Origin: an uncultured Chitinophagaceae bacterium
GTDB taxonomy: Bacteria > Bacteroidota > Bacteroidia > Chitinophagales > Chitinophagaceae
DNA length: 64,000 bases
Assembly (NCBI GenBank): GCA_903870685.1
Contig: CAIQDX010000004.1
Coordinates: 1-64,000, forward strand
Direction: 5' to 3'
Part shown: positions 1 to 64,000 of the stretch, piece after piece
Numbering within the stretch: position 1 is the first letter of the stretch
How the letters are laid out: every line of letters begins with the position of its first letter
Notes under the pieces: generated by a model
Seen by the model: only the letters and a program-made list of their open reading frames with translations
What the model was told of the DNA's origin: nothing
The model's database searches: none
Program-made: the position numbers and the translations under genes

Positions 1-654
1 CCATTTGGATATAAGTCCTGCAAAATGTTAGCGCACTTTTATCCTCAAGAATACATCCAAGCAATAGAACAAAATACACTTGGTAATTATGAATTGAACC
101 AAACCGAATTGGATGAGTTCATTGTGATTAATTCAAAGAAAGGACTGGGGGAATTAAATGTGGAAGACCTTCATAATTTGATAAAGTATCTCAAAGAAGA
201 TAAGACGGCTGATAATTCAAGCAGAATAAAAATTATTAGCGCAGTAATAAAACAGATTGAAAAGAACATTGCAGAAACAATGTGTGGCATCATGGGTTCA
301 AAACCAAGTGGATTAGTATTTGATTATTTGAAGAATGAAGATTTCAATAATATCAAAATCATTGATAAAAGAGTTCTAACAGAAACACAATTATATAAAC
401 TGCACCGAGCAAGATGTACCTATAATAGTCGGTTGAAAAGAATTGCAAAGGATATTGGAATTAGTAAGTTGACCAGCCACGTTAGCAGACATTCGTTCGC
501 GTACTATATGTTGAGTTCGGGTTCTACGGTTGAGGAAATATCCCATGCACTTTCACATTCCTCAATTGAAATAACACAGAACTATATCAATCAATTTCCA
601 AGCAAGTTTTCTGATGTGGCATTACAGAGATTTTCTGATAGTTGGAATATATAA
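1..654 (+). CDS. Tyrosine recombinase/integrase, 5'-truncated by the window
   Basis: The reading frame is open to base 1, so only the C-terminal catalytic part is visible. The conserved box II reads H-V-S-R-H (His at 478-480). The later box has LSHSSIEITQNY, with the probable nucleophile Tyr at 583-585. The first catalytic Arg is not obvious in the visible part. Such enzymes integrate and excise mobile elements at short att sites, often in tRNA genes. Its stop codon lies about 30 bp from a complete tRNA-Arg, and a broken tRNA-Arg lies 250 bp further on, so this is probably the integrase of the element whose right end is here. The family is clear; the exact element type (prophage, conjugative element or island) cannot be told. 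Confidence 0.85.
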   Translation, partial: PFGYKSCKMLAHFYPQEYIQAIEQNTLGNYELNQTELDEFIVINSKKGLGELNVEDLHNLIKYLKEDKTADNSSRIKIISAVIKQIEKNIAETMCGIMGSKPSGLVFDYLKNEDFNNIKIIDKRVLTETQLYKLHRARCTYNSRLKRIAKDIGISKLTSHVSRHSFAYYMLSSGSTVEEISHALSHSSIEITQNYINQFPSKFSDVALQRFSDSWNI

Positions 655-680
655 AAAAACCACCCCAATTTTGGAGTGGC
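653..680 (-). terminator. Intrinsic terminator of the tRNA-Arg gene
   Basis: Read on the minus strand, GCCACTCCAAAATTGGGGTGG forms a hairpin (GTGG/CCAC ends and TTGG/CCAA inner pairs, with one mismatch) followed by seven T. It starts 7 bp after the 3' end of the tRNA and overlaps the integrase stop codon, so it would end both the tRNA transcript and opposing transcription. Confidence 0.65.
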
Positions 681-686
681 TTAAAG

Positions 687-758
687 TCGTCCCAACAAGA
701 ATCGAACTTGTATCCAGCGTTTAGGAAACGCTTGTTTTATCCATTAAACTATGGGACG
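687..758 (-). tRNA. tRNA-Arg (anticodon CCT)
   Basis: The minus strand folds as a full cloverleaf. The acceptor is CGTCCCA with TGGGACG and discriminator A. The D arm is GTTT/AAAC with GG in the loop. The anticodon arm is AGCGT-TTCCTAA-ACGCT, giving anticodon CCT, which reads AGG. The T arm is ACAAG-TTCGATT-CTTGT. CCA is not encoded. It sits between the integrase and the broken tRNA-Arg, differs from that fragment at many positions, and has its own terminator. It is therefore probably a copy carried by the integrated element. Confidence 0.93.
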
Positions 759-904
759 AATAATATTCAAAAAAACAATTCTGCTGCACAGTTTGCTACA
801 CAAATAATACAATTATATAATTTCAAATATTCATCATTTTCAACCAAATCCTTATCCAGTTTATATCCTATCAAAACTGTTTTTTTTGTTGAATGTATAA
901 AAAA

Positions 905-941
905 TAGGAAACTCCTATTCTATCCATTGAACTACGGGACC
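905..941 (-). pseudogene. 5' half of a second tRNA-Arg (CCT), broken after position 37
   Basis: Minus strand: acceptor 5' strand GGTCCCG, D arm GTTC/GAAT, then GGAGT-TTCCTA, stopping one base after the anticodon CCT and running into TTTTTTATA. The 3' half (anticodon 3' strand, T arm, acceptor 3' strand) is absent here. The word TAGGAAAC at 905-912 is shared with 722-729 in the complete tRNA. I infer that this is the chromosomal tRNA gene cut by integration, the missing half lying at the other end of the element outside the window. Confidence 0.8.
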
Positions 942-1040
942 AAAAAACATGGCAACAAAAATAGCTGAAACAGATTTAGTTTGCAATTCAAAAAAATCTG
1001 TTTTTGTTTACCTTATCTTTGCTGCCCTCAAAACAATACT

Positions 1041-1691
1041 ATGAAGTTTTACAACATAATTATTAAATATCGTTTTTGGTTGAGTTTACTGGCAATTGTT
1101 TTTGCTGTCACTGTAAATGTTGTATCCGGTTTTTGGCCTTCTTTCATTTTATATTTTATTGCCGTAATTGGATTGTTCAGTCATTTTTTTATTGGCCCAC
1201 TTCGTTTAATTCAGGAACCGATGGAACAAGGCAGAGTAGAAGAAGTAAAGAAAATATTGGAATCAGTTTGGTTTCCGGGTTTGCTGTATACACCTGTTCG
1301 TTCTACATATTATACTATCAAGGGAAACCTTTCTATGATGGAACAGGATTTTGATACTGCCGAAAAACATTTAAAGAAAAGTTCATCTTTAGGTTCTCCG
1401 ATGCCTGAAGCTGAAAGCGCCAATAAATTACAATTAGGAATGATGTCCATGCAAAAAGGCGATTTAAAACAAGCCGAAGGTTATGTGCGTGCAGCCATTC
1501 GTTTGGGAATTTCCGATAAAGAAAGTGAAGCCGTTGCATATTTAAGTATGTGCCAGATTTTTATGAATAAAAGAGAATTCAGAGCGGCGAAGGATTTCTT
1601 TAGAAAAGCAAAAGCATGTAAGCCAAAAACCAAGCAGGTATTGGATCAGATCAAAGAAATAGAAAAATATATTTCTCGAATTCCGGGATAG
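1041..1691 (+). CDS. Membrane-anchored TPR-repeat protein
   Basis: About 216 residues. The first ~55 residues hold two hydrophobic segments (around 8-30 and 33-52). The rest is helical, with TPR-like pairs such as YYTIKGNLSMMEQDFDTAEKHL and LGMMSMQKGDLKQAEGYVRAAI. The ATG at 1041 is preferred to an upstream in-frame start at 981, because the longer version adds a Cys-rich non-homologous stretch running into the tRNA fragment. TPR proteins of this sort are scaffolds; no enzymatic motif is seen. It is the first chromosomal gene beyond the element junction. The specific function is unknown. Confidence 0.75.
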   Translation: MKFYNIIIKYRFWLSLLAIVFAVTVNVVSGFWPSFILYFIAVIGLFSHFFIGPLRLIQEPMEQGRVEEVKKILESVWFPGLLYTPVRSTYYTIKGNLSMMEQDFDTAEKHLKKSSSLGSPMPEAESANKLQLGMMSMQKGDLKQAEGYVRAAIRLGISDKESEAVAYLSMCQIFMNKREFRAAKDFFRKAKACKPKTKQVLDQIKEIEKYISRIPG

Positions 1692-1721
1692 ATCCAATTA
1701 TAATTTTTATCAGTACATAGT

Positions 1722-2357
1722 TTATTTCTGCAAACATTCTTCAATGATTTTTGCAAAATGTTCATGTTCCAAAACATGAATTCGATTTGCTAAATCATCT
1801 CCGGTATCATTAATTAAAACCGGACAAGTTGTTTGAAAGATGATGGAACCATGATCGTATTTATCATCCACATAATGAATAGTAATTCCACTTTCTTTTT
1901 CTTTTGATTGGATAACAGCTTCGTGAACAAAATGTCCGTACATTCCTTTGCCACCATATTTTGGTAATAATGCCGGATGAATATTTATGATTTTATTTGG
2001 ATAGGCTGCAATTAATGCAGATGGTATTTTCCATAAAAATCCGGCCAAGACAATAAAATTAATTTGGGCAGATTTTAATTCGCTTAAATATGCATCTCCA
2101 CGAAAAAATTTTTCTTTCTCAATAATTAAATTGGGTATCTGAAACTCTTTTGCGATTTTTAAAACACCGGCATCGGGTTTATTAGAAACGATCAATGCAA
2201 TCTTTATATCGCTGTGATTTTTGAAATGATCTATAATTTTTCTTGCATTGGTTCCGGTTCCTGAAGCGAAGATGGCTATATGTTTTTTGACACTCAAATT
2301 ATTTGATTTTACGATTGGTATGAACTCTGAAAATATCTTTTTCAAAGATGACTTCAA
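1722..2357 (-). CDS. purN: Phosphoribosylglycinamide formyltransferase (GART)
   Basis: Transfers a formyl group from 10-formyl-THF to GAR in step 3 of purine synthesis, in the cytoplasm. Visible family features are the N-terminal AIFASGTGTNARKII nucleotide-binding strand, the catalytic NIHPALLP (Asn-x-His) and the downstream YDHGSII (catalytic Asp). The annotated ATG gives a ~25-residue N-terminal extension compared with usual PurN. A TTG start at Leu22 would give a family-sized protein, so the true start is uncertain. It stands alone, convergent with the TPR gene and divergent from the respiratory operon. Confidence 0.93.
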   Translation of the reverse strand: MKSSLKKIFSEFIPIVKSNNLSVKKHIAIFASGTGTNARKIIDHFKNHSDIKIALIVSNKPDAGVLKIAKEFQIPNLIIEKEKFFRGDAYLSELKSAQINFIVLAGFLWKIPSALIAAYPNKIINIHPALLPKYGGKGMYGHFVHEAVIQSKEKESGITIHYVDDKYDHGSIIFQTTCPVLINDTGDDLANRIHVLEHEHFAKIIEECLQK

Positions 2358-2493
2358 TATTTATTTAAATGGTTCTTCTTAAAAACCGCGTATTGTAATA
2401 AGAAATTGCTTACAAAACAATGATAAAAAAATGAAGAAATCGTATTCGTCATCTAAAAACCAAGCCAGATAAGGCTAAAAAAATTTTTTTCAC

Positions 2494-2527
2494 ATTGAAT
2501 TATTATGCTTGTACTCCCCTATTTTTG
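2494..2527 (+). promoter_or_regulatory. Probable promoter of the act-cox operon
   Basis: TATTTTTG at 2520-2527 matches the Bacteroidota -7 element TAnnTTTG exactly. ATTG at 2494-2497 is a possible -33 element, with a spacing of 22 that is slightly long. The start codon of actA is about 50 bp downstream. No other element is evident in the 224-bp gap. Confidence 0.5.
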
Positions 2528-2581
2528 CAGGCGTTCATGGTATTTTTTCTTCACTAAGAACAATAGATAATAGATTGTGAT

Positions 2582-3826
2582 ATGATATCTCACAGAAGTA
2601 CAACCAAGACTATAATACTCAGTACAATTATTTTCCTGAGCTTTTCTTTCGGCAATATAGCGAAAGCACAAGATGGTAAAGCCCTCTTTTCTCAAAACTG
2701 CGCTGCTTGTCACGCTATTGATAAAAGACTTACAGGACCTGCATTATTAGGTGTTCAGGATAGATGGCCTGATCAAAAAAAATTGTATTCGTGGATCAAA
2801 AACAATCAGGCATTCCTGAAAACAGGGGATGCTTATGCGAACAATTTGTACAATGAATTTGGCAAAGTTCCCATGAATCTTTTTCCTAATTTAACTGATG
2901 CTGAAATTGGAGCCATTTTAAAATACATTAAAGATTGGAAACCTGCTGCTGCACCAACAGTCGGTGCAAATACTCCTGCACCTGAAGGCGACAGCACTTT
3001 ATTATTTGGCATTCTTACTTTAATTCTTGCCATCATCGCATTTACTTTGATGCAGGTTAATAGTAATTTAAGAAAACTATCTGCTGATAAAGATGGGGAA
3101 GCTTATCCAGAGCCTGTTCCTTTTTGGAAGAACAAAGCTTACATAGCATTCGTGACAATCGTACTCTTTTTAGTAGGCGGTTATTTTACAACAAAAGGTG
3201 CCATAGGATTGGGTCGTAACAAAAACTATCAGCCAGAACAACCGATCATGTATTCTCATAAAGTACATGCCGGTATCAATCAAGTTAACTGTTTGTATTG
3301 TCACGGTGGAGCACAGGATAGCAAACATGCAAGTATTCCTTCATTGAATGTTTGTATGAATTGCCATATGGCGATCAATGAGTATAAAGGACCAAAATTT
3401 TATACCGAAGAAGGAGCCGAAGTTGATGGAACTGCTCAAATAAAAAAATTATACGAATACGCAGGATTCACTCCTGGTAAGCCTTGGGATCCTTCTCAAG
3501 CAAAACCTATTGAATGGGTTAAAATTCATAATCTTCCTGATCACGTTTACTTTAATCACTCACAACATATTAAAGCCGGTAAAGTACAATGTCAAACATG
3601 TCATGGTGAAATCACTAACATGGATGAAGTAAAACAATTTGCTGATTTAAGTATGGGTTGGTGTATTAACTGTCACAGAGAAACAAAAGTGCAGTTTAAA
3701 GAAAACGGTTTCTACAGTATCTATGAAAAATATCATGAAGATTTGAAGAATGGAAAAATCGACAGTGCGAAAGGAATTACTGTAGAAAAGATTGGTGGAA
3801 CTGAATGTCAAAAATGTCACTATTAA
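2582..3826 (+). CDS. actA: Alternative complex III subunit A, multiheme cytochrome c
   Basis: Electron-transfer subunit of the quinol:cytochrome c oxidoreductase (ACIII). A signal peptide (residues ~8-30) is followed by a single-heme cytochrome domain with CAACH at 40-44. Next come hydrophobic segments near residues 138-158 and 185-205, then a periplasmic domain with five further motifs: CLYCH, CMNCH, CQTCH, CINCH and CQKCH. In all, six CxxCH sites are seen. The classical ActA is pentaheme; here a mono-heme domain is fused in front. It is the first gene of the act-cox operon. Confidence 0.9.
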   Translation: MISHRSTTKTIILSTIIFLSFSFGNIAKAQDGKALFSQNCAACHAIDKRLTGPALLGVQDRWPDQKKLYSWIKNNQAFLKTGDAYANNLYNEFGKVPMNLFPNLTDAEIGAILKYIKDWKPAAAPTVGANTPAPEGDSTLLFGILTLILAIIAFTLMQVNSNLRKLSADKDGEAYPEPVPFWKNKAYIAFVTIVLFLVGGYFTTKGAIGLGRNKNYQPEQPIMYSHKVHAGINQVNCLYCHGGAQDSKHASIPSLNVCMNCHMAINEYKGPKFYTEEGAEVDGTAQIKKLYEYAGFTPGKPWDPSQAKPIEWVKIHNLPDHVYFNHSQHIKAGKVQCQTCHGEITNMDEVKQFADLSMGWCINCHRETKVQFKENGFYSIYEKYHEDLKNGKIDSAKGITVEKIGGTECQKCHY

Positions 3827-3873
3827 TTTAAATTGAAAATTGCTCTTAATAAAGCAATCAATCAACATAAACT

Positions 3874-6800
3874 ATGAGCGAGAAAAAGTATTGGCAAAGT
3901 TTTGGAGAATTAAATAATTCTGAAGCTTATCAGCAATCGGCTAAAGATGAATTCGCAGAAGAATTACCTGTTGAAGCTAATGATAAAGGCTTCTTAGAAT
4001 CAGCAACTCCACGCAGAGATTTCTTAAAATATTTAGGTTTCAGTACTGCGGCAGCGGCACTTGCAGCAAGTTGCGAAACACCTGTAAAAAAAGCAATTCC
4101 TTTTGTAAATAAACCAGAGGATATTGTTCCCGGCGTGTCTAATTATTATGCCACTACATATGTACAAGATGGTGATGTGGTAAGCATTTTAGCGAAAGTG
4201 AGAGATGGTCGTCCCATTAAAATTGAAGGCAATGAATTAAGCCCTGTTACAGGTGGCGGAACATCTGCAAGAGTGCAGGCTTCGGTTTTAGATTTATATG
4301 ATACTGCAAGATTACGTTTCCCGACAATTGGAGTTGGAGCCGATGCAAAAGAAGTAACATTCGAAGCAATTGATAAAGCGGTTGGCGAAGCGTTATTGGC
4401 GAAAAGTTTAAATGTTGTTATTCTTACAGATAGCATTACATCGCCTTCTACAAAAGCAATACTTGGTGAAATTTCTGCAAAATATAATACGGTAAAACAT
4501 GTAGTGTATAATGCAGTTTCATACAGTGGTATTTTATTAGCTAATGAAGCTACATTCGGTAAAAAAGTTATTCCTTCTTATCGTTTCGATAATGCAAAAG
4601 TTATTGTGAGTTTAAGTGCAGATTTTTTGGGCACATGGTTAAGTCCGATTGAATTTGCAAAACAATATGCAAAAGGAAAAAAGATAAATGAGAAGAAACC
4701 TGAGATGAGCAAACACATTCATTTTGAAAGTGTGGCAAGTTTAACAGGTTCAAATGCTGATGAAAGATATTTACATCGTCCATCAGAAGCAGGTGCAGTT
4801 GCATTGGGTTTATTGAATGCAATTAACGGACAGACAGTTTCTGTTAGTGATCCCAAATTAAAAAATCAAATCACTAAAACTGCAAAAATTTTAGCAGATC
4901 ACAAAGGCGAGGCTTTGGTAGTTAGTGGAAGTAATGATGTGAATGTTCAAATTATTGTGAACGCAATTAATGAAGCCTTACAATCAAATGGTAAAACAAT
5001 TGATTGGTCAACTACTTATAATACACGTCAGGGTATTGATGCTGATTTTGCAAAATTAGTTGATGATATGAACGCGGGTAATGTTGGTGCATTATTGATT
5101 TATGGTGCTAATCCTGCTTACACTTGGTTTGATGCCGATAAATTTAAAACCGGCCTGAAAAAAGTTGCTGTTACAGTTTCATTCAATCCAAAAAATGATG
5201 AAACCACGCAGCTTTGTAAATATGTAATTCCCGATCATCATTATTTAGAAAGTTGGGGTGATGCAGAAGTGAAGACAGGACATTTTTCTTTTCTTCAACC
5301 AACCATTGCACCGTTATTTAAAACGCGTCAATGGCAGGATAGTTTATTGAAATGGAGTGGTTCAACTTCTGATTATGTTACTTATTTAAAAACATATTGG
5401 GGTAATAAGGTTGGTGGCGAAAATGGATGGAATAAAGTTTTGCAGGATGGTGTGATTAATCCTTCAGCAACTTCTTTTTCTTCAGCAACATTTAATAGCA
5501 GTGCAATTGCTGCAGCTACTGCTGCCATTGGTTCTGCGAAGAAGGGTGGCAAGTTTGAATTAGTGTTATACGAAAAAATAAGTGTTGGCGTAAATGGTGC
5601 ATCAAACCCTTGGTTACAAGAATTACCCGATCCGGTTACAAGAGCAACTTGGGATAACTATGTTATTGTTTCTCCTGCTTTGGCAAAAGATTTATTAAAG
5701 ATCGATTTAACTAATAATGGTCAGGCAGATGCTTACGAAGTACAACCTCCAAAGAAAGTTGTTAAAGTAACAGTGAATGGAAAATCAGTTTCATTACCTG
5801 CATTAATTATTCCGGGTACTGAAGCAAATACAATTGGTATTGCAATTGGTTACGGTCGTACAAAAGAAATTGGAAAATCTGCAGAAGATACCGGAAAAAA
5901 TGTTTTTGGATTTTCAAGTTTAAATGCCGGAACAATAAATTTTTCTGTTGCTGATGTTACAGTTGAATTGACAGATGATTTGTATAAAGTTGCATTAACA
6001 CAAACACACGGACAATATAATACTGCTCAAGGTAATCGTACAGAAATAATGAAAGAATTGACTTTGGCCGACTTTAAAAAAGAGCCAAATGGAATTCTTG
6101 AAGACAGAGATAAAGAGTTAGCTCCTTATGGTGGTTTAAAAGATTTCGAGAAGAACGGAACCATCTATCCATATTATGATAAACCAGGTATTCATTGGGG
6201 AATGAGTGTTGACTTAAACTCTTGTACCGGTTGTGCAGCCTGCGTTGTAGCTTGTCATGCAGAAAATAATGTATCTGTAGTTGGCAAACCTGAAGTATTG
6301 CGTTTTCACGATATGCATTGGTTGCGCATTGATCGTTATTATACCGGCGATCTAGAAAATCCAAAAGTTGTTTTTCAACCAATGATGTGTCAGCATTGTG
6401 ATAATGCTCCTTGCGAAAATGTTTGTCCTGTTGCAGCAACAAATCACAGCAGCGAAGGATTAAATCAAATGACTTATAATCGTTGTATCGGTACAAGATA
6501 TTGTGCCAACAACTGTCCTTATAAAGTGCGTCGTTTTAACTGGGCTGATTATACAGGTGCTGATAGTTTCCCTGATAATCAAGTTGGAATTGTAAATGAT
6601 GTTGTTTTGAATATGAACGATGACTTAACACGGATGGTATTAAATCCTGATGTTACTGTTCGTTCTCGTGGTGTGATTGAAAAATGTTCTTTCTGTGTTC
6701 AACGTTTACAAGAAGGAAAATTAAAAGCGAAGAAAGAAAGCAGGCCATTACTTGATAGTGATATTAAAACTGCATGTCAGCAATCTTGTCCAACTGATGC

Positions 6801-7017
6801 CATTGTTTTTGGTAATGCAAATAATCAACACAGTGCAATAACAATTGCAAGAACAGAAAATGCTTTACGTACTTTCTATTCGTTAGAACAATTGCATGTT
6901 TTACCAAACGTGAATTATTTGGCAAAAGTTAGAAACCTTGATAGTGAAGAAAAAGATGAGTGGTTGAAAGATGACAAGAAAGAAGATAAAAAAGCAGAAC
7001 CAGCAGAAAAAAAATAA
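3874..7017 (+). CDS. actB: Alternative complex III iron-sulfur subunit B
   Basis: 1047 residues. The N-terminus has a Tat-like RRDFLKYLGF motif and a lipobox-like ALAASC. It is followed by a molybdopterin-oxidoreductase-like domain (~80-720) that in this family carries no molybdenum cofactor. The C-terminal ferredoxin-like domain (~780-1000) has the cysteine clusters CTGCAACVVAC, CQHCDNAPCENVCP, CIGTRYCANNCP and CSFCVQ...CQQSCP, enough for four Fe-S clusters. The tail is lysine/glutamate-rich. It passes electrons from ActC towards the ActA hemes on the periplasmic face. It lies 47 bp after actA. Confidence 0.93.
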   Translation: MSEKKYWQSFGELNNSEAYQQSAKDEFAEELPVEANDKGFLESATPRRDFLKYLGFSTAAAALAASCETPVKKAIPFVNKPEDIVPGVSNYYATTYVQDGDVVSILAKVRDGRPIKIEGNELSPVTGGGTSARVQASVLDLYDTARLRFPTIGVGADAKEVTFEAIDKAVGEALLAKSLNVVILTDSITSPSTKAILGEISAKYNTVKHVVYNAVSYSGILLANEATFGKKVIPSYRFDNAKVIVSLSADFLGTWLSPIEFAKQYAKGKKINEKKPEMSKHIHFESVASLTGSNADERYLHRPSEAGAVALGLLNAINGQTVSVSDPKLKNQITKTAKILADHKGEALVVSGSNDVNVQIIVNAINEALQSNGKTIDWSTTYNTRQGIDADFAKLVDDMNAGNVGALLIYGANPAYTWFDADKFKTGLKKVAVTVSFNPKNDETTQLCKYVIPDHHYLESWGDAEVKTGHFSFLQPTIAPLFKTRQWQDSLLKWSGSTSDYVTYLKTYWGNKVGGENGWNKVLQDGVINPSATSFSSATFNSSAIAAATAAIGSAKKGGKFELVLYEKISVGVNGASNPWLQELPDPVTRATWDNYVIVSPALAKDLLKIDLTNNGQADAYEVQPPKKVVKVTVNGKSVSLPALIIPGTEANTIGIAIGYGRTKEIGKSAEDTGKNVFGFSSLNAGTINFSVADVTVELTDDLYKVALTQTHGQYNTAQGNRTEIMKELTLADFKKEPNGILEDRDKELAPYGGLKDFEKNGTIYPYYDKPGIHWGMSVDLNSCTGCAACVVACHAENNVSVVGKPEVLRFHDMHWLRIDRYYTGDLENPKVVFQPMMCQHCDNAPCENVCPVAATNHSSEGLNQMTYNRCIGTRYCANNCPYKVRRFNWADYTGADSFPDNQVGIVNDVVLNMNDDLTRMVLNPDVTVRSRGVIEKCSFCVQRLQEGKLKAKKESRPLLDSDIKTACQQSCPTDAIVFGNANNQHSAITIARTENALRTFYSLEQLHVLPNVNYLAKVRNLDSEEKDEWLKDDKKEDKKAEPAEKK

Positions 7018-7060
7018 AATATTTCAATCGGATAAAACCGGTTTTAAATAAGCAAACCAG

Positions 7061-8530
7061 ATGCATTTAAAGTACGAATCACAGCTAAGAGAACCGTTGG
7101 TGTATGGTACAAAAACCTATCACGATGTAACGGAAGATATTGTTCGCCCTATCGAAGCTAAGCCAAGTAAACTTTGGTATATTGGCTTTTACATTGCAGT
7201 AGCATTATTGTTGTTTGGTATTTATTCCATTTACAGAGATGTTACTTATGGTATTGGTCAGTGGAACTTAAATAAAACAATTGGATGGGGTTGGGATATC
7301 ACCAACTTTGTGTGGTGGGTAGGTATTGGTCATGCCGGTACTTTAATTTCTGCGATCTTATTATTATTCCGTCAAGGATGGAGAACAGGTGTAAACCGTG
7401 CTGCAGAAGCGATGACAATTTTTGCGGTGATGTGTGCCGGACAATTTCCTATTTGGCATATGGGTCGTGTATGGATGGCATTCTTCGTATTACCTTATGC
7501 AAATACTCGTGGTCCTTTATGGGTGAATTTTAATTCGCCATTGTTGTGGGATGTGTTTGCAATATCAACTTATTTTACTGTTTCATTATTATTCTGGTAT
7601 AGTGGTTTATTACCTGATCTGGCAACAGTTCGTGATCGTGCAAAAACCAAACTGCGTAAGCATTTATATGGTGTTGCATCATTTGGTTGGACGGGTTCTA
7701 CAAAACATTGGCAAAGACATGAATCATTATCATTGGTGTTAGCGGGTTTATCAACTCCGTTGGTATTATCGGTACATACAATTGTATCATTCGACTTTGC
7801 TACATCTGTTGTTCCGGGTTGGCATACAACCATCTTCCCACCATACTTTGTTGCCGGTGCGATCTTCTCGGGATTTGCAATGGTGCAATCATTGATGGTA
7901 ATTATCAGAAAAGTTTTTGGAATGGAAGATTACATTACCATGGGTCACATTGAAGCAATGAATAAAGTAATTGTTTTAACGGGATCGATAGTTGGTGTTG
8001 CTTATTTAACAGAATTATTCATGGGTTGGTATAGTCAAAATAAATATGAAGGATATACTTTTTGGTATAGTCGTGCAAATTTATTTAGTCCTTATGGATG
8101 GAGTTATTGGGGAATGATGGCGTGCAATGTTTTAAGTCCGCAAATATTCTGGTTCCGTAAAATGAGAAGAAATTTATTTGTTACATTCTTTATGAGTGTG
8201 ATCGTAAATATTGGTATGTGGTTCGAACGTTTTGTAATTATCGTTACATCATTGTATCGGGATTACCTTCCTTCTGCATGGTCTGTTTATTATAGTCCTT
8301 CTATTTGGGAAATAGGATTTTACTTAGGAACATTCGGATTATTCTTTACATGCTTCTTCTTGTTTGCAAAATATTTTCCTGTTATTGCTATCGCTGAAAT
8401 TAAATATGTATTGAAGACAACAGGTGAAAGTTATAAAGGCAAGATGGGTCATTTGGAACATGTTCCTGCAGAGGTTTTTGCTCATAGTGGACATGGACAT
8501 ACTATTGTTGAAAACGATGGAGCGAATTAA
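7061..8530 (+). CDS. actC: Alternative complex III integral membrane subunit C (NrfD/PsrC family)
   Basis: 489 residues with about ten hydrophobic helices. It belongs to the NrfD/PsrC-type family, which forms the quinol site and possibly a proton path in ACIII. Recognisable parts are WNLNKTIGWGWDITNFVWWVGIGHAG near residues 66-92 and the polar residues within later helices. The C-terminus ends in a short hydrophilic tail. It is preceded by actB (43 bp) and followed by actD, in the standard ACIII gene order. Confidence 0.93.
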   Translation: MHLKYESQLREPLVYGTKTYHDVTEDIVRPIEAKPSKLWYIGFYIAVALLLFGIYSIYRDVTYGIGQWNLNKTIGWGWDITNFVWWVGIGHAGTLISAILLLFRQGWRTGVNRAAEAMTIFAVMCAGQFPIWHMGRVWMAFFVLPYANTRGPLWVNFNSPLLWDVFAISTYFTVSLLFWYSGLLPDLATVRDRAKTKLRKHLYGVASFGWTGSTKHWQRHESLSLVLAGLSTPLVLSVHTIVSFDFATSVVPGWHTTIFPPYFVAGAIFSGFAMVQSLMVIIRKVFGMEDYITMGHIEAMNKVIVLTGSIVGVAYLTELFMGWYSQNKYEGYTFWYSRANLFSPYGWSYWGMMACNVLSPQIFWFRKMRRNLFVTFFMSVIVNIGMWFERFVIIVTSLYRDYLPSAWSVYYSPSIWEIGFYLGTFGLFFTCFFLFAKYFPVIAIAEIKYVLKTTGESYKGKMGHLEHVPAEVFAHSGHGHTIVENDGAN

Positions 8531-8579
8531 TTAATAAAGATTATTTCTTAACAATAAATTCCTGAAAGGGAAGATTGAT

Positions 8580-9167
8580 ATGGCAAAAAAGAAATTCGTA
8601 GTTGGTTGTTTTGATGATGAAGCAACTTTATTTCCTGCAGTGAAAAAAGTACGCACAGCAGGATATAAAATTCATGATGTGTATACACCATTTGCGGTGC
8701 ATGGCTTAGATCATGAAATGGGATTACGCGAAACAAGTTTACATACAGCCGGTTTTATTTATGGTATTACAGGTACAACAACAGCATTAAGTTTTATCAG
8801 TTGGATATTAACTTACGACTGGCCTTTAAACATTGGCGGTAAACCACATTTTGCATTGCCTGCATGGATACCGATCATTTTTGAATTGACAGTTTTATTT
8901 GCTGCAGTTGGTATGGTTCTTACATTTTGTTATTTATGTCAATTATCACCCTTCATAAAAAAACATCATTTTCATGCAAGAGCAACAGATGATTTATTTG
9001 TGATGGTGATTGAAACAACAGATAAAACAAATGTTGAAGATTTGAAAGCATTTTTATCAAATGCAGGTGCAGTTGAAACTGATGTACAAATTGCTGAAGA
9101 AGGTTGGTGGTTAGGAAGATATGATAAAGACCAAGTTCCTTTTCAAAATAAAATTGTTGCTGCTTAA
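8580..9167 (+). CDS. actD: Alternative complex III subunit D (DUF3341)
   Basis: 195 residues. A soluble N-terminus (KKKFVVGCFDDEATLFPAV) leads to two transmembrane helices (~60-85 and 100-122) and a soluble tail. This is the DUF3341 layout of ActD, a cytoplasmic-side accessory subunit without cofactors. It is located between actC and actE, as in other Bacteroidota. The function beyond assembly and stability is not shown by the sequence. Confidence 0.9.
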   Translation: MAKKKFVVGCFDDEATLFPAVKKVRTAGYKIHDVYTPFAVHGLDHEMGLRETSLHTAGFIYGITGTTTALSFISWILTYDWPLNIGGKPHFALPAWIPIIFELTVLFAAVGMVLTFCYLCQLSPFIKKHHFHARATDDLFVMVIETTDKTNVEDLKAFLSNAGAVETDVQIAEEGWWLGRYDKDQVPFQNKIVAA

Positions 9168-9181
9168 TTAATAAGAATTGA

Positions 9182-9814
9182 ATGACGATGAAGAAATTAT
9201 TTATTATAGCGTTAATAGTTACTGTTGCATCAATCATAAGTTGCAATGATGTACAACGCAAGCCCAGTAATGTTTACATACCAGATATGGCTTACAGCCG
9301 TGCTTATGAAACCTATGCCGACCATAGTAATTTAAAAGATGCCGGTATTAATTATACCAATCTTCCTGTTCCGGGAACCATTGCACGTGGTGAAGAATTT
9401 CCTTTCCCATTAGCAAAAGATGCTGCAGGCGATACAACAAATTATTTTGCATCAAAAAAAATAAAAGGCCCTGTTGATTCTTTATCGAAATCAGAATACA
9501 CAGAAACCGAAAGATTGTATTTAATAAATTGTGGTATTTGTCACGGTGCAAAATTAGATGGCAATGGTCCGTTGTATAAAGGCGGCGAAGGACCATTTGC
9601 TGCAAAGCCTGCTACATTAGTTGGTGATGCTAAATACGAAGCAATGCCGGAAGGACAAATGTTTTATTCGGTGATGTATGGAAAGAATTTGATGGGAAGT
9701 TATGCATCGCAATTAAATCGAAAACAACGTTGGCAGATCATAAAATATATTAAGTTGAAACAAGCAGAAGGTAAAGCACCTGTTGCTGTTGCCAATGCTA
9801 CTGCCAAAAATTAA
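9182..9814 (+). CDS. actE: Alternative complex III mono-heme cytochrome c lipoprotein E
   Basis: 210 residues. The N-terminus has a lipobox (ASIISC), so the mature protein would be lipid-anchored on the periplasmic side. One heme motif, CGICHG, lies near residue 118. A Met in the segment AMPEGQMFYSVMYGKNLMGSY is the probable distal ligand. It carries electrons within ACIII or on to the oxidase. The start may be the ATG at 9182 or the second one at 9188; both keep the whole signal. Confidence 0.9.
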   Translation: MTMKKLFIIALIVTVASIISCNDVQRKPSNVYIPDMAYSRAYETYADHSNLKDAGINYTNLPVPGTIARGEEFPFPLAKDAAGDTTNYFASKKIKGPVDSLSKSEYTETERLYLINCGICHGAKLDGNGPLYKGGEGPFAAKPATLVGDAKYEAMPEGQMFYSVMYGKNLMGSYASQLNRKQRWQIIKYIKLKQAEGKAPVAVANATAKN

Positions 9815-9846
9815 TTACCTTTTTACAACTGATATAAAAGATTAAC

Positions 9847-11073
9847 ATGTCATCTATTAAAGAACAATTTGAAATTCCTGCAAAACTAAAGACTTGGTCA
9901 TATGCCCTGATTGGCGTGGGTTTGCTGGCTTTAATCGTTGGTTTTATTACCAAAGGAAGAGGAACTGAAGAAGAGCAGGCTGTGTTTATTGGTACCATCA
10001 TGTACAATACAATTTTCTGGACATTGGTTACTAATGCAAGTATGTTTTTTATTTGTATCACAACATTAGCAATGGGCGGATGGCAACAATCTTTTCGTAG
10101 AATTCCGGAAGCTATTTCTACAATGGTTCCAATCTTTGGTTCAATAACAGTTGTTGTTTTATTGTATGTAGTTTTTTCCGGCAATCATCATATTTATCAT
10201 TGGTTAGATACAAATGCAGTTGCAAGCGATGAAATATTAAAAGGTAAATCAGGATTTTTAAATGTGAAATTTTTTACCATCTGGACTTTATTAGCTGTTG
10301 GTCTTTGGAGTTTGTTAGGATGGAGAATGAGACAATTAAGCAATGAAGCAGATGTTGCTGCATTCAACGGCGAAACCGGTCCATCATTTATTTGGAGAAA
10401 TACAGTAAGAGCAGCCATGTTTACAGTATGGTTTGCATTAACTGTTGGATCAACTGTTCCATGGTTATGGTTAATGAGTTTAGATGCTCATTGGTACAGC
10501 ACCATGTATAGTTGGTACACTTTTGCAAGTTCATTTGTTAGTGGTATGAGCTTAATTGCATTATGGGTCATTTATATGAAGAACAAAGGATATTTAGAAT
10601 ATACCAATGAAGAACATCTACATGATCTTGGAAAATTCATGTTTGCATTTTCTATCTTCTGGACTTACTTATGGTTCTCTCAATACATGTTGATCTGGTA
10701 TTCAAATCAACCCGAAGAAACATTGTATTTCAAACACAGAGTGCAAGGTGTATACAAAGGAATTTTCTTCTTAAACCTGATCATTAATTTTATTTGTCCC
10801 TTATTAATTTTAATGAAGCGTTCAACTAAAAGAAATTATACACTGGTAACATTTATGGCAGTGTTAATCATCTTTGGGCACTGGATAGATTTTTATCAAA
10901 TGGTAATGGGAAGCATCAGCAAAGAACATGTAACATTAGGCTGGTTAGACTTTGGCATTCTTAGTTTATTTGTTGGATTGATGATATTATTTGTTGCAAA
11001 AGCTTTGGCTAAAAAACCTTTGATCGTAAAATATCATCCATTCTTAAAAGAAAGTATTATTCATCACACATAA
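9847..11073 (+). CDS. actF: Alternative complex III integral membrane subunit F
   Basis: 408 residues with about ten transmembrane helices, paralogous in fold to ActC (quinol:cytochrome c oxidoreductase 'quinone-binding subunit 2'). Family features are the FWTYLWFSQYMLIWYSNQPEE segment and a Trp/His-rich loop with HHIYHWLD. It closes the act gene set, 33 bp after actE and 45 bp before coxB, so the complex and the oxidase are probably transcribed together. ACIII-oxidase supercomplexes of this kind are known from Flavobacterium. Confidence 0.92.
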   Translation: MSSIKEQFEIPAKLKTWSYALIGVGLLALIVGFITKGRGTEEEQAVFIGTIMYNTIFWTLVTNASMFFICITTLAMGGWQQSFRRIPEAISTMVPIFGSITVVVLLYVVFSGNHHIYHWLDTNAVASDEILKGKSGFLNVKFFTIWTLLAVGLWSLLGWRMRQLSNEADVAAFNGETGPSFIWRNTVRAAMFTVWFALTVGSTVPWLWLMSLDAHWYSTMYSWYTFASSFVSGMSLIALWVIYMKNKGYLEYTNEEHLHDLGKFMFAFSIFWTYLWFSQYMLIWYSNQPEETLYFKHRVQGVYKGIFFLNLIINFICPLLILMKRSTKRNYTLVTFMAVLIIFGHWIDFYQMVMGSISKEHVTLGWLDFGILSLFVGLMILFVAKALAKKPLIVKYHPFLKESIIHHT

Positions 11074-11117
11074 TCTTTACAAGTTTTTATTGTTACTTAT
11101 TAAGCAAACCTAACAAC

Positions 11118-12182
11118 ATGACAATTTATCTAACAATAGCAGTAATCATTCTTGTCTTTCTCATCATCTTTCAAATATCGAAAGCAAGCGAATACGTAGG
11201 AATATTAAAAGGCGAAGAACAAAATCGAAAGAATGCCAATAAAGTAAATGGCTTCTTAATGATAAGCTTTTTAATAGTTGGCTTGATCGGTGTTTGGTAT
11301 TGCAATGATTTATTATTTAGTAAAACATTATTGGCACATTCATCTGCAAGTGTACAAGGTGAAAGAGTTGATTCGATGTTATGGATCACATTGGCAATTA
11401 CAGGAATTGTTTTTATCATCACTCAAATATTATTATTCTGGTTTGTTTATAAATATCAGGAAGATGATAAACGCAAAGTTTTTTATTTCGCTCATAGCAA
11501 TAAATTAGAATTTTTATGGACCGCTGTACCAGCCATTGTTTTAACAGGCCTGGTGATTTTTGGTTTGCGTAACTGGTATTATTTTACAAGCGATGCGCCA
11601 AAAGACGCAATGGTTGTAGAAGTTACAGGAAAACAATTTGGATGGATATATCGATATCCGGGAAGTGATAATCAATTTGGAAAAAAATATTATAAAAACA
11701 TAGATCCTGCTTCGAATTCTTTAGGATTAATCTGGAGTGATAATGCAACATTAAATTTAAAAGACGATCCTGCATCGCATGATGATATTGTTACCGAACA
11801 AACCATGTATGTTGTAAAAGGTAAACCTGTAAAATTAATTATCGGTTCACGTGATGTGATACATGATGTTGGTTTATCTCAGTTTCGTTTAAAGATGGAT
11901 GCTGTTCCAGGCATTCCAACTACCATGTGGTTTACACCAAAATTTACCACTGCTGAAATGAAAAAGATCACAGGCAACGAAAATTTCCAATACGAAATAA
12001 GTTGCGATCAAATGTGCGGCAATGGTCATTATTCAATGAAAGGTGTTATTGAAGTTGTTGAACAGGAAGATTATGATTTATGGCTAGCAAAACAAAAACC
12101 ATTGTACTTACAAAGTTTTCCGGATAAAGATCCTAATGCTCCTAAGACCGATAGCACAGCAAAAACGATAGCAAAAAATTAA
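11118..12182 (+). CDS. coxB: Cytochrome c oxidase subunit II
   Basis: 354 residues. There are hydrophobic segments at ~2-20, 46-62, 92-112 and 133-150, more N-terminal membrane segments than the usual two. The cupredoxin domain follows, with the CuA ligands visible: His in VIHDVGLSQF, then C-DQM-C-GNG-H-YS-M. No cytochrome c domain is fused at the C-terminus, which suits direct electron delivery by ActE or ActA. Directly followed by coxA. Confidence 0.94.
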   Translation: MTIYLTIAVIILVFLIIFQISKASEYVGILKGEEQNRKNANKVNGFLMISFLIVGLIGVWYCNDLLFSKTLLAHSSASVQGERVDSMLWITLAITGIVFIITQILLFWFVYKYQEDDKRKVFYFAHSNKLEFLWTAVPAIVLTGLVIFGLRNWYYFTSDAPKDAMVVEVTGKQFGWIYRYPGSDNQFGKKYYKNIDPASNSLGLIWSDNATLNLKDDPASHDDIVTEQTMYVVKGKPVKLIIGSRDVIHDVGLSQFRLKMDAVPGIPTTMWFTPKFTTAEMKKITGNENFQYEISCDQMCGNGHYSMKGVIEVVEQEDYDLWLAKQKPLYLQSFPDKDPNAPKTDSTAKTIAKN

Positions 12183-12245
12183 AAATCATTCGATAGAATT
12201 ATTGTTTGTTGTATTTATAAATTTTTATTTGAACAAAGATTAAAT

Positions 12246-14042
12246 ATGAGTAACGAAGCAAATCTTCATTCACATGATTCGCATGACACAAATCATGAAC
12301 ATCATCATGAAACATTTATTACTAAATATGTGTTCAGTCAGGATCATAAAATGATTGCAAAACAATTCCTCATCACAGGAATGGTTTGGGCTGTTTTAGG
12401 CGGATTGATGAGCGTATTGTTTCGCTTACAATTAGGCTATCCTGATTCGCATTTTTCATGGTTAGAAGATATATTAGGAAAGTGGTGGGTGAAAGACGGA
12501 CAAATCACTCCTGAAGCTTATTATGCTTTGGTTACAACACACGGAACTGTTTTAGTTTTCTTTGTATTAACCGCAGGATTAAGTGGAACGTTTGCAAACT
12601 TTTTAATTCCATTACAAGTTGGCGCAAGAGATATGGCATCGCCATTTATGAATATGCTTTCTTATTGGTTTTTCTTTGCAGCAAGTTGCATCATGCTTTC
12701 TTCCATGTTTGTTGAAACAGGACCATTTAGTGGTGGTTGGACTGCTTATCCTCCGTTAAGTGCATTGGGCAGCGCATCTCCGGGATCTAAGACAGGTATG
12801 GATTTGTGGATCATTGCAATGGCTTTATTTGTTGTTTCATCTTTATTAGGCGGTTTAAATTATATTGTTACTATTTTAAACATGCGCACCAAAGGAATGA
12901 GCATGACGAGATTGCCATTAACTATTTGGGCATTATTTTTCACTGCTGTTTTAGGTGTGTTATCATTCCCTGTTTTATTATCAGGATTTATATTATTAAT
13001 TTTTGATAGAAATTTTGGAACGAGTTTTTATCTCTCTGATATTTTTGTAAACGGTGTTGGTGCTTTACCAAACGAAGGTGGTAGTGCTATTTTATTTCAA
13101 CATTTATTTTGGTTCTTAGGTCATCCTGAAGTGTATATTATTTTATTACCTGCCATGGGAATGGTGAGTGAAATATTATCAGTCAATTCACGTAAACCAA
13201 TCTTTGGTTATATGGCAATGATCGGATCATTATTCTCCATTGCTATTCTTGCATTTTTAGTTTGGGCGCATCATATGTTTGTTACAGGATTGAATCCATT
13301 CCTTGGTTCTATTTTCGTTTTGCTTACTTTGTTAATTGCGGTTCCATCTGCAATTAAAGTATTTAACTGGTTAACTACTTTATGGAGAGGAAATATTCGT
13401 TTCACTCCTGGAATGATGTTCGCCATTGGTTTTGTAAGTTTATTTATTTCTGGTGGATTAACGGGTATTTGGTTAGGTAACTCTGCATTAGATATTCATT
13501 TGCACGATACATATTTTGTTATTGCACACTTCCATATTGTAATGGGTGTTGCATCTATGTTTGGAATGTTTGCAGGCATTTATCATTGGTATCCTAAAAT
13601 GTATGGTAAACATTTAAATAACACTTTAGGTTATATACATTTTTGGATAACTATTGCCGGTGCTTATTTAATTTTCTGGCCAATGCACTATGAAGGTTTA
13701 GCGGGAATGCCGCGTCGTTACTATGATTACAGCAACTGGGAAAGCTTTAAACAATTTGCTGATCTGAACAGATTCATAAGCACTGTTGCAATGATCGTAT
13801 TTGCAACACAATTGTTATTCTTGTTTAATTTCTTCTATTCAATTTTTAAAGGAAGAAAAGTTACATCATTAAATCCTTGGCAATCGAATACTTTGGAATG
13901 GACAACACCACTTCGTCCCGGTCATGGAAACTGGCCTGGAGAAATTCCTGAAGTGTATCGTTGGCCTTATGATTATGGAAAAGATGGACAAGATTTTATT
14001 CCTCAAACAACACCGGTTGGAGAAGAAGAAAGTCATCATTAA
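12246..14042 (+). CDS. coxA: Cytochrome c oxidase subunit I
   Basis: 598 residues with twelve predicted helices. This is the catalytic heme-copper subunit. Characteristic segments are TTHGTVLVFF (low-spin heme His), HLFWFLGHPEVYIILLPAMG (CuB His and the cross-linked Tyr), WAHHMFVTG (the two CuB His) and HDTYFVIAHFHIVMG (heme a3 and heme a His). GHPEVY marks an A-type oxidase with the K and D channels of mitochondrial-like enzymes. The N-terminus is His-rich (HSHDSHDTNHEHHHE). Confidence 0.96.
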   Translation: MSNEANLHSHDSHDTNHEHHHETFITKYVFSQDHKMIAKQFLITGMVWAVLGGLMSVLFRLQLGYPDSHFSWLEDILGKWWVKDGQITPEAYYALVTTHGTVLVFFVLTAGLSGTFANFLIPLQVGARDMASPFMNMLSYWFFFAASCIMLSSMFVETGPFSGGWTAYPPLSALGSASPGSKTGMDLWIIAMALFVVSSLLGGLNYIVTILNMRTKGMSMTRLPLTIWALFFTAVLGVLSFPVLLSGFILLIFDRNFGTSFYLSDIFVNGVGALPNEGGSAILFQHLFWFLGHPEVYIILLPAMGMVSEILSVNSRKPIFGYMAMIGSLFSIAILAFLVWAHHMFVTGLNPFLGSIFVLLTLLIAVPSAIKVFNWLTTLWRGNIRFTPGMMFAIGFVSLFISGGLTGIWLGNSALDIHLHDTYFVIAHFHIVMGVASMFGMFAGIYHWYPKMYGKHLNNTLGYIHFWITIAGAYLIFWPMHYEGLAGMPRRYYDYSNWESFKQFADLNRFISTVAMIVFATQLLFLFNFFYSIFKGRKVTSLNPWQSNTLEWTTPLRPGHGNWPGEIPEVYRWPYDYGKDGQDFIPQTTPVGEEESHH

Positions 14043-14082
14043 AAAACATTGTGCGAAATCATCAGCATAAATAAATAATTCA

Positions 14083-14115
14083 AATGCCCTGATAAATTTT
14101 CGGGGCATTGTTTTT
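14083..14115 (+). terminator. Hairpin terminator after coxA
   Basis: AATGCCC (14083-14089) pairs with GGGCATT (14103-14109), followed by a short T run (TTGTTTTT). It would separate, at least partly, the act-coxBA transcript from ctaB and the subunit III genes. Confidence 0.6.
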
Positions 14116-14143
14116 CGGATCGAATGATTTGATAAAAAAATAA

Positions 14144-15064
14144 ATGGCAAAAACAATTAACACATCAGCTTCTTTATCTTTTGCAATTGTTGCGAAAGTG
14201 AAAGATTATTTTCAACTGATGAAATTCACTTTGAGTTTCACTGTTGTATTTTCTTGTGTGATATGTTTTTTATTAGCACCGGATAATGGTTATAATTTAA
14301 AGATGATTTTACTTTTATTTATTGCAGGAATGTTGGTTGCAGGAAGTGCCAATGCCATTAATCAGGCGGTAGAAAAAGATACTGATGCACAAATGAAACG
14401 CACTAAAATGCGGCCTGTTGCTGATGGAAGAATGAGTCAACGTGAAGCATATATTTTTGCTTTAATCGCCGGTGTGATTGGTGTTTTGATGATGTGGTAT
14501 TTTTTTAATTTATCATCTGCATTAGTTTCTGCATTCAGTTTATTTATTTATGCATACATCTATACACCCTTAAAAACTATAAATTCTGTTGCAGTTTTAA
14601 TTGGTGGTTTTCCCGGTGCATTGCCCTGTTTGATTGGATGGCTTGCAGGTTTTTATAATCAACCAATTAGTTGGACAGGTGGATGGATATTATTTGGCAT
14701 TCAGTTCTTATGGCAGTTCCCGCATTTTTGGGCAATTGCATGGGTGGCTCATAGTGATTATACTAAAGTTGGTTTTAAATTATTGCCAAGCGATAAAGGA
14801 CCCACAAAATTTACAGCACTGCAAGCAATCATGTACAGCGTGTTAATGATACCTGTTGGCATATTGCCATATTATTTTGGAATGACCGGACAAGTAAGTA
14901 TGTGGATCGTAATTGCATGTAATTTATTTATGGTATTTCAATGTATAAGATTATACAGAGAGATGGATGTAAAAGCTGCCAGAAGAGTAATGTTCAGTAG
15001 TTATATTTATTTGCCGATAGTTTTATTGGCGTTGTTGGCAGATAAGCTGCATGTTGCGTTGTAG
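14144..15064 (+). CDS. ctaB: Protoheme IX farnesyltransferase (heme O synthase)
   Basis: 306 residues, nine hydrophobic helices, UbiA superfamily. It farnesylates heme b to heme o, the first step to heme a for the oxidase encoded just upstream. The prenyl-diphosphate binding motif NAINQAVEKDTDAQMKRTKMRP (Asn, Asp and the R-T-K-x-R-P run) and the second loop YTPLKTINSVAVLIGGFPGALP are clear. The partner heme A synthase is at 40 kb. Confidence 0.95.
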   Translation: MAKTINTSASLSFAIVAKVKDYFQLMKFTLSFTVVFSCVICFLLAPDNGYNLKMILLLFIAGMLVAGSANAINQAVEKDTDAQMKRTKMRPVADGRMSQREAYIFALIAGVIGVLMMWYFFNLSSALVSAFSLFIYAYIYTPLKTINSVAVLIGGFPGALPCLIGWLAGFYNQPISWTGGWILFGIQFLWQFPHFWAIAWVAHSDYTKVGFKLLPSDKGPTKFTALQAIMYSVLMIPVGILPYYFGMTGQVSMWIVIACNLFMVFQCIRLYREMDVKAARRVMFSSYIYLPIVLLALLADKLHVAL

Positions 15065-15084
15065 TTGAAGTGTGCGACGCAACT
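15065..15084 (+). repeat. Dispersed intergenic repeat, copy 1
   Basis: TTGAAGTGTGCGACGCAACT begins right after the ctaB stop codon. The same 20 bases occur at 34919-34938, and a 13-base core at 46955-46967. A degenerate relative (AGTGAGTGACACAACGAAG) lies near 56402. The core contains TGCG-A-CGCA, an odd-centred palindrome. Confidence 0.7.
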
Positions 15085-15132
15085 GGAGTTGAGCAAAGAA
15101 CAAAAGTTGATAACAAAAAATAAAAAGTGATA

Positions 15133-15708
15133 ATGACAATCGTGGGATCAAACGAAACAAAAAGAATTCACTCACATAAATTTTTTTTGTGGGCAGCAAT
15201 AGGCAGCATCTGCATGATGTTTGCAGCATTTACCAGTGCTTATATTGTTAAACGCAATCAAAGCAAATGGTTAGATTTTGATTTGCCTAAAGTATTTTGG
15301 TTCTCAACATTAATAATTATTTTAAGCAGCATTACTGTTCATCTTGCTTTAAAAAAAATTAAATCAAACGAAATAAATAAATACAAATCATTCATAATAG
15401 TTACTGCTTTTTTAGGACTTGTATTTTGTGCAATGCAATTGTTTGGTTTTTCTGAATTAAAAGATCATGGCATACAATTATTTGGTTCCGGTAGTAATCC
15501 TGCTGCATCTTTTCTTGGTGTAATTGTTGGATTTCATGTGTTGCATGTTTTAGCCGGTGTGATTGGTATTTTATTTATTTCAATTAGTTCTTTAAACGAT
15601 AAAAAAAATAGTATAAATATTGTGACGATTGAAATGATCAGTACCTACTGGCATTTTGTAGATGTGCTTTGGATATATTTATTCATATTTTTTATGTGGA
15701 TCAGATAA
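15133..15708 (+). CDS. Cytochrome oxidase subunit III-like protein (first of two)
   Basis: About 191 residues with five hydrophobic helices. It has the heme-copper oxidase subunit III signature GFHVLHVLAGVIGI and a C-terminal EMISTYWHFVDVLWIYLF. The ATG at 15133 is preferred to the GTG at 15127. It is shorter than the second copy and only loosely similar to it. Subunit III pairs of this kind are common in Bacteroidota oxidase clusters. It lies between ctaB and the full subunit III gene. Confidence 0.88.
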   Translation: MTIVGSNETKRIHSHKFFLWAAIGSICMMFAAFTSAYIVKRNQSKWLDFDLPKVFWFSTLIIILSSITVHLALKKIKSNEINKYKSFIIVTAFLGLVFCAMQLFGFSELKDHGIQLFGSGSNPAASFLGVIVGFHVLHVLAGVIGILFISISSLNDKKNSINIVTIEMISTYWHFVDVLWIYLFIFFMWIR

Positions 15709-15786
15709 TGAGTTGATTTTTTTACATGAATTTGTTTTATTTTGATGTGATACCAATAAATTTGCGAACATAACCTAACTAAAACT

Positions 15787-16467
15787 ATGTCTACAACAAC
15801 AACAGCGGTACCGGAAAAATTATGGAGCGGAGGTAAAAGTCCCTTCAAAGTAGAGTATGGTAAATTAATGATGTGGTATTTTTTAATGAGTGATGCTTTC
15901 ACTTTTGGTGCTTTTTTGATTGCATACGGAACAACACGTTTTGCAACAAACGGATGGCCTAATCCAAACGAAGTTTTTAAATCGTATCCGTTTGCAAGCG
16001 AAAATGCAAATGCACCATTGGTGTTTGTAAGTATCATGACTTTTATTTTGATCATCAGTTCTGTAACAATGGTATTAGCAGTGCAGGCCGGTCAGCAAAT
16101 GAAAAAGAATGCAGTTGTAATTAATTTAATATTGACCATTATTGGTGGCGCAGCTTTCTTAAGTTGCCAGGCTTGGGAATGGAATCATTTATTTCATGAA
16201 GGTGCTTGGTGGGGAAGGAATCCTTTTCTGAATGCAGATGGAACAGCATCTACAACAAACTTTACTAATTTCTTTTTTACCATCACAGGCTTCCATGGCT
16301 TTCACGTTTTTAGTGGTGTTATCATAAACATTATTATGTTGATCATGACATTGACTGATACATTCGAAAAACGCGGTCATTATTTGATGATCGAGAAAGC
16401 AGGATTATACTGGCACTTTGTAGATCTTGTTTGGGTATTTGTATTTACCTGTTTTTATCTGATCTAA
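15787..16467 (+). CDS. ctaE: Cytochrome c oxidase subunit III (second copy)
   Basis: 226 residues, five helices. Motifs are EWNHLFHEG, FFFTITGFHGFHVFSGVI and YWHFVDLVWVFVFTCFYLI, the usual subunit III core, including the conserved Glu in the membrane region. It lies 78 bp after the first subunit III gene and 32 bp before subunit IV, so it shares their transcript. It stabilises subunit I and its proton entry. Confidence 0.93.
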   Translation: MSTTTTAVPEKLWSGGKSPFKVEYGKLMMWYFLMSDAFTFGAFLIAYGTTRFATNGWPNPNEVFKSYPFASENANAPLVFVSIMTFILIISSVTMVLAVQAGQQMKKNAVVINLILTIIGGAAFLSCQAWEWNHLFHEGAWWGRNPFLNADGTASTTNFTNFFFTITGFHGFHVFSGVIINIIMLIMTLTDTFEKRGHYLMIEKAGLYWHFVDLVWVFVFTCFYLI

Positions 16468-16499
16468 AAAAATTCATCACCTTATTTTAATAATCTAAC

Positions 16500-16928
16500 A
16501 TGGAACATACAGCAGTTGCAGAACATCATGAAGGCGGAAAAAAAGAAGTAATAAGAGTTACCATTATTTTAACCGTATTAACCATCATAGAATTGGCTTT
16601 AGGTTTCGCAATGATGGGAATGGAAAATCAACGTTTACGATTAGCTATTAAAGGAGCAATTGTTATTTTAATGTTGTCGAAAGCCTTTTATATCGTTGGT
16701 TATTTCATGCATTTAAAGCATGAAGTAAAGAATTTAATTATGACCATCGTTGTTCCGTTATTTATTTTCTTTTGGTTTATTTTTTCATTTTTATACGATG
16801 GCAATTCTTTCAAGAATTTAAAAAATACATACGATCCGTATAAAAAAGAATTAAGCACTACAAAAGCTGAAAAGAAAGAAGAAGCAAAAGAAATTAAAAC
16901 AGATGAAAAGAAAAAAGCGGTGGATTAA
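16500..16928 (+). CDS. ctaF: Cytochrome c oxidase subunit IV (prokaryotic type)
   Basis: 142 residues with three hydrophobic helices (~18-38, 48-70, 78-98). The second and third carry the family motif SKAFYIVGYFMHLKHE...FFWFIFSFLYDGN. The C-terminus is an unusual lysine/glutamate-rich tail of about 40 residues (KKELSTTKAEKKEEAKEIK), probably cytoplasmic. It is the last gene before a strong terminator. Confidence 0.88.
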   Translation: MEHTAVAEHHEGGKKEVIRVTIILTVLTIIELALGFAMMGMENQRLRLAIKGAIVILMLSKAFYIVGYFMHLKHEVKNLIMTIVVPLFIFFWFIFSFLYDGNSFKNLKNTYDPYKKELSTTKAEKKEEAKEIKTDEKKKAVD

Positions 16929-16965
16929 TTTTGATTTGATGTTTTCTTTTCAATAAACGTATATC

Positions 16966-16994
16966 AACCATCGCTCAGTGGCGATGGTTTTTTT
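16966..16994 (+). terminator. Strong intrinsic terminator of the oxidase operon
   Basis: AACCATCGC (16966-16974) pairs perfectly over nine base pairs with GCGATGGTT (16981-16989) around the loop TCAGTG, followed by seven T. It overlaps the GTG at 16978 that begins the longest reading frame of the next gene, which argues that this GTG is not the true start. Confidence 0.88.
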
Positions 16995-17007
16995 ATTAAA
17001 ATATTTT

Positions 17008-17826
17008 ATGACAAAAAAAGCATTGTTGGCATTGATGATCGCAGTTTTACTGCCGTTATTATGTTATCTCGTTTTACAAGTGGCGAGTGACGAAGCTGTT
17101 GTTATGCCGAGAAAATTTTTATTGGATAGCGTTATCACAACCATTAAAGATGGTAAGCAAAAGCAGGATAGCATCTGGCATAAAACTTCCGACATAAAAT
17201 TAATTAATCAATTAGGAGATACAGTTAATCTCTACAGCAAGCAGGGAAAAATAATAGTACTCGATTTCTTTTTTACAAGTTGCCGAAGTATTTGTCCGTC
17301 GCTAACACACAACATGGTTAAGTTGCAGCAATCGTTTATAAAAGGTGGCGATGTTAGAAATAAAATAGACACTTCGATTGTACAGTTTGTTTCGATGAGC
17401 ATTGATCCGGAAAGAGATTCTGTTCCTGTTATAAAAAATTATGCCGATCGATTTAATGTTAATCCCGATAATTACTGGATGTTAACCGGAAACAGAGATT
17501 CAATTTATCGATTTGCATTTGAAGAATTGAAGGTTGATAAATTCAGCACCGAACCCATCAATCCCGATTTTGTACATACCAGCCGTTTTGTTTTGATTGA
17601 CAGAGATATGATTGTTCGTGGTTATTACGATGGCCTTGATAGAGACAGCACATCCTTAAAACAATTGGCAAGAGATATTGGTTTGCTGATGTTAGAGAAA
17701 GATAAAAAGCAACCCAGCGCTTTGTTTACAGAGATCATTAGTTTAAAATGGCTGTGGTTAATTATTGTGATACTCGTAATTATTTTTGCGTTGTATTTAT
17801 CTGCCAGACGAAAAATAAATGGATAG
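17008..17826 (+). CDS. SCO-family copper chaperone for cytochrome oxidase
   Basis: About 272 residues. There is an N-terminal membrane anchor, then a thioredoxin-fold domain with the copper/redox motif TSCRSICPSL (CxxxC) and the conserved distal His in HTSRFVLIDRD. A second hydrophobic segment closes the protein (LWLIIVILVIIFALYL), leaving a short basic tail. It probably helps deliver copper to the CuA site of subunit II. The start at 17008 is chosen because the upstream GTG lies inside a terminator. Confidence 0.92.
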   Translation: MTKKALLALMIAVLLPLLCYLVLQVASDEAVVMPRKFLLDSVITTIKDGKQKQDSIWHKTSDIKLINQLGDTVNLYSKQGKIIVLDFFFTSCRSICPSLTHNMVKLQQSFIKGGDVRNKIDTSIVQFVSMSIDPERDSVPVIKNYADRFNVNPDNYWMLTGNRDSIYRFAFEELKVDKFSTEPINPDFVHTSRFVLIDRDMIVRGYYDGLDRDSTSLKQLARDIGLLMLEKDKKQPSALFTEIISLKWLWLIIVILVIIFALYLSARRKING

Positions 17827-17831
17827 TATTA

Positions 17832-17862
17832 AGCTGCGAGCCAAGAGCTATGAGCTGCGAGC
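17832..17862 (+). repeat. Short direct repeat AGCTGCGAGC
   Basis: AGCTGCGAGC occurs at 17832-17841 and again at 17853-17862, with a related AGAGCTATG between them, so the unit recurs about every 10-11 bp. It fills the 73-bp gap between the SCO and DUF420 genes. Confidence 0.6.
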
Positions 17863-17899
17863 AAAACCAACCAATAAACAACTAAACTAATAAACCAAC

Positions 17900-18442
17900 A
17901 TGTTACAGGCAAGCATTAAAAAAAACGATTCGCAGGCAAAAATTTTAATCGGTATTTTTTCTTTTGTTGTTTTTGCAGCGGTGGTGTTGTTAAGCAAGTT
18001 TAAATTAAATCTCGATCTTGGTTTTAATGTGCATGTGTTTGCAACGGCCAATGCAATTATTAATTCCATCATTGCAGTTTTATTAGTAGCAGCATTAATT
18101 GCAGTGAAGAATAAAAATTACCTCCTGCACAAAAAATTAATGTTTGCTGCATTGATATTATCGGTTATTTTTTTAGTGAGTTATATTGCCCATCATTTAC
18201 TGGCAGGCGAAACAAAGTTTGGCGGAACGGGAACCATAAAAATTATTTATCTCATCATTCTCTTTACGCATATTTTTTTAGCGGCTATTATTTTACCTTT
18301 TATTTTATTTACTGCTTACCGTGCATTAACCGCCGAATTTGATGCACATAAAAAACTCGCAAAATATACATGGCCTTTATGGTTCTATGTTGCAGTAACA
18401 GGGCCGGTGGTGTATTTGATGATTAGCCCGTATTATCGATAA
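17900..18442 (+). CDS. DUF420 membrane protein
   Basis: 180 residues with five hydrophobic helices. The family is recognised by histidines in and near helices: LHKKLMFAALIL, SYIAHHLLAGET, LFTHIFLAAIILPF and a C-terminal HKKLAKYTWPLWFYVAVTGPVVYLMI. Proteins of this type are commonly found beside SCO and oxidase genes and are thought to help oxidase assembly, but the activity is not established. Convergent with the next gene, 7 bp apart. Confidence 0.85.
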   Translation: MLQASIKKNDSQAKILIGIFSFVVFAAVVLLSKFKLNLDLGFNVHVFATANAIINSIIAVLLVAALIAVKNKNYLLHKKLMFAALILSVIFLVSYIAHHLLAGETKFGGTGTIKIIYLIILFTHIFLAAIILPFILFTAYRALTAEFDAHKKLAKYTWPLWFYVAVTGPVVYLMISPYYR

Positions 18443-18449
18443 TTATATT

Positions 18450-19271
18450 TTATCCGTAGATAATCTTATTCAATTGCAATTGAAGTTGCTTGGTAATATT
18501 TCCAGGTACTGAACAAAAACTTATTTCATCAACCGATGAGATGGGAGTTATATTTTTTGAAGTGCTTGTTATAAAAACTTCTTTGGCATTATATAAATCA
18601 TCAATTGTTACATCTTGTGTTAGAGTTTTAAATTGTTCTGCTGCAATTTTAAGAACATGTTTTCTGGTAATGCCATATAGAATATTTTTTTCTGGCGTTA
18701 TTATTGTTTCATCTTTTGTAACAATAAAAATATTAGAACGCGGACTTTCGGTTATAAAACTGTTTTGTTTAAACAAAACATCATCCGCATTTTTTTCTTT
18801 TGCATATGGTTGTGTGAGAATGCCCATTAAATAATCAATTGTTTTAACAGCAGGCAATTGTCGCTGATGCTCGTAAGTAACTAATCGCAGACCATTTTTT
18901 TCTGCGGCTTCATTTCGTTTTTGTATTTGTTGCGTGATAATTAAATTAGATTTTGCAATGCTATAACCATCCTGCGAATAACCGCCTGTTAGTAAAAGTT
19001 TGATTCCCGAATCGGCAATATTATTTTCATTCATTAACTGCAGGATCAAATCTTTTATTTGTTCTCTGCTGTAATCAATTTGTAAACGCATTGATTGAGC
19101 CGAATAAAAAAATCTGTCTAAATTATCATCCCAAAAAATTGGAACACGATTCACAGTTTTAAAATAATCAAACACAGCATAAGCTCTTTCGATGGACAAA
19201 TCATTAATATGCAGCACTGCATCTGCTTTGTTTACGATGCTTCCGTTGATGATGGCTTTTAGATCACTCAT
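18450..19271 (-). CDS. Class IV PLP-dependent aminotransferase
   Basis: 273 residues, fold type IV (branched-chain aminotransferase / aminodeoxychorismate lyase group). The PLP Lys is in LPAVKTIDYLMG. The conserved Glu is in SFITESPRSNIFIV. The C-terminal EVFITSTSKNITPI closes the cofactor phosphate site. The length is nearer to D-amino acid transaminase or ADC lyase than to IlvE (~300-350), so the substrate is left open. It is the last gene of a four-gene minus-strand group. Confidence 0.87.
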   Translation of the reverse strand: MSDLKAIINGSIVNKADAVLHINDLSIERAYAVFDYFKTVNRVPIFWDDNLDRFFYSAQSMRLQIDYSREQIKDLILQLMNENNIADSGIKLLLTGGYSQDGYSIAKSNLIITQQIQKRNEAAEKNGLRLVTYEHQRQLPAVKTIDYLMGILTQPYAKEKNADDVLFKQNSFITESPRSNIFIVTKDETIITPEKNILYGITRKHVLKIAAEQFKTLTQDVTIDDLYNAKEVFITSTSKNITPISSVDEISFCSVPGNITKQLQLQLNKIIYG

Positions 19272-19280
19272 GCAAGTATT

Positions 19281-19661
19281 TTATAACGCTAATTCTTTTG
19301 CGGGGTCCCAGAATTTTTTTTCAAAATCAATGATGATGTCGTCTTTTATTTTGATCTTTTCTTTTTCCAATAATTCCTGCATTAATGTTGGGGTTGCAAA
19401 ATGTGCTCTACCACTAAGCATTCCATTTCTATTTACAACACGATGTGCTGGAACTTTTGGATGAATACTATGTGCACCATTCATTGCCCAACCAACCATT
19501 CTTGCACTCATCTTTGTTCCCAGATAAGCAGCAATAGCGCCGTAAGAAGTAACACGGCCCTTTGGAATTTGACGCACCACATCATACACATCTTCGAAAA
19601 AAGAACTTTCTTTTTTAATTGTTGGAAGCGTTTTTTTAGTAGATATTTTTTTTGAAGGCAA
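19281..19661 (-). CDS. Alkyltransferase-like (ATL) DNA-binding protein, MGMT family without the Cys
   Basis: 126 residues. It has the MGMT C-terminal DNA-binding domain: IPKGRVTSYGAIAAYLG (winged helix), SARMVGWAMNG (the Arg that flips the base) and then V-P-A-H-R-VV. In the repair enzymes this last motif is P-C-H-R, where Cys accepts the alkyl group. Here Ala replaces Cys, so methyl transfer is not expected. Proteins of this kind bind O6-alkylguanine and hand it to nucleotide excision repair. The N-terminus is a short lysine-rich extension. Confidence 0.88.
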   Translation of the reverse strand: MPSKKISTKKTLPTIKKESSFFEDVYDVVRQIPKGRVTSYGAIAAYLGTKMSARMVGWAMNGAHSIHPKVPAHRVVNRNGMLSGRAHFATPTLMQELLEKEKIKIKDDIIIDFEKKFWDPAKELAL

Positions 19662-19686
19662 TGGATGAAATATTTCAATAAAGTTA

Positions 19687-19890
19687 TCAGATTTTATTTA
19701 ACCCATCTTCAGAAGTAAAAGGCTTTAGTATTTCATCGGGTTTTTGTTCAGGTACATTTTCGAAATCATAAGGACAATGTCTGCAGCCAAGTCCGCAACA
19801 ATAGCCTTTTTCGATATGGTATTGTTCAGTAAATACTAATAAGTTATTGGTATAATAAAAATCAACTCCTTCAATTAATGGATTGTTCAC
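19687..19890 (-). CDS. DUF5522 small cysteine-rich protein
   Basis: 67 residues. The motif YCCGLGCRHCPYDF is typical of DUF5522 and suggests a bound metal or Fe-S cluster. Its start lies within the last 20 bases of trmB (19871-19890), so the two are probably translationally coupled. The function is unknown; the frequent company of tRNA modification genes is only a hint. Confidence 0.82.
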   Translation of the reverse strand: MNNPLIEGVDFYYTNNLLVFTEQYHIEKGYCCGLGCRHCPYDFENVPEQKPDEILKPFTSEDGLNKI

Positions 19891-20575
19891 TGATCAATTG
19901 TTTTAAGATTTCATCATTTTCGATCGGCAGATTTTTATTCAGTCTGAATTGCAAATAATGAATGCGGTTACTTTTTGCAATATCTAAACTCTCGTAATAA
20001 GTTTTGATAGAGAGTTCCTTTGAAATTTCAGAGGCCGAATAAACATCATCTGAATCATGTAACAATTCTAATTGAAATAAGTTTATAACAGTTTTTGTAA
20101 ATTGATATAGATCGGGACTATCGGTCTTTAAATTAATAAAGCCATTTGGAACCAATATCTGTTGGTACAATCGTAAAAACTTGGGGTGTGTTAAACGTTT
20201 TTTTGCTTTTGATAAACGCAATTGGGGATCGGGGAATGTGATCCATATTTCGCTTACTTCATCTTTTCCAAAATGATCGGTTATCTGATCTATGATGGTA
20301 CGAACAAAAGCAACATTGTTCAAACCTTCATCCAGGGCGGTTTTTGCGCCACGCCAAATACGATTACCCTTTATATCAATACCAATAAAATTTCTCTCGG
20401 GAAATAATTTCCCTAAGCCAACAGCATATTCTCCTTTGCCGCAAGCTAGCTCGAGTGTGATAGGATGATCATTTTTAAAATACTCTTTCCATTTCTCTTT
20501 CATCCATTGCGGATGTTCTAAAACATTGGAGAAATTTTTTATGGCTTCGAAGCGAATTAATTTTTTATGTCCCAT
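19871..20575 (-). CDS. trmB: tRNA (guanine-N7)-methyltransferase
   Basis: 234 residues. It makes m7G46 in the variable loop of tRNAs, using SAM. The SAM site is ELACGKGEYAVGLGKLFPERNFIGIDIKG (residues ~40-68). The acidic FPDP motif, in the form WITFPDPQLRLSKAKKRL, marks the TrmB family. It is the first gene of the minus-strand group. The region upstream contains the decayed repeat copy at 20611-20671. Confidence 0.94.
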   Translation of the reverse strand: MGHKKLIRFEAIKNFSNVLEHPQWMKEKWKEYFKNDHPITLELACGKGEYAVGLGKLFPERNFIGIDIKGNRIWRGAKTALDEGLNNVAFVRTIIDQITDHFGKDEVSEIWITFPDPQLRLSKAKKRLTHPKFLRLYQQILVPNGFINLKTDSPDLYQFTKTVINLFQLELLHDSDDVYSASEISKELSIKTYYESLDIAKSNRIHYLQFRLNKNLPIENDEILKQLISEQSIN

Positions 20576-20610
20576 GTGGCGACAAATGTAATGTAGACGT
20601 CAGTAATATA

Positions 20611-20671
20611 AATAACCACACTGTAAAAACATCACTTGCTTTTTTAAAACACAGAAATGAGGAAGCAGTAA
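20611..20671. repeat. Decayed copy of the 3' flank of the tRNA-like RNA gene
   Basis: From CTGTAAAAACATCACTTGCT to GGAAGCAGTA this segment aligns with 20972-21031 (CTGTAGAAACAGCACTGGCT ... GAAAGCTGTA), with scattered substitutions and a 3-base indel. The match covers the terminator and the bases next to the RNA 3' end, then stops. The copies bracket the small secreted-protein gene. Confidence 0.6.
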
Positions 20672-20721
20672 GTAAAAAGGCTGCCGTGAATAAATTCAAT
20701 TATATTCACTAAAATTATAAA

Positions 20722-20928
20722 ATGAAAAAAACACTCGCATTTTTACTGACATTAATTTCATTGAGCACATTTGCCCAAAGCACAACTAAGACTCAAACAA
20801 AAATTGGGTCAACTAAATCTTCAGACACTGCTAAGATGACTGTTCATTCTAGAGTATGGATTGCTGATGATACAAGTTCAACTAAAATGAAAGGAAAGCT
20901 ATTAGCGCCTGCAAAGAAAAAAGACTAA
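20722..20928 (+). CDS. Small secreted protein of unknown function
   Basis: 68 residues. A clear Sec signal peptide (KKTLAFLLTLISLSTFAQ, cleavage after AQ) is followed by ~48 Thr/Ser/Lys-rich residues, with one short conserved-looking patch HSRVWIADD and a basic tail. No domain is recognised. It lies alone between two copies of a repeat. The signal peptide supports a real gene despite the size. Confidence 0.6.
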   Translation: MKKTLAFLLTLISLSTFAQSTTKTQTKIGSTKSSDTAKMTVHSRVWIADDTSSTKMKGKLLAPAKKKD

Positions 20929-20967
20929 GATCTACATTAGAATGTTGTGAGATGTTTAGTGTCGCCC

Positions 20968-21003
20968 AAAAAAACAGCCAACGCTGTAGAAACAGCACTG
21001 GCT
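20968..21003 (-). terminator. Intrinsic terminator of the tRNA-like RNA
   Basis: On the minus strand AGCCAGTGCTGT pairs with ACAGCGTTGGCT over 12 positions (two G-T pairs), loop TTCT, followed by GTTTTTTT. It starts 23 bases past the predicted 3' end of the RNA. Confidence 0.82.
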
Positions 21004-21031
21004 TTAAAACACCGAAATAAGAAAGCTGTAG
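20972..21031. repeat. Intact partner of the repeat at 20611-20671
   Basis: This is the copy that contains a working terminator and the last bases of the tRNA-like RNA. See 20611-20671 for the alignment. Confidence 0.6.
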
Positions 21032-21188
21032 GGGTAGGAGTCGAACCTACACGAGGAAGTTAGCTGTAGTACAAAGTCGCGGTGGTCAACCCCGGTCTTT
21101 CTTGCGAAAGGCTCTATGCTACGTTTATCCTGGATTCCTCACCCCCGAGACGAGAGGGCATGTCTGCCAAAAGTTTCATCACCCCACA
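21027..21188 (-). ncRNA. tRNA-like structured RNA with an oversized (~90 nt) variable domain
   Basis: The minus strand folds like a tRNA. The acceptor is TGTGGGG (21188-21182) with CCCTACA (21033-21027). The D arm is ATG/CAT with GG in the loop. A five-pair stem CCCTC/GGGGG carries the seven-base loop TCGTCTC. A T arm GTAGG-TTCGACT-CCTAC (21050-21034) directly precedes the acceptor strand. Between the third stem and the T arm lies an extra domain closed by TGAGGAA/TTCCTCG (21141-21135 and 21058-21052), with a CTTTC-GCAA-GAAAG hairpin inside. Position 33 is C instead of U, so ordinary decoding is doubtful. It has its own promoter and terminator. It is too short for tmRNA and not recognised as any known family. 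It fills most of the 408-bp gap. Confidence 0.7.
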
Positions 21189-21220
21189 GTATAAAGAACT
21201 TTTAATTCTTGTTGATAGAA

Positions 21221-21228
21221 CAAAATTA
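21221..21228 (-). promoter_or_regulatory. Promoter -7 element for the tRNA-like RNA
   Basis: On the minus strand TAATTTTG matches TAnnTTTG. Transcription would start near 21215, leaving a ~27-nt 5' leader before the folded RNA begins at 21188. RNase P-type cleavage could remove that leader. No convincing -33 element is seen. Confidence 0.45.
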
Positions 21229-21280
21229 GACTATTGACCTGATTATTGAATAGTTTTTAAATAAAATTTCTAATTTATCG

Positions 21281-21318
21281 ATAATATTCAATTTATATTT
21301 AGTAATATTGAATATTAT
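21281..21318 (+). promoter_or_regulatory. Probable Lrp-type operator upstream of the regulator gene
   Basis: ATAATATTCAAT (21281-21292) and its exact reverse complement ATTGAATATTAT (21307-21318) form a 12-bp inverted repeat with a 14-bp spacer. A third related site, ATTATTGAATAG, lies at 21242-21253. The repeat is immediately upstream of the Lrp/AsnC gene at 21337. Lrp proteins often bind such AT-rich repeats and control their own gene. Confidence 0.6.
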
Positions 21319-21336
21319 TTAAAAACCGATAAGAAA

Positions 21337-21810
21337 ATGGCTTCAAAATTAAATCTTGACAAACTTGATTTTCAAATCATCCAGGAGATGATGGAAAATG
21401 CAGAGATCTCTTATGCCGATTTAGGCAAGAAATTATTTGTTTCCGGCGGAACAATTCATGTTCGCATCAAAAAATTAGAAGAACAAAAAGTGGTCAAATG
21501 TAGGAAATTAGCAGTTGATTTAAAAGCTTTGGGTTATGATGTGATTGCTTTTATTGGAATTTATTTAGAAAAAAGTTCTTTATACGATTCAGTTGCAAAA
21601 GAATTAAAAAAGATTCCTGAAATTGTACGGTTGAATTACACTACCGGTAATTACAGCATGTTTGCTGAAATTGTTTGTAAAGACATTCAGCAATTGCGTC
21701 ATGTTTTACATGATAAATTACAAAACATAAAAGGTATTGAACGAACAGAAACTTTTATTTCTTTAGATGAAAGCTACAGCCGCAATGTTGTTGTAACCGA
21801 TGGGATGTAA
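21337..21810 (+). CDS. Lrp/AsnC-family transcriptional regulator
   Basis: 157 residues. An N-terminal winged helix (LDKLDFQIIQEMMENAEISYADLGKKLFVSGGTIHVRIKKLEEQKVV) is followed by the RAM ligand-binding domain (~residues 65-145; GYDVIAFIGIYLEKS, TGNYSMFAEIVC). These regulators sense amino acids or other small molecules. The targets are not shown here apart from the likely autoregulatory inverted repeat. It is followed after 30 bp by a wzz-like gene. Confidence 0.93.
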   Translation: MASKLNLDKLDFQIIQEMMENAEISYADLGKKLFVSGGTIHVRIKKLEEQKVVKCRKLAVDLKALGYDVIAFIGIYLEKSSLYDSVAKELKKIPEIVRLNYTTGNYSMFAEIVCKDIQQLRHVLHDKLQNIKGIERTETFISLDESYSRNVVVTDGM

Positions 21811-21840
21811 GTTTTAATTATTCATTTTATTTTCATAAAG

Positions 21841-22707
21841 ATGCCTTCAACTTCATTTAATTTAATTGATGTGATTTCTGTTTTGCAAAAAAGATGGAAA
21901 TCGATTTTTATTTTTGTCATCGCCTCTTTGATAATAGCACTTATCACACTTTTTATTGTACCTAAATATTTTCGTTCAACAACAGTTGTTATTCCTGCAA
22001 GTCCTGTATTAGCTGATAAAGCGCGATTATTCAACAACAACATTCAAAGTCTTTATTCTTTTTTAGGAAACGGCGATGATACAGAAACATTAATTGGTAT
22101 TGCAAAATTAGATACAGTTTATTATCAGTTGATCGATGAATTTAAATTGACTGATTATTATAAAACAAAAGGCGATAGTATAAGTATTAAAAGGAAAAGA
22201 ACGATTAAACTTTTGCAAAAAGATATTGAAATAAATAAAACAGAATTTAATCAGCTAAAGATTGTTGTTTGGACAAAAGACAATGATCTTTCGAAAAATA
22301 TTGCAAACCGTATGATTGATATCATTCAGGAAACTGAACAGGATATGTGGAAGCAAGTTTATCAAAATAACCTGAATCAGTTAAATAAATCAATTAACGA
22401 ATTGGAAAGTCAATATCAAAAAATTTCAGATAGTCTTTCAATTAATTCCAAGTCTTTTAAAAATGAAATGCTCGAAAGTCAACGCCAGTCAGTACTTGAG
22501 CAAATGAAGCAATATCAAAAATCGGCCAACGAAATTAAGCTGGCCATTGCATCTACACCACCGGCATTGTATATCGTTGAAAAAGCAACAACATCTGCTT
22601 CTGCTGATAAACCAATTTTCATAATTGATTTATTGATCGTTTTGTTTGCAAGTATCTTGTTTGCAATTATTGCCACTTTAATTTTTGAAAGGAAACAAAC
22701 AAATTAA
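21841..22707 (+). CDS. Wzz-type polysaccharide chain-length determinant
   Basis: 288 residues. A first transmembrane helix (~20-40) is followed by a long periplasmic region with coiled coil (NQLNKSINELESQYQKISDSL) and a second transmembrane helix near 262-283. This is the Wzz/chain-length topology without a fused tyrosine kinase. It lies 2 bp before the O-antigen ligase gene, so both probably work on a surface polysaccharide. Confidence 0.85.
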   Translation: MPSTSFNLIDVISVLQKRWKSIFIFVIASLIIALITLFIVPKYFRSTTVVIPASPVLADKARLFNNNIQSLYSFLGNGDDTETLIGIAKLDTVYYQLIDEFKLTDYYKTKGDSISIKRKRTIKLLQKDIEINKTEFNQLKIVVWTKDNDLSKNIANRMIDIIQETEQDMWKQVYQNNLNQLNKSINELESQYQKISDSLSINSKSFKNEMLESQRQSVLEQMKQYQKSANEIKLAIASTPPALYIVEKATTSASADKPIFIIDLLIVLFASILFAIIATLIFERKQTN

Positions 22708-22709
22708 AA

Positions 22710-24224
22710 ATGCTTTTTTTAAAGCGATATGATTTATTGTTTGTAACCGCATCACTGATGTTTATTATCAGTTTGATATTAGCTATTGCTTTTCAAAATT
22801 TTTTGTGGCTATTAATTCCTTTCGCATGGATTTTGATTCCGGTTATTTTTAATTACACTATTTCTTTTACCGAACATTTGTTCTGGTTGATGATTATTTT
22901 TTTACCATTATCAACAGAATTAATGGTTACCGATTCTTTGGGATTAGATTTTCCCGATGAGCCATTATTAATTTTGTTAACAGGGATTTTTATTGTGAAG
23001 TTGATTTATAGACCGGCATTATTTCCTAAAACGATCTTAAATAAATCTTTGTTTTTTTTATTAGTGCTTCATTTGATTTGGATATTTGTTTGTTGTTTTT
23101 TTTCTGTTGATTCCGTTCTTTCGATCAAGTTTCTCCTTGCAAAAATTTGGTATGTTATTCCATTTGTTTTATTGCCGCAAATAATTATCAAATCACAAAA
23201 TGATTTTAAAAAAATTGCTTTGTTATTATTATTGCCAATGCTACTTGTGGTGATACAAGCATTGATCCGGCATTTATTTTATAATTTTTCTTTCGAAGGA
23301 ATTAAACAAGTGCTCGATCCATTTTTCAGAAATCATGTAAATTATTCCGCCATGTTGGTTTGCCTGTTGGCGGTACTTTGGTGTGTAAGAAAACTAACAC
23401 CAAATAATCAGTTCAGTTCTAAATTAATTAATGTCGGAATAGTGATTGGAATAGCAGGTTTAATATTTTCGTATTCAAGAGGAGCATGGTTTGCACTGAT
23501 TCTTGGCATACTTGCAGGAATATTTATTCATTATAAAAAAATGAAAATAATTTTAATCGGACTAATAGTTTTTTGTTTATCATCGACAGCATGGTTATCC
23601 TACAATAACAATTATTTAAAGTTTGAGCCGGATTATCAACACACTATTTTTCATACAGATTTCAGTGAGCATTTGCAAGCAACGGTTACCTTAAAGGATG
23701 TTTCAAATGCCGAACGTTTTTATCGTTGGATAGCTGCAGCAAATATGATTGCAGAAAGACCAATTTCGGGTTTTGGCCCAAATAATTTTTATAATAATTA
23801 TAAAACTTTTACTCGAAATCAGTTTAAAACATGGGTAAGTAAGAACCCCGATCAGTCATCGGTTCATAATTATTTTTTGCTCACGGCTTTAGAACAAGGT
23901 ATAATTGGATTGATTTTATTTTCTGCATTATTTTTTGGGATGATTTTAAAAACACAGCAATTATATCATCAACTGCATAATAATTTTTACAGAACAATTT
24001 CAATGACAACAGGAATTGTTTTGGTAATGATTGGAACAGTTATTTTTTTAAGCGATTTGATTGAAACCGACAAAATCGGAAGCCTTTTTTGGCTTAGTTT
24101 AGGAACTATATTCCTTTTACAAGAAAAATTAAAAGAAGAAAAAGAATCAATAGCATCAAACGTTTTAAGGCTCTCCAGAGTTATTTGGCTCTTTCCCTAT
24201 TTCGAAAACCTTTACCGACTTTAG
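22710..24224 (+). CDS. O-antigen ligase/polymerase family membrane protein
   Basis: 504 residues with about 11-12 hydrophobic helices. It has the Wzy_C-type periplasmic loop: FSYSRGAWFAL and later ISGFGPNNFYNNYKTFTRN...SSVHNYFLLTALEQGIIGL, which contain the Arg and His typical of WaaL/Wzy enzymes. It polymerises or ligates undecaprenyl-linked glycans. No other polysaccharide biosynthesis genes are clustered here, so the product is unknown. Confidence 0.85.
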   Translation: MLFLKRYDLLFVTASLMFIISLILAIAFQNFLWLLIPFAWILIPVIFNYTISFTEHLFWLMIIFLPLSTELMVTDSLGLDFPDEPLLILLTGIFIVKLIYRPALFPKTILNKSLFFLLVLHLIWIFVCCFFSVDSVLSIKFLLAKIWYVIPFVLLPQIIIKSQNDFKKIALLLLLPMLLVVIQALIRHLFYNFSFEGIKQVLDPFFRNHVNYSAMLVCLLAVLWCVRKLTPNNQFSSKLINVGIVIGIAGLIFSYSRGAWFALILGILAGIFIHYKKMKIILIGLIVFCLSSTAWLSYNNNYLKFEPDYQHTIFHTDFSEHLQATVTLKDVSNAERFYRWIAAANMIAERPISGFGPNNFYNNYKTFTRNQFKTWVSKNPDQSSVHNYFLLTALEQGIIGLILFSALFFGMILKTQQLYHQLHNNFYRTISMTTGIVLVMIGTVIFLSDLIETDKIGSLFWLSLGTIFLLQEKLKEEKESIASNVLRLSRVIWLFPYFENLYRL

Positions 24225-24345
24225 ATTCTTTTTTACCGAATGCAAGTAACCTTGGGCAACATAGGCTAAGTTATTGTAATCAATACAACTACAAGCTTTA
24301 AACTTATTGCTTCGTAAATTGTCATAAAATTCTAAAGCCTTAGTT

Positions 24346-24444
24346 ATGAAAAACTTTTTCTTTTTTCCGTTTGTTTTATTAGCAATGATTTTCTTGATTA
24401 TTTATGCATGGTGGCCGGAAGATAAAGAAACACAACAAGCATAA
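24346..24444 (+). CDS. Predicted 32-residue single-helix membrane peptide
   Basis: ATG at 24346 and TAA at 24442-24444. After MKNFFFFP comes one hydrophobic helix (FVLLAMIFLIIYAWW), then the acidic/polar tail PEDKETQQA. The positive N-terminus and acidic tail suit an N-in membrane peptide. The size is below usual gene-calling limits. It lies alone in the 246-bp gap between the ligase gene and the convergent glycosyltransferase. Confidence 0.45.
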   Translation: MKNFFFFPFVLLAMIFLIIYAWWPEDKETQQA

Positions 24445-24470
24445 TTTTTATCTTTAAATTATTATCATTG

Positions 24471-25616
24471 TTATTTTACTTGTCTTCCTTTCCAGTGGTA
24501 TTTGCCAAATTTTCCAAACCATCCGGCGATTACTGTATACATAATATGCATTGGCTGAAAGAAAGGAATTGATATAAAAGATTGTCCAAAAAAATTTCCT
24601 ACAGGTAATAAAAACAAAAACTCAACTACACTTTTCAATAATAAAAATAGCAGCCAAATTAATAAAATGGCTGGTTTAAAAAATGCGAGTAGTGGCATAA
24701 GAAATAAAAGTAAATTCAAAAAATAAACCAATACAAGAACTCCAAAAATATTTTTATCTTTTAATTGATCTGCTTTACTTGCCCAACGAATTCTTTGATT
24801 TAAAAAACTTTTCCAGTCCGGCATTGGATGTGTTGTAACAATGGCATTTTTAGAAAATAAAAATGCCATTTGCGATGGAAATTTTTGTTTGATTTTATTC
24901 ATCAGCATCATATCATCGCCACTTGCTATTGCATCAATGCCATTAAAACCATCCACTTCATAAAAAGTAGATTTTTTATAAGCGAGATTTGCGCCGTTAC
25001 ACATACTATGAAATCCCGCTGAAACTGAAGCTGCAGTTATTCCTTGCAAACATATAAAATCAAGATTTTGAAAAGTTGAAAGTATAGTACGGTCATTGCT
25101 GAAAGCCACTGGTGCTGCGACAAAAACAGGCTCTTCTTTTTGAATGATAGCCGCAAAAGAAAGAAGCCAATCTTTTGTAACAATGCAATCGGCATCTGTT
25201 GTAATTATCCAATCACCCTTAGAAATTTCAATTCCTTTTTCGATAGCTTTTTTCTTGTACGAATTTAATTTTTTACCATCTAATTCATCTTCCAAACAAA
25301 TCAATTTTATATTCTGATATTGTTGTTGAAATTTTTTAACCAGATTTGTTGTTGCATCTGTTGAGTGATCGTCTATCACAATCACTTCAAATAAATTTTG
25401 CGAAAAGTTTTGATTGAAAATGGATTGCAAACAAGGAATAATATTCTTCTCTTCATTTCTTGCAGGAATAATAATTGAGAAATGAATTTTAGATTCAAAA
25501 ACTTCCGGGATCACAAATGGCTTTAATTTTATAAACCATTTTCTATACAATAAAATAATTGTTGCATACGGAATAAATAATGCAACCGTAATCAATAAAT
25601 AAATATTTAACCACAT
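24471..25616 (-). CDS. Family 2 glycosyltransferase, membrane-bound
   Basis: 381 residues. It starts with a membrane helix, then the GT-A fold: SIIIPARNEEKNIIPCLQSIFNQ, VIDDHSTDAT, ITTDADC (DxD-like metal site) and a QRIRWASK motif (Q/RxxRW), typical of processive or polyisoprenyl-linked enzymes. Three to four C-terminal helices follow. It probably makes a surface glycan or glycolipid; donor and acceptor are unknown. It is followed on the same strand by, and is 18 bp from, the hydrolase upstream. Confidence 0.9.
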   Translation of the reverse strand: MWLNIYLLITVALFIPYATIILLYRKWFIKLKPFVIPEVFESKIHFSIIIPARNEEKNIIPCLQSIFNQNFSQNLFEVIVIDDHSTDATTNLVKKFQQQYQNIKLICLEDELDGKKLNSYKKKAIEKGIEISKGDWIITTDADCIVTKDWLLSFAAIIQKEEPVFVAAPVAFSNDRTILSTFQNLDFICLQGITAASVSAGFHSMCNGANLAYKKSTFYEVDGFNGIDAIASGDDMMLMNKIKQKFPSQMAFLFSKNAIVTTHPMPDWKSFLNQRIRWASKADQLKDKNIFGVLVLVYFLNLLLFLMPLLAFFKPAILLIWLLFLLLKSVVEFLFLLPVGNFFGQSFISIPFFQPMHIMYTVIAGWFGKFGKYHWKGRQVK

Positions 25617-25634
25617 TGAAGCAAAGTAAATAAA

Positions 25635-26453
25635 TTAACTGCGAAACAAATCAGTAATTTCTTTTGCATATTTTAATTTCAGAAGTTGATGACCGGCTTC
25701 GATTTCTTTTACTTCAACAAAATTTTCAAGACTTCTTTGAAATGTCAAACCATGTTTTGTTAAAATAACCCGATCAAATTTGCCAAACAATAACCCGATG
25801 GGGATTTTATTTTTCTGTATTATCATTTTTAATAAATGAAGATTGGGATGAAATCTTCTCATGGTAGTCCATCTTTTGTACAACATCCATCTTGAATTCT
25901 CATCATCTAAATAATAATGTACAAAATTGAAAATGCTTTTATTAAAAAGATTCAATTTATAAAATAGTTTCATTAAAGCAAACATCCATAAAGGATGCTT
26001 CATTGTGAAAGCAAAAATTTTATTGCCAATAAAAGTTTGTGTTGAAATTTTATGCCAAATATTATGATGAAAACCATCGGGAGCAACCAAAACCAATTGT
26101 TCGATTTTCTGTGGATTGGTTTGCAGCAAATGCAACGCTATTCTGCCGCCCATGCTGTAGCCGAGGATGCTTATTTTTTGAGTGGATGAAGCGATAAGAT
26201 CAATGATATTAATTAAATCAGTGTCTGTAAATAACAATTCATCTTTCCAATCTGTTAAACCATGAAATGGAAAATCAAGCGCTATTATATCAAAGTTTTT
26301 GCCCAAGATTGTTTCTAAAAAAGCAAACGACTCTGCATCTTCTCCATAGCCATGAAAACAAAATAAAAGCTTCTTACCCACGCCGTATCTGCGGTAGCTG
26401 ATGTTTGAGTTTTTGTATTTGACGAACTGGGCTTCCAAATCTTTTAAAATCAA
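25635..26453 (-). CDS. Alpha/beta-fold hydrolase
   Basis: 272 residues. The nucleophile elbow is ILGYSMGGRIALHLL (Ser). The acid is probably in GLLFGKFDRVI and the His in EAGHQLLK. The oxyanion-hole region is LLFCFHGYGEDAESF. No signal peptide is seen, so it acts in the cytoplasm. The substrate is unknown. It is divergent from marR with only ~80 bp between them, so the MarR operator could also touch its promoter. Confidence 0.85.
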   Translation of the reverse strand: MILKDLEAQFVKYKNSNISYRRYGVGKKLLFCFHGYGEDAESFAFLETILGKNFDIIALDFPFHGLTDWKDELLFTDTDLINIIDLIASSTQKISILGYSMGGRIALHLLQTNPQKIEQLVLVAPDGFHHNIWHKISTQTFIGNKIFAFTMKHPLWMFALMKLFYKLNLFNKSIFNFVHYYLDDENSRWMLYKRWTTMRRFHPNLHLLKMIIQKNKIPIGLLFGKFDRVILTKHGLTFQRSLENFVEVKEIEAGHQLLKLKYAKEITDLFRS

Positions 26454-26514
26454 TCTTACGAAAAATTAATGAACGAATACTTGGTAATTTGATAAAGATA
26501 CACCAATTTTGAAA

Positions 26515-26530
26515 TTAGTTGCATAACTAA
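26515..26530 (+). promoter_or_regulatory. Inverted-repeat operator at the marR start
   Basis: TTAGTT-GCAT-AACTAA is a perfect 6+4+6 inverted repeat ending 4 bp before the ATG at 26535. It resembles the TTAG...CTAA boxes of SlyA/MarR proteins. A possible promoter (TTG 481-483, CAATTTTG 504-511, in 26-kb numbering) places the transcription start inside it, as expected for autorepression. Confidence 0.6.
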
Positions 26531-26534
26531 CTAT

Positions 26535-26975
26535 ATGCCAAACAACCAATTTAAACGAGGAGAACTTTATAGTGTCATCAATGGAATGGCATCAACTGCT
26601 GTGGCGCGAAGATTGCAAAAAAATTTTCGTCAGGCCGGTTTAGAGATCACAATTGAACAATGGAGTATTTTATATCATTTATGGAAAGAAGATTGTTTGA
26701 GTCAGCAGGAATTATGTAACAGGACTTTCAGAGACAAGCCAAGTATTACAAGATTGATAGATAATCTGGAAAAACAAAAATTAGTTAAACGAACAGCATC
26801 AAAATCAGATAGAAGGATCAATTTAGTTTGTTTAACTGATGCTGCAAAAGATTTACAGCAGCGCACAATTGATCTTGCAAATCAAACTATGAATGAAGCA
26901 TTAACAGGTGTTTTAAAAGATGAGATTGAAACAGTAAAAAAAGTATTTCAACAAGTGTACGATAATCTTAAATAA
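26535..26975 (+). CDS. MarR-family transcriptional regulator
   Basis: 146 residues. The winged helix spans ~45-100: LSQQELCNRTFRDKPSITRLIDNLEKQKLVKRTASKSDRRINLVCLT, with the DxR wing typical of MarR. Flanking helices form the dimer. It is directly followed, 28 bp on, by an acyl-CoA dehydrogenase, so I infer control of fatty acid oxidation or a CoA-thioester signal. The ligand is not determinable from sequence. Confidence 0.92.
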   Translation: MPNNQFKRGELYSVINGMASTAVARRLQKNFRQAGLEITIEQWSILYHLWKEDCLSQQELCNRTFRDKPSITRLIDNLEKQKLVKRTASKSDRRINLVCLTDAAKDLQQRTIDLANQTMNEALTGVLKDEIETVKKVFQQVYDNLK

Positions 26976-27003
26976 AAATTTTTAACTAATAAATTTTCTT
27001 GTC

Positions 27004-28797
27004 ATGTCAGCAACAGCACAACAAACCAACGCACTGAAAGGTGGCGAATGGTTAATTAAAGAAAGCAATCCTTTCGAAACTTTTATTCCGGAAGATTTTG
27101 ATGAAGAACAAAAAATGGTGATGGATATGTGTCTGCAATTTTTAGACACCGAAGTTCTTCCTGTAGTTGATAGAGTTGATAAATTAGAACCAGGATTAAT
27201 GCCATCATTATTAAAAAAAGCCGGTGATCAAGGATTGCTTGGCAGTTCTATTCAAGAAGAGTATGGTGGATTGGGAAAAGATTTTGTAACAGCAAATATT
27301 GTTAGCGAAGGCTTAGGCGGCGGTCATTCTTTTTCTGTTGCAGTTTCGGCTCATACCGGTATTGGTACATTACCCATTTTGTATTTTGGTACAGAAGAAC
27401 AAAAACAAAAATATATTCCAAAGTTGGCCAGTGGCGAATGGAAAGGTGCTTATGGTTTAACAGAACCAAATAGCGGTAGCGATGCATTGGGTGCAAAATC
27501 AAGTGCAAAGTTGAGTGATGATGGAAAACATTATTTATTGAATGGACAAAAATGCTGGATCACGAATGGAGGCTTTGCAGATGTTTATACAGTGTTTGCA
27601 AAAATTGATGGCGATAAGTTTACTGCGTTTATAATCGAAAGAGGTTTTGAAGGATTTACACAAGGTCCCGAAGAACATAAAATGGGTATAAAAGGTTCTT
27701 CAACAGTTCAATTATATTTTCAGGATTGTAAAGTTCCTGTTGAAAATGTTTTAGGCGAAATTGGTAAAGGTCATATTATCGCATTCAATATTTTAAATAT
27801 TGGTCGTTTAAAATTATGTGCAGCAGTTTTAGGCGGAAGTAAACGTGCAACAACAACAACAGTTCAATACGCAGCAACCCGCGAACAATTTAAAATGCCT
27901 ATCGCAAAGTTTGGAGCTATCAAACATAAGTTGGCAGAAATGGCAATTAAAATTTGGGTATCTGAAACTGGATTATATCGCGCAGCAAAATGGATCGATG
28001 ATAAAGAAATTGCATTAGAAAAAGCAGGCGAATCAAAAGAAAAAGCATTGTTAGGTGCAGCTGAAGAATATGCAATTGAATGTGCTATCATGAAAGTATT
28101 TGGAAGTGAAGTGTTAGACTATGTGGTTGATGAAGGTGTACAAGTGCATGGTGGCAACGGTTTCAGCGATGAATATATAATTAGTAAAGCATACAGAGAT
28201 TCACGTATCAACAGAATTTACGAAGGAACAAATGAAATCAACCGCTTATTAACTGTTGATATGGTTTTAAAACGTGCCATGAAAGGAAAATTAGATTTAA
28301 TGACTCCTGCAATGGCTGTTCAAAAAGAATTAATGAGTATTCCGGATTTTAATAATGAAGATGAAGGTGCATTTGCAAAAGAAAAAAAATACATCACTAA
28401 TTTCAAGAAAGCCATTTTAATTGTTGCCGGAGCAGCTGTTCAAAAATTGATGATGCAATTAGATAAAGAACAGGAAATATTGATGAATATTGCTGATATG
28501 TCAATTGAAACTTATCATGCCGAAAGTGCTTTATTGCGTGTAATGAAGTTGGTGGAAAAACAAGGCGAGGCAGCTACTTCAGTGCAAATTGATATGATGC
28601 GCACTTATTTATATGATGCTGCCGATAAAATTAATAAAGCAGGTAAAGATGCGCTAAACAGTTTTGCAGATGGCGATGAATTGCGTATGATGCATATTGG
28701 ATTAAAACGTTTTACCAAAGTAGAACCATTTAACACAAAAGATGCCAGAAGAAGAGTGGCAGATAAAATGTTGGCAGAAAACAAATACTGTTTTTAA
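27004..28797 (+). CDS. Acyl-CoA dehydrogenase family protein
   Basis: 597 residues, longer than the ~380 of classical enzymes because of a C-terminal extension of ~180 residues. The FAD/substrate core has YGLTEPNSGSDA, CWITNGGFADVYTVFA and the C-terminal catalytic-region motif RIYEGTNEINR. It oxidises acyl-CoA to enoyl-CoA with electrons going to ETF. The long form resembles very-long-chain-type enzymes of Bacteroidota. It is in an operon with marR and ends at a good terminator. Confidence 0.93.
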   Translation: MSATAQQTNALKGGEWLIKESNPFETFIPEDFDEEQKMVMDMCLQFLDTEVLPVVDRVDKLEPGLMPSLLKKAGDQGLLGSSIQEEYGGLGKDFVTANIVSEGLGGGHSFSVAVSAHTGIGTLPILYFGTEEQKQKYIPKLASGEWKGAYGLTEPNSGSDALGAKSSAKLSDDGKHYLLNGQKCWITNGGFADVYTVFAKIDGDKFTAFIIERGFEGFTQGPEEHKMGIKGSSTVQLYFQDCKVPVENVLGEIGKGHIIAFNILNIGRLKLCAAVLGGSKRATTTTVQYAATREQFKMPIAKFGAIKHKLAEMAIKIWVSETGLYRAAKWIDDKEIALEKAGESKEKALLGAAEEYAIECAIMKVFGSEVLDYVVDEGVQVHGGNGFSDEYIISKAYRDSRINRIYEGTNEINRLLTVDMVLKRAMKGKLDLMTPAMAVQKELMSIPDFNNEDEGAFAKEKKYITNFKKAILIVAGAAVQKLMMQLDKEQEILMNIADMSIETYHAESALLRVMKLVEKQGEAATSVQIDMMRTYLYDAADKINKAGKDALNSFADGDELRMMHIGLKRFTKVEPFNTKDARRRVADKMLAENKYCF

Positions 28798-28814
28798 ACA
28801 ATAATAAAATAATT

Positions 28815-28855
28815 AAAGCTTTCAAAATGCAATTGCTTTTGAAGGCTTTTTTATT
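28815..28855 (+). terminator. Intrinsic terminator after the acyl-CoA dehydrogenase
   Basis: AAGCTTTCAAAA (28816-28827) pairs with TTTTGAAGGCTT (28837-28848) with one T-G pair, followed by TTTTTTATTT. Confidence 0.8.
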
Positions 28856-28872
28856 TGTATAAATTAACAGTG

Positions 28873-28906
28873 TACATTCGATAAAGAATGTAAATAATTA
28901 TTTTTG
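28873..28906 (+). promoter_or_regulatory. Promoter and inverted repeat of the LytTR gene
   Basis: TATTTTTG at 28899-28906 is an exact TAnnTTTG element. Where the -33 element should be lies a 7+6+7 inverted repeat, TACATTC-GATAAA-GAATGTA (28873-28892). This suggests a factor-dependent or autoregulated promoter. Confidence 0.5.
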
Positions 28907-28925
28907 AAAAAAGTGTTGCACATTT

Positions 28926-29276
28926 ATGCGAACTGTGAATCCAGAAAAAAATAAAAGAACATATCTGTTTATAAAATCAGAATATAAACTGATTCGAATT
29001 AATCTTTCTGATATATTGTTTTTATCGGGGTTGAGAGATTATACACAGATATTTTTAAAAGGGAAAACATCGCCTTTAACAACTTTACAAAACTTAAAAG
29101 AATTTGAAACAAAATTACCGGAAGATAATTTTATACGAGTTCATCGATCTTACATTATTGCAGTTGGCCAAGTTGATACAATAAGCAGAAATGAAATAAG
29201 TATCGGGCACCATACCATTCCAATTGGTAATGCTTATAAACAAGGACTGGACAGCATTATAGAAAAAAACTCTTAG
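28926..29276 (+). CDS. Stand-alone LytTR-type DNA-binding protein
   Basis: 116 residues, almost wholly one LytTR domain (LIRINLSDILFLSGLRDYTQIFLKG ... FIRVHRSYIIAVGQVDTISRNEISIG). Most LytTR regulators carry a receiver domain and pair with a histidine kinase; neither is present here. Its signal is therefore unknown. The stop codon lies inside a bidirectional terminator. Confidence 0.88.
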   Translation: MRTVNPEKNKRTYLFIKSEYKLIRINLSDILFLSGLRDYTQIFLKGKTSPLTTLQNLKEFETKLPEDNFIRVHRSYIIAVGQVDTISRNEISIGHHTIPIGNAYKQGLDSIIEKNS

Positions 29277-29299
29277 CATTTGCTAAGAGTTTTTTTTGA
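29264..29299. terminator. Bidirectional terminator between LytTR and DUF4907 genes
   Basis: CTCTTAGC-ATTT-GCTAAGAG extended by A/T tails on both sides (AAAAAA left, TTTTTTTT right). It overlaps the stop codon of the LytTR gene and serves both convergent genes. Confidence 0.85.
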
Positions 29300-29301
29300 A
29301 A

Positions 29302-29634
29302 TTACTTTGTTATTTTAAAACTATCCAACTCTTGTAAAGTAATGGAAGGAAGTTTCTTATTTTTTATTTTCTCGATAACAAGATTGCCAATTTTTTCTGC
29401 ATCTTCTTTTGTAGCAAATCCTTTTCTACCGGCAACTCCTGGTATGATATTCTGATGTATCAATGATGTATCATTTGCTGTTATATCATAGCCCCATCCA
29501 ATATCGGTTTTATATGTTTTTACTTTTAATTCAACTTTACTTTTATCAGCATGTTTATTATTGTAAATATTTGAAATAATAAATACAATAATTGCAAAAG
29601 CAAAAACAATATAGACCCAATTTTTTTTAATCAT
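29302..29634 (-). CDS. DUF4907-like small membrane-anchored protein
   Basis: About 110 residues. The N-terminal transmembrane helix (KKNWVYIVFAFAIIVFIIS) is followed by a soluble domain with DIGWGYDITANDTSLIHQNIIPGVAGRKGF. I assign DUF4907 from this pattern and from the kelch-protein neighbour, a pairing I recall in Bacteroidota. The ATG at 29634 overlaps the end of the kelch gene by 8 bp (an alternative ATG is at 29640), so they are probably coupled. The function is unknown. Confidence 0.65.
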   Translation of the reverse strand: MIKKNWVYIVFAFAIIVFIISNIYNNKHADKSKVELKVKTYKTDIGWGYDITANDTSLIHQNIIPGVAGRKGFATKEDAEKIGNLVIEKIKNKKLPSITLQELDSFKITK

Positions 29635-30688
29635 TTGCATTGTAAGTATCCGCAGGCATCCATTCGTCATAATCATCAAACGATAAAGTGCCACTTTTTC
29701 CTGTACCTATAAATCCTCTTTTTAAATTTATAAAACTCCAACCAACAGCACCTTGTCTTGCTGAACGCTCGTACGAAGTTTTTCTTGACCAAAGGTCTGT
29801 AGCAAAATCGTATTCCCAAGTTTTACTTGTAGCAGATCCATTTTGTCCGGTAGCAATGTATGCTTTCCATACACCAACATTTTGCATAACAAGAGCAACA
29901 GCATGGTCCCTAATAATATCAGTATAATCATCATCATAACTATCTGCACTGGTATTTGCAATATCTCTTAATTGGTGCCAGCCTGAAGTTGGATTATAAC
30001 TCCAAAAATCATGCAATTCAGTACCATTATTTGTTCCGGTAACAATATAAGCAGTAGTATCATTAAATGTAGTAAACGCAACTGAACCAGAACGTTTATT
30101 TCCCGGAATATTTGTTATCGCTGTCCAAGTATTTGCAACAGGATCTAATTTCCAAAAATCTTTTAACCAACTACCGTTGTAGCCTGTACCAACATATCCA
30201 TTACTGCCAATTGTAAAAGCAACAGCATCATATCTAGCACCAGTTCCTGGTCCTTGAATATCCGGCAAACTTGCTTTTTGTATCCAGCCGTTTGTAGCGG
30301 GATTATATTCCCAGGTATCCTGAAAATATTGCGGAGTTGTTTTTGGATTATAACCCGTAGCAAGGTATCCTTTTGTGCCTATAGAAAATCCAACACCAGA
30401 GTGTCTTGCAGTGCCAGGCAAATAAGCTTTTTGAGTCCAGTTATTTTTTACAGGATCAAATTGCCATAGATCAGAAAGACAAGAGTCATTACTAGAATTG
30501 TATCCGGCAGCAATATATCCAGTATCTCCAATAACGAAAGAAACCGCTCCATTTCTTGGCCAGCCGCCAATTTGAAAGCGTTGTACCCAGTTGCCGCTTG
30601 TTAATGGTGAAGTGGCAGATTGAGAGCAAGAAACCATAAATAAAACAATACTTGCAGAAAGAAAGAATAGATTTTTCAAGTGCTTCAT
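29627..30688 (-). CDS. Kelch-repeat lipoprotein
   Basis: 353 residues. A lipobox (LFMVSC) is followed by six or so kelch-like blades with recurring G-Y-I/V-A-x-G-Y and D-L/F-W-x-Y/F-x-P patterns (GYIAAGYNSSNDSCLSDLWQF, GYLATGYNPKTTPQYFQDTWEYNP). A beta-propeller on the outer or inner membrane surface is likely, for binding protein or glycan; no catalytic motif is visible. It is coupled to the DUF4907-like gene. Confidence 0.85.
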   Translation of the reverse strand: MKHLKNLFFLSASIVLFMVSCSQSATSPLTSGNWVQRFQIGGWPRNGAVSFVIGDTGYIAAGYNSSNDSCLSDLWQFDPVKNNWTQKAYLPGTARHSGVGFSIGTKGYLATGYNPKTTPQYFQDTWEYNPATNGWIQKASLPDIQGPGTGARYDAVAFTIGSNGYVGTGYNGSWLKDFWKLDPVANTWTAITNIPGNKRSGSVAFTTFNDTTAYIVTGTNNGTELHDFWSYNPTSGWHQLRDIANTSADSYDDDYTDIIRDHAVALVMQNVGVWKAYIATGQNGSATSKTWEYDFATDLWSRKTSYERSARQGAVGWSFINLKRGFIGTGKSGTLSFDDYDEWMPADTYNAND

Positions 30689-30998
30689 CTTAGAAATTTT
30701 GAATGAAATTATTTGGCGGGCTTAACGCTAAATCGTTAAAATGGATTTTCAGTAGCTTTTTAAAGATAAACTATGCGTTTTTGTCTGCCAATGTTTTTTG
30801 GCAAAATAAAATTTTATTCTTTGATATACCAAAGAAAATTGAATATATATTTGTTCTTTGTGTTTGCAGACAAAATGATATAACTGGTAGGTGTTAGTGT
30901 ATTACTTATCCATCGTAACACTTTTCTAACAGCCACCATTTCTATTATTGCGTGCTCTAAAACTGCGATTCATCATTTTAAATAGGGCTTTGTAACGA
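30689..30998. other. Gene-free divergent region, 310 bp
   Basis: It separates the kelch and DUF4270 genes and must hold both promoters. The only structure I see is TTCTTTG-ATATAC-CAAAGAA at 30817-30836, an inverted repeat of 7+6+7. A 64-codon frame here has no signal, domain or start context and is not called. Confidence 0.5.
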
Positions 30999-32366
30999 AT
31001 GACTAAAAATTTATTTCCGATATTGCTGTTATCTGCTACAGTATTTTTTTTCGCATCTTGTACAAAGCCGGATATCCAATTTGGGCAAGAATTAATTAAT
31101 ATAACCAACACACAAATTGTGATGGTTGATACTTTTGCTCCAAAAGTTTCAACGGTTTATATTGACTCTTTTATTACATCTGGTAAAGCTGTTGGTTTAA
31201 CTGGTGGCTATACTGATCCTTTATTTGGGAAAACTTCAGCTCAATGTTATTTGGAATTAGCTCCACCACCTTATGTTAAAGATAATAGCGGAACCGGTGT
31301 TTCTCCATACGATAATACCATCTTTGATTCTCTTTCATTAATTATTAAATTACAAAAGGGAAATTATTATGGTGATACCACAAAGACAATTCAAATTAAT
31401 GTTGATCGATTATCTCAATTAATTACGCCGCCTAATAATGGAACATCGTTATACAATGTTAATACAACACCAATAATTACTAATAATACTTTGGGCACAG
31501 GAACATTTATTATTTATCCTGCTCGTACCGATACTTTGGCGATTAGACTAAAAGATAATTTAGGTCTTGAATTATATAATAAACTGAAGAATTCGAATGA
31601 TATTGATGTTCAGAACGCAGTGAATTTTTTACAATATTTTAATGGCTTAAGAATAAGCAGTCCGGCATTAAGTAATTTGGTTATTGGCTTTAAGGATAGT
31701 GTTATCATGCGTTTGCATTATAGAAAATTTGGAATGTTTGTAACTAACGAACATGTTGATTTTACTGTAGGCAATTCATCTCATCAGTATAATAATATAA
31801 CAGTTGATAGAACAGGAACGCCATTAGCAGGAATTAATTCTGTTAACAGAGAAATTGCATCCGAAACAACTAATAATAAAAGTTATTTGCAAGCTGTTAC
31901 CGGATCAATGATAAAAATTACTTTTCCAAGTTTATTCGATATAAAACAATTGCCCAGTTTTGTTAAATTGATGAATGCAAGATTAATTATCAGACCAATT
32001 CAGAATTCATATAATTTTTACTCGTTACCTCCGCAATTAAGATTATCTGTAACAAGCACCGCAGCAAATATTATTGGTAATGATATCTCAGCACAAAGTG
32101 CAAATGGATCTGCAGCAGCACAATATGGAAACTTGACGATTGATTATTTGAATGGATTAAATACAAATTACAGTTATGATTTAACAGCATATTTCAAAGC
32201 GTTGTTAAATAGTAATGTTGCCTATTATTTAGGTAGCCATAATGGTATATTAGTTTCGCCTCCAAGTAATTCTTTTGAGACAAGTTTTAACAGAATGATC
32301 ATTGGAAATAATGGAAATATTTTAGGCAAAGTAGAATTACAAATTTATTACGCAGCCGTGCAATAA
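30999..32366 (+). CDS. DUF4270 lipoprotein
   Basis: 455 residues. Lipobox FFFASC. The N-terminal region DPLFGKTSAQCYLEL and the repeated long beta-rich segments are typical of DUF4270 proteins of Bacteroidota. The role is unknown; they are outer-surface or periplasmic lipoproteins. It is followed 13 bp later by a beta-barrel gene, so the two may act together at the outer membrane. Confidence 0.87.
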   Translation: MTKNLFPILLLSATVFFFASCTKPDIQFGQELINITNTQIVMVDTFAPKVSTVYIDSFITSGKAVGLTGGYTDPLFGKTSAQCYLELAPPPYVKDNSGTGVSPYDNTIFDSLSLIIKLQKGNYYGDTTKTIQINVDRLSQLITPPNNGTSLYNVNTTPIITNNTLGTGTFIIYPARTDTLAIRLKDNLGLELYNKLKNSNDIDVQNAVNFLQYFNGLRISSPALSNLVIGFKDSVIMRLHYRKFGMFVTNEHVDFTVGNSSHQYNNITVDRTGTPLAGINSVNREIASETTNNKSYLQAVTGSMIKITFPSLFDIKQLPSFVKLMNARLIIRPIQNSYNFYSLPPQLRLSVTSTAANIIGNDISAQSANGSAAAQYGNLTIDYLNGLNTNYSYDLTAYFKALLNSNVAYYLGSHNGILVSPPSNSFETSFNRMIIGNNGNILGKVELQIYYAAVQ

Positions 32367-32379
32367 CACATAGATCAAC

Positions 32380-33630
32380 ATGAAAAAAATTATTTTATTT
32401 ATATCGTTATTCTTTGCCGCAGTAATTTCTGTTCATGCTCAAAATAATACTTCACCATATTCTATTTTAGGAATTGGTGATATAGAATCAAGTTATTTCG
32501 ACAGGTCTTCGGGTATGGCTAACACCGGAATAAGTTTATCGTCCAATAGATTTTTATATCATTCTAATCCGGCTTCCTATTCTAATTTAGACGATCACTG
32601 GTTTCATGCTGAAATATCTATGAGATATAAAACCAGCAACTATACAGGAAATTTAATTTCACAAAGCAGTAATAATACTTCTTCTGATTTGCAACCCAAA
32701 AAAATTGCAATAGCAATTAAAGTAAAGAAACGTTGGACAGCAAGTTTAGGATTATTGCCTTATAGCAATTCAAATTATTCTTTTTACGCACCTAAAACTG
32801 TTTTAGGAACACCATATTCAACCAATGCGTATTATGAAGGTTCTGGTGGAATAAATCAAATTTATTTTGCTAACAGTCTGGCAATTAATAAAAATCTTTC
32901 TGTTGGTGTTCACACTGCATTTTTATTTGGTCACATGCAACAAAAAGAATCTCTTGCTTCAGGTCTAATAGATAGTTTGTTGGTGACTACTAAAAATATT
33001 TATTACAATAATCCATATTTTAAATTTGGATTACAGTACCATAAAAAATTATCGTCTACATTAAAATTAGGTTTTGGTGCTACAGGATCTTTTCAAACAA
33101 AAATCAGAAGCACTCAAAGTTTGTTGGTTCAAGAAGGTGTTTCTACGGTTTATTCAAACACTAATTATTTAAGCGAATATTTTAAATTACCATATTCGTA
33201 TGCTTCAGGCTTGTCTTTTATTCTTAAAGATAAATTTACGTTTGCAACAGATTATAGTCACCAGTCTTGGAGTAATTTAAATTATTCAGGTGTTGGTTAT
33301 ACATTAACAAACAGCGATCGTTACAGTGTAGGATTTGAGTTTTCTAAAAAAGTAAAATACAGAGATTTTATTTTTGAAAAATATTATTTACAATCAGGAT
33401 TATTTTATAACAACTCTTATGTGATATTGAATACCCAACAAATAAATGATGTAGGCGGATCGATTGGTGCAGGATTTAATTCTTTAAAAGGACTATCTAT
33501 AATGACGGCGTTAGAAGTTGGCCGTAGAGGAACAATTTCAAACGGATTAGTTAAAGAAAATTATGTTCAGTTTACAATCGGAATTAGCTACAGAGATTTT
33601 TGGTTCACTAAAATTAAACGATACGATTAG
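32380..33630 (+). CDS. Outer-membrane beta-barrel protein
   Basis: 416 residues. A signal peptide (KKIILFISLFFAAVISVHAQ) is followed by NNTSPYSILGIGDIESSYFDRSSGMANTGI, an opening seen in Bacteroidota outer-membrane proteins related to the FadL/PorV-type barrels. The remainder alternates polar and hydrophobic residues with many aromatic girdle residues and ends in a strand. There is no plug domain. The ligand is unknown. It is operonic with the DUF4270 gene. Confidence 0.78.
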   Translation: MKKIILFISLFFAAVISVHAQNNTSPYSILGIGDIESSYFDRSSGMANTGISLSSNRFLYHSNPASYSNLDDHWFHAEISMRYKTSNYTGNLISQSSNNTSSDLQPKKIAIAIKVKKRWTASLGLLPYSNSNYSFYAPKTVLGTPYSTNAYYEGSGGINQIYFANSLAINKNLSVGVHTAFLFGHMQQKESLASGLIDSLLVTTKNIYYNNPYFKFGLQYHKKLSSTLKLGFGATGSFQTKIRSTQSLLVQEGVSTVYSNTNYLSEYFKLPYSYASGLSFILKDKFTFATDYSHQSWSNLNYSGVGYTLTNSDRYSVGFEFSKKVKYRDFIFEKYYLQSGLFYNNSYVILNTQQINDVGGSIGAGFNSLKGLSIMTALEVGRRGTISNGLVKENYVQFTIGISYRDFWFTKIKRYD

Positions 33631-33650
33631 TCTTATAAAAAAGGATTGAA

Positions 33651-33687
33651 AAGAGGGAAGAAATTAATTTTTGCTTCCCTTTTTTTA
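33651..33687 (+). terminator. Intrinsic terminator after the beta-barrel gene
   Basis: AGGGAAG (33654-33660) pairs with CTTCCCT (33674-33680), then TTTTTT. It lies inside the longest frame of the next gene (which opens at 33646), so that gene must start later. Confidence 0.8.
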
Positions 33688-33726
33688 TGTGTGTATAATC
33701 AAAATGTTTTTTATTACTTTCATAGT

Positions 33727-34896
33727 ATGAAGAAGATAACTCTAATTGCTTGCACAATTATTTCGCTTCATTTAATGGCGCAAGATGTGCCCCAATATTG
33801 GTTAGGAAGATCAACAGGAAAGTTGCCGTCATTATCTTATGGATTAGGTGATGACAGATTAGGTGGCGCTAAAATGGGTTATGTTGATACTAACATTGTC
33901 TTTAAAATAATCGACAGCACCAAAGCAATGTATGTGCTGCAACTTTCAAAAAATCATACTGCTTTTATTGATAAAGTTTACATCAAAAGAGATTCAACAA
34001 TAAAAGAGAAACCGTTTTATTTAACTAATTCATGGAAGGCACAGGGAACTGATAGTTGTTATGATATTTTATCAATTAGTTTGGATGAAAAACTTCCGTA
34101 TAAAAGTTGGATGGAAGTAAATCCTTCTAAAATTGTTTTTGATATTTATGGTGTTCAAAGTAATACCAATTGGATCACTCAACTTTCATCGTTGAAAGAA
34201 ATAAAAAATGTTTATTATAATCAAGTTGAAGATGATATTTTAAGAGTTACCATTGATTTACAACACCAACAGCACTGGGGTTATAGCGTTGGTTACAATG
34301 AAAAAAAATTAGTAATAAAAATTAAACGCCAACCATCTTTATTAACGCTAAAAAATTTAAAGATTGCGATTGATGCCGGTCATGGTGGAACCAATTCCGG
34401 TACAGGCGGAAATAAAACAACTGCTTCTGAAAAATTACTCACTTTAAAATTTGCAAAAGAATTAGAAAAATTATTACGCAAACAAAAAGTGAATGTGGTG
34501 ATGACCAGAAAAGTTGATACAACTTTTGATATTAAAGATAGAGTGTTGTTCTTGCAACAAGAAAACCCGGATGTGTTGATCAGTTTGCATTTAAATTCTT
34601 CGAACAATGTTTTGGTAAAAGGCAGCAGCACTTATTATAAACATATTGGCTTCAGGCCTTTGTCACAAAGCATTTTAAAGCGAATGCAAAATATTAGAAT
34701 GGATGAATTTGGAAATGTTGGTAGTTTTAATTTTGGATTAAATGCACCAACCGATTTTATTAATTGTTTATTGGAAATTGGATTTTTAAGTAATGAAGAA
34801 GATGAAAAAAGAATTATTGATTCAAAGTTTCCCGCAATGGTTGCAAAACAAATTGTAAGTGGATTGAATGATTGGTTGAAGGATGTAAAAAGATAA
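33727..34896 (+). CDS. N-acetylmuramoyl-L-alanine amidase (AmiC type)
   Basis: 389 residues from the ATG at 33727, which begins a proper signal peptide (KKITLIACTIISLHLMAQ). The first in-frame ATG at 33646 precedes a terminator and is rejected. The N-terminal half is an AMIN-like domain. The catalytic Amidase_3 domain begins at KIAIDAGHGGTNSG (zinc His) and continues through VVMTRKVD, SLHLNSSNN (second His) and LLEIGFLSNEEDE (catalytic Glu). It cleaves peptides from murein during cell separation. Confidence 0.92.
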   Translation: MKKITLIACTIISLHLMAQDVPQYWLGRSTGKLPSLSYGLGDDRLGGAKMGYVDTNIVFKIIDSTKAMYVLQLSKNHTAFIDKVYIKRDSTIKEKPFYLTNSWKAQGTDSCYDILSISLDEKLPYKSWMEVNPSKIVFDIYGVQSNTNWITQLSSLKEIKNVYYNQVEDDILRVTIDLQHQQHWGYSVGYNEKKLVIKIKRQPSLLTLKNLKIAIDAGHGGTNSGTGGNKTTASEKLLTLKFAKELEKLLRKQKVNVVMTRKVDTTFDIKDRVLFLQQENPDVLISLHLNSSNNVLVKGSSTYYKHIGFRPLSQSILKRMQNIRMDEFGNVGSFNFGLNAPTDFINCLLEIGFLSNEEDEKRIIDSKFPAMVAKQIVSGLNDWLKDVKR

Positions 34897-34918
34897 ATTG
34901 TTGAAGATTGTTTTGTTG

Positions 34919-34938
34919 TTGAAGTGTGCGACGCAACT
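34919..34938 (+). repeat. Dispersed intergenic repeat, copy 2
   Basis: Identical over 20 bases to 15065-15084. It continues with ATTGAAATACGAAAGT, which also resembles the tail of the degenerate copy near 56425. It lies 22 bp after the amidase stop codon. Confidence 0.7.
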
Positions 34939-34974
34939 AAAGAATCATTGAAATACGAAAGTCCGTAACAAAAT

Positions 34975-35006
34975 AAAAAAGCAACTTAATAACGAGTTGC
35001 TTTTTT
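34975..35006. terminator. Bidirectional terminator between amidase and S9 peptidase
   Basis: AAAAAAGCAACT and AGTTGCTTTTTT form a perfect 12-bp stem around TAATAACG, with A/T runs suited to both convergent genes. Confidence 0.85.
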
Positions 35007-35022
35007 ATTTATGAATAATAAA

Positions 35023-37182
35023 TTATTTATTTAACCATCTTTCAAAAAATTCGTAAGTGCGCAGCATTTGATCGATGCGTTGCCGATTATTTCCACTTCT
35101 TGTTATTTCGTGTGTAGCTCCGGGATGACGAACATATTCAACAGGTCTTCCTAAAACTTTTAAACTTTTATACAACATTTCGCCTTGAATAGTTCCTGTT
35201 CTTAAATCATTTTCGCCATGAAAAATAATATATGGTGTTGTGATGTTTTCAACATAACTAATGGGCGATTCTCTTTGCAAAATTGCTTTTGCTTTTTCTT
35301 CCCATGGATAACCACCAAAATAATTTGGTACCAAACGCCATGCATTTCCTTCACCAAAAAAAGTATTGAGATCGTACACACCGCGTTGCGAGCAAGCTGC
35401 TTTAAAACGATGATCGTGTCCAACAATCCAACTCACTAAATAACCTGCATAAGATCCACCGCTGACAACTAATTTACTTGTATCGGCCCAACCTTCTGCA
35501 ACAGTTTTATCTAATGCAGCAATAACATCGCTTGTTGGCCCGGTTCCCCAGTCATTAATATTTGCGCGCAAAAATTCTGCACCATAACCACCGCTGCCAC
35601 GAGGATTGCAATAAACAACACCGTAACCTTTTGCACAGAAGTATTGAAACTCATGCCACATGCTGTTTTCGCCGGGCCCCCACATGGCAGATGGACCGCC
35701 GTGAATGTCTAACAACAAGGGATATTTTTTTCCGCTTTCATAGTTAATTGGTTTCATCACCCAATATTCAACGGTCAAACCTTTGTTATTGGTGAATGAA
35801 TGTTTTTCGGGAGATGATAATTGTTTTGATTGTAACCAATCGAAATTAAAACTGCTGATGCGCTTTGCATTTTTCATTTCAGCATCGGCAACAAATAATT
35901 CAAACGGATTTGATGCTTCAGTTTTTGAATAAACAATGGTATTATTTTTTAGATCAAAACTATTTACACCAAAATCATAATCAGATAAACGTTCAACTTT
36001 TTTTGTTTGTAGATTAATTTTATAAATAGGCGCACCGCCATTACTTTGCGCTGAGGTGTACAAATATTTTTCATCGCTGCTCCAAATTAAATTGCCTTTG
36101 TTTCTGTCTAAATTGATTGTGATGATATCTTTTGAAGAACCATTCAACGGCATGATATTTAAAACAGGAACATCAACAAAAGATGTTAGACCTGATTGAA
36201 ATGCTAACCATTTTCCTGAAGGAGAAAGTGAAGGACTTCCATAACGTTTTCCATTTGCACCTAATAATAAATGAAGATTATTTCCATCGGCATCAGCAAT
36301 AAAAATTTCATTTTCTAAGGAACGATCGGGATGTTCGGTTGAATCAATATCTCCCGAAATAATTAATTGTTTTCCATCGGGTGTAAAATCGATTGAGTTG
36401 TACCGATAAAAGCCGTGTGTTAATTCAACGGGATTTGCATTTTGTTTTGTATCAACAATAAAAAAATGATTAAAATTTATTTCGTTCGATGTAGTTGATT
36501 CTTCCTGAAACTGAAGCTTGGTAAGCACTTTAGCCTTTTTTTCTTTTTCGTTATTCTCTAAGTAAGCTCTTATTTCTTCGATGTTTCCATCGGCATCAGC
36601 TTTTGCTGAATTCGTTTTTAAATTTTCATTTTTATCAAAACCGGGTTTTTCGTAAGGCCATTTTGGAATTTCTTTTTTAGGATTTAAAACAGAATCTTTC
36701 AAAAGATCTTTCAATGAAATGTTTGACGAAAAAATAATTCGTTTACCATCGCTTGTCCATTTTGGCGAACCTGCACCATATTTATATTTTGTAAGTTGAA
36801 TGGCTTCGCCACCATCCATCGATAATAAAAATATTTGTGGTTTTCCTTCAGCAATTCTTACAAAAGCTATTTGTTTACCATCCGGGCTCCAAGCTGCTTG
36901 CGACGAACCATCTTTTGTTGTGGTTAATTGTTTTGGTGATGATGAACCATCAGTAGGCACAACATAAATTTGATTCACATATTTATACTCGCCTTTATTT
37001 TCGGCATCGGTTTCAATCGAAGTAACTGTAAATGCAGTTTTGCTTCCATCGTTGTTTAAAGTAACGCCGTTAATTGCTTTTATATTCAGCAAATCAGTCA
37101 CTTTAATTTTTTCTTTAGTCGTTTGGGCAAAAAGAAAAACGGCGAAGAAAACAAATGAAGAACCCAGTAATATTTTTTTCAT
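35023..37182 (-). CDS. S9-family prolyl oligopeptidase-like serine peptidase
   Basis: 719 residues from the signal-peptide ATG at 37182 (KKILLGSSFVFFAVFLFAQ). The 20-residue upstream extension is rejected. A WD40-like propeller occupies the first ~440 residues. It is followed by an alpha/beta hydrolase domain with Ser in VVSGGSYAGYLVSW, Asp in FHGENDLRTG and His in HPGATHEITR. It cleaves short peptides in the periplasm. It is convergent with the amidase and divergent from the oxidoreductase gene. Confidence 0.92.
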   Translation of the reverse strand: MKKILLGSSFVFFAVFLFAQTTKEKIKVTDLLNIKAINGVTLNNDGSKTAFTVTSIETDAENKGEYKYVNQIYVVPTDGSSSPKQLTTTKDGSSQAAWSPDGKQIAFVRIAEGKPQIFLLSMDGGEAIQLTKYKYGAGSPKWTSDGKRIIFSSNISLKDLLKDSVLNPKKEIPKWPYEKPGFDKNENLKTNSAKADADGNIEEIRAYLENNEKEKKAKVLTKLQFQEESTTSNEINFNHFFIVDTKQNANPVELTHGFYRYNSIDFTPDGKQLIISGDIDSTEHPDRSLENEIFIADADGNNLHLLLGANGKRYGSPSLSPSGKWLAFQSGLTSFVDVPVLNIMPLNGSSKDIITINLDRNKGNLIWSSDEKYLYTSAQSNGGAPIYKINLQTKKVERLSDYDFGVNSFDLKNNTIVYSKTEASNPFELFVADAEMKNAKRISSFNFDWLQSKQLSSPEKHSFTNNKGLTVEYWVMKPINYESGKKYPLLLDIHGGPSAMWGPGENSMWHEFQYFCAKGYGVVYCNPRGSGGYGAEFLRANINDWGTGPTSDVIAALDKTVAEGWADTSKLVVSGGSYAGYLVSWIVGHDHRFKAACSQRGVYDLNTFFGEGNAWRLVPNYFGGYPWEEKAKAILQRESPISYVENITTPYIIFHGENDLRTGTIQGEMLYKSLKVLGRPVEYVRHPGATHEITRSGNNRQRIDQMLRTYEFFERWLNK

Positions 37183-37337
37183 AAAAATTAATTGAATCCT
37201 CAAAATACAAATTCCCTTATTACAATATGAATAAAATGACAAACGAAAAACAATTGCCTGTGAATATGATTTTTAGTTTGAGGTTGGCTAAAAAAATAAA
37301 GAGAAGCGTTAATAAATTCGATAGGATACAATATTTC

Positions 37338-37368
37338 TTGTTCGGTGTGTGATAATGAAATAAATTTG
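37338..37368 (+). promoter_or_regulatory. Promoter of the 2-oxoacid oxidoreductase gene
   Basis: TTG (37338-37340), 20 bp, then TAAATTTG (37361-37368), an exact TAnnTTTG element. The start codon at 37385 is about 16 bp downstream. Confidence 0.6.
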
Positions 37369-37384
37369 CCGGAATATATAAGTT

Positions 37385-38416
37385 ATGAGTGAAACATTAA
37401 CAGCACCGACTCTCACCGCTAAAGATTTTGCCAACGATAATGAAGTTCGCTGGTGCCCGGGTTGCGGAGATTATTCAATTCTTGCCCAAGTTCAAAAAAT
37501 TATGCCAACAATTGGCGTTCCAAAAGAAGATGTAGTAGTTATTTCTGGTATTGGTTGTAGCAGCCGTTTCCCATATTACATGAACACATTCGGAATGCAT
37601 TCAATTCATGGTCGCGCAACTGCCATCGCAAGTGGTTTAAAAGCAGCGAGACCCGAATTAAGTGTTTGGATTGTTACAGGCGATGGAGATAGTTTAAGTA
37701 TTGGTGGTAATCATACCATTCATTTGCTTCGCAGAAATTTTGATGTGAACGTTCTTTTGTTCAATAACCAAATCTATGGTTTAACAAAGGGTCAATATTC
37801 ACCTACTTCTGAAGAACATAAACTTACAAAAACATCTCCTTACGGAAGTATCGATCATCCATTTAATCCATTGGCATTAGCTATGGGTGCCGATGCGACA
37901 TTTGTTGCACGCAGCATGGACAGAGATCCAAAACATTTACAACAAACATTAACTCGTGCCAATCAGCATAAAGGAACTTCGTTTGTTGAAATATATCAAA
38001 ACTGCAGCATTTTTAATGATGGAGCTTTTGAAATATTTACCGAAAAGGGATCAAAACTAGAAGAAACATTATTCTTGGAAAGCGGTCAACCACTAATCTT
38101 TGGTACAAATAAAAACAAAGGGATCAAGTTAGATGGATTTACACCGGTTGTTGTTGAATTAGGAAATGGTGTTAGTGCCGATGATCTTTGGATCCATGAT
38201 GATAAAGATTTTTATAAAGCTCAGATATTGGTTAGAATGTTTGATGATCCAAGAAAGGCAAATCATTTACCACGTCCATTTGGTGTTTTCTATGAAACAG
38301 AAAGACCATGTTATGAAGAAGTTATGGCCTTACAAATTGAAGAAGTAATTGCTTCAAAAGGAAAAGGAAATTTAGATAAACTGCTTCGTGGTAATGAAGT
38401 TTGGGATATAGCATAA
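37385..38416 (+). CDS. 2-oxoacid:ferredoxin oxidoreductase, beta subunit
   Basis: 343 residues. This is the TPP-binding beta subunit. Motifs are NEVRWCPGCGDYSILAQV (Fe-S/TPP Cys), SGIGCSSRFPYYM, GRATAIASGLKAARP and the TPP-binding VTGDGDSLSIGGNH...NNQIYGLTKGQYSPTSE. With an alpha subunit it would interconvert 2-oxoglutarate (or another 2-oxoacid) and acyl-CoA using ferredoxin. No alpha subunit gene lies within this window on either side, although the two are usually adjacent. Confidence 0.9.
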   Translation: MSETLTAPTLTAKDFANDNEVRWCPGCGDYSILAQVQKIMPTIGVPKEDVVVISGIGCSSRFPYYMNTFGMHSIHGRATAIASGLKAARPELSVWIVTGDGDSLSIGGNHTIHLLRRNFDVNVLLFNNQIYGLTKGQYSPTSEEHKLTKTSPYGSIDHPFNPLALAMGADATFVARSMDRDPKHLQQTLTRANQHKGTSFVEIYQNCSIFNDGAFEIFTEKGSKLEETLFLESGQPLIFGTNKNKGIKLDGFTPVVVELGNGVSADDLWIHDDKDFYKAQILVRMFDDPRKANHLPRPFGVFYETERPCYEEVMALQIEEVIASKGKGNLDKLLRGNEVWDIA

Positions 38417-38439
38417 AAAATAATTCATCAATTTTAAAG

Positions 38440-38469
38440 ATGCCATTCTGTTTCAGAGTGGCATTTTTG
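38440..38469 (+). terminator. Intrinsic terminator after the oxidoreductase beta gene
   Basis: ATGCCATTCTG (38440-38450) pairs over 11 positions with CAGAGTGGCAT (38454-38464), one T-G pair, loop TTT, then a T run. Confidence 0.8.
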
Positions 38470-38482
38470 TTTTATGGGGGGG

Positions 38483-38500
38483 TACGGGAAATTTCCCGTA
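38483..38500. promoter_or_regulatory. 18-bp perfect palindrome, probable operator
   Basis: TACGGGAAATTTCCCGTA is its own reverse complement. A loose GGG...CCC relative follows at 38508-38521 (GGGTGTTTTTCCCG). It looks like a dimeric regulator site. No regulator gene is adjacent and no coding region follows for 270 bp. Confidence 0.6.
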
Positions 38501-38774
38501 TAAAAAAGGGTGTTTTTCCCGTTGTTTGGTAAAATATCCCCTGCTATTTTTACATATTAATACATGGTGTTTTTCTCAATGCGTTTTTCACTTGGGGGTT
38601 ATTAATGCAATGCACAGCGGCTTTCTAGTCGCTGTTTTTAAAGGAAATTAAAATAATTTAAAATAGGGGGTTTTGCTTTTTTAAAAAAAGCAAACAAGAC
38701 GGTGGCCAATTTGGTTGCCGTCATTTTTTTATAAGTGTTTCATCCATTTCTTATTTCGTAATTTGTATTTAATT
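38501..38774 (+). other. Gene-free stretch with two terminator-like hairpins; possible small RNA
   Basis: There is no open frame longer than ~15 codons. ACAGCG/CGCTGT at 38614-38635 is followed by TTTTT. A longer hairpin, GACGGTGGCCA with TGGTTGCCGTC (38698-38722), is followed by ATTTTTTT. Between them is GCTTTTTTAAAAAAAGC. Palindrome, transcript-sized gap and closing terminators fit a short non-coding transcript, but I cannot assign it to a family. Confidence 0.4.
38698..38730 (+). terminator. Strong hairpin terminator before the tsaC-like gene
   Basis: GACGG...CCGTC outer stem with GG/TT wobble pairs and CCA/TGG inside, followed by seven T. It lies upstream of the next start codon and cannot serve the preceding annotated gene, which has its own terminator. 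Confidence 0.7.
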
Positions 38775-39383
38775 ATGTTATTGCAAGTTCATCCAACTAA
38801 TCCCAATCCACGAAATATTAAAACCATCGTTGAATGTTTAAAAGATGGCGGTATAATTATTTATCCTACCGATACTATTTATGGTTTGGGTTGTGATATT
38901 TTTCAAATAAAAGCAATTGAAAAAATTGCACGAATTAAAAATATCGACTACCATAAAACGCAGCTCAGTTTTATTTGTTACGATTTAAGTGATTTGAGTA
39001 AATACACAAAAAGCATTTCAACACCATTGTATCGGATACTTAAAAATTATTTACCAGGTCCTTTTACTTTTATTTTACCCGCTAGTAAAGAAGTGCCAAG
39101 ATTATTGCAAAGCAAAAAAAGTACGATTGGTCTTCGTGTTCCAGCAAACAATATTTCAAGAACAATTTTAAAGGAATTAGGTCATCCCATTTTAAGTGCT
39201 TCTATGCCGGGAGAAATGATTGAAGAATATACCGATCCTGAATTGATGTACGAAAATTTTAAAAACCTTGTTGATATTGTTGTTGATGGTGGTATTGGTG
39301 GTATGATTCCTTCAACAATTATTGATTGTACAAAAGATGAATACGAAGTAATACGCCAAGGTGTTGGCGAATGGTTAGAATAA
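38775..39383 (+). CDS. TsaC/Sua5/YrdC-family protein (L-threonylcarbamoyladenylate synthase)
   Basis: 202 residues from the ATG at 38775. The longer frame begins at a TTG inside a terminator and is rejected. Family motifs are [44 protein letters not shown] and STIGLRVP. It makes threonylcarbamoyl-AMP for t6A in tRNA. Small family members of this type (YciO-like) may have a different role, so the symbol is left blank. Its end overlaps the convergent rnhB end by 9 bp. Confidence 0.86.
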
Positions 39384-39977
39384 TTTCATCTGATTAGGTA
39401 AAATATTAAAACTCTTTCTGTGATACTTGCATAAACCAAACTCTTCAATGGCTTTACGATGTTCTAATGTGCCGTAACCTTTATTTTTTTGCCAATTGTA
39501 TTGAGGAAATTTTTTGTGCAACTTCATCATAAATTCATCACGATATGTTTTCGCCAAAATGCTTGCTGCTGCAATGTTTGCATAAGTTGCATCCCCTTTA
39601 ATGATACATTGATGTTTTATTTTTTTATATGCTGTGAAACGATTTCCATCAATCAATAAAAATTTCGGTTGTGGTTTTAATTTTTCGATTGCCAGATGCA
39701 TTGCTTTAAAAGATGCTTTTAAAATATTGATCTGATCTATTTCTTGATGCGAAATCATTCCTACCGCAAAAGAAATTGCATTTTCTTCAATTACTTTTCT
39801 TAATTCATTTCTATGAATTTCTTTTACCTGTTTACTGTCATTTAATAAAGGATGATAAAAATTTTTTGGCAAAATAACTGCAGCAGCAAATACAGGACCG
39901 GCATAACAACCACGACCGGCTTCATCGCAGCCGGCTTCAATTAATTCAGTTTGAAAATATGGTTTTAATAATGGCAT
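39375..39977 (-). CDS. rnhB: Ribonuclease HII
   Basis: 200 residues. It removes RNA from RNA-DNA hybrids, including misincorporated ribonucleotides. The active-site motif is [15 protein letters not shown] (Asp-Glu), with the third Asp in KFLLIDGNR and the Lys-Gly-Asp in [20 protein letters not shown]. The tail [14 protein letters not shown] is typical. The length is normal. Confidence 0.95.
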
Positions 39978-40045
39978 TCTTCTTACACGAATTTCATCGA
40001 ATTACACGAATTATTACAAACTGTTTTTTAAAACTGTTGTGGCAA

Positions 40046-40053
40046 TATCTTTG
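40046..40053 (+). promoter_or_regulatory. Promoter -7 element of ctaA
   Basis: TATCTTTG matches TAnnTTTG. The start codon is 22 bp downstream. A -33 element is not clear. Confidence 0.45.
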
Positions 40054-40074
40054 TTGAAATTTGAATAAAAGTTT

Positions 40075-41124
40075 ATGACTGAAGTTCGTTCAACAAAAAT
40101 TGTTGCCAACTGGATTTTTTTTGGTGTGGCCATGCTCATCATTCAAGTTTTATTGGGCGGAATTACAAGATTAACCGGATCGGGATTATCTATAACCGAA
40201 TGGAAACCTATTGTAGGAACCTTGCCGCCATTAAATGAAACACAATGGCAGAAAGCATTTGAACAATACCAACAAATTGCGCAATACAAATACATCAATC
40301 ATCACTTTACTGTTACCGATTTTAAATTTATTTTTTTCTGGGAATGGTTTCATCGATTGTGGGCAAGATTGATAAGCATCGTTTTTTTAATTCCTTTTAT
40401 TTATTTCATCATAAAAAAATATTTTAAACAATGGATGATCATGCCATTGGTGATTTTATTTTTATTAGGAGCAGCTCAAGGTGCCATTGGTTGGATAATG
40501 GTTAAGAGTGGATTGAATGATGAAAATGTTTATGTAAATCATATTCGATTGGCTATTCATTTTGTTTCGGCAATGGTGTTGATTTGTTATGCATTAATTT
40601 TTGGATTGAAATTAGTTGTACCGCAAAGAGATTTTATTGTTGATGCAAGATTAAAAAAATTTACAGTTGTAATTATTGTGCTACTTGTTGTTCAATTATT
40701 TTATGGTGCGTTTATGGCGGGTATAAAAGGCGCAATTGCCGCACCAACTTGGCCTGATATTAACGGCATGATTATTCCAAAACAATTTTTTGGAAATAAT
40801 ATTAGTAACGACCTTTTGTTCAATATCATCAACATACATTTCATTCATCGTACGTTGGCTTACATCATTTTTATTTTGATTTTATTTTGGTGGAGTAAAA
40901 CAATCAAACACAAAACAAATTCATTTAACAATGCAAAACATTGGCCATTTATTTTTGTTGCGATACAGGTTGTGCTTGGAATTTTTGCAATATTAAATAG
41001 CCCGAAAATTGTGTTAGGACATTTTGGTGTATTCGAATGGCTGGCACAATTGCATCAGTTGTTTGGAATGCTTTTATTGTTAGCGTTGATCTCGAATTTT
41101 TATTTATTAAGATCGAAGAAATAA
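40075..41124 (+). CDS. ctaA: Heme A synthase (COX15 type)
   Basis: 349 residues, eight helices in two four-helix bundles. It oxidises heme o to heme a for the oxidase encoded at 11-16 kb. The conserved heme ligand and catalytic region motifs are GGITRLTGSGLSITEWKPI near the N-terminus, EWFHRLWARL (His), HIRLAIHFVSAM (His), HFIHRTLAYI (His) and AQLHQLFGML (His). It is the COX15-type of ~350 residues. It is convergent with the lipid kinase, 15 bp apart. Confidence 0.94.
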   Translation: MTEVRSTKIVANWIFFGVAMLIIQVLLGGITRLTGSGLSITEWKPIVGTLPPLNETQWQKAFEQYQQIAQYKYINHHFTVTDFKFIFFWEWFHRLWARLISIVFLIPFIYFIIKKYFKQWMIMPLVILFLLGAAQGAIGWIMVKSGLNDENVYVNHIRLAIHFVSAMVLICYALIFGLKLVVPQRDFIVDARLKKFTVVIIVLLVVQLFYGAFMAGIKGAIAAPTWPDINGMIIPKQFFGNNISNDLLFNIINIHFIHRTLAYIIFILILFWWSKTIKHKTNSFNNAKHWPFIFVAIQVVLGIFAILNSPKIVLGHFGVFEWLAQLHQLFGMLLLLALISNFYLLRSKK

Positions 41125-41139
41125 ATCTTAACAACCAAA

Positions 41140-42042
41140 TTAAGGCTGCAATAAATTAAACGCGTCTTTCAAAATTTCAATAGTAAATTCTTCGGCAGTT
41201 TCTCGTGGTTCGCCATCAATATGCAGCGGTGCATATTTTAAATTTTTAATTTTTAAAGAAGCTGTTTGAAAATATAAAACATTTTTTTTGCCCATATCAT
41301 CAACCAATTCTTTCAACTTATTATTGCCACGTAATTGCTGTAATAAAGCAAAAGGCAATTTAGCCTTACTCATTTTTTGAATGATAACAATATCGAGTAA
41401 ACCATCATTCAAGTTGGCCTGTGGAGCAATGGTTAAATTATTTCCAAACTGATTACTATTGGCAATACTAATTGCAAAAGCATCCGTAAAAAAAGAAAGA
41501 TCATTCAAACTAACTTCAAACTGATAAGGATGCGCTTTAAAAAAATTAATTAAACTTTCCTGCGTGTAAGTAAATAAACCGCGTGTATTTTTTGCAGCAA
41601 AATTATGTGCCACCTGTGCATCGAAACCTAATCCACTTAACATACAGGAATAATGTTGATTGATATAAAATGCATCAACCAAATTAGCTTTTCCCGAAAA
41701 AATAATTGATAACGCAGCTGCTGATTTTTTTGGAATGCCAGCCGCAAATGCCAAACCGTTACCCGATCCAAAAGGAATGATGCCAAAGGTTACAGGCAAA
41801 CCACGCAATGCATTGGTAACTTGATTTACTGTTCCATCGCCACCAATAATTACAATATCAGTAAACTTTTCTGAAACAATTTTTTCTTTTAAAAAATCAT
41901 AATCTCCTGTTATGTCTGTTGCTAATATTTCAAATGGAATTTCTCTGGCAGTCGTTTCCCTTTCAATTAATTTTTTTATCCCTTCTTTTTTAGAAGTGCC
42001 CGAAATAGGATTAATTAAATAAATTATTTTTCTTTCCATCAC
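41140..42042 (-). CDS. Diacylglycerol kinase-family lipid kinase (YegS/DgkB type)
   Basis: 300 residues. The catalytic domain begins with IIYLINPISGTSKKEG and has VIIGGDGTVNQVTNALRG (nucleotide loop, GGDG) and GIIPFGSGNGLAFAAGI. The second half is the beta-rich lipid-binding domain. It phosphorylates diacylglycerol or a related lipid at the membrane. The start may be either of two adjacent ATG codons. Confidence 0.91.
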   Translation of the reverse strand: MMERKIIYLINPISGTSKKEGIKKLIERETTAREIPFEILATDITGDYDFLKEKIVSEKFTDIVIIGGDGTVNQVTNALRGLPVTFGIIPFGSGNGLAFAAGIPKKSAAALSIIFSGKANLVDAFYINQHYSCMLSGLGFDAQVAHNFAAKNTRGLFTYTQESLINFFKAHPYQFEVSLNDLSFFTDAFAISIANSNQFGNNLTIAPQANLNDGLLDIVIIQKMSKAKLPFALLQQLRGNNKLKELVDDMGKKNVLYFQTASLKIKNLKYAPLHIDGEPRETAEEFTIEILKDAFNLLQP

Positions 42043-42085
42043 TAATTACTTTCAACGTCAAATATATTCTAACAAACAATTTTAA

Positions 42086-43135
42086 TTACCACTTTAACAA
42101 AGCACTGGCCCAAGTGAAACCACTTCCAAATGCAGCAAGACAAACTAAATCACCTTCTTTAATTTTTCCTTCTTGCCATGCTTCGCATAAAGCAATTGGA
42201 ACTGAAGCTGCTGTTGTGTTTCCGTATTTCTGAATATTATTGTAAACCTGGTCGTCTCTTAATTTTAATTTTTGCTGAACGAATTGTGATATTCGCAAAT
42301 TTGCCTGATGCGGAATAAGCATATTTAAATCCGAAAGTTCGTAACCATTTTTATGCAATGCTTCCATAATCACTTCAGGAAATTTTACAATTGCTTTTTT
42401 AAATACCGATGGACCATCCATTGTTGGAAACATTTGACCCTGATCGATCATTGCATGACTAAAACAAAGTTGTCCAATTTCTGCTTCATCATAGGCAGCA
42501 TAATTTTTTTCGGCCCAATGATTTGCATGTGTACCCGGATTATGCATCGCTAAAATTTCCGCACTATCACCATCGCTATGCAAATGTGTACTTAATATAC
42601 CACGATCTTTTTCTTGTGTTGGCTGAAGAATCACCGCACCGGCACCATCGCCAAAAATTACAGTAACATTTCTTCCTCTTGTAGAAAAATCTAAACCGAA
42701 TGAATGTTTCTCTGCACCAATCACTAAAATATTTTTATAAGTGCCTGTTTGTATAAACTGATCAGCCACACTAAGGGCATATACAAATCCGCTACATTGA
42801 TTTCGAACATCCAAAGCACCAATTTCTTTCATCTTCAATTCGCGTTGCACTAACACACCGCAACCTGGAAAATAATAATCTGGTGATAATGTTGCGAACA
42901 CTATAAAATCCACATCTTGTGCAGTAATGCCAGCTCTTTCAATGGCAATCTTTGCTGCTTCAACAGCCATCGTTGTGGTAGTTTCTTCCGTGCGATGCGC
43001 ATATCTTCTTTCTTTTATTCCGGTTCTTTCCTGGATCCATTCATCGCTAGTATCCATGTATTTCAGCAGGTCGTTATTTGTAAAAACTTTTTCAGGAACA
43101 TACATTCCAATACCTGCAATTTTGCTGCGGGGCAT
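42086..43135 (-). CDS. fabH: 3-oxoacyl-ACP synthase III (KAS III)
   Basis: 349 residues. It starts fatty acid synthesis by condensing acetyl-CoA (or branched acyl-CoA) with malonyl-ACP. The catalytic triad is visible: Cys in LDVRNQCSGFVYAL, His in LIPHQANLRI and Asn in QKYGNTTAASVPIAL. It stands alone, away from the fabD/plsX group where fabH often sits. It could be a second FabH-like enzyme, which cannot be judged from this window. Confidence 0.9.
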   Translation of the reverse strand: MPRSKIAGIGMYVPEKVFTNNDLLKYMDTSDEWIQERTGIKERRYAHRTEETTTTMAVEAAKIAIERAGITAQDVDFIVFATLSPDYYFPGCGVLVQRELKMKEIGALDVRNQCSGFVYALSVADQFIQTGTYKNILVIGAEKHSFGLDFSTRGRNVTVIFGDGAGAVILQPTQEKDRGILSTHLHSDGDSAEILAMHNPGTHANHWAEKNYAAYDEAEIGQLCFSHAMIDQGQMFPTMDGPSVFKKAIVKFPEVIMEALHKNGYELSDLNMLIPHQANLRISQFVQQKLKLRDDQVYNNIQKYGNTTAASVPIALCEAWQEGKIKEGDLVCLAAFGSGFTWASALLKW

Positions 43136-43194
43136 ATCAATCGTTTTATTGAAAAGTGAAGATAAGAGAATTTAGTTTTTGAGCGTATACTAAA

Positions 43195-44193
43195 CTAATT
43201 AATTGCTTTTAATTGCATGATTGATGTTAAAAACGAAGCAATCTCTTTTTGAGGCGTGATAATATCTTTTGAAACAATTGGAGAACCTAACACATGATTT
43301 CCTGCATTTGGTATTGGTATCATTTTCTTTTTTGTATCTGCAGTTCCTAATTCTGCAAACATGTCTTTGATGGCAGAAACTTTTACTACATTATCTTGAT
43401 TTTTTTCATCTCGATAATAATATAAAGTGAGTGCTGGTTGTTTTATTTTGGCGAATGTATTTGCATTCATTGTAGTTTCTAATAATTCTTCTAATTGAAC
43501 AGTGGCTTCTAAACGATATCTATCATTCCAATATTTTTTATAATCAGGCGAATCGTAAGGAATAATATTAAACTTAGATTGTTTAAATAATCTTGCTAAT
43601 TGTAATCCCCATTGGTCATTTAATAACCATGCATTGGGATCGTTGATAGCAATATTTGGCGATAATAAAATAATTCCTGCAATATCAGGATAAACTGCAG
43701 CTAATTGTAATGCCAAAGTTCCTCCGGTTGAAGTGCCCATCAATATTACCTTATTGCCTAATTGCTTTCCAATTAAGTAAGCTTCTTTTGCGGATTCCCA
43801 TAATTTATCAGCTGTAAAATTTATTAATGCATCAGTGGTATCGATTCCATGTTCAGCTAATCTTGATAAATATAAATTCCAACCAAATTGTTTAGCAATA
43901 TTTCTGTGAACAGGATTTCCTTCTTCTTGCGATGCGCTGAATCCATGCAAATAAACAATGCTGTACTCTGTTTTTTGTTTGAGTGAATCGGATGCCCAAA
44001 CTATTCTTGCTTCATTATTTGGTTTTATTTTATGTAATGCTTCTTTATTAGAAATAAATTGTTGTAACAAAATAGGATCTGAAGGAATGTCGGATAAATC
44101 CTGATTATATTTTGGTGTTGATGGGTGCGGACCAATAATATAAACAAATAATAAAACAAGAAGTATAAAAATTAAATTTCTCAGCAAACGCAT
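43195..44193 (-). CDS. Membrane-anchored alpha/beta hydrolase
   Basis: 332 residues. The N-terminal helix (LIFILLVLLFVYIIG) anchors it, or acts as a signal. The hydrolase domain has VYLHGFSASQEEGNPVHRNIA (oxyanion region) and MGTSTGGTLALQLAAVYPD (Ser), with a late His in NAGNHVLGSPI. A carboxylesterase or monoacylglycerol lipase-like activity is likely. The substrate is unknown. Confidence 0.85.
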   Translation of the reverse strand: MRLLRNLIFILLVLLFVYIIGPHPSTPKYNQDLSDIPSDPILLQQFISNKEALHKIKPNNEARIVWASDSLKQKTEYSIVYLHGFSASQEEGNPVHRNIAKQFGWNLYLSRLAEHGIDTTDALINFTADKLWESAKEAYLIGKQLGNKVILMGTSTGGTLALQLAAVYPDIAGIILLSPNIAINDPNAWLLNDQWGLQLARLFKQSKFNIIPYDSPDYKKYWNDRYRLEATVQLEELLETTMNANTFAKIKQPALTLYYYRDEKNQDNVVKVSAIKDMFAELGTADTKKKMIPIPNAGNHVLGSPIVSKDIITPQKEIASFLTSIMQLKAIN

Positions 44194-44341
44194 AATAAAT
44201 TTTTAAAGCAGATGAAATTATTATTTGTCTTTACTCCAAAAATTCATCAATAATTATTTTTCTAATACAAAATAGGGATATAAAATTGAATAACAAGAAT
44301 TCTTTCGGATTGTTTATATTCGAAAAAATAAAATCAACAGC

Positions 44342-45448
44342 ATGTCTTCAACCCAACGATTTCAAGCACTTGATGTGTTTCGCGGATTGACCATTTGTTT
44401 TATGATCATCGTAAACACTCCTGGAAACGATGTTACTTTTTCTCCTTTATTACATGCAAAATGGCATGGCTTTACACCAACCGATTTGGTATTTCCATCT
44501 TTTTTATTTGCGGTTGGTAATGCCATGAGTTTTGTAATGCCAAAATGGAATACAAAAACACAGGCAGTAGTTTTGTATAAAATTTTTAAACGAACAGCAT
44601 TAATTTTTTTGCTTGGCTATTTAATGTATTGGTTTCCATTTTTTCGTTTAGATGAAACAGGAAATATTATTTCTGCACCTTTCAGCGAGACAAGAATTCT
44701 AGGTGTGTTGCAACGCATCGCATTGTGTTATGGCATTGCCGCATTAATGATCTATTATTTAAAACCAAAACTTGCAGTAATTGTAACTGTTGTTTTATTA
44801 TTTGTGTATTGGTTATTGATGTATGTTTTTGGCGATTATACAATGTTGGGTAATGCCGGAATAAAATTTGATTTATGGTTAATGGGCGATAAACATTTAT
44901 ATCATGGCGAAGGAGTAGCATTTGATCCTGAAGGTTGGTTAAGTACTTTGCCTGCTATCGGAAATGTTGTTGGCGGTTATGTTGCAGGAAAATTTATTCA
45001 GGAAAAAGGAAAGAGCTATGAAGGATTATCAAAATTATTATTGACAGGTTTCTCATTATTTGTTATTGCATATTTCTGGAACTTATCATTCCCAATCAAT
45101 AAAAAATTATGGACAAGTTCTTTCGTGATACACACAGTGGGATTGGATTGTATGATCTTGTCTGCGATCATTTACATCGTCGATTTTAAAAACAAAACAA
45201 AAGGAGTTTACTTTTTTGAAGTGGTTGGGAAAAATCCATTAACCATTTATTTGTTATCCGAATTAATGGCAACAGTTTTTTATATGGTTCAAGTTGGTGA
45301 TAAAAGTTTATTCTCCTGGATCTACGAAAATATTTTTAGTTATGCAGGCGATTATTTTGGATCATTAGCTTTTGCTATAAGTTATATGCTGGTTTGCTGG
45401 AGCGTTGGTTATTTCATGGATAAAAAGAAAATTTATATCAGAGTATAA
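44342..45448 (+). CDS. DUF5009/HGSNAT-like membrane acyltransferase
   Basis: 368 residues, about ten transmembrane helices. The opening RFQALDVFRGLTICFMIIVNTPGN is typical of the heparan-alpha-glucosaminide N-acetyltransferase-like group. The HGFTPTDLVFPSFLFAVGNAMSF segment carries the conserved His/Asp, and VGKNPLTIYLLSELMA follows near the end. It probably transfers acyl groups to sugars from acetyl-CoA across the membrane. The sugar acceptor is unknown. Confidence 0.86.
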   Translation: MSSTQRFQALDVFRGLTICFMIIVNTPGNDVTFSPLLHAKWHGFTPTDLVFPSFLFAVGNAMSFVMPKWNTKTQAVVLYKIFKRTALIFLLGYLMYWFPFFRLDETGNIISAPFSETRILGVLQRIALCYGIAALMIYYLKPKLAVIVTVVLLFVYWLLMYVFGDYTMLGNAGIKFDLWLMGDKHLYHGEGVAFDPEGWLSTLPAIGNVVGGYVAGKFIQEKGKSYEGLSKLLLTGFSLFVIAYFWNLSFPINKKLWTSSFVIHTVGLDCMILSAIIYIVDFKNKTKGVYFFEVVGKNPLTIYLLSELMATVFYMVQVGDKSLFSWIYENIFSYAGDYFGSLAFAISYMLVCWSVGYFMDKKKIYIRV

Positions 45449-45460
45449 AATAAGTTTCTA

Positions 45461-45504
45461 GCAATAAAAAAAGCTGTTTGATTTCAAACAGCTTTTTTTA
45501 TTGC
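45461..45504. terminator. Bidirectional terminator between acyltransferase and tryptophanase
   Basis: A perfect 20-bp stem (left arm 45461-45480, right arm 45485-45504, core AAGCTGTTTG/CAAACAGCTT) around the loop ATTT, with A and T runs for both convergent genes. Confidence 0.9.
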
Positions 45505-45517
45505 ATTGCATTCGAAA

Positions 45518-46888
45518 TTATAATTGTTCAAACCTTGCTGTAAAATGACGCAGCAATGGTGTTTCATAAATTATTTTATAACCTTTAATTTTTTCTCTTC
45601 TTTTAAATACTTCAATAATTACTTCTGCAACATAATCAATATGACTTTGTGTATACACTCTTCTCGGAATAGCTAATCTTACTAATTCCATTGGTGCTGG
45701 AATTGTTTTACCATCAGCATCATATTTACCAAACATAACTGTTCCAATTTCTACACCACGAACACCACCTTCTAAAAATAATTCGCCACATAATGCTTGT
45801 CCGGGATATTCTGTTGAAGGAATATGCGGTAAAAAAGCTTTTGCATCTAAATACACCGCATGTCCACCTGTTGGTTTTATATATGGCACACCAACTGCAT
45901 CTAATTTATCTCCGATGTATTCAATACTTCTAATTCTATACTTTAAATAATCTTCTTCCATAACTTCTTTCAATCCAATAGCAATCGCTTCTAAATCTCG
46001 TCCTGCAAGGCCTCCATAAGTTGGGAATCCTTCAGTGATAATTAAAAGATTGCGGCATTTCATTGCCAACGTTTCATCGTTCATTGCGAGAAAGCCACCA
46101 ATATTTGCAAATGCATCTTTCTTTGCGCTCATTGTACAACCATCAGCATAAGAAAATAATTCCTGAGCAATTTCGAAAATGCTTTTGTTTTCAAATCCTT
46201 TTTCTCTTTGTTTGATAAAATAACAATTCTCCGCAAAGCGACAAGCATCAATAAAAAAAGGAACATTATATTTTTTACAAATTTCACTTGCAGCTTTTAT
46301 GTTTGACATGCTAACCGGTTGTCCGCCGCCTGAATTATTTGTTACCGTAATTATTACTAACGGAATATTTTCTGCCCCTTTTTCCTGAATGCATTTTTCT
46401 AATGCAATTAAATTTATATTGCCTTTAAATGGCGCAATGAGTGATGGTTGTTTTCCTTCATCACATAAAAGATCAATTCCTTCTGCACCCGCAAACTCAA
46501 TGTTGGCACGAGTTGTATCGAACAAAGTATTGCTGATAAAATATTTTCCTTTGCCACCGGTAATACTGAATAATATTTTTTCTGAAGCCCTTCCCTGATG
46601 TGTTGGAATAATATATTTCATGTGCGTGATGGAAGAAACTGTTTCTTCGAATCTGAAAAAACTATCGCTTCCTGCATAACTTTCATCTCCGCGCATTATG
46701 CCTGCCCATTGTTCGCTGCTCATAGCACTGGTGCCACTATCCGTTAAAAGATCGATGATCACATCTCTAGCTTTAATTAAAAAAGGATTGTAAAAAGCTT
46801 CTCGAAGAATATTGATGCGTTGTTCTTTTGTTGTAAAGTGAATAGGCTCAACCGATTTAATTTTAAAAGGTTCTATGATTGTATGCAT
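45518..46888 (-). CDS. tnaA: Tryptophanase (beta-eliminating PLP lyase)
   Basis: 456 residues. It splits tryptophan into indole, pyruvate and ammonia. PLP Lys is in CTMSAKKDAF. Much of the sequence (AMSSEQWAGIMRGDESYAGS, GFENKS, FSYADGCTMS, GGLAGRDLEA) looks more like tyrosine phenol-lyase. But three specificity positions are of the tryptophanase type: Asp in LFDTTR (Thr in tyrosine phenol-lyase), Ile in VEIGT (Arg there) and His in LLRHFTARF (Phe there). I therefore call it tryptophanase. These comparisons are from memory of the two enzymes. An upstream Trp-containing short ORF supports the call. Confidence 0.83.
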   Translation of the reverse strand: MHTIIEPFKIKSVEPIHFTTKEQRINILREAFYNPFLIKARDVIIDLLTDSGTSAMSSEQWAGIMRGDESYAGSDSFFRFEETVSSITHMKYIIPTHQGRASEKILFSITGGKGKYFISNTLFDTTRANIEFAGAEGIDLLCDEGKQPSLIAPFKGNINLIALEKCIQEKGAENIPLVIITVTNNSGGGQPVSMSNIKAASEICKKYNVPFFIDACRFAENCYFIKQREKGFENKSIFEIAQELFSYADGCTMSAKKDAFANIGGFLAMNDETLAMKCRNLLIITEGFPTYGGLAGRDLEAIAIGLKEVMEEDYLKYRIRSIEYIGDKLDAVGVPYIKPTGGHAVYLDAKAFLPHIPSTEYPGQALCGELFLEGGVRGVEIGTVMFGKYDADGKTIPAPMELVRLAIPRRVYTQSHIDYVAEVIIEVFKRREKIKGYKIIYETPLLRHFTARFEQL

Positions 46889-46954
46889 AATTAAATGTTT
46901 ATTGATTGAATAATAAATGAAAACGAAGTCGAATAAAGTTGATACAGCACAAGA

Positions 46955-46967
46955 GTGCGACGCAACT
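46955..46967 (+). repeat. Dispersed intergenic repeat core, copy 3
   Basis: GTGCGACGCAACT, shared with 15072-15084 and 34926-34938. It lies in the leader between the tna short ORF and tnaA, so on the minus strand it would be transcribed as part of the tnaA message. Confidence 0.65.
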
Positions 46968-47031
46968 AAGATGCCATAAAAACCATTGGCTCGAATAAAA
47001 AAATAATTGAATGAAATAAAATTGAGAAAAA

Positions 47032-47070
47032 CTAAGTGGGACTTTTAATAATATTTTTCCAGAGATTCAT
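47032..47070 (-). CDS. Putative tnaC-like leader peptide
   Basis: The ORF reads MNLWKNIIKSPT and stops with TAG at 47034-47032. It has one Trp codon (TGG at 47061-47059) and a Pro next to the last residue. It starts about 18 bp after a TAACTTTG promoter element and lies 143 bp upstream of tnaA on the same strand. The Enterobacterial TnaC has Trp and a terminal Pro further apart and causes Rho-dependent attenuation. The spacing here differs, so homology is not claimed; this is an inference from position and content. Confidence 0.4.
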   Translation of the reverse strand: MNLWKNIIKSPT

Positions 47071-47087
47071 AATTAAAATCGTTGGCA

Positions 47088-47095
47088 CAAAGTTA
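47088..47095 (-). promoter_or_regulatory. Promoter -7 element for the tna leader
   Basis: On the minus strand TAACTTTG matches TAnnTTTG exactly, just beyond the stop of the preceding gene (47120). A transcript would start near 47082, about 12 bp before the leader ATG. No -33 element is clear. Confidence 0.5.
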
Positions 47096-47119
47096 TATTG
47101 TTATGTGGGTATAATTTTA

Positions 47120-47977
47120 TTATTCTTTCGACTTTGATTTCCCTTTTTGTTTTTTATTACTCTTTTTTTCAAGAGCCGGATTATTATCTACTATTTCGCA
47201 AACACATCTAAAGCCCAACCAACATTCAGGATAATTATATATGCGATCGTTTTTAATTTTACAATCTTCAATAAATAAATTAAAATGACCACCTTTTGAA
47301 ATGCCTTTCTCGGCAACCATTTCCGACACGTTACCGATCATATTATAAAGGCCATATTTATTCGGTTCAGATGAAAGCACCGGAAAAACACTTGATCTTA
47401 AGTTGGCTGTTGAATCAATTCTTAAATACAAACAATTAAAAGTGTTATACATTTTTCCATGCGATTTAAACTCAGTGCTTTCATATCCATATGGATATTT
47501 TTCTACATCTAAGTTTCCGCTTGCAGCCAATTCCCATTCTTTTTTTGTAGGCAAACGATAAATTACTTTCCTGTAAGGAGCTTTTGGTGTTCGCTCTAAA
47601 AGTTCATTTACTCTGTCTGTTCGCCATTCACAAAATGCTTGTGCTTGTTCGTAACTAACACCAACTACAGGATAATTATTATAATCGCGATGACGAAAAT
47701 AAAAATCTATAAAAACCGAATTGTTAAATAATTGTGTTTTCCAAACAGTGGTATCGGGAAGCATTGATTGGTAGCGATCCTCATCTTTCTCAACTATTAA
47801 AATATACGATAAGTATTCTCTCCAAGCAGTATTCGAAATTTCGCATTTATCAATATATAAACTGTCTTTCAACTGAACTGTTCCGGGAGGAGCTAAAATT
47901 TTATCAGATACATAATTATTTTCGCTTATAAATGAGAAGAGTGCCATCATAGTAATAAGCAGCAGTAATCTTTTCAT
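47120..47977 (-). CDS. SUMF1/formylglycine-generating-enzyme-like exported protein
   Basis: 285 residues. There is an N-terminal signal-like helix, then the SUMF1/EgtB fold: LYIDKCEISNTAWREYL, NNYPVVGVSYEQAQAFCEWRTDRV, YRLPTKKEWELAASG, YGLYNMIGNVSEMVAEKGISKGGHF and WLGFRCVCEI. The tail is lysine/serine-rich. The copper-binding Cys pair of true formylglycine-generating enzymes is not evident, so it is probably a non-catalytic family member, as in the gliding-related lipoproteins of Bacteroidota. The function is unknown. Confidence 0.8.
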   Translation of the reverse strand: MKRLLLLITMMALFSFISENNYVSDKILAPPGTVQLKDSLYIDKCEISNTAWREYLSYILIVEKDEDRYQSMLPDTTVWKTQLFNNSVFIDFYFRHRDYNNYPVVGVSYEQAQAFCEWRTDRVNELLERTPKAPYRKVIYRLPTKKEWELAASGNLDVEKYPYGYESTEFKSHGKMYNTFNCLYLRIDSTANLRSSVFPVLSSEPNKYGLYNMIGNVSEMVAEKGISKGGHFNLFIEDCKIKNDRIYNYPECWLGFRCVCEIVDNNPALEKKSNKKQKGKSKSKE

Positions 47978-48044
47978 TGCGGTTAGGTTTGCATCTAAAT
48001 TACTATAAACAATGTTATTTTGCTATTAAACAATCAATAAAAAG

Positions 48045-48074
48045 TTCGAAACCCGCTGCAAAAGCGTAACTTCG
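48045..48074 (+). promoter_or_regulatory. Likely promoter of typA
   Basis: TTCG (48045-48048), 18 bp, then TAACTTCG (48067-48074), a near match to TAnnTTTG. The ATG is 18 bp downstream. Confidence 0.4.
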
Positions 48075-48091
48075 CCGCCTTAAATTTTTAC

Positions 48092-49906
48092 ATGGAAATC
48101 AGAAACATCGCTATTATTGCTCACGTTGACCACGGTAAAACTACTTTGGTGGATAGGATTTTACAAACTACTAAAGTGTTCAGAGAGAATCAGGAAACCG
48201 GCGATCTGATCATGGACAGCAATGACCTTGAAAGAGAAAGAGGCATTACCATTTTCTCTAAAAACGCATCTGTTCAATACAACGGAGTAAAAATTAATGT
48301 AATTGATACTCCGGGCCACAGTGATTTTGGTGGTGAAGTTGAACGTGTTTTGAAAATGGCCGATGGAGTTTTATTATTGGTTGATGCTTTTGAAGGACCA
48401 ATGCCACAAACGCGATTTGTGTTGCAAAAAGCATTGCATCTTAATTTGCATCCAATTGTTGTTATTAATAAAGTTGATAAAGCTAACTGCCGCCCAGACG
48501 AAGTTCACGATGCAGTTTTTGAATTGTTTTTTAATCTCGATGCAACGGAAGAACAATTAAATTTCCCTACTTTTTACGGTAGCGGAAAAAATGGTTGGTT
48601 CAACGATAGTTTAGAACAAACAGAAGATATTATTCCGTTAATGAATGGTATCATCAAATTTGTTCCACCTCCAACAGTTAATGAAGGTCCACTGCAAATG
48701 CAAATTACTTCATTGGATTATTCTTCTTTCTTAGGAAGAATAGCTATTGGAAAAGTAACTCGTGGTTCTGTAAAAGAAGGACAAACAATTGCATTGGTTC
48801 AAGCTGATGGTTCCATAAAAAAATCTAAAGTAAAAGAATTATACGTTTTTGAAGGAATGGGCAAACGCAAAGTAACAGAAGTGTTATCGGGCGATTTGTG
48901 TGCTGTTGTTGGATTAGAAGAATTTAATATTGGCGATACGATTTGTGATATTGATACTCCTGAAGGATTACCAATTATCAGTGTTGATGAACCAACGATG
49001 AGCATGTTATTTTCAATCAACAATTCTCCTTTTTACGGAAGAGATGGAAAGTTTGTTACATCGCGCCACTTGCGTGATCGCTTGATGAAAGAAACTGAAA
49101 AGAATTTAGCATTGCGTGTTGAGGATACAGATAGTGCCGATAGCTTCTTGGTATTTGGTCGTGGCATTTTGCATCTTGGTATTTTAATTGAAACCATGCG
49201 CCGCGAAGGATATGAATTAACTGTTGGTCAGCCGCAAGTTTTAGTCAAAGAATTATTAGGAAAGAAACATGAACCTTACGAAACATTAGTGGTTGATGTA
49301 CCTGCTGAATTTAGTGGTAAAGTAATTGATCTGGTTACACAACGCAAAGGCGAAATGCATGTGATGGAAAGTAAAGGCGAGATGCAGCATCTTGAATTTG
49401 AAATTCCTTCAAGAGGCTTGATAGGCTTGCGTTCGCAAATGTTGACCAATACTGCAGGAGAAGCTGTTATGGCGCATCGTTTTAATGAATACAAACCATG
49501 GAAAGGAAATATTCCCGGAAGAAATAATGGGGTATTGATTGCAAAATTTCAAGGCACTACTACTGCATATTCAATTGATAAATTACAAGATCGCGGAAGT
49601 TTCTTTATCGATCCTGCGGAAGAAGTTTATGCAGGTCAAATTATTGCTGAACATATTAAGCCGGGAGATCTAAATGTGAATGCAGTAGAAATGAAAAAAT
49701 TAACCAATCACCGTGCTAGTGGTAGCGATGATAGCGTTAGAATAACACCGAAACTTCAGTTTACTTTAGAAGAGTGTATGGAATATATTCAACAAGATGA
49801 GTGTATTGAAGTAACTCCGAAAAATATCAGAATGCGTAAAACTATTTTAGATGAAGAAGACAGGAAGAAAGCATCTAAATCAATGAAAGTGGAAGCATTT
49901 GGATAA
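48092..49906 (+). CDS. typA: Ribosome-binding GTPase BipA/TypA
   Basis: 604 residues, normal for the family. G-domain motifs are AIIAHVDHGKTTL (G1), ERGITIFSKNASV (G2), DTPGHSDFGGEV (G3) and VVINKVDK (G4). EF-G-like domains and the BipA-specific C-terminal domain with RLTNHRASGSDDSV-like residues (KKLTNHRASGSDDSVRITP) follow. It acts on the ribosome under stress and in 50S assembly. It is a single gene with its own terminator. Confidence 0.97.
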   Translation: MEIRNIAIIAHVDHGKTTLVDRILQTTKVFRENQETGDLIMDSNDLERERGITIFSKNASVQYNGVKINVIDTPGHSDFGGEVERVLKMADGVLLLVDAFEGPMPQTRFVLQKALHLNLHPIVVINKVDKANCRPDEVHDAVFELFFNLDATEEQLNFPTFYGSGKNGWFNDSLEQTEDIIPLMNGIIKFVPPPTVNEGPLQMQITSLDYSSFLGRIAIGKVTRGSVKEGQTIALVQADGSIKKSKVKELYVFEGMGKRKVTEVLSGDLCAVVGLEEFNIGDTICDIDTPEGLPIISVDEPTMSMLFSINNSPFYGRDGKFVTSRHLRDRLMKETEKNLALRVEDTDSADSFLVFGRGILHLGILIETMRREGYELTVGQPQVLVKELLGKKHEPYETLVVDVPAEFSGKVIDLVTQRKGEMHVMESKGEMQHLEFEIPSRGLIGLRSQMLTNTAGEAVMAHRFNEYKPWKGNIPGRNNGVLIAKFQGTTTAYSIDKLQDRGSFFIDPAEEVYAGQIIAEHIKPGDLNVNAVEMKKLTNHRASGSDDSVRITPKLQFTLEECMEYIQQDECIEVTPKNIRMRKTILDEEDRKKASKSMKVEAFG

Positions 49907-49927
49907 TTGATTATTAAAATAATTTTA

Positions 49928-49957
49928 AACCTTCGAATTTTATTCGAAGGTTTTTTT
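49928..49957 (+). terminator. Intrinsic terminator of typA
   Basis: AACCTTCGAA (49928-49937) pairs with TTCGAAGGTT (49943-49952), followed by seven T. Confidence 0.88.
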
Positions 49958-49975
49958 ATGCTTGATACCGAACAT

Positions 49976-50008
49976 AAAAAAAGGAAGACATGATCATGTC
50001 TTCCTTTT
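49976..50008 (-). terminator. Terminator of the downstream minus-strand gene
   Basis: AAAAGGAAGACATGATCATGTCTTCCTTTT is a near-perfect palindrome. On the minus strand it is followed by TTTTTTT, so it ends the secreted-protein gene at 50029-50469. Confidence 0.8.
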
Positions 50009-50028
50009 ATCATTGCTGATAATTAATT

Positions 50029-50469
50029 TTATTTTTTGCTTACCACAACATTTTCAACATAACTCGTGTTAATGTTTACATCAAAACTTTGATGAAAATC
50101 TGCTTTGTTCGATTTGATGTCGAAAGTAAGTTTATTTACATCAGTATCTTTTGGTAAAGCATAAGTGTGTGAAAATTTGGTTGATTTAGAAGCAGTGCGG
50201 TAAAGAACTTCACCGAATTCATCAACAATAGATAATGTAAAAAAATCGTTGTTGATGTTATCAAACTTAACGCTGAACAATAAGTATTCTTTATTAACTC
50301 CTTCGTACTTTATTGTTGCATTGTTAGTAGAAATTTTTCCGGTTACAACGCCCTTGTTGGTATTATCATTAGCATAAATTTTATTTTGTGCTGTTAAAAA
50401 TAATACGGTTGCTAAAATACTTCCTGCAAAAAATTTTTTTGCGATCGTGTTTAATGTTTGCTTTTTCAT
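50029..50469 (-). CDS. Secreted protein of unknown function
   Basis: 146 residues. A long basic N-region and hydrophobic core (KKFFAGSILATVLFLTAQ, cut near YA-ND) make a signal peptide. The mature part is ~115 residues with alternating beta patterns (FSVKFDNINNDFFTLSIVDEFGEVLYR and TFDIKSNKADFHQSFDVNI), so a small beta-sandwich is likely. No enzyme motif is seen. It stands alone with its own terminator. Confidence 0.75.
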   Translation of the reverse strand: MKKQTLNTIAKKFFAGSILATVLFLTAQNKIYANDNTNKGVVTGKISTNNATIKYEGVNKEYLLFSVKFDNINNDFFTLSIVDEFGEVLYRTASKSTKFSHTYALPKDTDVNKLTFDIKSNKADFHQSFDVNINTSYVENVVVSKK

Positions 50470-50805
50470 GTCTTTTTCCTTTTTAATGATTAAAAAATAG
50501 TTACCTCATACGCACAAGCAAATGCTTTGAACGTTCAAATCTTCGTCAGTAAATTTCATTAAATGGTCAGTTGCAATTCGATACAGGATATTATTTCATG
50601 TAGACAAGCAGCGGCGTTAAAATGTAACGTACAGATCTGCTTTTACAACTATTAATACTGGTATTAAAGAAAGGTAACCCGCTAATTATTTTAAAAGAAT
50701 TTTGTTTAACAATAAACAGAAATATTATATAAACTGTTATCAATAAAAAAACCTCCAATGTTTTTAAAACATCGGAGGTTTGATTCCTAATTATTCATAA
50801 AAAAA
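50470..50805. other. Gene-free stretch with a palindrome, 336 bp
   Basis: No open frame is supported. TTTGAACGTTCAAA at 50526-50539 is a perfect 14-bp palindrome 57 bp upstream of the secreted-protein start, possibly an operator. The far end contains the terminator of the TM2 gene. Confidence 0.5.
50744..50780 (-). terminator. Terminator of the TM2-domain gene
   Basis: On the minus strand AACCTCC/GGAGGTT ends with an ATGTTTT/AAAACAT inner part and one mismatch, followed by a T run. Confidence 0.78.
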
Positions 50806-51312
50806 TCACTCGCTATAATTGCCATCTTTAGGCTTCAAGTCTTTAATTATAATTCTGATAAAATCAATTAAAGTCCAAATACCAAAACCACCTAAAGTAA
50901 GTAATTGAACAACGCCTTGCCAGGTATAACCTAAATAAAATCTGTGTATACCTAATGTTCCAAGAAAGAAACAAAGTAATATAGCAGCTACCCAAGATTT
51001 TGTTCCGCCACTTTCAGCTTTGGCAATTAGTCTTTGCAGTTTATTCATTTGTCTGTGGCTCAACTCAGCTTTCTTACTATTAACTTCATTTGATAAGATT
51101 TTGGAAGAGTTAGTCAATGAATTAGAAACAACATTTCCGTTATCAGGTAATAATGGAACAGGCACTGCCTCTGCATAAATTGTAGGCATTGTTGCTTTTT
51201 CAATTGAAACAATAATTGGTTCGCTTTTTTTTGAAACCGGAAAAGCAGACATCATGCTTACAGCAATTGCTAATAACAAAATTCCCCTGAAAGAGTTTTT
51301 GAATAATTTCAT
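50806..51312 (-). CDS. TM2-domain membrane protein
   Basis: 168 residues. A signal-like helix (~10-26) is followed by a soluble stretch ending in basic LSHRQMNKLQRLIAKAESGG. Then comes the TM2 domain: SWVAAILLCFFLGTLGIHRFYLGYTWQGVVQLLTLGGFGIWTLIDFIRII, with its two helices and the G-x-x-G-x-H-R-F-Y-x-G turn. TM2 proteins are of unknown function in bacteria. It is upstream of obgE on the same strand, with a ~140-bp gap. Confidence 0.87.
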   Translation of the reverse strand: MKLFKNSFRGILLLAIAVSMMSAFPVSKKSEPIIVSIEKATMPTIYAEAVPVPLLPDNGNVVSNSLTNSSKILSNEVNSKKAELSHRQMNKLQRLIAKAESGGTKSWVAAILLCFFLGTLGIHRFYLGYTWQGVVQLLTLGGFGIWTLIDFIRIIIKDLKPKDGNYSE

Positions 51313-51453
51313 AGCAGCAAGTTTAAGTTAATTAATAGTTTGAAATTACTTAAAATTGAAATACAATCAAATATTATTCAATAAATATTTGCATTTTTTC
51401 AACTTAAAATTGCAGTTGAAACATTTATTTTTTAGAAAAAATTTACAATTCAA

Positions 51454-52461
51454 TTATGCTTGTACCGGCTTATTTAATGTTTGCCATAACAGATCTTTTA
51501 ATTCTATCAAACCTTTATTGGTTAATGATGAAATAAATAAGTGAGGAATATTTTGTGGCAATTCTTTTACAATTGCTTCTTTTAATTCATCATCCAACAT
51601 GTCGCTTTTACTTACTGCGATGATGAAATCTTTTTGCAGCATTTCGGGATTATATTCTTTCAACTCATTGTATAAAATTTCGAATTCTTTTTTATGATCT
51701 GTACTATCGGCAGGAATTAAAAATAATAAAACTGAATTGCGTTCAATATGTCGTAAAAAACGATGACCCAATCCTTTTCCTTCGGCAGCACCTTCAATAA
51801 TTCCGGGAAGATCTGCTATACAAAAACTTTTTCCATCACGATATTCTACCATACCTAATTGTGGAACTAAAGTTGTAAAAGCATAGTTGGCAATTTTTGG
51901 TTTTGCTGCAGTGATAACACTTAATAAAGTTGATTTGCCTGCATTGGGGAAACCTACCAAACCCACGTCGGCCAATACTTTCAGCTCTAAAAATTTAAAA
52001 CCTTCAACACCATCTTCGCCGGGTTGAGCATGTTCGGGAACCTGATTGGTTGGTGTTGCAAAATTTGAATTTCCTAATCCACCGCGACCACCACGCATCC
52101 AAATAATTTCTTGTCCGTCTTCTAAAATTTCGGCTTCAATTTTTCCGGTTATTTCATCTTTTGCAATGGTGCCTAATGGAACTTCAATAATGATATCTTT
52201 TCCATCATGGCCGGTACAATTATTTTTACTTCCAGCTTCACCATCATCGGCTAAAACATTTTTAAAATATCGCAAATGCAACAATGTCCACAGTTGTGTG
52301 TTGCCTTTTAAAATGATATGACCACCACGACCACCATCGCCCCCATCGGGGCCACCCATTGCCGTTAATTTATTTCGCATGAAATGACGTATACCTGCAC
52401 CACCGTGACCACTGCGACAAAAAATGCGGATATAATCTATGAAGTTATTTTTCTCTGACAC
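51454..52461 (-). CDS. obgE: Obg-family GTPase
   Basis: 335 residues, the short form without the extra C-terminal OCT domain. The N-terminal glycine-rich Obg domain has [26 protein letters not shown] and [30 protein letters not shown]. The G domain has [43 protein letters not shown] and VSKSD. It acts in ribosome biogenesis and stringent control. Confidence 0.95.
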
Positions 52462-52531
52462 GTTTTAATTTGAATGTTTGCGAAGATACTTTAATGAAGA
52501 TGTAATGAAAGAATTATCTCTTTGCAGCCAT

Positions 52532-53227
52532 TTATTGTTTTTCTTTTTCTGAATGTGATTTCTTTTTCCAAATTTTACGAATCGCCCAAAATCCCAAAAT
52601 AAGAATTCCAACAAATCCAACAATTCCAACTAGAAAAGCGGCTGCATCTGCCCCTGAACAGGAGAGCGAACAAGCTAAGGCTGCTACTAACAATAATCCG
52701 GCAATTACTCCTGTTGTAACCAGAATAACCCAAAATATTTTCAAAGCAACATTTTCGTTTTCGTCCTGTCCTTTGTTCGATAATAATCTTTTTAATTTTT
52801 CAGATTGTTGTTTAGTTATTTTTTTTGAACGTGATAATACAGAAGTTTTGGTTTTGTCTTTTTTATTATGGTCTCTTGAAATAACTAAACTTCCATGTAA
52901 AGAAGAATAAGTATTTAAAGACGAAACAAGAGTGTTATTGTTATAAACAAAACACAAACAAACAAAAACAGAAAGTCCAATTCCGAAATCACAAATTTTT
53001 TGCAAGACATATTTTTTATAAGGAATTGTATTGCCCAAATAAAATAATAGAAAAAGAAATAAAAATAATAATGCTGTTAGCAAGAAAGATTTGGGTAAAA
53101 TAAAATCTATATTATTCAGCATTGATCCAACAAACATTGCCGAAAAATAAATGTAAACGTGGCAAAGAGTAATGATTATCCACGATAATTCACGATGAGT
53201 GCTTGCCCAAAAAGAAATCTTTTTCAT
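52532..53227 (-). CDS. Polytopic membrane protein of unknown function
   Basis: 231 residues. About four hydrophobic segments lie in the first ~115 residues. A basic hydrophilic linker follows (SRSKKITKQQSEKLKRLLSNKG), then two more helices with ALACSLSCSGADAAAFLVGIVGFVGILILGFWAI and a lysine-rich end. The linker's EKLKRLLS resembles NKLQRLIAK before the TM2 domain on the other side of obgE. No known family is recognised. Confidence 0.7.
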   Translation of the reverse strand: MKKISFWASTHRELSWIIITLCHVYIYFSAMFVGSMLNNIDFILPKSFLLTALLFLFLFLLFYLGNTIPYKKYVLQKICDFGIGLSVFVCLCFVYNNNTLVSSLNTYSSLHGSLVISRDHNKKDKTKTSVLSRSKKITKQQSEKLKRLLSNKGQDENENVALKIFWVILVTTGVIAGLLLVAALACSLSCSGADAAAFLVGIVGFVGILILGFWAIRKIWKKKSHSEKEKQ

Positions 53228-53310
53228 ATGTGCAGAACTAAAGATTAATTTAATGACTTAAATCCTTAAAAACATATGTAAGCTATACAATCAATTTAGT
53301 ATTAAATATT

Positions 53311-53724
53311 TTACATCAAATTTTTTTCAGTTTTGTAACAAGTGCCTTTAACCATTGCTACCAAATGATTGTGTTGATTTTTTATTTCGATAACATACAA
53401 TCCGGTTTTGTTGGTTTCGCTAATTTTTTTTGCTTCCGCAATTAATTCATCTCCCTCTAAACAAGGTTTAGTAAACGAAATAGAAACTTCTAATGCAACC
53501 GAAATTTTGCCGCTATAATTACAAGCAAAAGCAAATGCAGAATCAGCAAAGGAAAATGTAACACCGCCATGAGCAATGCCAAAACCATTTAGCATTTCAT
53601 TGCGAACTTTCATTTTTATTTTGCTATAACCTTCTTTTATTTCTAAAACTTCAATTCCCATCCAACTTGAATATTTATCTTGTTTGATGATAGTATCAAC
53701 AGCAACTTGCGAAAAATTTGACAT
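53311..53724 (-). CDS. PaaI-type hotdog thioesterase
   Basis: 137 residues, the normal size. The catalytic region is LNGFGIAHGGVTFSFADSAFAFACN: the HGG loop and Asp of PaaI-like thioesterases. They release CoA from (hydroxy)phenylacetyl-CoA-like thioesters. No phenylacetate genes are nearby, so it may be a general acyl-CoA thioesterase. Confidence 0.88.
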   Translation of the reverse strand: MSNFSQVAVDTIIKQDKYSSWMGIEVLEIKEGYSKIKMKVRNEMLNGFGIAHGGVTFSFADSAFAFACNYSGKISVALEVSISFTKPCLEGDELIAEAKKISETNKTGLYVIEIKNQHNHLVAMVKGTCYKTEKNLM

Positions 53725-53892
53725 AATAATATTTTAATTTTTTTGGCACGAATGCATGAATCGGTTTTAATATTATTAGTGCATTCATGACGAATAATTA
53801 GTACAATTTAAATTTAATTTTTTAGAATGCTTGATGTAATAATTTGTTGCTTCTTTTACAAATGAATTAACTTGGATTTTTATTTTCTGAGT

Positions 53893-54543
53893 ATGAAAAA
53901 ATTTTTCTTTTTATTTCTGATCGTTTTTGTTGCTGCCTCTAACATTTTTGCGCAGCCTTTTAAAGATGAAATTGATGCTTTTAAAAAGCTCGATAGTGTT
54001 GCATTTCCTGAGAAAGAACAAATTTTATTTTCAGGAAGTTCATCATTCAGAAAATGGACTGATGTGCAGGAATATTTTCCATCGCATAAAATTATCAACC
54101 GTGGTTTTGGCGGATCAACATTGCCTGATGTGATTAGATATGCTGATGAAATTATTTTTCCGTATCAACCAAAGCAGATTGTTATTTATTGCGGCGAAAA
54201 TGATATTGCATCATCCGATACCATTACTGCCGAAATAGTTTTGAAACGTTATCAGCAATTATTTTTTCTTATTCGTTCGAAACTTAAAAATGTTGAAATT
54301 GATTTTGTATCAATTAAACCAAGTCCGAGTAGAATAAAATTTTTGGAAACAGTTAAACGATCAAATAAACTTATCATTGATTTTATTGCCACACAAAAAC
54401 ATGCTAAATTTATCAATGTCTTTAATGCGATGTTGAATGATGACGGCAGTATTAAAAAAGAAATTTTTATTGAAGATAACCTGCACATGAATGCAAAAGG
54501 TTATGCCATTTGGCAAAAAATTATGGAGCCGTATTTGATGTAA
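53893..54543 (+). CDS. SGNH/GDSL-type lipolytic esterase, secreted
   Basis: 216 residues from the ATG at 53893, which opens a signal peptide (KKFFFLFLIVFVAASNIFAQ). The in-frame TTG at 53872 is rejected. SGNH blocks are visible: ILFSGSSSFRKW (Ser), NRGFGGSTLPDV (Gly), VIYCGENDIASS (Asn) and DNLHMNAKGYAIW (Asp-His). It probably acts as an esterase on acylated glycans or lipids. It ends 5 bp before the convergent TetR gene. Confidence 0.88.
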   Translation: MKKFFFLFLIVFVAASNIFAQPFKDEIDAFKKLDSVAFPEKEQILFSGSSSFRKWTDVQEYFPSHKIINRGFGGSTLPDVIRYADEIIFPYQPKQIVIYCGENDIASSDTITAEIVLKRYQQLFFLIRSKLKNVEIDFVSIKPSPSRIKFLETVKRSNKLIIDFIATQKHAKFINVFNAMLNDDGSIKKEIFIEDNLHMNAKGYAIWQKIMEPYLM

Positions 54544-54548
54544 TAATT

Positions 54549-55139
54549 TTATTTCTTCAATCCACCCACCAAAATAGTAATCATATTTTCTTCCAATTCT
54601 TTGCCGTTAATTTTTTGTTTACTGCGATGCCAACTTTCAATACCGCTTATGGCATGTAACATAATAAGCACGGCTGTTGTAGCATCTATTTTTTTTATTT
54701 CTTTTTTCTTAATGCCATCTTCAATAATGTTGGCAAAACGTTTGCGATAGGCACGGCGCTGTGCCTGAAAATTTGAAAGATAAGGTTCGGCTAAATATTT
54801 CCATTCACGATCGCTCACATATACTTCCTCAAAATTGTTTATCATGCCGCCAATTAAAAAGCGTAATAGTTTTTCTATCTTTTGTAGGCTCGAATTTTTT
54901 TCGGCTTCTACTTCATCCATCATCACCGTATAGCGGTTGGCAACATCAAAACAAATTAAATGAAGCAACTCACTTTTACTGCGAATATGATTGTATAAAC
55001 TGGCGGCTTCAACACCAACTACTTCGGCTAATTCACGCATGCTGGCTGCTTTGTAACCTTTTTCTCTGAATAAATGAGCAGCACTTTTTATTATGACATC
55101 TTTGCGGCTGCTGTTATTTTCTGTTTTTATTCTTCCCAT
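54549..55139 (-). CDS. TetR/AcrR-family transcriptional regulator
   Basis: 196 residues. The N-terminal helix-turn-helix spans ~10-60: DVIIKSAAHLFREKGYKAASMRELAEVVGVEAASLYNHIRSKSELL. The rest is the variable ligand/dimer domain. It is divergent from the PfkB kinase gene with 124 bp between, and an inverted repeat lies 17 bp upstream of its start, so it probably controls its own gene and perhaps the kinase. Confidence 0.92.
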   Translation of the reverse strand: MGRIKTENNSSRKDVIIKSAAHLFREKGYKAASMRELAEVVGVEAASLYNHIRSKSELLHLICFDVANRYTVMMDEVEAEKNSSLQKIEKLLRFLIGGMINNFEEVYVSDREWKYLAEPYLSNFQAQRRAYRKRFANIIEDGIKKKEIKKIDATTAVLIMLHAISGIESWHRSKQKINGKELEENMITILVGGLKK

Positions 55140-55155
55140 AATTTTTCAAAATTAC

Positions 55156-55171
55156 GCTAACAATCGTTAGC
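55156..55171 (-). promoter_or_regulatory. TetR-type operator
   Basis: GCTAAC-AATC-GTTAGC is a perfect 6+4+6 inverted repeat. A further half-site GTTAG lies at 55188-55192. It lies in the divergent tetR/pfkB region. Palindromes of this kind are common TetR-family sites. Confidence 0.6.
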
Positions 55172-55263
55172 ACAAAAGAACTTTTTTGTTAGTGTGATTG
55201 AAGTGGATAAAGATATTTGCGCTTAATGCTTTAGTTTCGCAGCCCGATACTAAAACTTAAATT

Positions 55264-56184
55264 ATGTCTTTAATTGTAGTTGGTTCAATGGCTTTCGATG
55301 CAATTGAAACACCGTTTGGTAAGAGTGATAAAATTGTTGGTGGCGCTGCAACTTATATTGCATGGTGTGCCTCAAACTTTACAAATGTTAATCAGATCTC
55401 AGTTGTTGGTGGCGATTTTCCGCAGGAAGAATTGGATGCTCTAACGGCTCGTGATGTTGCATTGGAAGGTGTGGAAATAAAAAAAGATGAAAAATCTTTT
55501 TTCTGGAGTGGTCGTTATCATATGGACATGAATAGTCGTGATACATTGGTTACAGAATTAAATGTGTTGGAACATTTTAAACCAGTTGTACCCGATAGTT
55601 ATCAGGACAGTGAATTTTTAATGTTGGGAAATTTAACGCCATCGGTACAGATGAGTGTGATCGATCAATTAAAAACTCGTCCTAAATTAATTGTAATGGA
55701 CACCATGAATTTATGGATGGACATTGCAATGGATGATCTAAAAGCTTTATTAAAAAAAGTGGATGTGTTGATGGTGAATGATAGTGAAGCTCGCCAATTA
55801 AGTGGTGATTTTTCTTTAGTTCGTGCTGCGAAAACAATTATGGGCATGGGACCAAAATATCTCATCATTAAAAAAGGAGAACATGGTGCATTGTTATTTC
55901 ATGAAGACAAAGTTTTCTTTGCACCGGCATTACCATTAGAAGAAGTATTTGATCCAACTGGTGCCGGCGATACTTTTGCTGGTGGCTTTATTGGTCATAT
56001 TGCAAAAACAAAAGACATTTCTTTCGAGAATATGAAAACAGCCATCATTGTTGGTAGTGCCATGGCAAGTTTTTGTGTTGAAAAATTTGGTACACAAAGG
56101 ATAAGAGAAATTACAAAAGAAGATATTGATGCTCGTTTGAAAGAATTTGTTCAATTAGTAAATTTTGATATTGATTTGGGCTAA
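55264..56184 (+). CDS. PfkB-family carbohydrate (or nucleoside) kinase
   Basis: 306 residues. The N-terminal GG pair region is KIVGGAATYIAWCASNF. The C-terminal signature is FDPTGAGDTFAGGFIGHI with the catalytic Asp. The closest kind by eye is the adenosine/ribokinase branch, but the substrate cannot be fixed. The start is 25 bp after a TAGTTTCG promoter-like element. It is not co-directional with sugar genes next to it. Confidence 0.88.
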   Translation: MSLIVVGSMAFDAIETPFGKSDKIVGGAATYIAWCASNFTNVNQISVVGGDFPQEELDALTARDVALEGVEIKKDEKSFFWSGRYHMDMNSRDTLVTELNVLEHFKPVVPDSYQDSEFLMLGNLTPSVQMSVIDQLKTRPKLIVMDTMNLWMDIAMDDLKALLKKVDVLMVNDSEARQLSGDFSLVRAAKTIMGMGPKYLIIKKGEHGALLFHEDKVFFAPALPLEEVFDPTGAGDTFAGGFIGHIAKTKDISFENMKTAIIVGSAMASFCVEKFGTQRIREITKEDIDARLKEFVQLVNFDIDLG

Positions 56185-56196
56185 CAAAAAAATAAT

Positions 56197-56228
56197 TTTG
56201 GCATTAATTATTTTAGACAATACTTTCG
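56197..56228 (+). promoter_or_regulatory. Promoter of the asd leader
   Basis: TTTG (56197-56200), 20 bp, TACTTTCG (56221-56228), a good match to the TTTG/TAnnTTTG pattern. The transcript would begin near 56234, only a few bases before the leader ATG. Confidence 0.6.
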
Positions 56229-56236
56229 CACACGAA

Positions 56237-56299
56237 ATGAATAATTTGAAACATACAAAGAACATAAAGAAGATCATCTCAACAGGAGAAGATGCTTGA
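56237..56299 (+). CDS. Putative leader peptide of asd (attenuation control)
   Basis: The ORF encodes MNNLKHTKNIKKIISTGEDA and ends with TGA at 56297-56299. Thirteen of 20 residues (one Met, three Asn, two Thr, four Lys, three Ile) are aspartate-family amino acids, the group whose synthesis needs Asd. It lies directly downstream of a promoter, and codons 16-19 contain the 5' arm of an antiterminator stem. Part of the Lys/Asn/Ile excess could be due to AT-rich DNA, but the position and alternative stems fit classical ribosome-mediated attenuation. Confidence 0.6.
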   Translation: MNNLKHTKNIKKIISTGEDA

Positions 56300-56361
56300 T
56301 GTTTTAAGTATGTACAATCATAACTAACTGAAGGCCTTCTCCTAAACGGGAAGGCTTTTTA
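56284..56361 (+). terminator. Transcription attenuator upstream of asd
   Basis: Terminator: GCCTTC plus CC (56334-56342, one bulged T) pairs with GG plus GAAGGC (56348-56355), loop TAAAC, followed by TTTTTATTTTTT. Antiterminator: AGGAGAAG (56284-56291) pairs perfectly over eight bases with CTTCTCCT (56336-56343), using the same bases as the terminator 5' arm. A ribosome at the leader stop codon would cover AGGAGAAG and allow termination. One stalled at the Lys/Thr/Ile codons would leave it free. A 120-bp stretch with a degenerate copy of the dispersed repeat follows before asd. Confidence 0.7.
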
Positions 56362-56482
56362 TTTTTTATGAAATAAAAGTTGAAGCATTTGTTGCAGTAA
56401 AAGTGAGTGACACAACGAAGCGAAATTGAAACACAGAAGTTTGAAACATAAAAATTATTTTATCAATTAAAAACAAAACAAA

Positions 56483-57490
56483 ATGAAAGTGGCAGTTGTT
56501 GGAGCTACCGGTTTAGTTGGCTCAAAAATGTTACAGGTATTGGCAGAAAGAAATTTTCCGGTAACGGAATTAGTTCCCGTTGCATCCGAAAGATCGGTTG
56601 GTAAAGAAGTAGAATTTAAAGGAAAGAAATATAAGGTGGTTTGCATGGCAGATGGTATTGCAGCAAAGCCGGCCGTAGCCATATTTTCAGCTGGTGGTGG
56701 CACATCGTTGGAATGGGCACCGCAATTTGCAGCAGCAGGAATTAAAGTGATCGATAATTCATCGGCATGGAGAATGGACCCAACAAAAAAATTAGTTGTT
56801 CCTGAAGTGAATGCTGATGTTTTAACTGCCGATGATTTTATTATCGCTAATCCAAATTGTTCAACCATTCAAATGGTAGTTGCATTGCAACCATTGCATG
56901 CAAAATATAAAATAACAAGAGTGATTGTAAGCACTTATCAAAGTGTTACAGGAACAGGTAAAAAAGCAGTTGATCAGTTATTTGGCGAAAGAGCAAAAGC
57001 AGAAAAAGGAAGCACAGAAGAATACCCGATGGCCTACAAATATCAAATTGATTTGAATGTTATTCCGCAGATAGATGTTTTTTTAGACAACGGTTACACC
57101 AAAGAAGAAATTAAAATGGTGAAAGAAACATGTAAGATCATGCAGGATGATAATATTCGTGTTACTGCTACAACTGTTCGTATTCCGGTAATTGGCGGTC
57201 ACAGTGAAAGTGTGAATGTTGAATTTGAAAATGAATTTGATTTGTATGAAGTGAAAGAATTATTAAGCACTGCTCCAGGAATTATTTTACAGAACGATGA
57301 TGCGAATCAAATTTATCCAATGCCTTTATGGGCACACGAAAAAGATGAAGTATTTGTTGGAAGATTACGCAGAGATGAAACGCAACCAAAAACATTAAAC
57401 ATGTGGATCGTGAGTGATAACCTTCGCAAAGGCGCTGCTACCAACGCTGTGCAAATTGCAGAATATATGATGGGCAAAGGATTGTTATAG
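56483..57490 (+). CDS. asd: Aspartate-semialdehyde dehydrogenase
   Basis: 335 residues. It reduces aspartyl phosphate to aspartate semialdehyde, the branch point for lysine, threonine, methionine, isoleucine and diaminopimelate. The NADPH site is KVAVVGATGLVGSKML. The catalytic Cys is in IIANPNCSTIQMVVAL. The C-terminal RIPVIGGHSESVNVEF carries the catalytic His. It is preceded by the attenuator leader at 56237-56361. Confidence 0.96.
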   Translation: MKVAVVGATGLVGSKMLQVLAERNFPVTELVPVASERSVGKEVEFKGKKYKVVCMADGIAAKPAVAIFSAGGGTSLEWAPQFAAAGIKVIDNSSAWRMDPTKKLVVPEVNADVLTADDFIIANPNCSTIQMVVALQPLHAKYKITRVIVSTYQSVTGTGKKAVDQLFGERAKAEKGSTEEYPMAYKYQIDLNVIPQIDVFLDNGYTKEEIKMVKETCKIMQDDNIRVTATTVRIPVIGGHSESVNVEFENEFDLYEVKELLSTAPGIILQNDDANQIYPMPLWAHEKDEVFVGRLRRDETQPKTLNMWIVSDNLRKGAATNAVQIAEYMMGKGLL

Positions 57491-57508
57491 TTTTAAAGTA
57501 ATGGTTAG

Positions 57509-57542
57509 TAAAAGGGGATGATACTTTCATCTCCTTTTTTAT
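57509..57542 (+). terminator. Intrinsic terminator of asd
   Basis: AAAGGGGATGA (57511-57521) pairs over 11 positions with TCATCTCCTTT (57527-57537, one G-T pair), loop TACTT, followed by a T run. Confidence 0.82.
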
Positions 57543-57589
57543 TATGTATTGCTATATAAATTGATTATTTTTCTTTTTAAAATAATTCA

Positions 57590-58042
57590 ATGAAAAATAT
57601 ATTTCTTGCTGCCATTTTATTTCTTGCTTTTTCATCATCTCAGGCACAAAGCGAACAAGACAGTATTAAATCAACTATCAATAATTTATTTATCGCAATG
57701 AAAAATGCGGATACCGTTTTACTTCGTTCATGTTTTGTGAGCAATCCTATTTTGCAAACAATTGGATTAAGTAAAGAAGGAAAATTAGTAGTGAAAGATG
57801 AAACTCTTCAAGAATTCGTTTCAAGTATTGCCAAGCTGCCAAAGAATGCTGCGGATGAAAAAATTGTATTTGATATAATTCGTGAAGATGGCATGCTGGC
57901 AAATGTTTGGGCACCTTATAAATTTTATTTCAATTCTGTTTTTTCACATTGCGGAGTTGATGATTTTACATTGGTTAAAATTTCCGGTCAATGGAAAATT
58001 CAATACTTGATTGATACAAGGCATAAACATGGTTGTGAGTAA
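57590..58042 (+). CDS. Secreted NTF2-like (SnoaL/DUF4440 type) protein
   Basis: 150 residues. A signal peptide (KNIFLAAILFLAFSSSQAQ) is followed by the single cone-shaped NTF2-like domain: IKSTINNLFIAMKNADTVLLRSCFVSNP and VWAPYKFYFNSVFSHCGVDDFTLVKISGQWKIQYLIDTRH. Members bind small molecules or act as enzymes of varied type. No specific activity is shown. Confidence 0.8.
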   Translation: MKNIFLAAILFLAFSSSQAQSEQDSIKSTINNLFIAMKNADTVLLRSCFVSNPILQTIGLSKEGKLVVKDETLQEFVSSIAKLPKNAADEKIVFDIIREDGMLANVWAPYKFYFNSVFSHCGVDDFTLVKISGQWKIQYLIDTRHKHGCE

Positions 58043-58146
58043 ATGATTATTATTTACACAATAATCGTTACCGCAATCGATTTCTGAAATAAGATAAAAT
58101 TTTCTTAATTGCAATACAGTATTTTTAAAATCTCTAAAACGGTGTT

Positions 58147-59862
58147 ATGAAAATGCGAATGCTTGCTGTATTTATTTTCTTTTTTGGATTCATTACAAAT
58201 AATTTTTCTCAAACAAATTCAACCAATCAAAAATGGTGGAAAGAAGCAGTCGTTTATCAGATCTATCCCCGCAGTTTTAAAGACAGTGATGGAGATGGCA
58301 TTGGCGATTTAAAAGGCATCATTTCAAAATTAGATTATATTAAAAGTTTAGGCGTTGATGTGGTTTGGTTGAATCCAATTTATAGTTCACCCAATGATGA
58401 TAATGGTTACGATATCAGCGATTATCAAAACATCATGAAAGAGTTTGGTACGATGAAAGATTTCGATGTGTTATTAAAAGGTTTGCATGATCGCGGAATT
58501 AAATTTGTAATGGATGTTGTGGTAAACCATAGTAGCGACGAGCATGAATGGTTTAAACAATCCCGCAGCTCCCGGACAAATCCTTACAGAAATTATTATC
58601 ATTGGTGGCCGGCAGAAAAAGGCGAGCCACCTTATCGTTTTAGTCAGTTTGATGTAAATCATAATGCATGGAAATATGATTCATTAACCAATGCATATTA
58701 TTTACATTTCTTTTCTACAAAGCAACCCGATTTAAATTGGGAAAATCCGAAAGTAAGAAAAGAAGTTTTTGATATGATGAATTTTTGGGCAAAAAAAGGT
58801 GTGGATGGCTTTAGGTTAGATGCTTTTCAATTTGCCTGTAAAGACACAACATGGCCTATTTTTCCAAAAGAAGATTATCCAAAAGATTTTATAAAATATC
58901 ATGCAATGGTTGATCCCATTCATAATTATTTGAAAGAAATGTATGATAATGTTTTGAGTAAATATGATGTGATGAGTGTTGCAGAAGGTGCCGGAAGAAA
59001 TTTTCAAGATGCACATGATTTGGTGGATGCTGATCGTAACGAGTTGAATTTAGCATATGCATTTGATCCAATCGATGCACGTTGGTCAAAGGATTACAGT
59101 ATGCTGAAGATGAAAAAAATATTTTCTAAATGGGATAGTGTTTTTGTAAATAAAGGATGGTTAAGTATTTTCTTGGCAAATCATGATAATGCAAGATTGG
59201 TAAGTCGCTTTGGTAATGATGAACCCCAATACAGGGAAGTCTCTTCAAAAATGTTGACTACATTTTTATTATCCATGCGTGGTACCCCTTTTTATTATAA
59301 TGGCGATGAGTTAGGAATGACGAATATTCGCTTATCTAAAATTGAAGATTATAAAGACATTGCTGCATTGAATGGTTATAAATATGTGCAAAGTATTAAA
59401 GGAGATACAAGTAAGTTTATGACTTTTTTGAAAGAAAGCGGAAGAGATAACGGGCGTACACCATATCAATGGAATACCAGTATCAATGCAGGTTTTGGCA
59501 CGGGTAAATCATGGCTTCCAGTAAATCCAAATTATAAAACTATCAATGCAGAATTAGAAAACAAAGACGCTAATTCTTGCTTGAATTATTTTAGAAAAGC
59601 AATTCAACTTCGCAAACAAAATAAAGTATTGGTGTATGGTAAGTATAATTTGATTGATGCCGATAATGAAAAAGTGTATGCTTACACCAGGGAATTAAAT
59701 GGTAAAAAATTACTAGTAGTTTTAAATTTCACAAAAGAAAATACTTCATTCAAAACCGTGTATGATTTAAGCAAAGCGAAAATATTATTATCAAATTATT
59801 CAATTACTTCAAAGAACAAAACATTAAAACCATACGAGGCTGTTGTTTTCGAAATAAAATAA
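58147..59862 (+). CDS. GH13 alpha-glucosidase/oligo-1,6-glucosidase, exported
   Basis: 571 residues. The signal peptide is MRMLAVFIFFFGFITNNFSQ. The TIM-barrel motifs are VYQIYPRSFKDSDGDGIGDLKGI, DVVVNHSSDEHEWF (region I), GVDGFRLDAFQ (nucleophile Asp), SVAEGAGRN (acid/base Glu) and LANHDNARLV (third acid). It hydrolyses alpha-1,4/1,6 glucosides in the periplasm. The MFS sugar transporter 31 bp downstream would import the glucose. Confidence 0.93.
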   Translation: MKMRMLAVFIFFFGFITNNFSQTNSTNQKWWKEAVVYQIYPRSFKDSDGDGIGDLKGIISKLDYIKSLGVDVVWLNPIYSSPNDDNGYDISDYQNIMKEFGTMKDFDVLLKGLHDRGIKFVMDVVVNHSSDEHEWFKQSRSSRTNPYRNYYHWWPAEKGEPPYRFSQFDVNHNAWKYDSLTNAYYLHFFSTKQPDLNWENPKVRKEVFDMMNFWAKKGVDGFRLDAFQFACKDTTWPIFPKEDYPKDFIKYHAMVDPIHNYLKEMYDNVLSKYDVMSVAEGAGRNFQDAHDLVDADRNELNLAYAFDPIDARWSKDYSMLKMKKIFSKWDSVFVNKGWLSIFLANHDNARLVSRFGNDEPQYREVSSKMLTTFLLSMRGTPFYYNGDELGMTNIRLSKIEDYKDIAALNGYKYVQSIKGDTSKFMTFLKESGRDNGRTPYQWNTSINAGFGTGKSWLPVNPNYKTINAELENKDANSCLNYFRKAIQLRKQNKVLVYGKYNLIDADNEKVYAYTRELNGKKLLVVLNFTKENTSFKTVYDLSKAKILLSNYSITSKNKTLKPYEAVVFEIK

Positions 59863-59893
59863 AAATATATTCACCTATCACTAACTTAACCAT

Positions 59894-61201
59894 ATGAATA
59901 GAAATCTTATTATCTGGTCAATCACAGTTGCATTGGGCGGATTGTTGTTTGGAATGGATGTAGCAAATATTTCCGGTGCCGAACAACGTATTCAACATTT
60001 ATGGAACTTAAGTGATCTAATGCATGGCACAGCCATTGCAATGGCTTTGTATGGAACTATTATTGGAGCCGGTGGTGGAAGTATTCCTGCAAATAAATTC
60101 GGTCGCAAAAAAACATTAATAGCCATTGGCTTTATATTTTTAGTTTCTGCAATTGGCAGTGCAGTGGCTCAAGATGTTTATGTTTTTATGGCTTTTCGTT
60201 TTTTAGGTGGATTAAGTATTGGCGCATCTTCTGTTGTTGCACCGGTGTATATTTCTGAAATAGCTCCGCCAAAACACAGAGGAAAAATGGGAATTGCTTT
60301 TCAGTTAAATGTTGTAAGCGGAATTTTACTCGCCTACTTTTTTAATTATTTGTTACAAGGATTTGGCGGCAATAATGATTGGCGTTTTATGTTGGGATTG
60401 ATTGCAGTTCCATCATTATTATTTTCTGTGATGATGTTTTTTACTCCCGAAAGTCCTCGTTGGTTACTATTGTATAAAAACAATGAAACTGAAGCCAGAC
60501 GCATATTTGAAAAGAGTGGCGCTAACGCGGATGAATTGATTCATGAGATTCAAAACACACATCAAACACAAAAAGAGTTTTTGTTTTCGCGCAAATTTTT
60601 CAAACCATTAATGCTTGCATTTTTGTTGGCATTCTTTAATCAGCTCTCAGGAATTAATGCAATCATTTATTTTGCTCCGCGAGTTTTTGAAATGGCAGGC
60701 TTAGGAAAAGATGCAGCATTTTTATCAAGTGCCGGTATTGGAATCATCAACTTTTTATTTACAGTATTAGGTTGGTATTTGATCGACAGAAGTGGAAGAA
60801 GAACTCTAATGTTCATTGGTTCTATCGGATATATTATTTCACTTGCTTTAATGTCTTTAGCATTTAATGGTTTCATTCATGGCGGCATTACTTGGTTTGT
60901 GTTTTTATTTATTGCTGCACATGCCATCGGACAAGGTTCTGTTATATGGGTTTTCTTATCCGAAATATTTCCAAACTCTGTTCGTGCAGCAGGAACATCG
61001 TTTGGTTGTTTAACGCATTGGTTATTTGCCGCATTAATTTCACAATCATTCACCTACTTCGCCAACAGAATTGGTGGCGGATATATTTTCGGATTCTTTG
61101 CAGTGATGATGGTTTTGCAATTATTATTCGTTTGGAAAATGATGCCCGAAACAAAAGGTATTGCATTAGAAGATATGGATAAGAGTATGGTATTACATTA
61201 A
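59894..61201 (+). CDS. Sugar porter of the major facilitator superfamily
   Basis: 435 residues, 12 helices. Sugar-porter motifs are GLLFGMDVANISGAE (helix 1), NKFGRKKTLIAIG (loop 2-3), RFLGGLSIGASSVVAPVYISEIAPPKHRGKM, PESPRWLL, FNQLSGINAIIYFAPRVFE and the C-terminal WKMMPETKG. It imports hexose, probably by proton symport. It is operonic with the upstream glucosidase. Confidence 0.93.
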   Translation: MNRNLIIWSITVALGGLLFGMDVANISGAEQRIQHLWNLSDLMHGTAIAMALYGTIIGAGGGSIPANKFGRKKTLIAIGFIFLVSAIGSAVAQDVYVFMAFRFLGGLSIGASSVVAPVYISEIAPPKHRGKMGIAFQLNVVSGILLAYFFNYLLQGFGGNNDWRFMLGLIAVPSLLFSVMMFFTPESPRWLLLYKNNETEARRIFEKSGANADELIHEIQNTHQTQKEFLFSRKFFKPLMLAFLLAFFNQLSGINAIIYFAPRVFEMAGLGKDAAFLSSAGIGIINFLFTVLGWYLIDRSGRRTLMFIGSIGYIISLALMSLAFNGFIHGGITWFVFLFIAAHAIGQGSVIWVFLSEIFPNSVRAAGTSFGCLTHWLFAALISQSFTYFANRIGGGYIFGFFAVMMVLQLLFVWKMMPETKGIALEDMDKSMVLH

Positions 61202-61222
61202 ATATTTTATTCAAAACAAAAC

Positions 61223-61633
61223 ATGAATGTAAAGATCAATTCATTTCAGCATCTAGGAATTCCGGTTACCGATTTAAAACGATCAGAAAATTTTTATAAA
61301 AGTTTAGGATTTGAAAATGTGATGCGTTCTACTTTTGAAATGAATGGTGATACAGGTTTTGTTTCGATGATGAAATTGGGTGAGATGATCATCGAAATTT
61401 ATCAGATGCCAGCAAAGGAATTGGAAGAAATCAAGAACAGAAATAATGGCCATATCGATCATATTGCATTTGATGTGGATGATATTGATTCAACTTTTGC
61501 TGAATTAAAAAATAATTCATTTCATATCGTTGAAGAACAACCAGTGTTTCTTGCTTTCTGGAAAAATGGCTGTAAATATTTTAATATTATCGGCCCTGAT
61601 GGCGAACGTTTAGAATTCAATCAGATTGTATGA
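61223..61633 (+). CDS. VOC-superfamily (glyoxalase-like) protein
   Basis: 136 residues, two beta-alpha-beta-beta-beta modules. The first has FQHLGIPVTDLKRSENFYKSLGFENV, the second HIDHIAFDVDDIDSTFAELK. The metal ligands would be the His and Glu in HLGIP, EIYQMP, HIDHIAF and GERLEF. The reaction may be lactoylglutathione lyase-like or a dioxygenase-type one; the substrate is not determined. It is 21 bp after the transporter. Confidence 0.84.
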   Translation: MNVKINSFQHLGIPVTDLKRSENFYKSLGFENVMRSTFEMNGDTGFVSMMKLGEMIIEIYQMPAKELEEIKNRNNGHIDHIAFDVDDIDSTFAELKNNSFHIVEEQPVFLAFWKNGCKYFNIIGPDGERLEFNQIV

Positions 61634-61689
61634 TTGTATTTTTCTTTGTCTAACTTTATAGAGAATATTTTAAAATAAAAAATCAATCA

Positions 61690-63171
61690 GTGCTTTTATT
61701 ATCTGCACATCAAATCCAACAATGGGATGCATTTACCATCCTGCACGAACCAATTGAATCAATTGATCTGATGGAAAGAGCTGCGCAATGTTGTGTGGAC
61801 TGGATTTCAGAAAATGATTTTTTAGATCATAAAATAAAAATATTCTGCGGGAAAGGAAATAACGGAGGTGATGGATTGGCTATTGCCAGATTATTGATCA
61901 ATAAAAATTATGACGTTGCTGTTTATATTTTAGAATTTGGTGCAAGAGGAACAAATGATTTTCAAATCAATCTTCATCTGTTGCATCAGCTCACAACAGA
62001 AATCTATTTTATTCAATCATCAGAATTTATTCCAGCAATTGAAAAAGCGGATGTTGTCATTGATGCATTATATGGTTCTGGATTAAACAGGCCATTACAA
62101 TTATTAAGCAAAGAAATAGTTGAACACATCAATCAATCAACAAAAAATATTATTTCCATTGACGTACCAAGTGGAATGAGTATTGATAAAAGTTCGAAAG
62201 GAAATACCATTGTTCACGCAAAACATACTCTAACTTTTCAATCTTTAAAACTTTGTTTTTTAGTTGCAGAAAATGCAGATTATTTTGGTGAAGTGCATGT
62301 ACTCGATATTAGATTGATTCAACAATTCATTCAATCCACTGAAACTGTTTTTGAAATTATTTCTCTTGAACAGATTGTCTCACAAATCAAGCCAAGAAAG
62401 GATTTCACTCATAAAGGAAATTACGGACATGCTTTACTGGTCACCGGAAATAAAGGAAAGATGGGCGCAGCATTATTGACTGCAAAAGCGTGTTTACGAA
62501 CTGGTGCAGGATTGGTTACAGTAAATATTCCTGAACAAGATCAATCAACGATAAATTCATTTCTTCCAGAAGCAATGACGATGAACAGAGATGATGAAAA
62601 CTCCTTTGATTATTTTTCAACGATTGGTATTGGACCGGGATTGGGAACAAATAACGATGCACAAAAAATAGTATTACAAGTATTGCAGCAATATAAAAAA
62701 CCAATGGTTATAGATGCCGATGCTTTGAATATTATTTCAGAAAATAAAAAATTATTAGAACTGATTCCGGAAGGATCAATCATCTCACCACATCCAAAAG
62801 AATTTGAAAGATTAGTTGGTGTTTGTGAAAATGAATTTGAAAGATTGAATAAAGCAATTGAATTATCAAATCAATATCCTTTCATTATTATTTTAAAAGG
62901 TCATTATACTTTGATCGCCGCAAATGGCAAAGGATATTTCAACACAACAGGTAATGCTGGATTGGCAAAAGCTGGTAGCGGCGATGTGTTGACAGGAATG
63001 ATCAGTTCTTTACTCTCACAAAATTATGAATCGTTACAAGCAGCAAAGATTGCAGTTTATTTGCATGGACTAGCTGCCGATCTTGCATTAGAAAATCAAT
63101 CGACAGAAAGTTTATTGGCAACAGATGTGATTGATGCAATTGGAAAAGCGTTTAATTTTTTGAGAGATTAA
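61690..63171 (+). CDS. nnrD: Bifunctional NAD(P)H-hydrate epimerase / dehydratase
   Basis: 493 residues, beginning with a GTG. The longer N-terminus lacks any ATG, and SAHQIQQWDAFTI is the normal epimerase opening. The NnrE epimerase domain (residues 1-220) has CGKGNNGGDGLAIARLL and SIDVPSGMSID. The NnrD ADP/ATP-dependent dehydratase domain (230-493) has KGNYGHALLVTGNKGKMGAALLTAKA, GIGPGLGTN, VIDADALN, SPHPKEFERL and NAGLAKAGSGDVLTGMI. It repairs damaged NADH and NADPH. Confidence 0.95.
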   Translation: MLLLSAHQIQQWDAFTILHEPIESIDLMERAAQCCVDWISENDFLDHKIKIFCGKGNNGGDGLAIARLLINKNYDVAVYILEFGARGTNDFQINLHLLHQLTTEIYFIQSSEFIPAIEKADVVIDALYGSGLNRPLQLLSKEIVEHINQSTKNIISIDVPSGMSIDKSSKGNTIVHAKHTLTFQSLKLCFLVAENADYFGEVHVLDIRLIQQFIQSTETVFEIISLEQIVSQIKPRKDFTHKGNYGHALLVTGNKGKMGAALLTAKACLRTGAGLVTVNIPEQDQSTINSFLPEAMTMNRDDENSFDYFSTIGIGPGLGTNNDAQKIVLQVLQQYKKPMVIDADALNIISENKKLLELIPEGSIISPHPKEFERLVGVCENEFERLNKAIELSNQYPFIIILKGHYTLIAANGKGYFNTTGNAGLAKAGSGDVLTGMISSLLSQNYESLQAAKIAVYLHGLAADLALENQSTESLLATDVIDAIGKAFNFLRD

Positions 63172-63217
63172 TAAATGCGTAATGATTGCATTTCTATTTT
63201 AATACGAAAATTGATTT

Positions 63218-64000
63218 ATGAAGAAATACTTCGCCCTGATCACGATTTTAATGTTTATTATTTCGTGTAAGCCTACAGGAGATTTTCTAACAAGAAAAAA
63301 TCAGGAAAGGGCTTTATTAGATGCTGTTAAGTTTCTTGAAAAAAACCCTGATGACGCTGGTGCTAAACAAGCCATCGTTGTTCTTTATCCACGATTGCAG
63401 CAACAACATTTGTCAAACATTGATAGGTATCAAATGAATACTGATTTGTCGCGATGGGATGATTTATCGAATGAATATGGCAGCTTGCAAAAAATGTATG
63501 AAGCCATTGCTTTTTCTCCAACTGCATCGGTTTTAGTTAAGGCCGAAAATTATCAACCTGCATTGAATCAGCTTCGGCAGAATGCGGCTGAAGCTTATTA
63601 CCAGCAAGCACTCCGTTTAAATAACACTAACAATAAAATTGATGCACGTACTGCTTATGCATTATTTAAAAGAGCTAACTCCTGGGTTCAAGGATATAAG
63701 GATGTTGCGAATTTGATACAAATTGCCTGGCAGAATTCAATCATTAATGTGATCATTAATCCAATTCGGGATAACAATTGGGTTACGAATAATCACTGGA
63801 ATAATTTCAATAATTTTTCTTACGATAATTTTCCACAAACATTGGTTCGTGAACTGGGTGGTAGTTATGCAAGCCTTTATCCGGTTCGATTTTTTACAGA
63901 TTGGGAAGCAAGAAGAAATAATATGATGCCCGACTGGAGTGTAAATATTTCATTCCAAAAGTTTGATCAACCTCGTCCTCAGGATAAAAAAAGATTGAGA
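63218..64000 (+). CDS. Lipoprotein of unknown function, cut by the window end
   Basis: The frame opens with an ATG at 63218 and continues in frame to base 64000 with no stop (261 codons seen). The lipobox is LMFIISC. The mature part is helical and begins QERALLDAVKFLEKNPDDAGAKQAIVVLYPRL. YYQQALRLNNTNNKIDARTAYALFKRANSW resembles a TPR-like repeat. No family is recognised. Confidence 0.75.
   Translation, partial: MKKYFALITILMFIISCKPTGDFLTRKNQERALLDAVKFLEKNPDDAGAKQAIVVLYPRLQQQHLSNIDRYQMNTDLSRWDDLSNEYGSLQKMYEAIAFSPTASVLVKAENYQPALNQLRQNAAEAYYQQALRLNNTNNKIDARTAYALFKRANSWVQGYKDVANLIQIAWQNSIINVIINPIRDNNWVTNNHWNNFNNFSYDNFPQTLVRELGGSYASLYPVRFFTDWEARRNNMMPDWSVNISFQKFDQPRPQDKKRLR

Follow-up and report, generated by a model that had tools for sequence, protein, structure and literature searches.

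The tRNA-like RNA encoded on the minus strand at positions 21188-21026 of the window (the whole stretch of 64,000 nucleotides analysed here) is real, far beyond chance. It belongs to a previously unlisted RNA family, absent from Rfam 15 and from the open-access papers searched. Judging from sequence, with a probability of roughly 0.7, this RNA acts as a tRNA-like carrier that is dedicated to asparagine synthesis and does not decode; it would be charged by AspRS and then amidated by GatCAB.

Structure of the RNA Gene

The gene and its neighbouring elements are arranged as follows:

21337..21810, plus strand: AsnC-like regulator of the Lrp/AsnC family, divergent from the RNA gene
21221..21228, minus strand: putative -7 element TAATTTTG of the Bacteroidota TAnnTTTG type, by consensus match only
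21026..21188, minus strand: tRNA-like RNA, 163 nt including the discriminator G73, from direct reading, covariance model and homologues
21182..21188, minus strand: 5' strand of the acceptor stem, UGUGGGG (U1, G2), paired with CCCUACA at 21027-21033
21160..21179, minus strand: D arm of 3 bp, with G18G19, the single base C20, A21 and no base 20a
21141..21159, minus strand: anticodon-like arm with a five-pair stem, one stem pair covarying as UG/UA/CG/GC
21153-21147, minus strand: anticodon-like loop UCGUCUC, with the triplet GUC at 21151-21149 and C38 at 21147
21053..21140, minus strand: inserted domain of 88 nt in the variable region, closing stem GAGG/CCUC, covariation in helices 4 and 5
21122-21112 with 21076-21066, minus strand: long stem of the insert, which also holds a conserved GAUAAA/CUAA internal loop
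21097..21110, minus strand: GNRA-type (GCAA) hairpin of the insert, helix 6, 4-5 covarying pairs
21078..21095, minus strand: hairpin GGUUGACCA with a UNGA-type loop and a bulged A
21034..21050, minus strand: T arm with the loop UUCGACU, helix 8, UA/GC/AU changes
about 20969..21003, minus strand: intrinsic terminator of 12 bp, AGCCAGUGCUGU / ACAGCGUUGGCU, then a U run, by direct reading

The acceptor, D, anticodon and T arms stand in cloverleaf order, with U8, G18G19 and a TTC loop, and the covariance-model match at 21026-21188 scores 191.9 bits. The seven-pair acceptor, the D arm with GG, the five-pair stem with its seven-base loop and the textbook T arm described in an earlier note on this DNA are all present. 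Its extra domain of ~90 nt is the 88-nt insert (21140-21053), with the GAGG/CCUC closure and the GCAA-capped hairpin. That note placed the ends at 21188 and 21027; the 5' end stands, while the RNA runs one base further at the 3' end, to G73 at 21026, with C74 encoded at 21025. The promoter and 12-bp terminator it ascribed to the gene are both visible, the former as a consensus match only, and homologues carry terminator-like hairpins downstream of the RNA too. Within the insert, the GCAA hairpin is variable in size and the hairpin GGUUGACCA is the best-conserved section; both are missing in short forms.

Two other genes lie nearby. The tRNA m7G46 methyltransferase gene trmB (19871-20575, minus strand) adjoins the RNA in 22 surveyed loci, probably through shared synteny. 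A 68-aa secreted-type reading frame (20722-20928, plus strand), with no NCBIfam match, converges on the terminator of the RNA.

Conservation, Covariation and Distribution

The RNA is judged real because of comparative evidence, namely conservation and covariation, and not because of free energy. Its single-sequence folding energy is not unusual (MFE z-score -0.21), so stability alone is no evidence for it. Identity is 97-99% across five of five genomes of the genus, and the RNA is present in 207 of 296 genomes of the family Chitinophagaceae, representing 78 of 103 genera. In an alignment of 27 sequences, 96.6% of cells are paired and 17 pairs show changes on both sides, a result that none of 500 shuffles reaches. 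With 95 sequences from named genomes, 32 of 45 pairs are changed on both sides (0/500 shuffles), in an alignment that was fitted to the model; the covariation of the 27 sequences is therefore the cleaner test.

With the covariance model, full-length copies also turn up in additional families and in other orders of the class, plus one family (f68) whose listed relation is no closer than the phylum. Among the named carriers are Chitinophaga, Niabella, Ferruginibacter, Saprospiraceae, Cyclobacterium, Algoriphagus, Spirosoma, Dyadobacter and Fulvivirga. Weak matches of ~84 nt (E about 1e-8 to 1e-12) were set aside as apparently ordinary class II tRNAs, and the two cellular ones inspected are tRNA-Leu; genome tallies at E 0.01 overcount the RNA, since they take in such matches.

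The length of the RNA ranges from 108 to 210 nt (243 copies). The variable domain retains its closing stem and the GAUAAA/CUAA internal loop, with the inner hairpins present or absent by copy. Many genomes carry tandem copies, up to five, some of them alternating long and short forms. The locus L068:4961-5858 is a five-copy array in which forms of ~177 nt and ~119 nt alternate. Downstream of a full copy at L062:4550-5230, and also in L060, stand two repeats of ~318 nt that are limited to the insert domain and a portion of the T arm, without D and anticodon arms; these are apparently degenerate partial copies. A mini-ORF (AUG GGU UGA) conserved in some copies was dropped as a candidate because the copy in the window is without it.

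No Rfam family matches the RNA: the gathering threshold of RF00005 is not reached, and a permissive threshold gives chance matches only. ARAGORN calls neither a tRNA nor a tmRNA, and searches of open-access papers found nothing on this RNA family. A match to a known RNA family, or a lack of conservation, had been named in the earlier note as grounds against a novel RNA; Rfam gives no such match, and conservation is strong. Its view that the RNA is unlike class II tRNA and tmRNA is borne out as well. Class II tRNAs have variable arms of about 10-20 nt, against 88 nt here; the D arm is class II-like and similar to that of tRNA-Leu. Like tmRNA, the RNA joins a tRNA-like half to an extra RNA domain, and phage copies lie in tRNA arrays close to a tmRNA. 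Unlike tmRNA, it spans only 108-210 nt and has an anticodon-like arm, and no conserved tag reading frame was seen in this genus.

Aspartate Identity and Amidation Marks

The bacterial aspartate identity set comprises G73, G34, U35, C36 and C38 as major elements and G2-C71 as a minor one (PMC9976931). The RNA carries the entire set. G2-C71 is found in 243 of 243 distinct copies, G73 in 242 of 242 complete copies, and G34, U35, C36 and C38 each in 96 of 96, where positions 32, 33 and 37 vary. The loop tabulation is restricted to these 96 copies, which were recovered with no filter on the anticodon loop, because the other loci had been fetched with a pattern that fixes this loop. Two aids to AspRS on tRNA-Asp are missing: position 10 is A instead of G in the window and variable elsewhere, and G1-C72 is replaced by U1-A72. 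That the RNA may be aminoacylated, as suggested in the earlier note, is thus well supported by sequence, with the main AspRS identity elements invariant.

The same loop departs from the needs of decoding. At position 33 the 96 copies have U (66), C (26) or G (4), so that the C33 reported earlier holds for the copy in the window and not as a feature of the family. Position 37 is U in 91, C in 3, G in 2 and A in none. The combination of U33 with a purine at 37 is therefore not kept by the family, and the triplet is GUC in 96 of 96 copies, not the GUU of tRNA-Asn. The invariant set reads as an aspartate identity without decoding constraints; judged by its decoding loop, the RNA is tRNA-like, yet not a tRNA. 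The GUC triplet, the T arm and the encoded C74 would also suit an elongator tRNA of unusual form, one that reads aspartate codons and bears a giant variable arm. This reading is extremely improbable, as the genome has a normal tRNA-Asp(GUC), position 37 is never A, U33 is not kept, and U1-A72 would turn such a tRNA into an amidation substrate.

For amidation by GatCAB, U1-A72 is the determinant, and G1-C72 and U20a are antideterminants (PMC9976931, PMC4206432). The host's own tRNA-Asp(GUC) carries both blocks. The RNA shares with tRNA-Asp the pair G2-C71, G73, the GUC triplet with C38 and the T loop, but differs in having the marks of a GatCAB substrate: U1-A72 in 238 of 243 copies, and a single base between G19 and A21, hence no 20a, in all 243. 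It differs further by the U, C or G at position 37 and by the long insert.

Co-occurrence with GatCAB and Asparagine Synthetases

An RNA that carries aspartate for GatCAB is predicted to occur where GatCAB does. Before the search, 47 RNA-bearing genomes and 33 lacking the RNA were chosen, and GatCAB was scored by GatB alone. GatB is present in 47 of 47 genomes with the RNA and in 7 of 33 without. All 7 of these lack GlnRS, which makes GatCAB necessary for their Gln-tRNA. Where GlnRS is present, GatB accompanies the RNA in 35 of 35 genomes and is found in 0 of 23 that are without the RNA. Across the 296 family genomes, 199 have both, 84 neither, 8 the RNA only and 5 GatB only (Fisher p 1e-57, a value that ignores relatedness, the counts not being phylogenetically independent). 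The association holds within Chitinophagaceae and likewise in another family, f23. Most of the 13 discordant genomes are incomplete; the complete exceptions are G082 and G092, the latter with a weak RNA match (1.2e-4).

AsnRS scores over the cut-off in 78 of 80 genomes, and free asparagine is therefore needed in essentially all of them. The E. coli-type AsnB (NF006949) is found in 0 of 47 genomes with the RNA and 11 of 33 without, and AsnA in 4 of 47 and 2 of 33, respectively. NF006949 replaced the broad AsnB model TIGR01536, which is uninformative because paralogues of 600-690 aa also match it; asparagine-synthase-family proteins of this size are common among genomes with the RNA and, like AsnA in 4 of 47, count against the carrier reading. 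The genome of the window, 100% complete, has AsnRS, GlnRS and GatB; AsnA was not found in it, and no AsnB-family match is better than 5e-13. This signature of AsnRS, GlnRS and GatCAB without AsnA or AsnB is that of some Bacteroidetes in a 2014 survey, for which a tRNA-Asn route to asparagine was proposed (PMC4206432).

Other patterns were seen among the genomes. G035, a complete family genome, has AsnRS and GlnRS, with no RNA, GatB, AsnA or AsnB-family protein over the cut-off; asparagine auxotrophy or an alternative route is possible there. Short AsnRS-like frames without the N-terminal region, at G615:C2:595933-596853 (346 aa) and G830:C1:2542190-2542744 (195 aa), are possibly asparagine-synthetase-like paralogues.

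Ordinary tRNA-Asn could also be the site of synthesis, with the RNA as a scaffold or regulator of the AspRS/GatCAB complex, binding these enzymes or sensing Asp/Asn charging. The host's tRNA-Asn is a separate gene with U1-A72, so GatCAB could act on it if AspRS were non-discriminating, and this combination is the established route in Bdellovibrio (PMC4206432). A scaffold would, moreover, equally co-occur with GatB and adjoin an AsnC-family gene. We nevertheless regard this explanation as unlikely, for a scaffold could do without an encoded acceptor end in which G73, G2-C71 and U1-A72 are invariant, combined with an aspartate anticodon and C38, and the host tRNA-Asn carries U20a, the reported antideterminant in tRNA-Asp. 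The dedicated carrier, owing to its aspartate anticodon, could be charged even by a discriminating AspRS.

The AsnC-like Regulator

The best solved relative of the regulator beside the RNA is E. coli AsnC (PDB 2cg4, 5.2e-31). Among NCBIfam models AsnC is the best, at 156 bits, with Lrp at 57 bits; as the equivalog cut-off of the former is 227, the protein is termed AsnC-like and not AsnC. The same protein family adjoins the RNA in 108 of 165 cellular loci, a descriptive count given that these loci overlap in lineage, and 57 of the 165 have no AsnC-like gene within the 4.5 kb surveyed. The AsnC-like genes are divergent from the RNA in 109 of 109 cases and 122-253 bp apart from it in nearly all. 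When the intergenic regions were searched for an AsnC operator, most of the words recovered were AT-rich.

AsnC of E. coli switches on asnA, the gene of an asparagine synthetase, an effect that is lost when asparagine is present (PMC4482635). The two arrangements are alike in that an AsnC-family regulator controls or adjoins an asparagine-supplying element. They differ in what stands next to the regulator: here it is an RNA gene, divergent in every case, and not the AsnA enzyme. By analogy, the AsnC-like regulator may tune the expression of the RNA to the asparagine level.

Dedicated metabolic tRNAs have a precedent in the staphylococcal tRNA-Gly for the cell wall, and the present RNA, charged with asparagine or aspartate, might similarly feed a FemX/GNAT-like ligase that moves the residue to a lipid, a cell-wall peptide or a peptide product. 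The same sequence signs of charging and amidation would be expected. Such non-ribosomal transfer is distinctly unlikely: the survey of recurrent neighbours turned up no transferase gene, the conserved neighbour is the AsnC-like regulator, and the negative association with AsnB indicates asparagine supply.

Copies on Phages

In IMG/VR, 110 stretches contain the core motif of the RNA, and all 80 viral loci examined carry the RNA complete or nearly so. Their recurrent neighbours include terminase and portal genes. These loci differ from one another, some having tRNA arrays and tmRNA and some no other tRNA. A blastn search of the INPHARED phage collection did not match the RNA.

Three viral copies (L273:13126-13285, L287:6939-7098 and L288:165-312) have A1-U72 in place of U1-A72, and are natural variants bearing on the GatCAB determinant; those in L273 and L287 also lack the GGUUGACC hairpin. 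Palindromes of 10 nt occur in 8 of 19 viral copies, against 1.2 expected, and are not enriched in cellular copies (5 of 90, 5.6 expected). They were therefore rejected as a general dimerisation element; in viral copies, they may allow pairing between two RNAs. Six viral loci (L219, L245, L275, L278, L282 and L220) have perfect palindromes of 10-12 nt that differ in sequence (GCATGCATGC, GCCGGCCGGC, GCTAGCTAGC, ACTGTGCACAGT) and sit after the UNGA hairpin.

It is not obvious why a purely metabolic RNA should be carried by phages. The copies in the 80 viral loci, many of them within tRNA arrays that include a tmRNA, and a loop like that of tRNA-Asp would fit an EF-Tu-bound regulatory RNA, a decoy tRNA or a shield against anticodon nucleases. 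The first two were the suggestions of the earlier note, and nothing was found in their favour. Asparagine metabolism is indicated instead by how the RNA is conserved, by its AsnC-like neighbour and by its near-perfect co-occurrence with GatB. A decoy or shield predicts neither that co-occurrence nor the exclusion of AsnB in bacteria, and a nuclease decoy should copy the entire loop, yet positions 33 and 37 drift. We consider this group of explanations very unlikely.

A Proposed Carrier RNA for Asparagine Synthesis

For the dedicated carrier, we propose the following route. AspRS would charge the RNA with aspartate through G73, G2-C71, G34-U35-C36 and C38. GatCAB would then read U1-A72 and the missing 20a, and convert Asp-RNA to Asn-RNA. 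The asparagine would be freed or handed on to the free asparagine pool of the cell, which AsnRS requires; no releasing factor was identified in this analysis. The insert, the non-purine at position 37 and the loose position 33 would keep Asn-RNA off the ribosome; there, with asparagine attached to a GUC anticodon, it would misread aspartate codons.

This chemistry is already known on tRNA-Asn, in the AspRS/GatCAB transamidosome of Deinococcus, Thermus and Bdellovibrio, where aspartate is likewise charged and then amidated via U1-A72. What is new is the RNA itself, dedicated to this task and equipped with an aspartate anticodon. In contrast to tRNA-Asn, it has GUC and C38, a loop that is not kept for decoding and a large insert; it is a separate gene beside an AsnC-like regulator, and phages carry the RNA as well. 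More tentatively, and with the odds against it, the family might represent RNA cofactors for amino-acid biosynthesis, in which the insert both excludes the ribosome and promotes asparagine release, possibly by itself, and through which phage copies, some of them with self-complementary elements, control host asparagine.

If the carrier reading is true, some bacteria use a dedicated RNA as the platform for making an amino acid. It would explain the asparagine source of the many Bacteroidota that have AsnRS, GlnRS and GatCAB with no recognised asparagine synthetase, a gap on record since 2014 (PMC4206432). A dedicated, non-translating RNA would thereby join primary metabolism, and phages would gain a reason for carrying it.

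Follow-up and report, generated by a model that had tools for sequence, protein, structure and literature searches.

A predicted lysine-sensing leader-peptide attenuator ahead of asd and dapA in the Chitinophagaceae

A short element upstream of asd in an uncultured Chitinophagaceae bacterium is, on comparison with related leaders, very probably (probability about 0.86) a ribosome-mediated transcription attenuator, with charged tRNA-Lys as the signal it reads. The element occupies positions 56197-56366 of the window (the whole stretch of 64,000 nucleotides analysed here), where a Bacteroidota-type promoter, a 20-codon ORF and an intrinsic terminator all lie ahead of asd. It shows the features by which such attenuators are recognised: a predicted ORF between promoter and terminator, enrichment in codons for the pathway product, mutually exclusive stems that share a strand, and the placement of the codons relative to these stems. 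The basis of this assignment is sequence comparison, namely conservation, codon choice, covariation, footprint geometry and the identity of the target genes; from these we infer where transcription starts, that the ribosome stalls and transcription terminates, and in which direction expression responds.

The promoter (56198-56228, forward strand, as for all features of this locus) consists of a TTG at 56198-56200, at -33, and the -7 box TACTTTCG at 56221-56228. It fits the Bacteroidota promoter consensus TTG-N19-21-TAnnTTTG and not that of sigma-70. Across the 93 related leaders compared below, the -7 box is complete (6/6) in 88, against 3.1 in shuffled sequences, and occurs together with a correctly spaced TTG in 77, against 0.16 in shuffles. 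The ATG of the leader ORF follows the -7 box by about 8 nt, and transcription is predicted to start at this ATG or a few nucleotides before it. The same spacing, 7-9 nt, is found in 65 of the 93 Lys leaders, which therefore look like near-leaderless attenuators. Bacteroidota genes mostly lack Shine-Dalgarno sites. The nearly leaderless ORF (56237-56299, stop codon TGA) encodes the peptide MNNLKHTKNIKKIISTGEDA, in which Met, Asn, Thr, Lys and Ile account for 13 of the 20 residues. It is followed by the terminator (56330-56366), made of regions 3 and 4 and a T run; its hairpin at 56330-56359 has 12 pairs and carries region 3, CTTCTCCT (56336-56343), in the 5' arm. The unit from promoter to terminator measures about 130 nt, and the 286 nt upstream of asd fold better than shuffled sequences (z -3.4, 0/200). 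The promoter, the ORF with its 13 residues of these kinds and the terminator with its T run are thus present as the preliminary description had them. The proposed regulated gene, asd (56483-57490), encodes aspartate-semialdehyde dehydrogenase, as identified by NCBIfam models TIGR01296 (425 bits, cut-off 324) and NF011456 (442 bits). We also note an interspersed repeat at 56365-56462, between the terminator and asd, parts of which match about ten further places in the same genome; copies of it occur in other genera as well.

The element recurs throughout the family. A DNA search of 39 genomes found it before asd in the four other genomes of the window's genus, and found a second copy of about 80% identity in the window's own genome and in three of those four congeners. 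The gene behind the second copy is dapA, which encodes 4-hydroxy-tetrahydrodipicolinate synthase, the first enzyme of the lysine branch. This second copy goes beyond the preliminary description, as does the covarying hairpin A:B described below. A covariance model, R1, built from 14 leaders, matched (E 0.1 or better) in 208 of 294 Chitinophagaceae genomes and in 87 of 101 genera. The other 86 of the 294 genomes gave no R1 match, and in two unmatched family members (L192 and L212) there is no leader upstream of asd. Among the matches listed (150, with more in existence), 94 loci were examined, chosen with a preference for strong matches and second copies, and 56 listed matches lie outside this set. 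Dropping one identical leader left 93 distinct leaders, 14 of which had built R1, so that the recovery of those 14 is no test of the model. The next gene is asd in 78 of the 93 and dapA in 14, and one leader lies at a contig end; a co-oriented asd or dapA thus stands directly behind the leader in 92/93. Since R1 is blind to the neighbouring gene, this agreement constitutes independent evidence. In a separate set of 80 loci from named records, 23 have a forward match (E 0.011 or better) just before asd, among them Limnovirga soli, Niastella yeongjuensis, Flavihumibacter, Filimonas and Parafilimonas, which identifies the carriers of the element as Chitinophagaceae, the family named in the preliminary description. 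The Mucilaginibacter, Pedobacter, Sphingobacterium, Dyadobacter and Hymenobacter records of the same set gave no match, and two of its loci (L233 and L247) have too little upstream DNA to be judged.

A spread through the whole phylum was considered and rejected, as the search of the order outside the family returned weak rows only (E 2e-4 or worse). Twenty of these weak rows, chosen by hand, held two asd/dapA leaders (genome G054), three His leaders before hisG, one Met/Cys-rich ORF and 14 sequences with nothing recognisable by eye. Inspection by eye of the asd upstream regions at 16 loci outside the family revealed no Lys leader; the set inspected in this way also held two family members, of which L178 has the leader and L192 lacks it. 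A script scan of 20 asd loci, L212 included, likewise gave no Lys leader among the nine with an identifiable asd start. Homoserine dehydrogenase genes were scanned for Thr/Ile/Met-rich leaders at 30 loci (one unparsed), where only chance-looking short ORFs were seen in upstream DNA that is often short, down to 18 nt before the first Met.

Conservation of the leader ORF centres on its lysine codons. Lys makes up 25% of the residues after Met1 in 88 aligned leader rows, compared with 7% across 50 of the window's long ORFs, and the anchor position of the alignment is in frame in 88/88 rows. In the window, the control codons are AAG AAG (Lys11-Lys12, 56267-56272). The aligned rows have Lys at the anchor in 86/88, at the next codon in 74/88 and a Lys-Lys pair in 82/88, and the first Lys of the pair is kept in 91 of the 93 leaders. 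The second Lys alternates between AAA (44) and AAG (30), which indicates that the amino acid is conserved and not the RNA alone. The first Lys is written AAG in 83 of the 86 leaders that have Lys at the anchor and whose downstream gene supplied at least eight Lys codons; from the Lys codons of that gene, 25.7 ± 4.0 would be expected. AAG accounts for only 14% of the Lys codons of the window, and the window's genome has two tRNA-Lys genes, with anticodons UUU and CUU. The preferred control codon is thus a minor codon with its own tRNA, and charging of the tRNA-Lys(CUU) isoacceptor may set the sensitivity of the leader. The core of the peptide, KHTKxTKK, is conserved family-wide, with a variable C-terminal half and a total length of 14 to 23 residues. 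Part of this peptide conservation (the His and Thr of KHTK) may come from RNA pairing.

Three RNA pairings emerge from the comparison. The antiterminator helix joins region 2, AGGAGAAG (56284-56291), to region 3, and can be drawn in 93/93 leaders with 5 to 12 pairs, being doubtful in L086, where the best run is A/T-rich and located elsewhere. In 44 of the 93 leaders, this 2:3 helix continues into the terminator loop, where the terminator itself requires nothing. Covariation was evaluated by swapping partners among 38 non-redundant leaders picked by a greedy 70% identity rule, with permutations that ignore the leader tree. Under this test, the own-partner score for 2:3 is 703.5 against 645 ± 12 for permuted partners (0/20,000). 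Hairpin A:B joins segment A (56249-56266, codons K-H-T-K-N-I), which precedes the Lys-Lys pair, to segment B, ATGTTTTAAGTATGT (56299-56313), just past the stop codon; its pairs are present in the minimum free energy fold, and it scores 630 against 551 ± 14.5 (0/20,000, z 5.4). The terminator stem 3:4 gives z 13.9. A short trp-like 1:2 stem, in which the codons that follow Lys-Lys would pair with region 2, had been drawn by RNAalifold on 14 sequences and was rejected by the same test (P 0.75, z -0.7). Because A:B and 2:3 covary and this last stem does not, the set of pairings is taken to be A:B, 2:3 and 3:4. Region 2 lies within the loop of A:B, so that A:B and 2:3 together would form a pseudoknot. 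A:B may act as a brake on antitermination when there is no translation, or as a pause hairpin keeping polymerase and ribosome in step. The pairing of region 2 with the 5' arm of the terminator had been proposed from this one sequence, with the suggestion that related genomes be examined for a conserved short ORF and covarying stems; the pairing holds, and both the ORF and the covariation are found across the family, where their absence would have counted against the proposal.

The geometry of translation agrees with these pairings. In the footprint model used, the ribosome edge was assumed to lie 15 nt away from the P-site codon's first base, and the figures depend on this choice. Region 2 is fully free in 93/93 leaders with the first Lys codon in the A site and in 89/93 with the second. 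Mean coverage of region 2 at the four codons after the Lys pair is 7%, 36%, 73% and 96%, and this rise marks the Lys pair as the last codons at which a stall leaves region 2 free. A ribosome that has reached the stop codon hides 70% or more of region 2 in 93/93. The earlier proposal that region 2 is exposed by a stall and hidden at the stop codon therefore agrees, for a stall at the first Lys codon, with the modelled geometry of every leader compared. Eleven leaders (12 rows less L086) have their stop codon ahead of region 2 or level with its start; the distance from Lys to region 2 is 14-20 nt in these and 13-21 nt in the 81 others, so that a ribosome at the early stop still covers region 2. 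We further note a short leader class of 14-16 residues (for example MTLVKHTKRNKKHS), with the stop codon before region 2, which recurs in several genera and includes L084, L115, L117, L119, L120 and others, as well as the named loci L214-L216, L222, L225 and L260.

Folding calculations bear on when the decision would be made. For a transcript that lacks region 4, the mean probability of 2:3 is 0.94 when a ribosome occupies the second Lys codon, 0.005 when it has moved on to the stop codon and 0.60 on ribosome-free RNA; this last value indicates that A:B alone is a weak brake in the folding model. Once the leader is finished, the terminator prevails in every ribosome state (0.80 to 0.96), and at equilibrium with the ribosome on Lys it has a mean probability of 0.80 against 0.15 for 2:3. 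As the terminator wins at equilibrium even with the ribosome on Lys, control must be kinetic, decided during transcription.

Taken together, these features suggest the following mechanism. Transcription would begin near the ATG of the short Lys-rich ORF. When lysine is ample, the ribosome would pass the Lys codons, reach the stop codon and hide region 2; region 3 would be left unpaired, the terminator 3:4 would form and asd would be off. When lysine is short, the ribosome would wait on the Lys codons and hold segment A, blocking A:B. Region 2 would then be free to pair with region 3 while region 4 is yet to be transcribed, so that the terminator would be lost and asd transcribed. The same element ahead of dapA would place asd and dapA in one lysine regulon, and the Thr or Ile codon just before Lys-Lys in asd leaders would probably add a response to other products of the asd branch.

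Three other explanations of the element have to be weighed, and the evidence above argues against each. The persistence of the KHTKxTKK core across the whole family might reflect selection on a functional small basic protein, with the terminator merely ending its transcript. This is highly improbable, since the C-terminal half is free to vary in sequence and in length (14 to 23 residues), covarying RNA pairings overlap the codons, and the gene that follows is asd or dapA in 92/93. A lysine-binding riboswitch or a protein-binding leader, in which the ORF would be incidental, could likewise account for a conserved and covarying hairpin such as A:B. Against it stand the open frame in 88/88 rows and the codon bias at Lys, together with the Rfam comparisons: at gathering score the window yields tRNA only and no family for the element, and neither the lysine riboswitch nor the T-box is among the 11 weak rows of a permissive scan of 56150-56500. 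We consider this reading very unlikely. Its own promoter and terminator and its length of about 130 nt would also suit a small RNA transcribed upstream of asd as a unit of its own; against this, 92/93 leaders stand directly ahead of a co-oriented asd or dapA, and the 2:3 pairing would have no role in such an RNA, which makes this explanation scarcely credible.

Within the attenuator reading, Lys is the main predicted signal: asd and dapA both lead to it, and Lys-Lys is the conserved core of the aligned leaders. Besides Lys, asd feeds Thr, Ile and Met, which dapA does not. Of the 78 asd leaders, 66 have Thr (40) or Ile (26) immediately ahead of Lys-Lys; the dapA leaders have Val (8), Ser (5) or Cys (1) in this place, and Thr or Ile in 0/14. 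The contrast of Thr/Ile with Val/Ser/Cys holds in all 14 genomes that yielded both copies and gives a Fisher value of 8e-10, which is overstated because few lineages supplied the 14 dapA leaders. Met in codons -7 to +1 is confined to asd leaders (36/701, against 0/126 in dapA leaders). These observations suggest that the asd leader also senses Thr and Ile at the codons up to Lys-Lys. The preliminary description had offered Lys, Thr or Ile as the signal. Lys stands; Thr and Ile are plausible for asd leaders only, at the codons up to Lys-Lys; and Ile13, Ile14 and Thr16 of the window peptide are unlikely signals, as a ribosome stalled there would begin to cover region 2.

The main reading could thus be refined so that the asd leader senses Lys together with Thr and Ile, perhaps also Met, and the dapA leader Lys alone. 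The split at the residue before Lys-Lys and the confinement of Met favour this refinement; on the other side, the dapA leaders derive from few lineages, one or two codons are possibly too few for stalling, and a Thr at -4, within the arm of A:B, is common to asd and dapA leaders. We put it forward tentatively, at slightly under even odds. If true, each copy of the leader would sense only those end products that its enzyme feeds. A fuller reading would combine this division of signals within a family-wide Lys attenuator with the minor codon AAG, read by tRNA-Lys(CUU) as well as tRNA-Lys(UUU), where tRNA-Lys(CUU) charging may set sensitivity, with A:B in place of a 1:2 stem, and with membership in a group of several near-leaderless attenuators, the His-rich ones upstream of hisG among them, that would govern amino-acid synthesis in these bacteria; as a whole we regard this as a possible reading that falls short of being probable.

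The element resembles several known systems in part. In the trp and his attenuators, an antiterminator and a terminator exclude each other and region 2 is hidden by the ribosome at the stop codon; the Lys leaders are predicted to share this design. Strand 1 of the trp attenuator pairs with strand 2, whereas in the Lys leaders a 1:2 stem is unsupported, its place being taken by the helper hairpin A:B, with region 2 in its loop. The enterobacterial thr leader has a peptide rich in aspartate-family residues, a terminator and a ribosome-stalling logic, three features that the window element is predicted to share. It controls the thr genes and senses Thr and Ile, and differs in this from the window element, which has Lys codons, asd and dapA as targets and a nearly leaderless ORF. 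Thr_leader (RF00506) is nonetheless the Rfam row most like the window element in the permissive scan; membership in that family was rejected, its score being 21.6 bits (E 0.072) against a gathering score of 55. The lysine riboswitch (L-box) binds free lysine and controls lysine genes at the RNA level. Lysine control at this level would be common to both, and the Lys leader has no Rfam match to the L-box model.

Published descriptions come close from different sides. According to parts of a study of Sinorhizobium meliloti, the trpL ORF of the rnTrpL attenuator is leaderless, as the Lys leaders nearly are, with the differences that it concerns Trp and an alphaproteobacterium (PMC10117765). The same source describes SEP5 as a suggested leader peptide, whose short ORF contains six Thr codons and three Lys codons and precedes a gene called aspartate dehydrogenase; it is the nearest suggestion to ours, limited to Sinorhizobium, and the passage on it reports neither an antiterminator nor covariation (PMC10117765). 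In the same phylum and another family, passages on Flavobacterium psychrophilum describe structured 5' elements before pheA and hisG and clues for leader-peptide attenuation of amino-acid operons, a mode of control that would be common to both cases (PMC9723704); lysine does not occur in the main text of that article. A study of Actinobacteria, in the parts covered, places lysine under L-box riboswitches and His, Thr and Phe under attenuators (PMC1262725). In PMC2965389 the terms lysine, asd, dapA, lysC, Bacteroid and Cytophaga have no occurrence, and no lysine attenuator in Bacteroidota was found in the portions of the open-licence literature consulted, PMC4833913 and PMC7366714 included.

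The comparison strongly supports the prediction of a lysine-specific, family-wide variant of ribosome-mediated attenuation. Lysine genes are familiar cases of riboswitch control. An attenuator in front of them would add lysine to the amino acids under leader-peptide attenuation and, in most of the genera sampled from a single Bacteroidota family, would unite asd and dapA as a lysine regulon. More than 90 natural variants are at hand, which differ in target gene (asd or dapA) and in where the stop codon lies (two placements) and nearly always keep AAG as the control codon; they make isoacceptor charging, leaderless initiation and the coupling of ribosome and polymerase directly testable in Bacteroidota.

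Other amino-acid genes of the family and its order have comparable upstream ORFs. In 25 family genomes, 19 of the 20 hisG genes found (loci L323-L342) have, 120-236 nt upstream, a short ORF containing three or more His codons, which lends some support to the attenuator reading of the Lys leaders. One of these ORFs, the His-rich MKQTTHIHHHHLPIG, belongs to the window's own genome (L334, G000:C120, upstream of hisG at 10679-11221, minus strand). By their sequence, these ORFs are a candidate histidine attenuator similar in style to the Lys leaders. In another family of the same order, a Met/Cys-rich short ORF, MKKTMNCQMCMMYIQDV, with a terminator, lies before an O-acetylhomoserine sulfhydrylase gene (L144, G391:C23:92941-93060), and is a possible methionine/cysteine attenuator.
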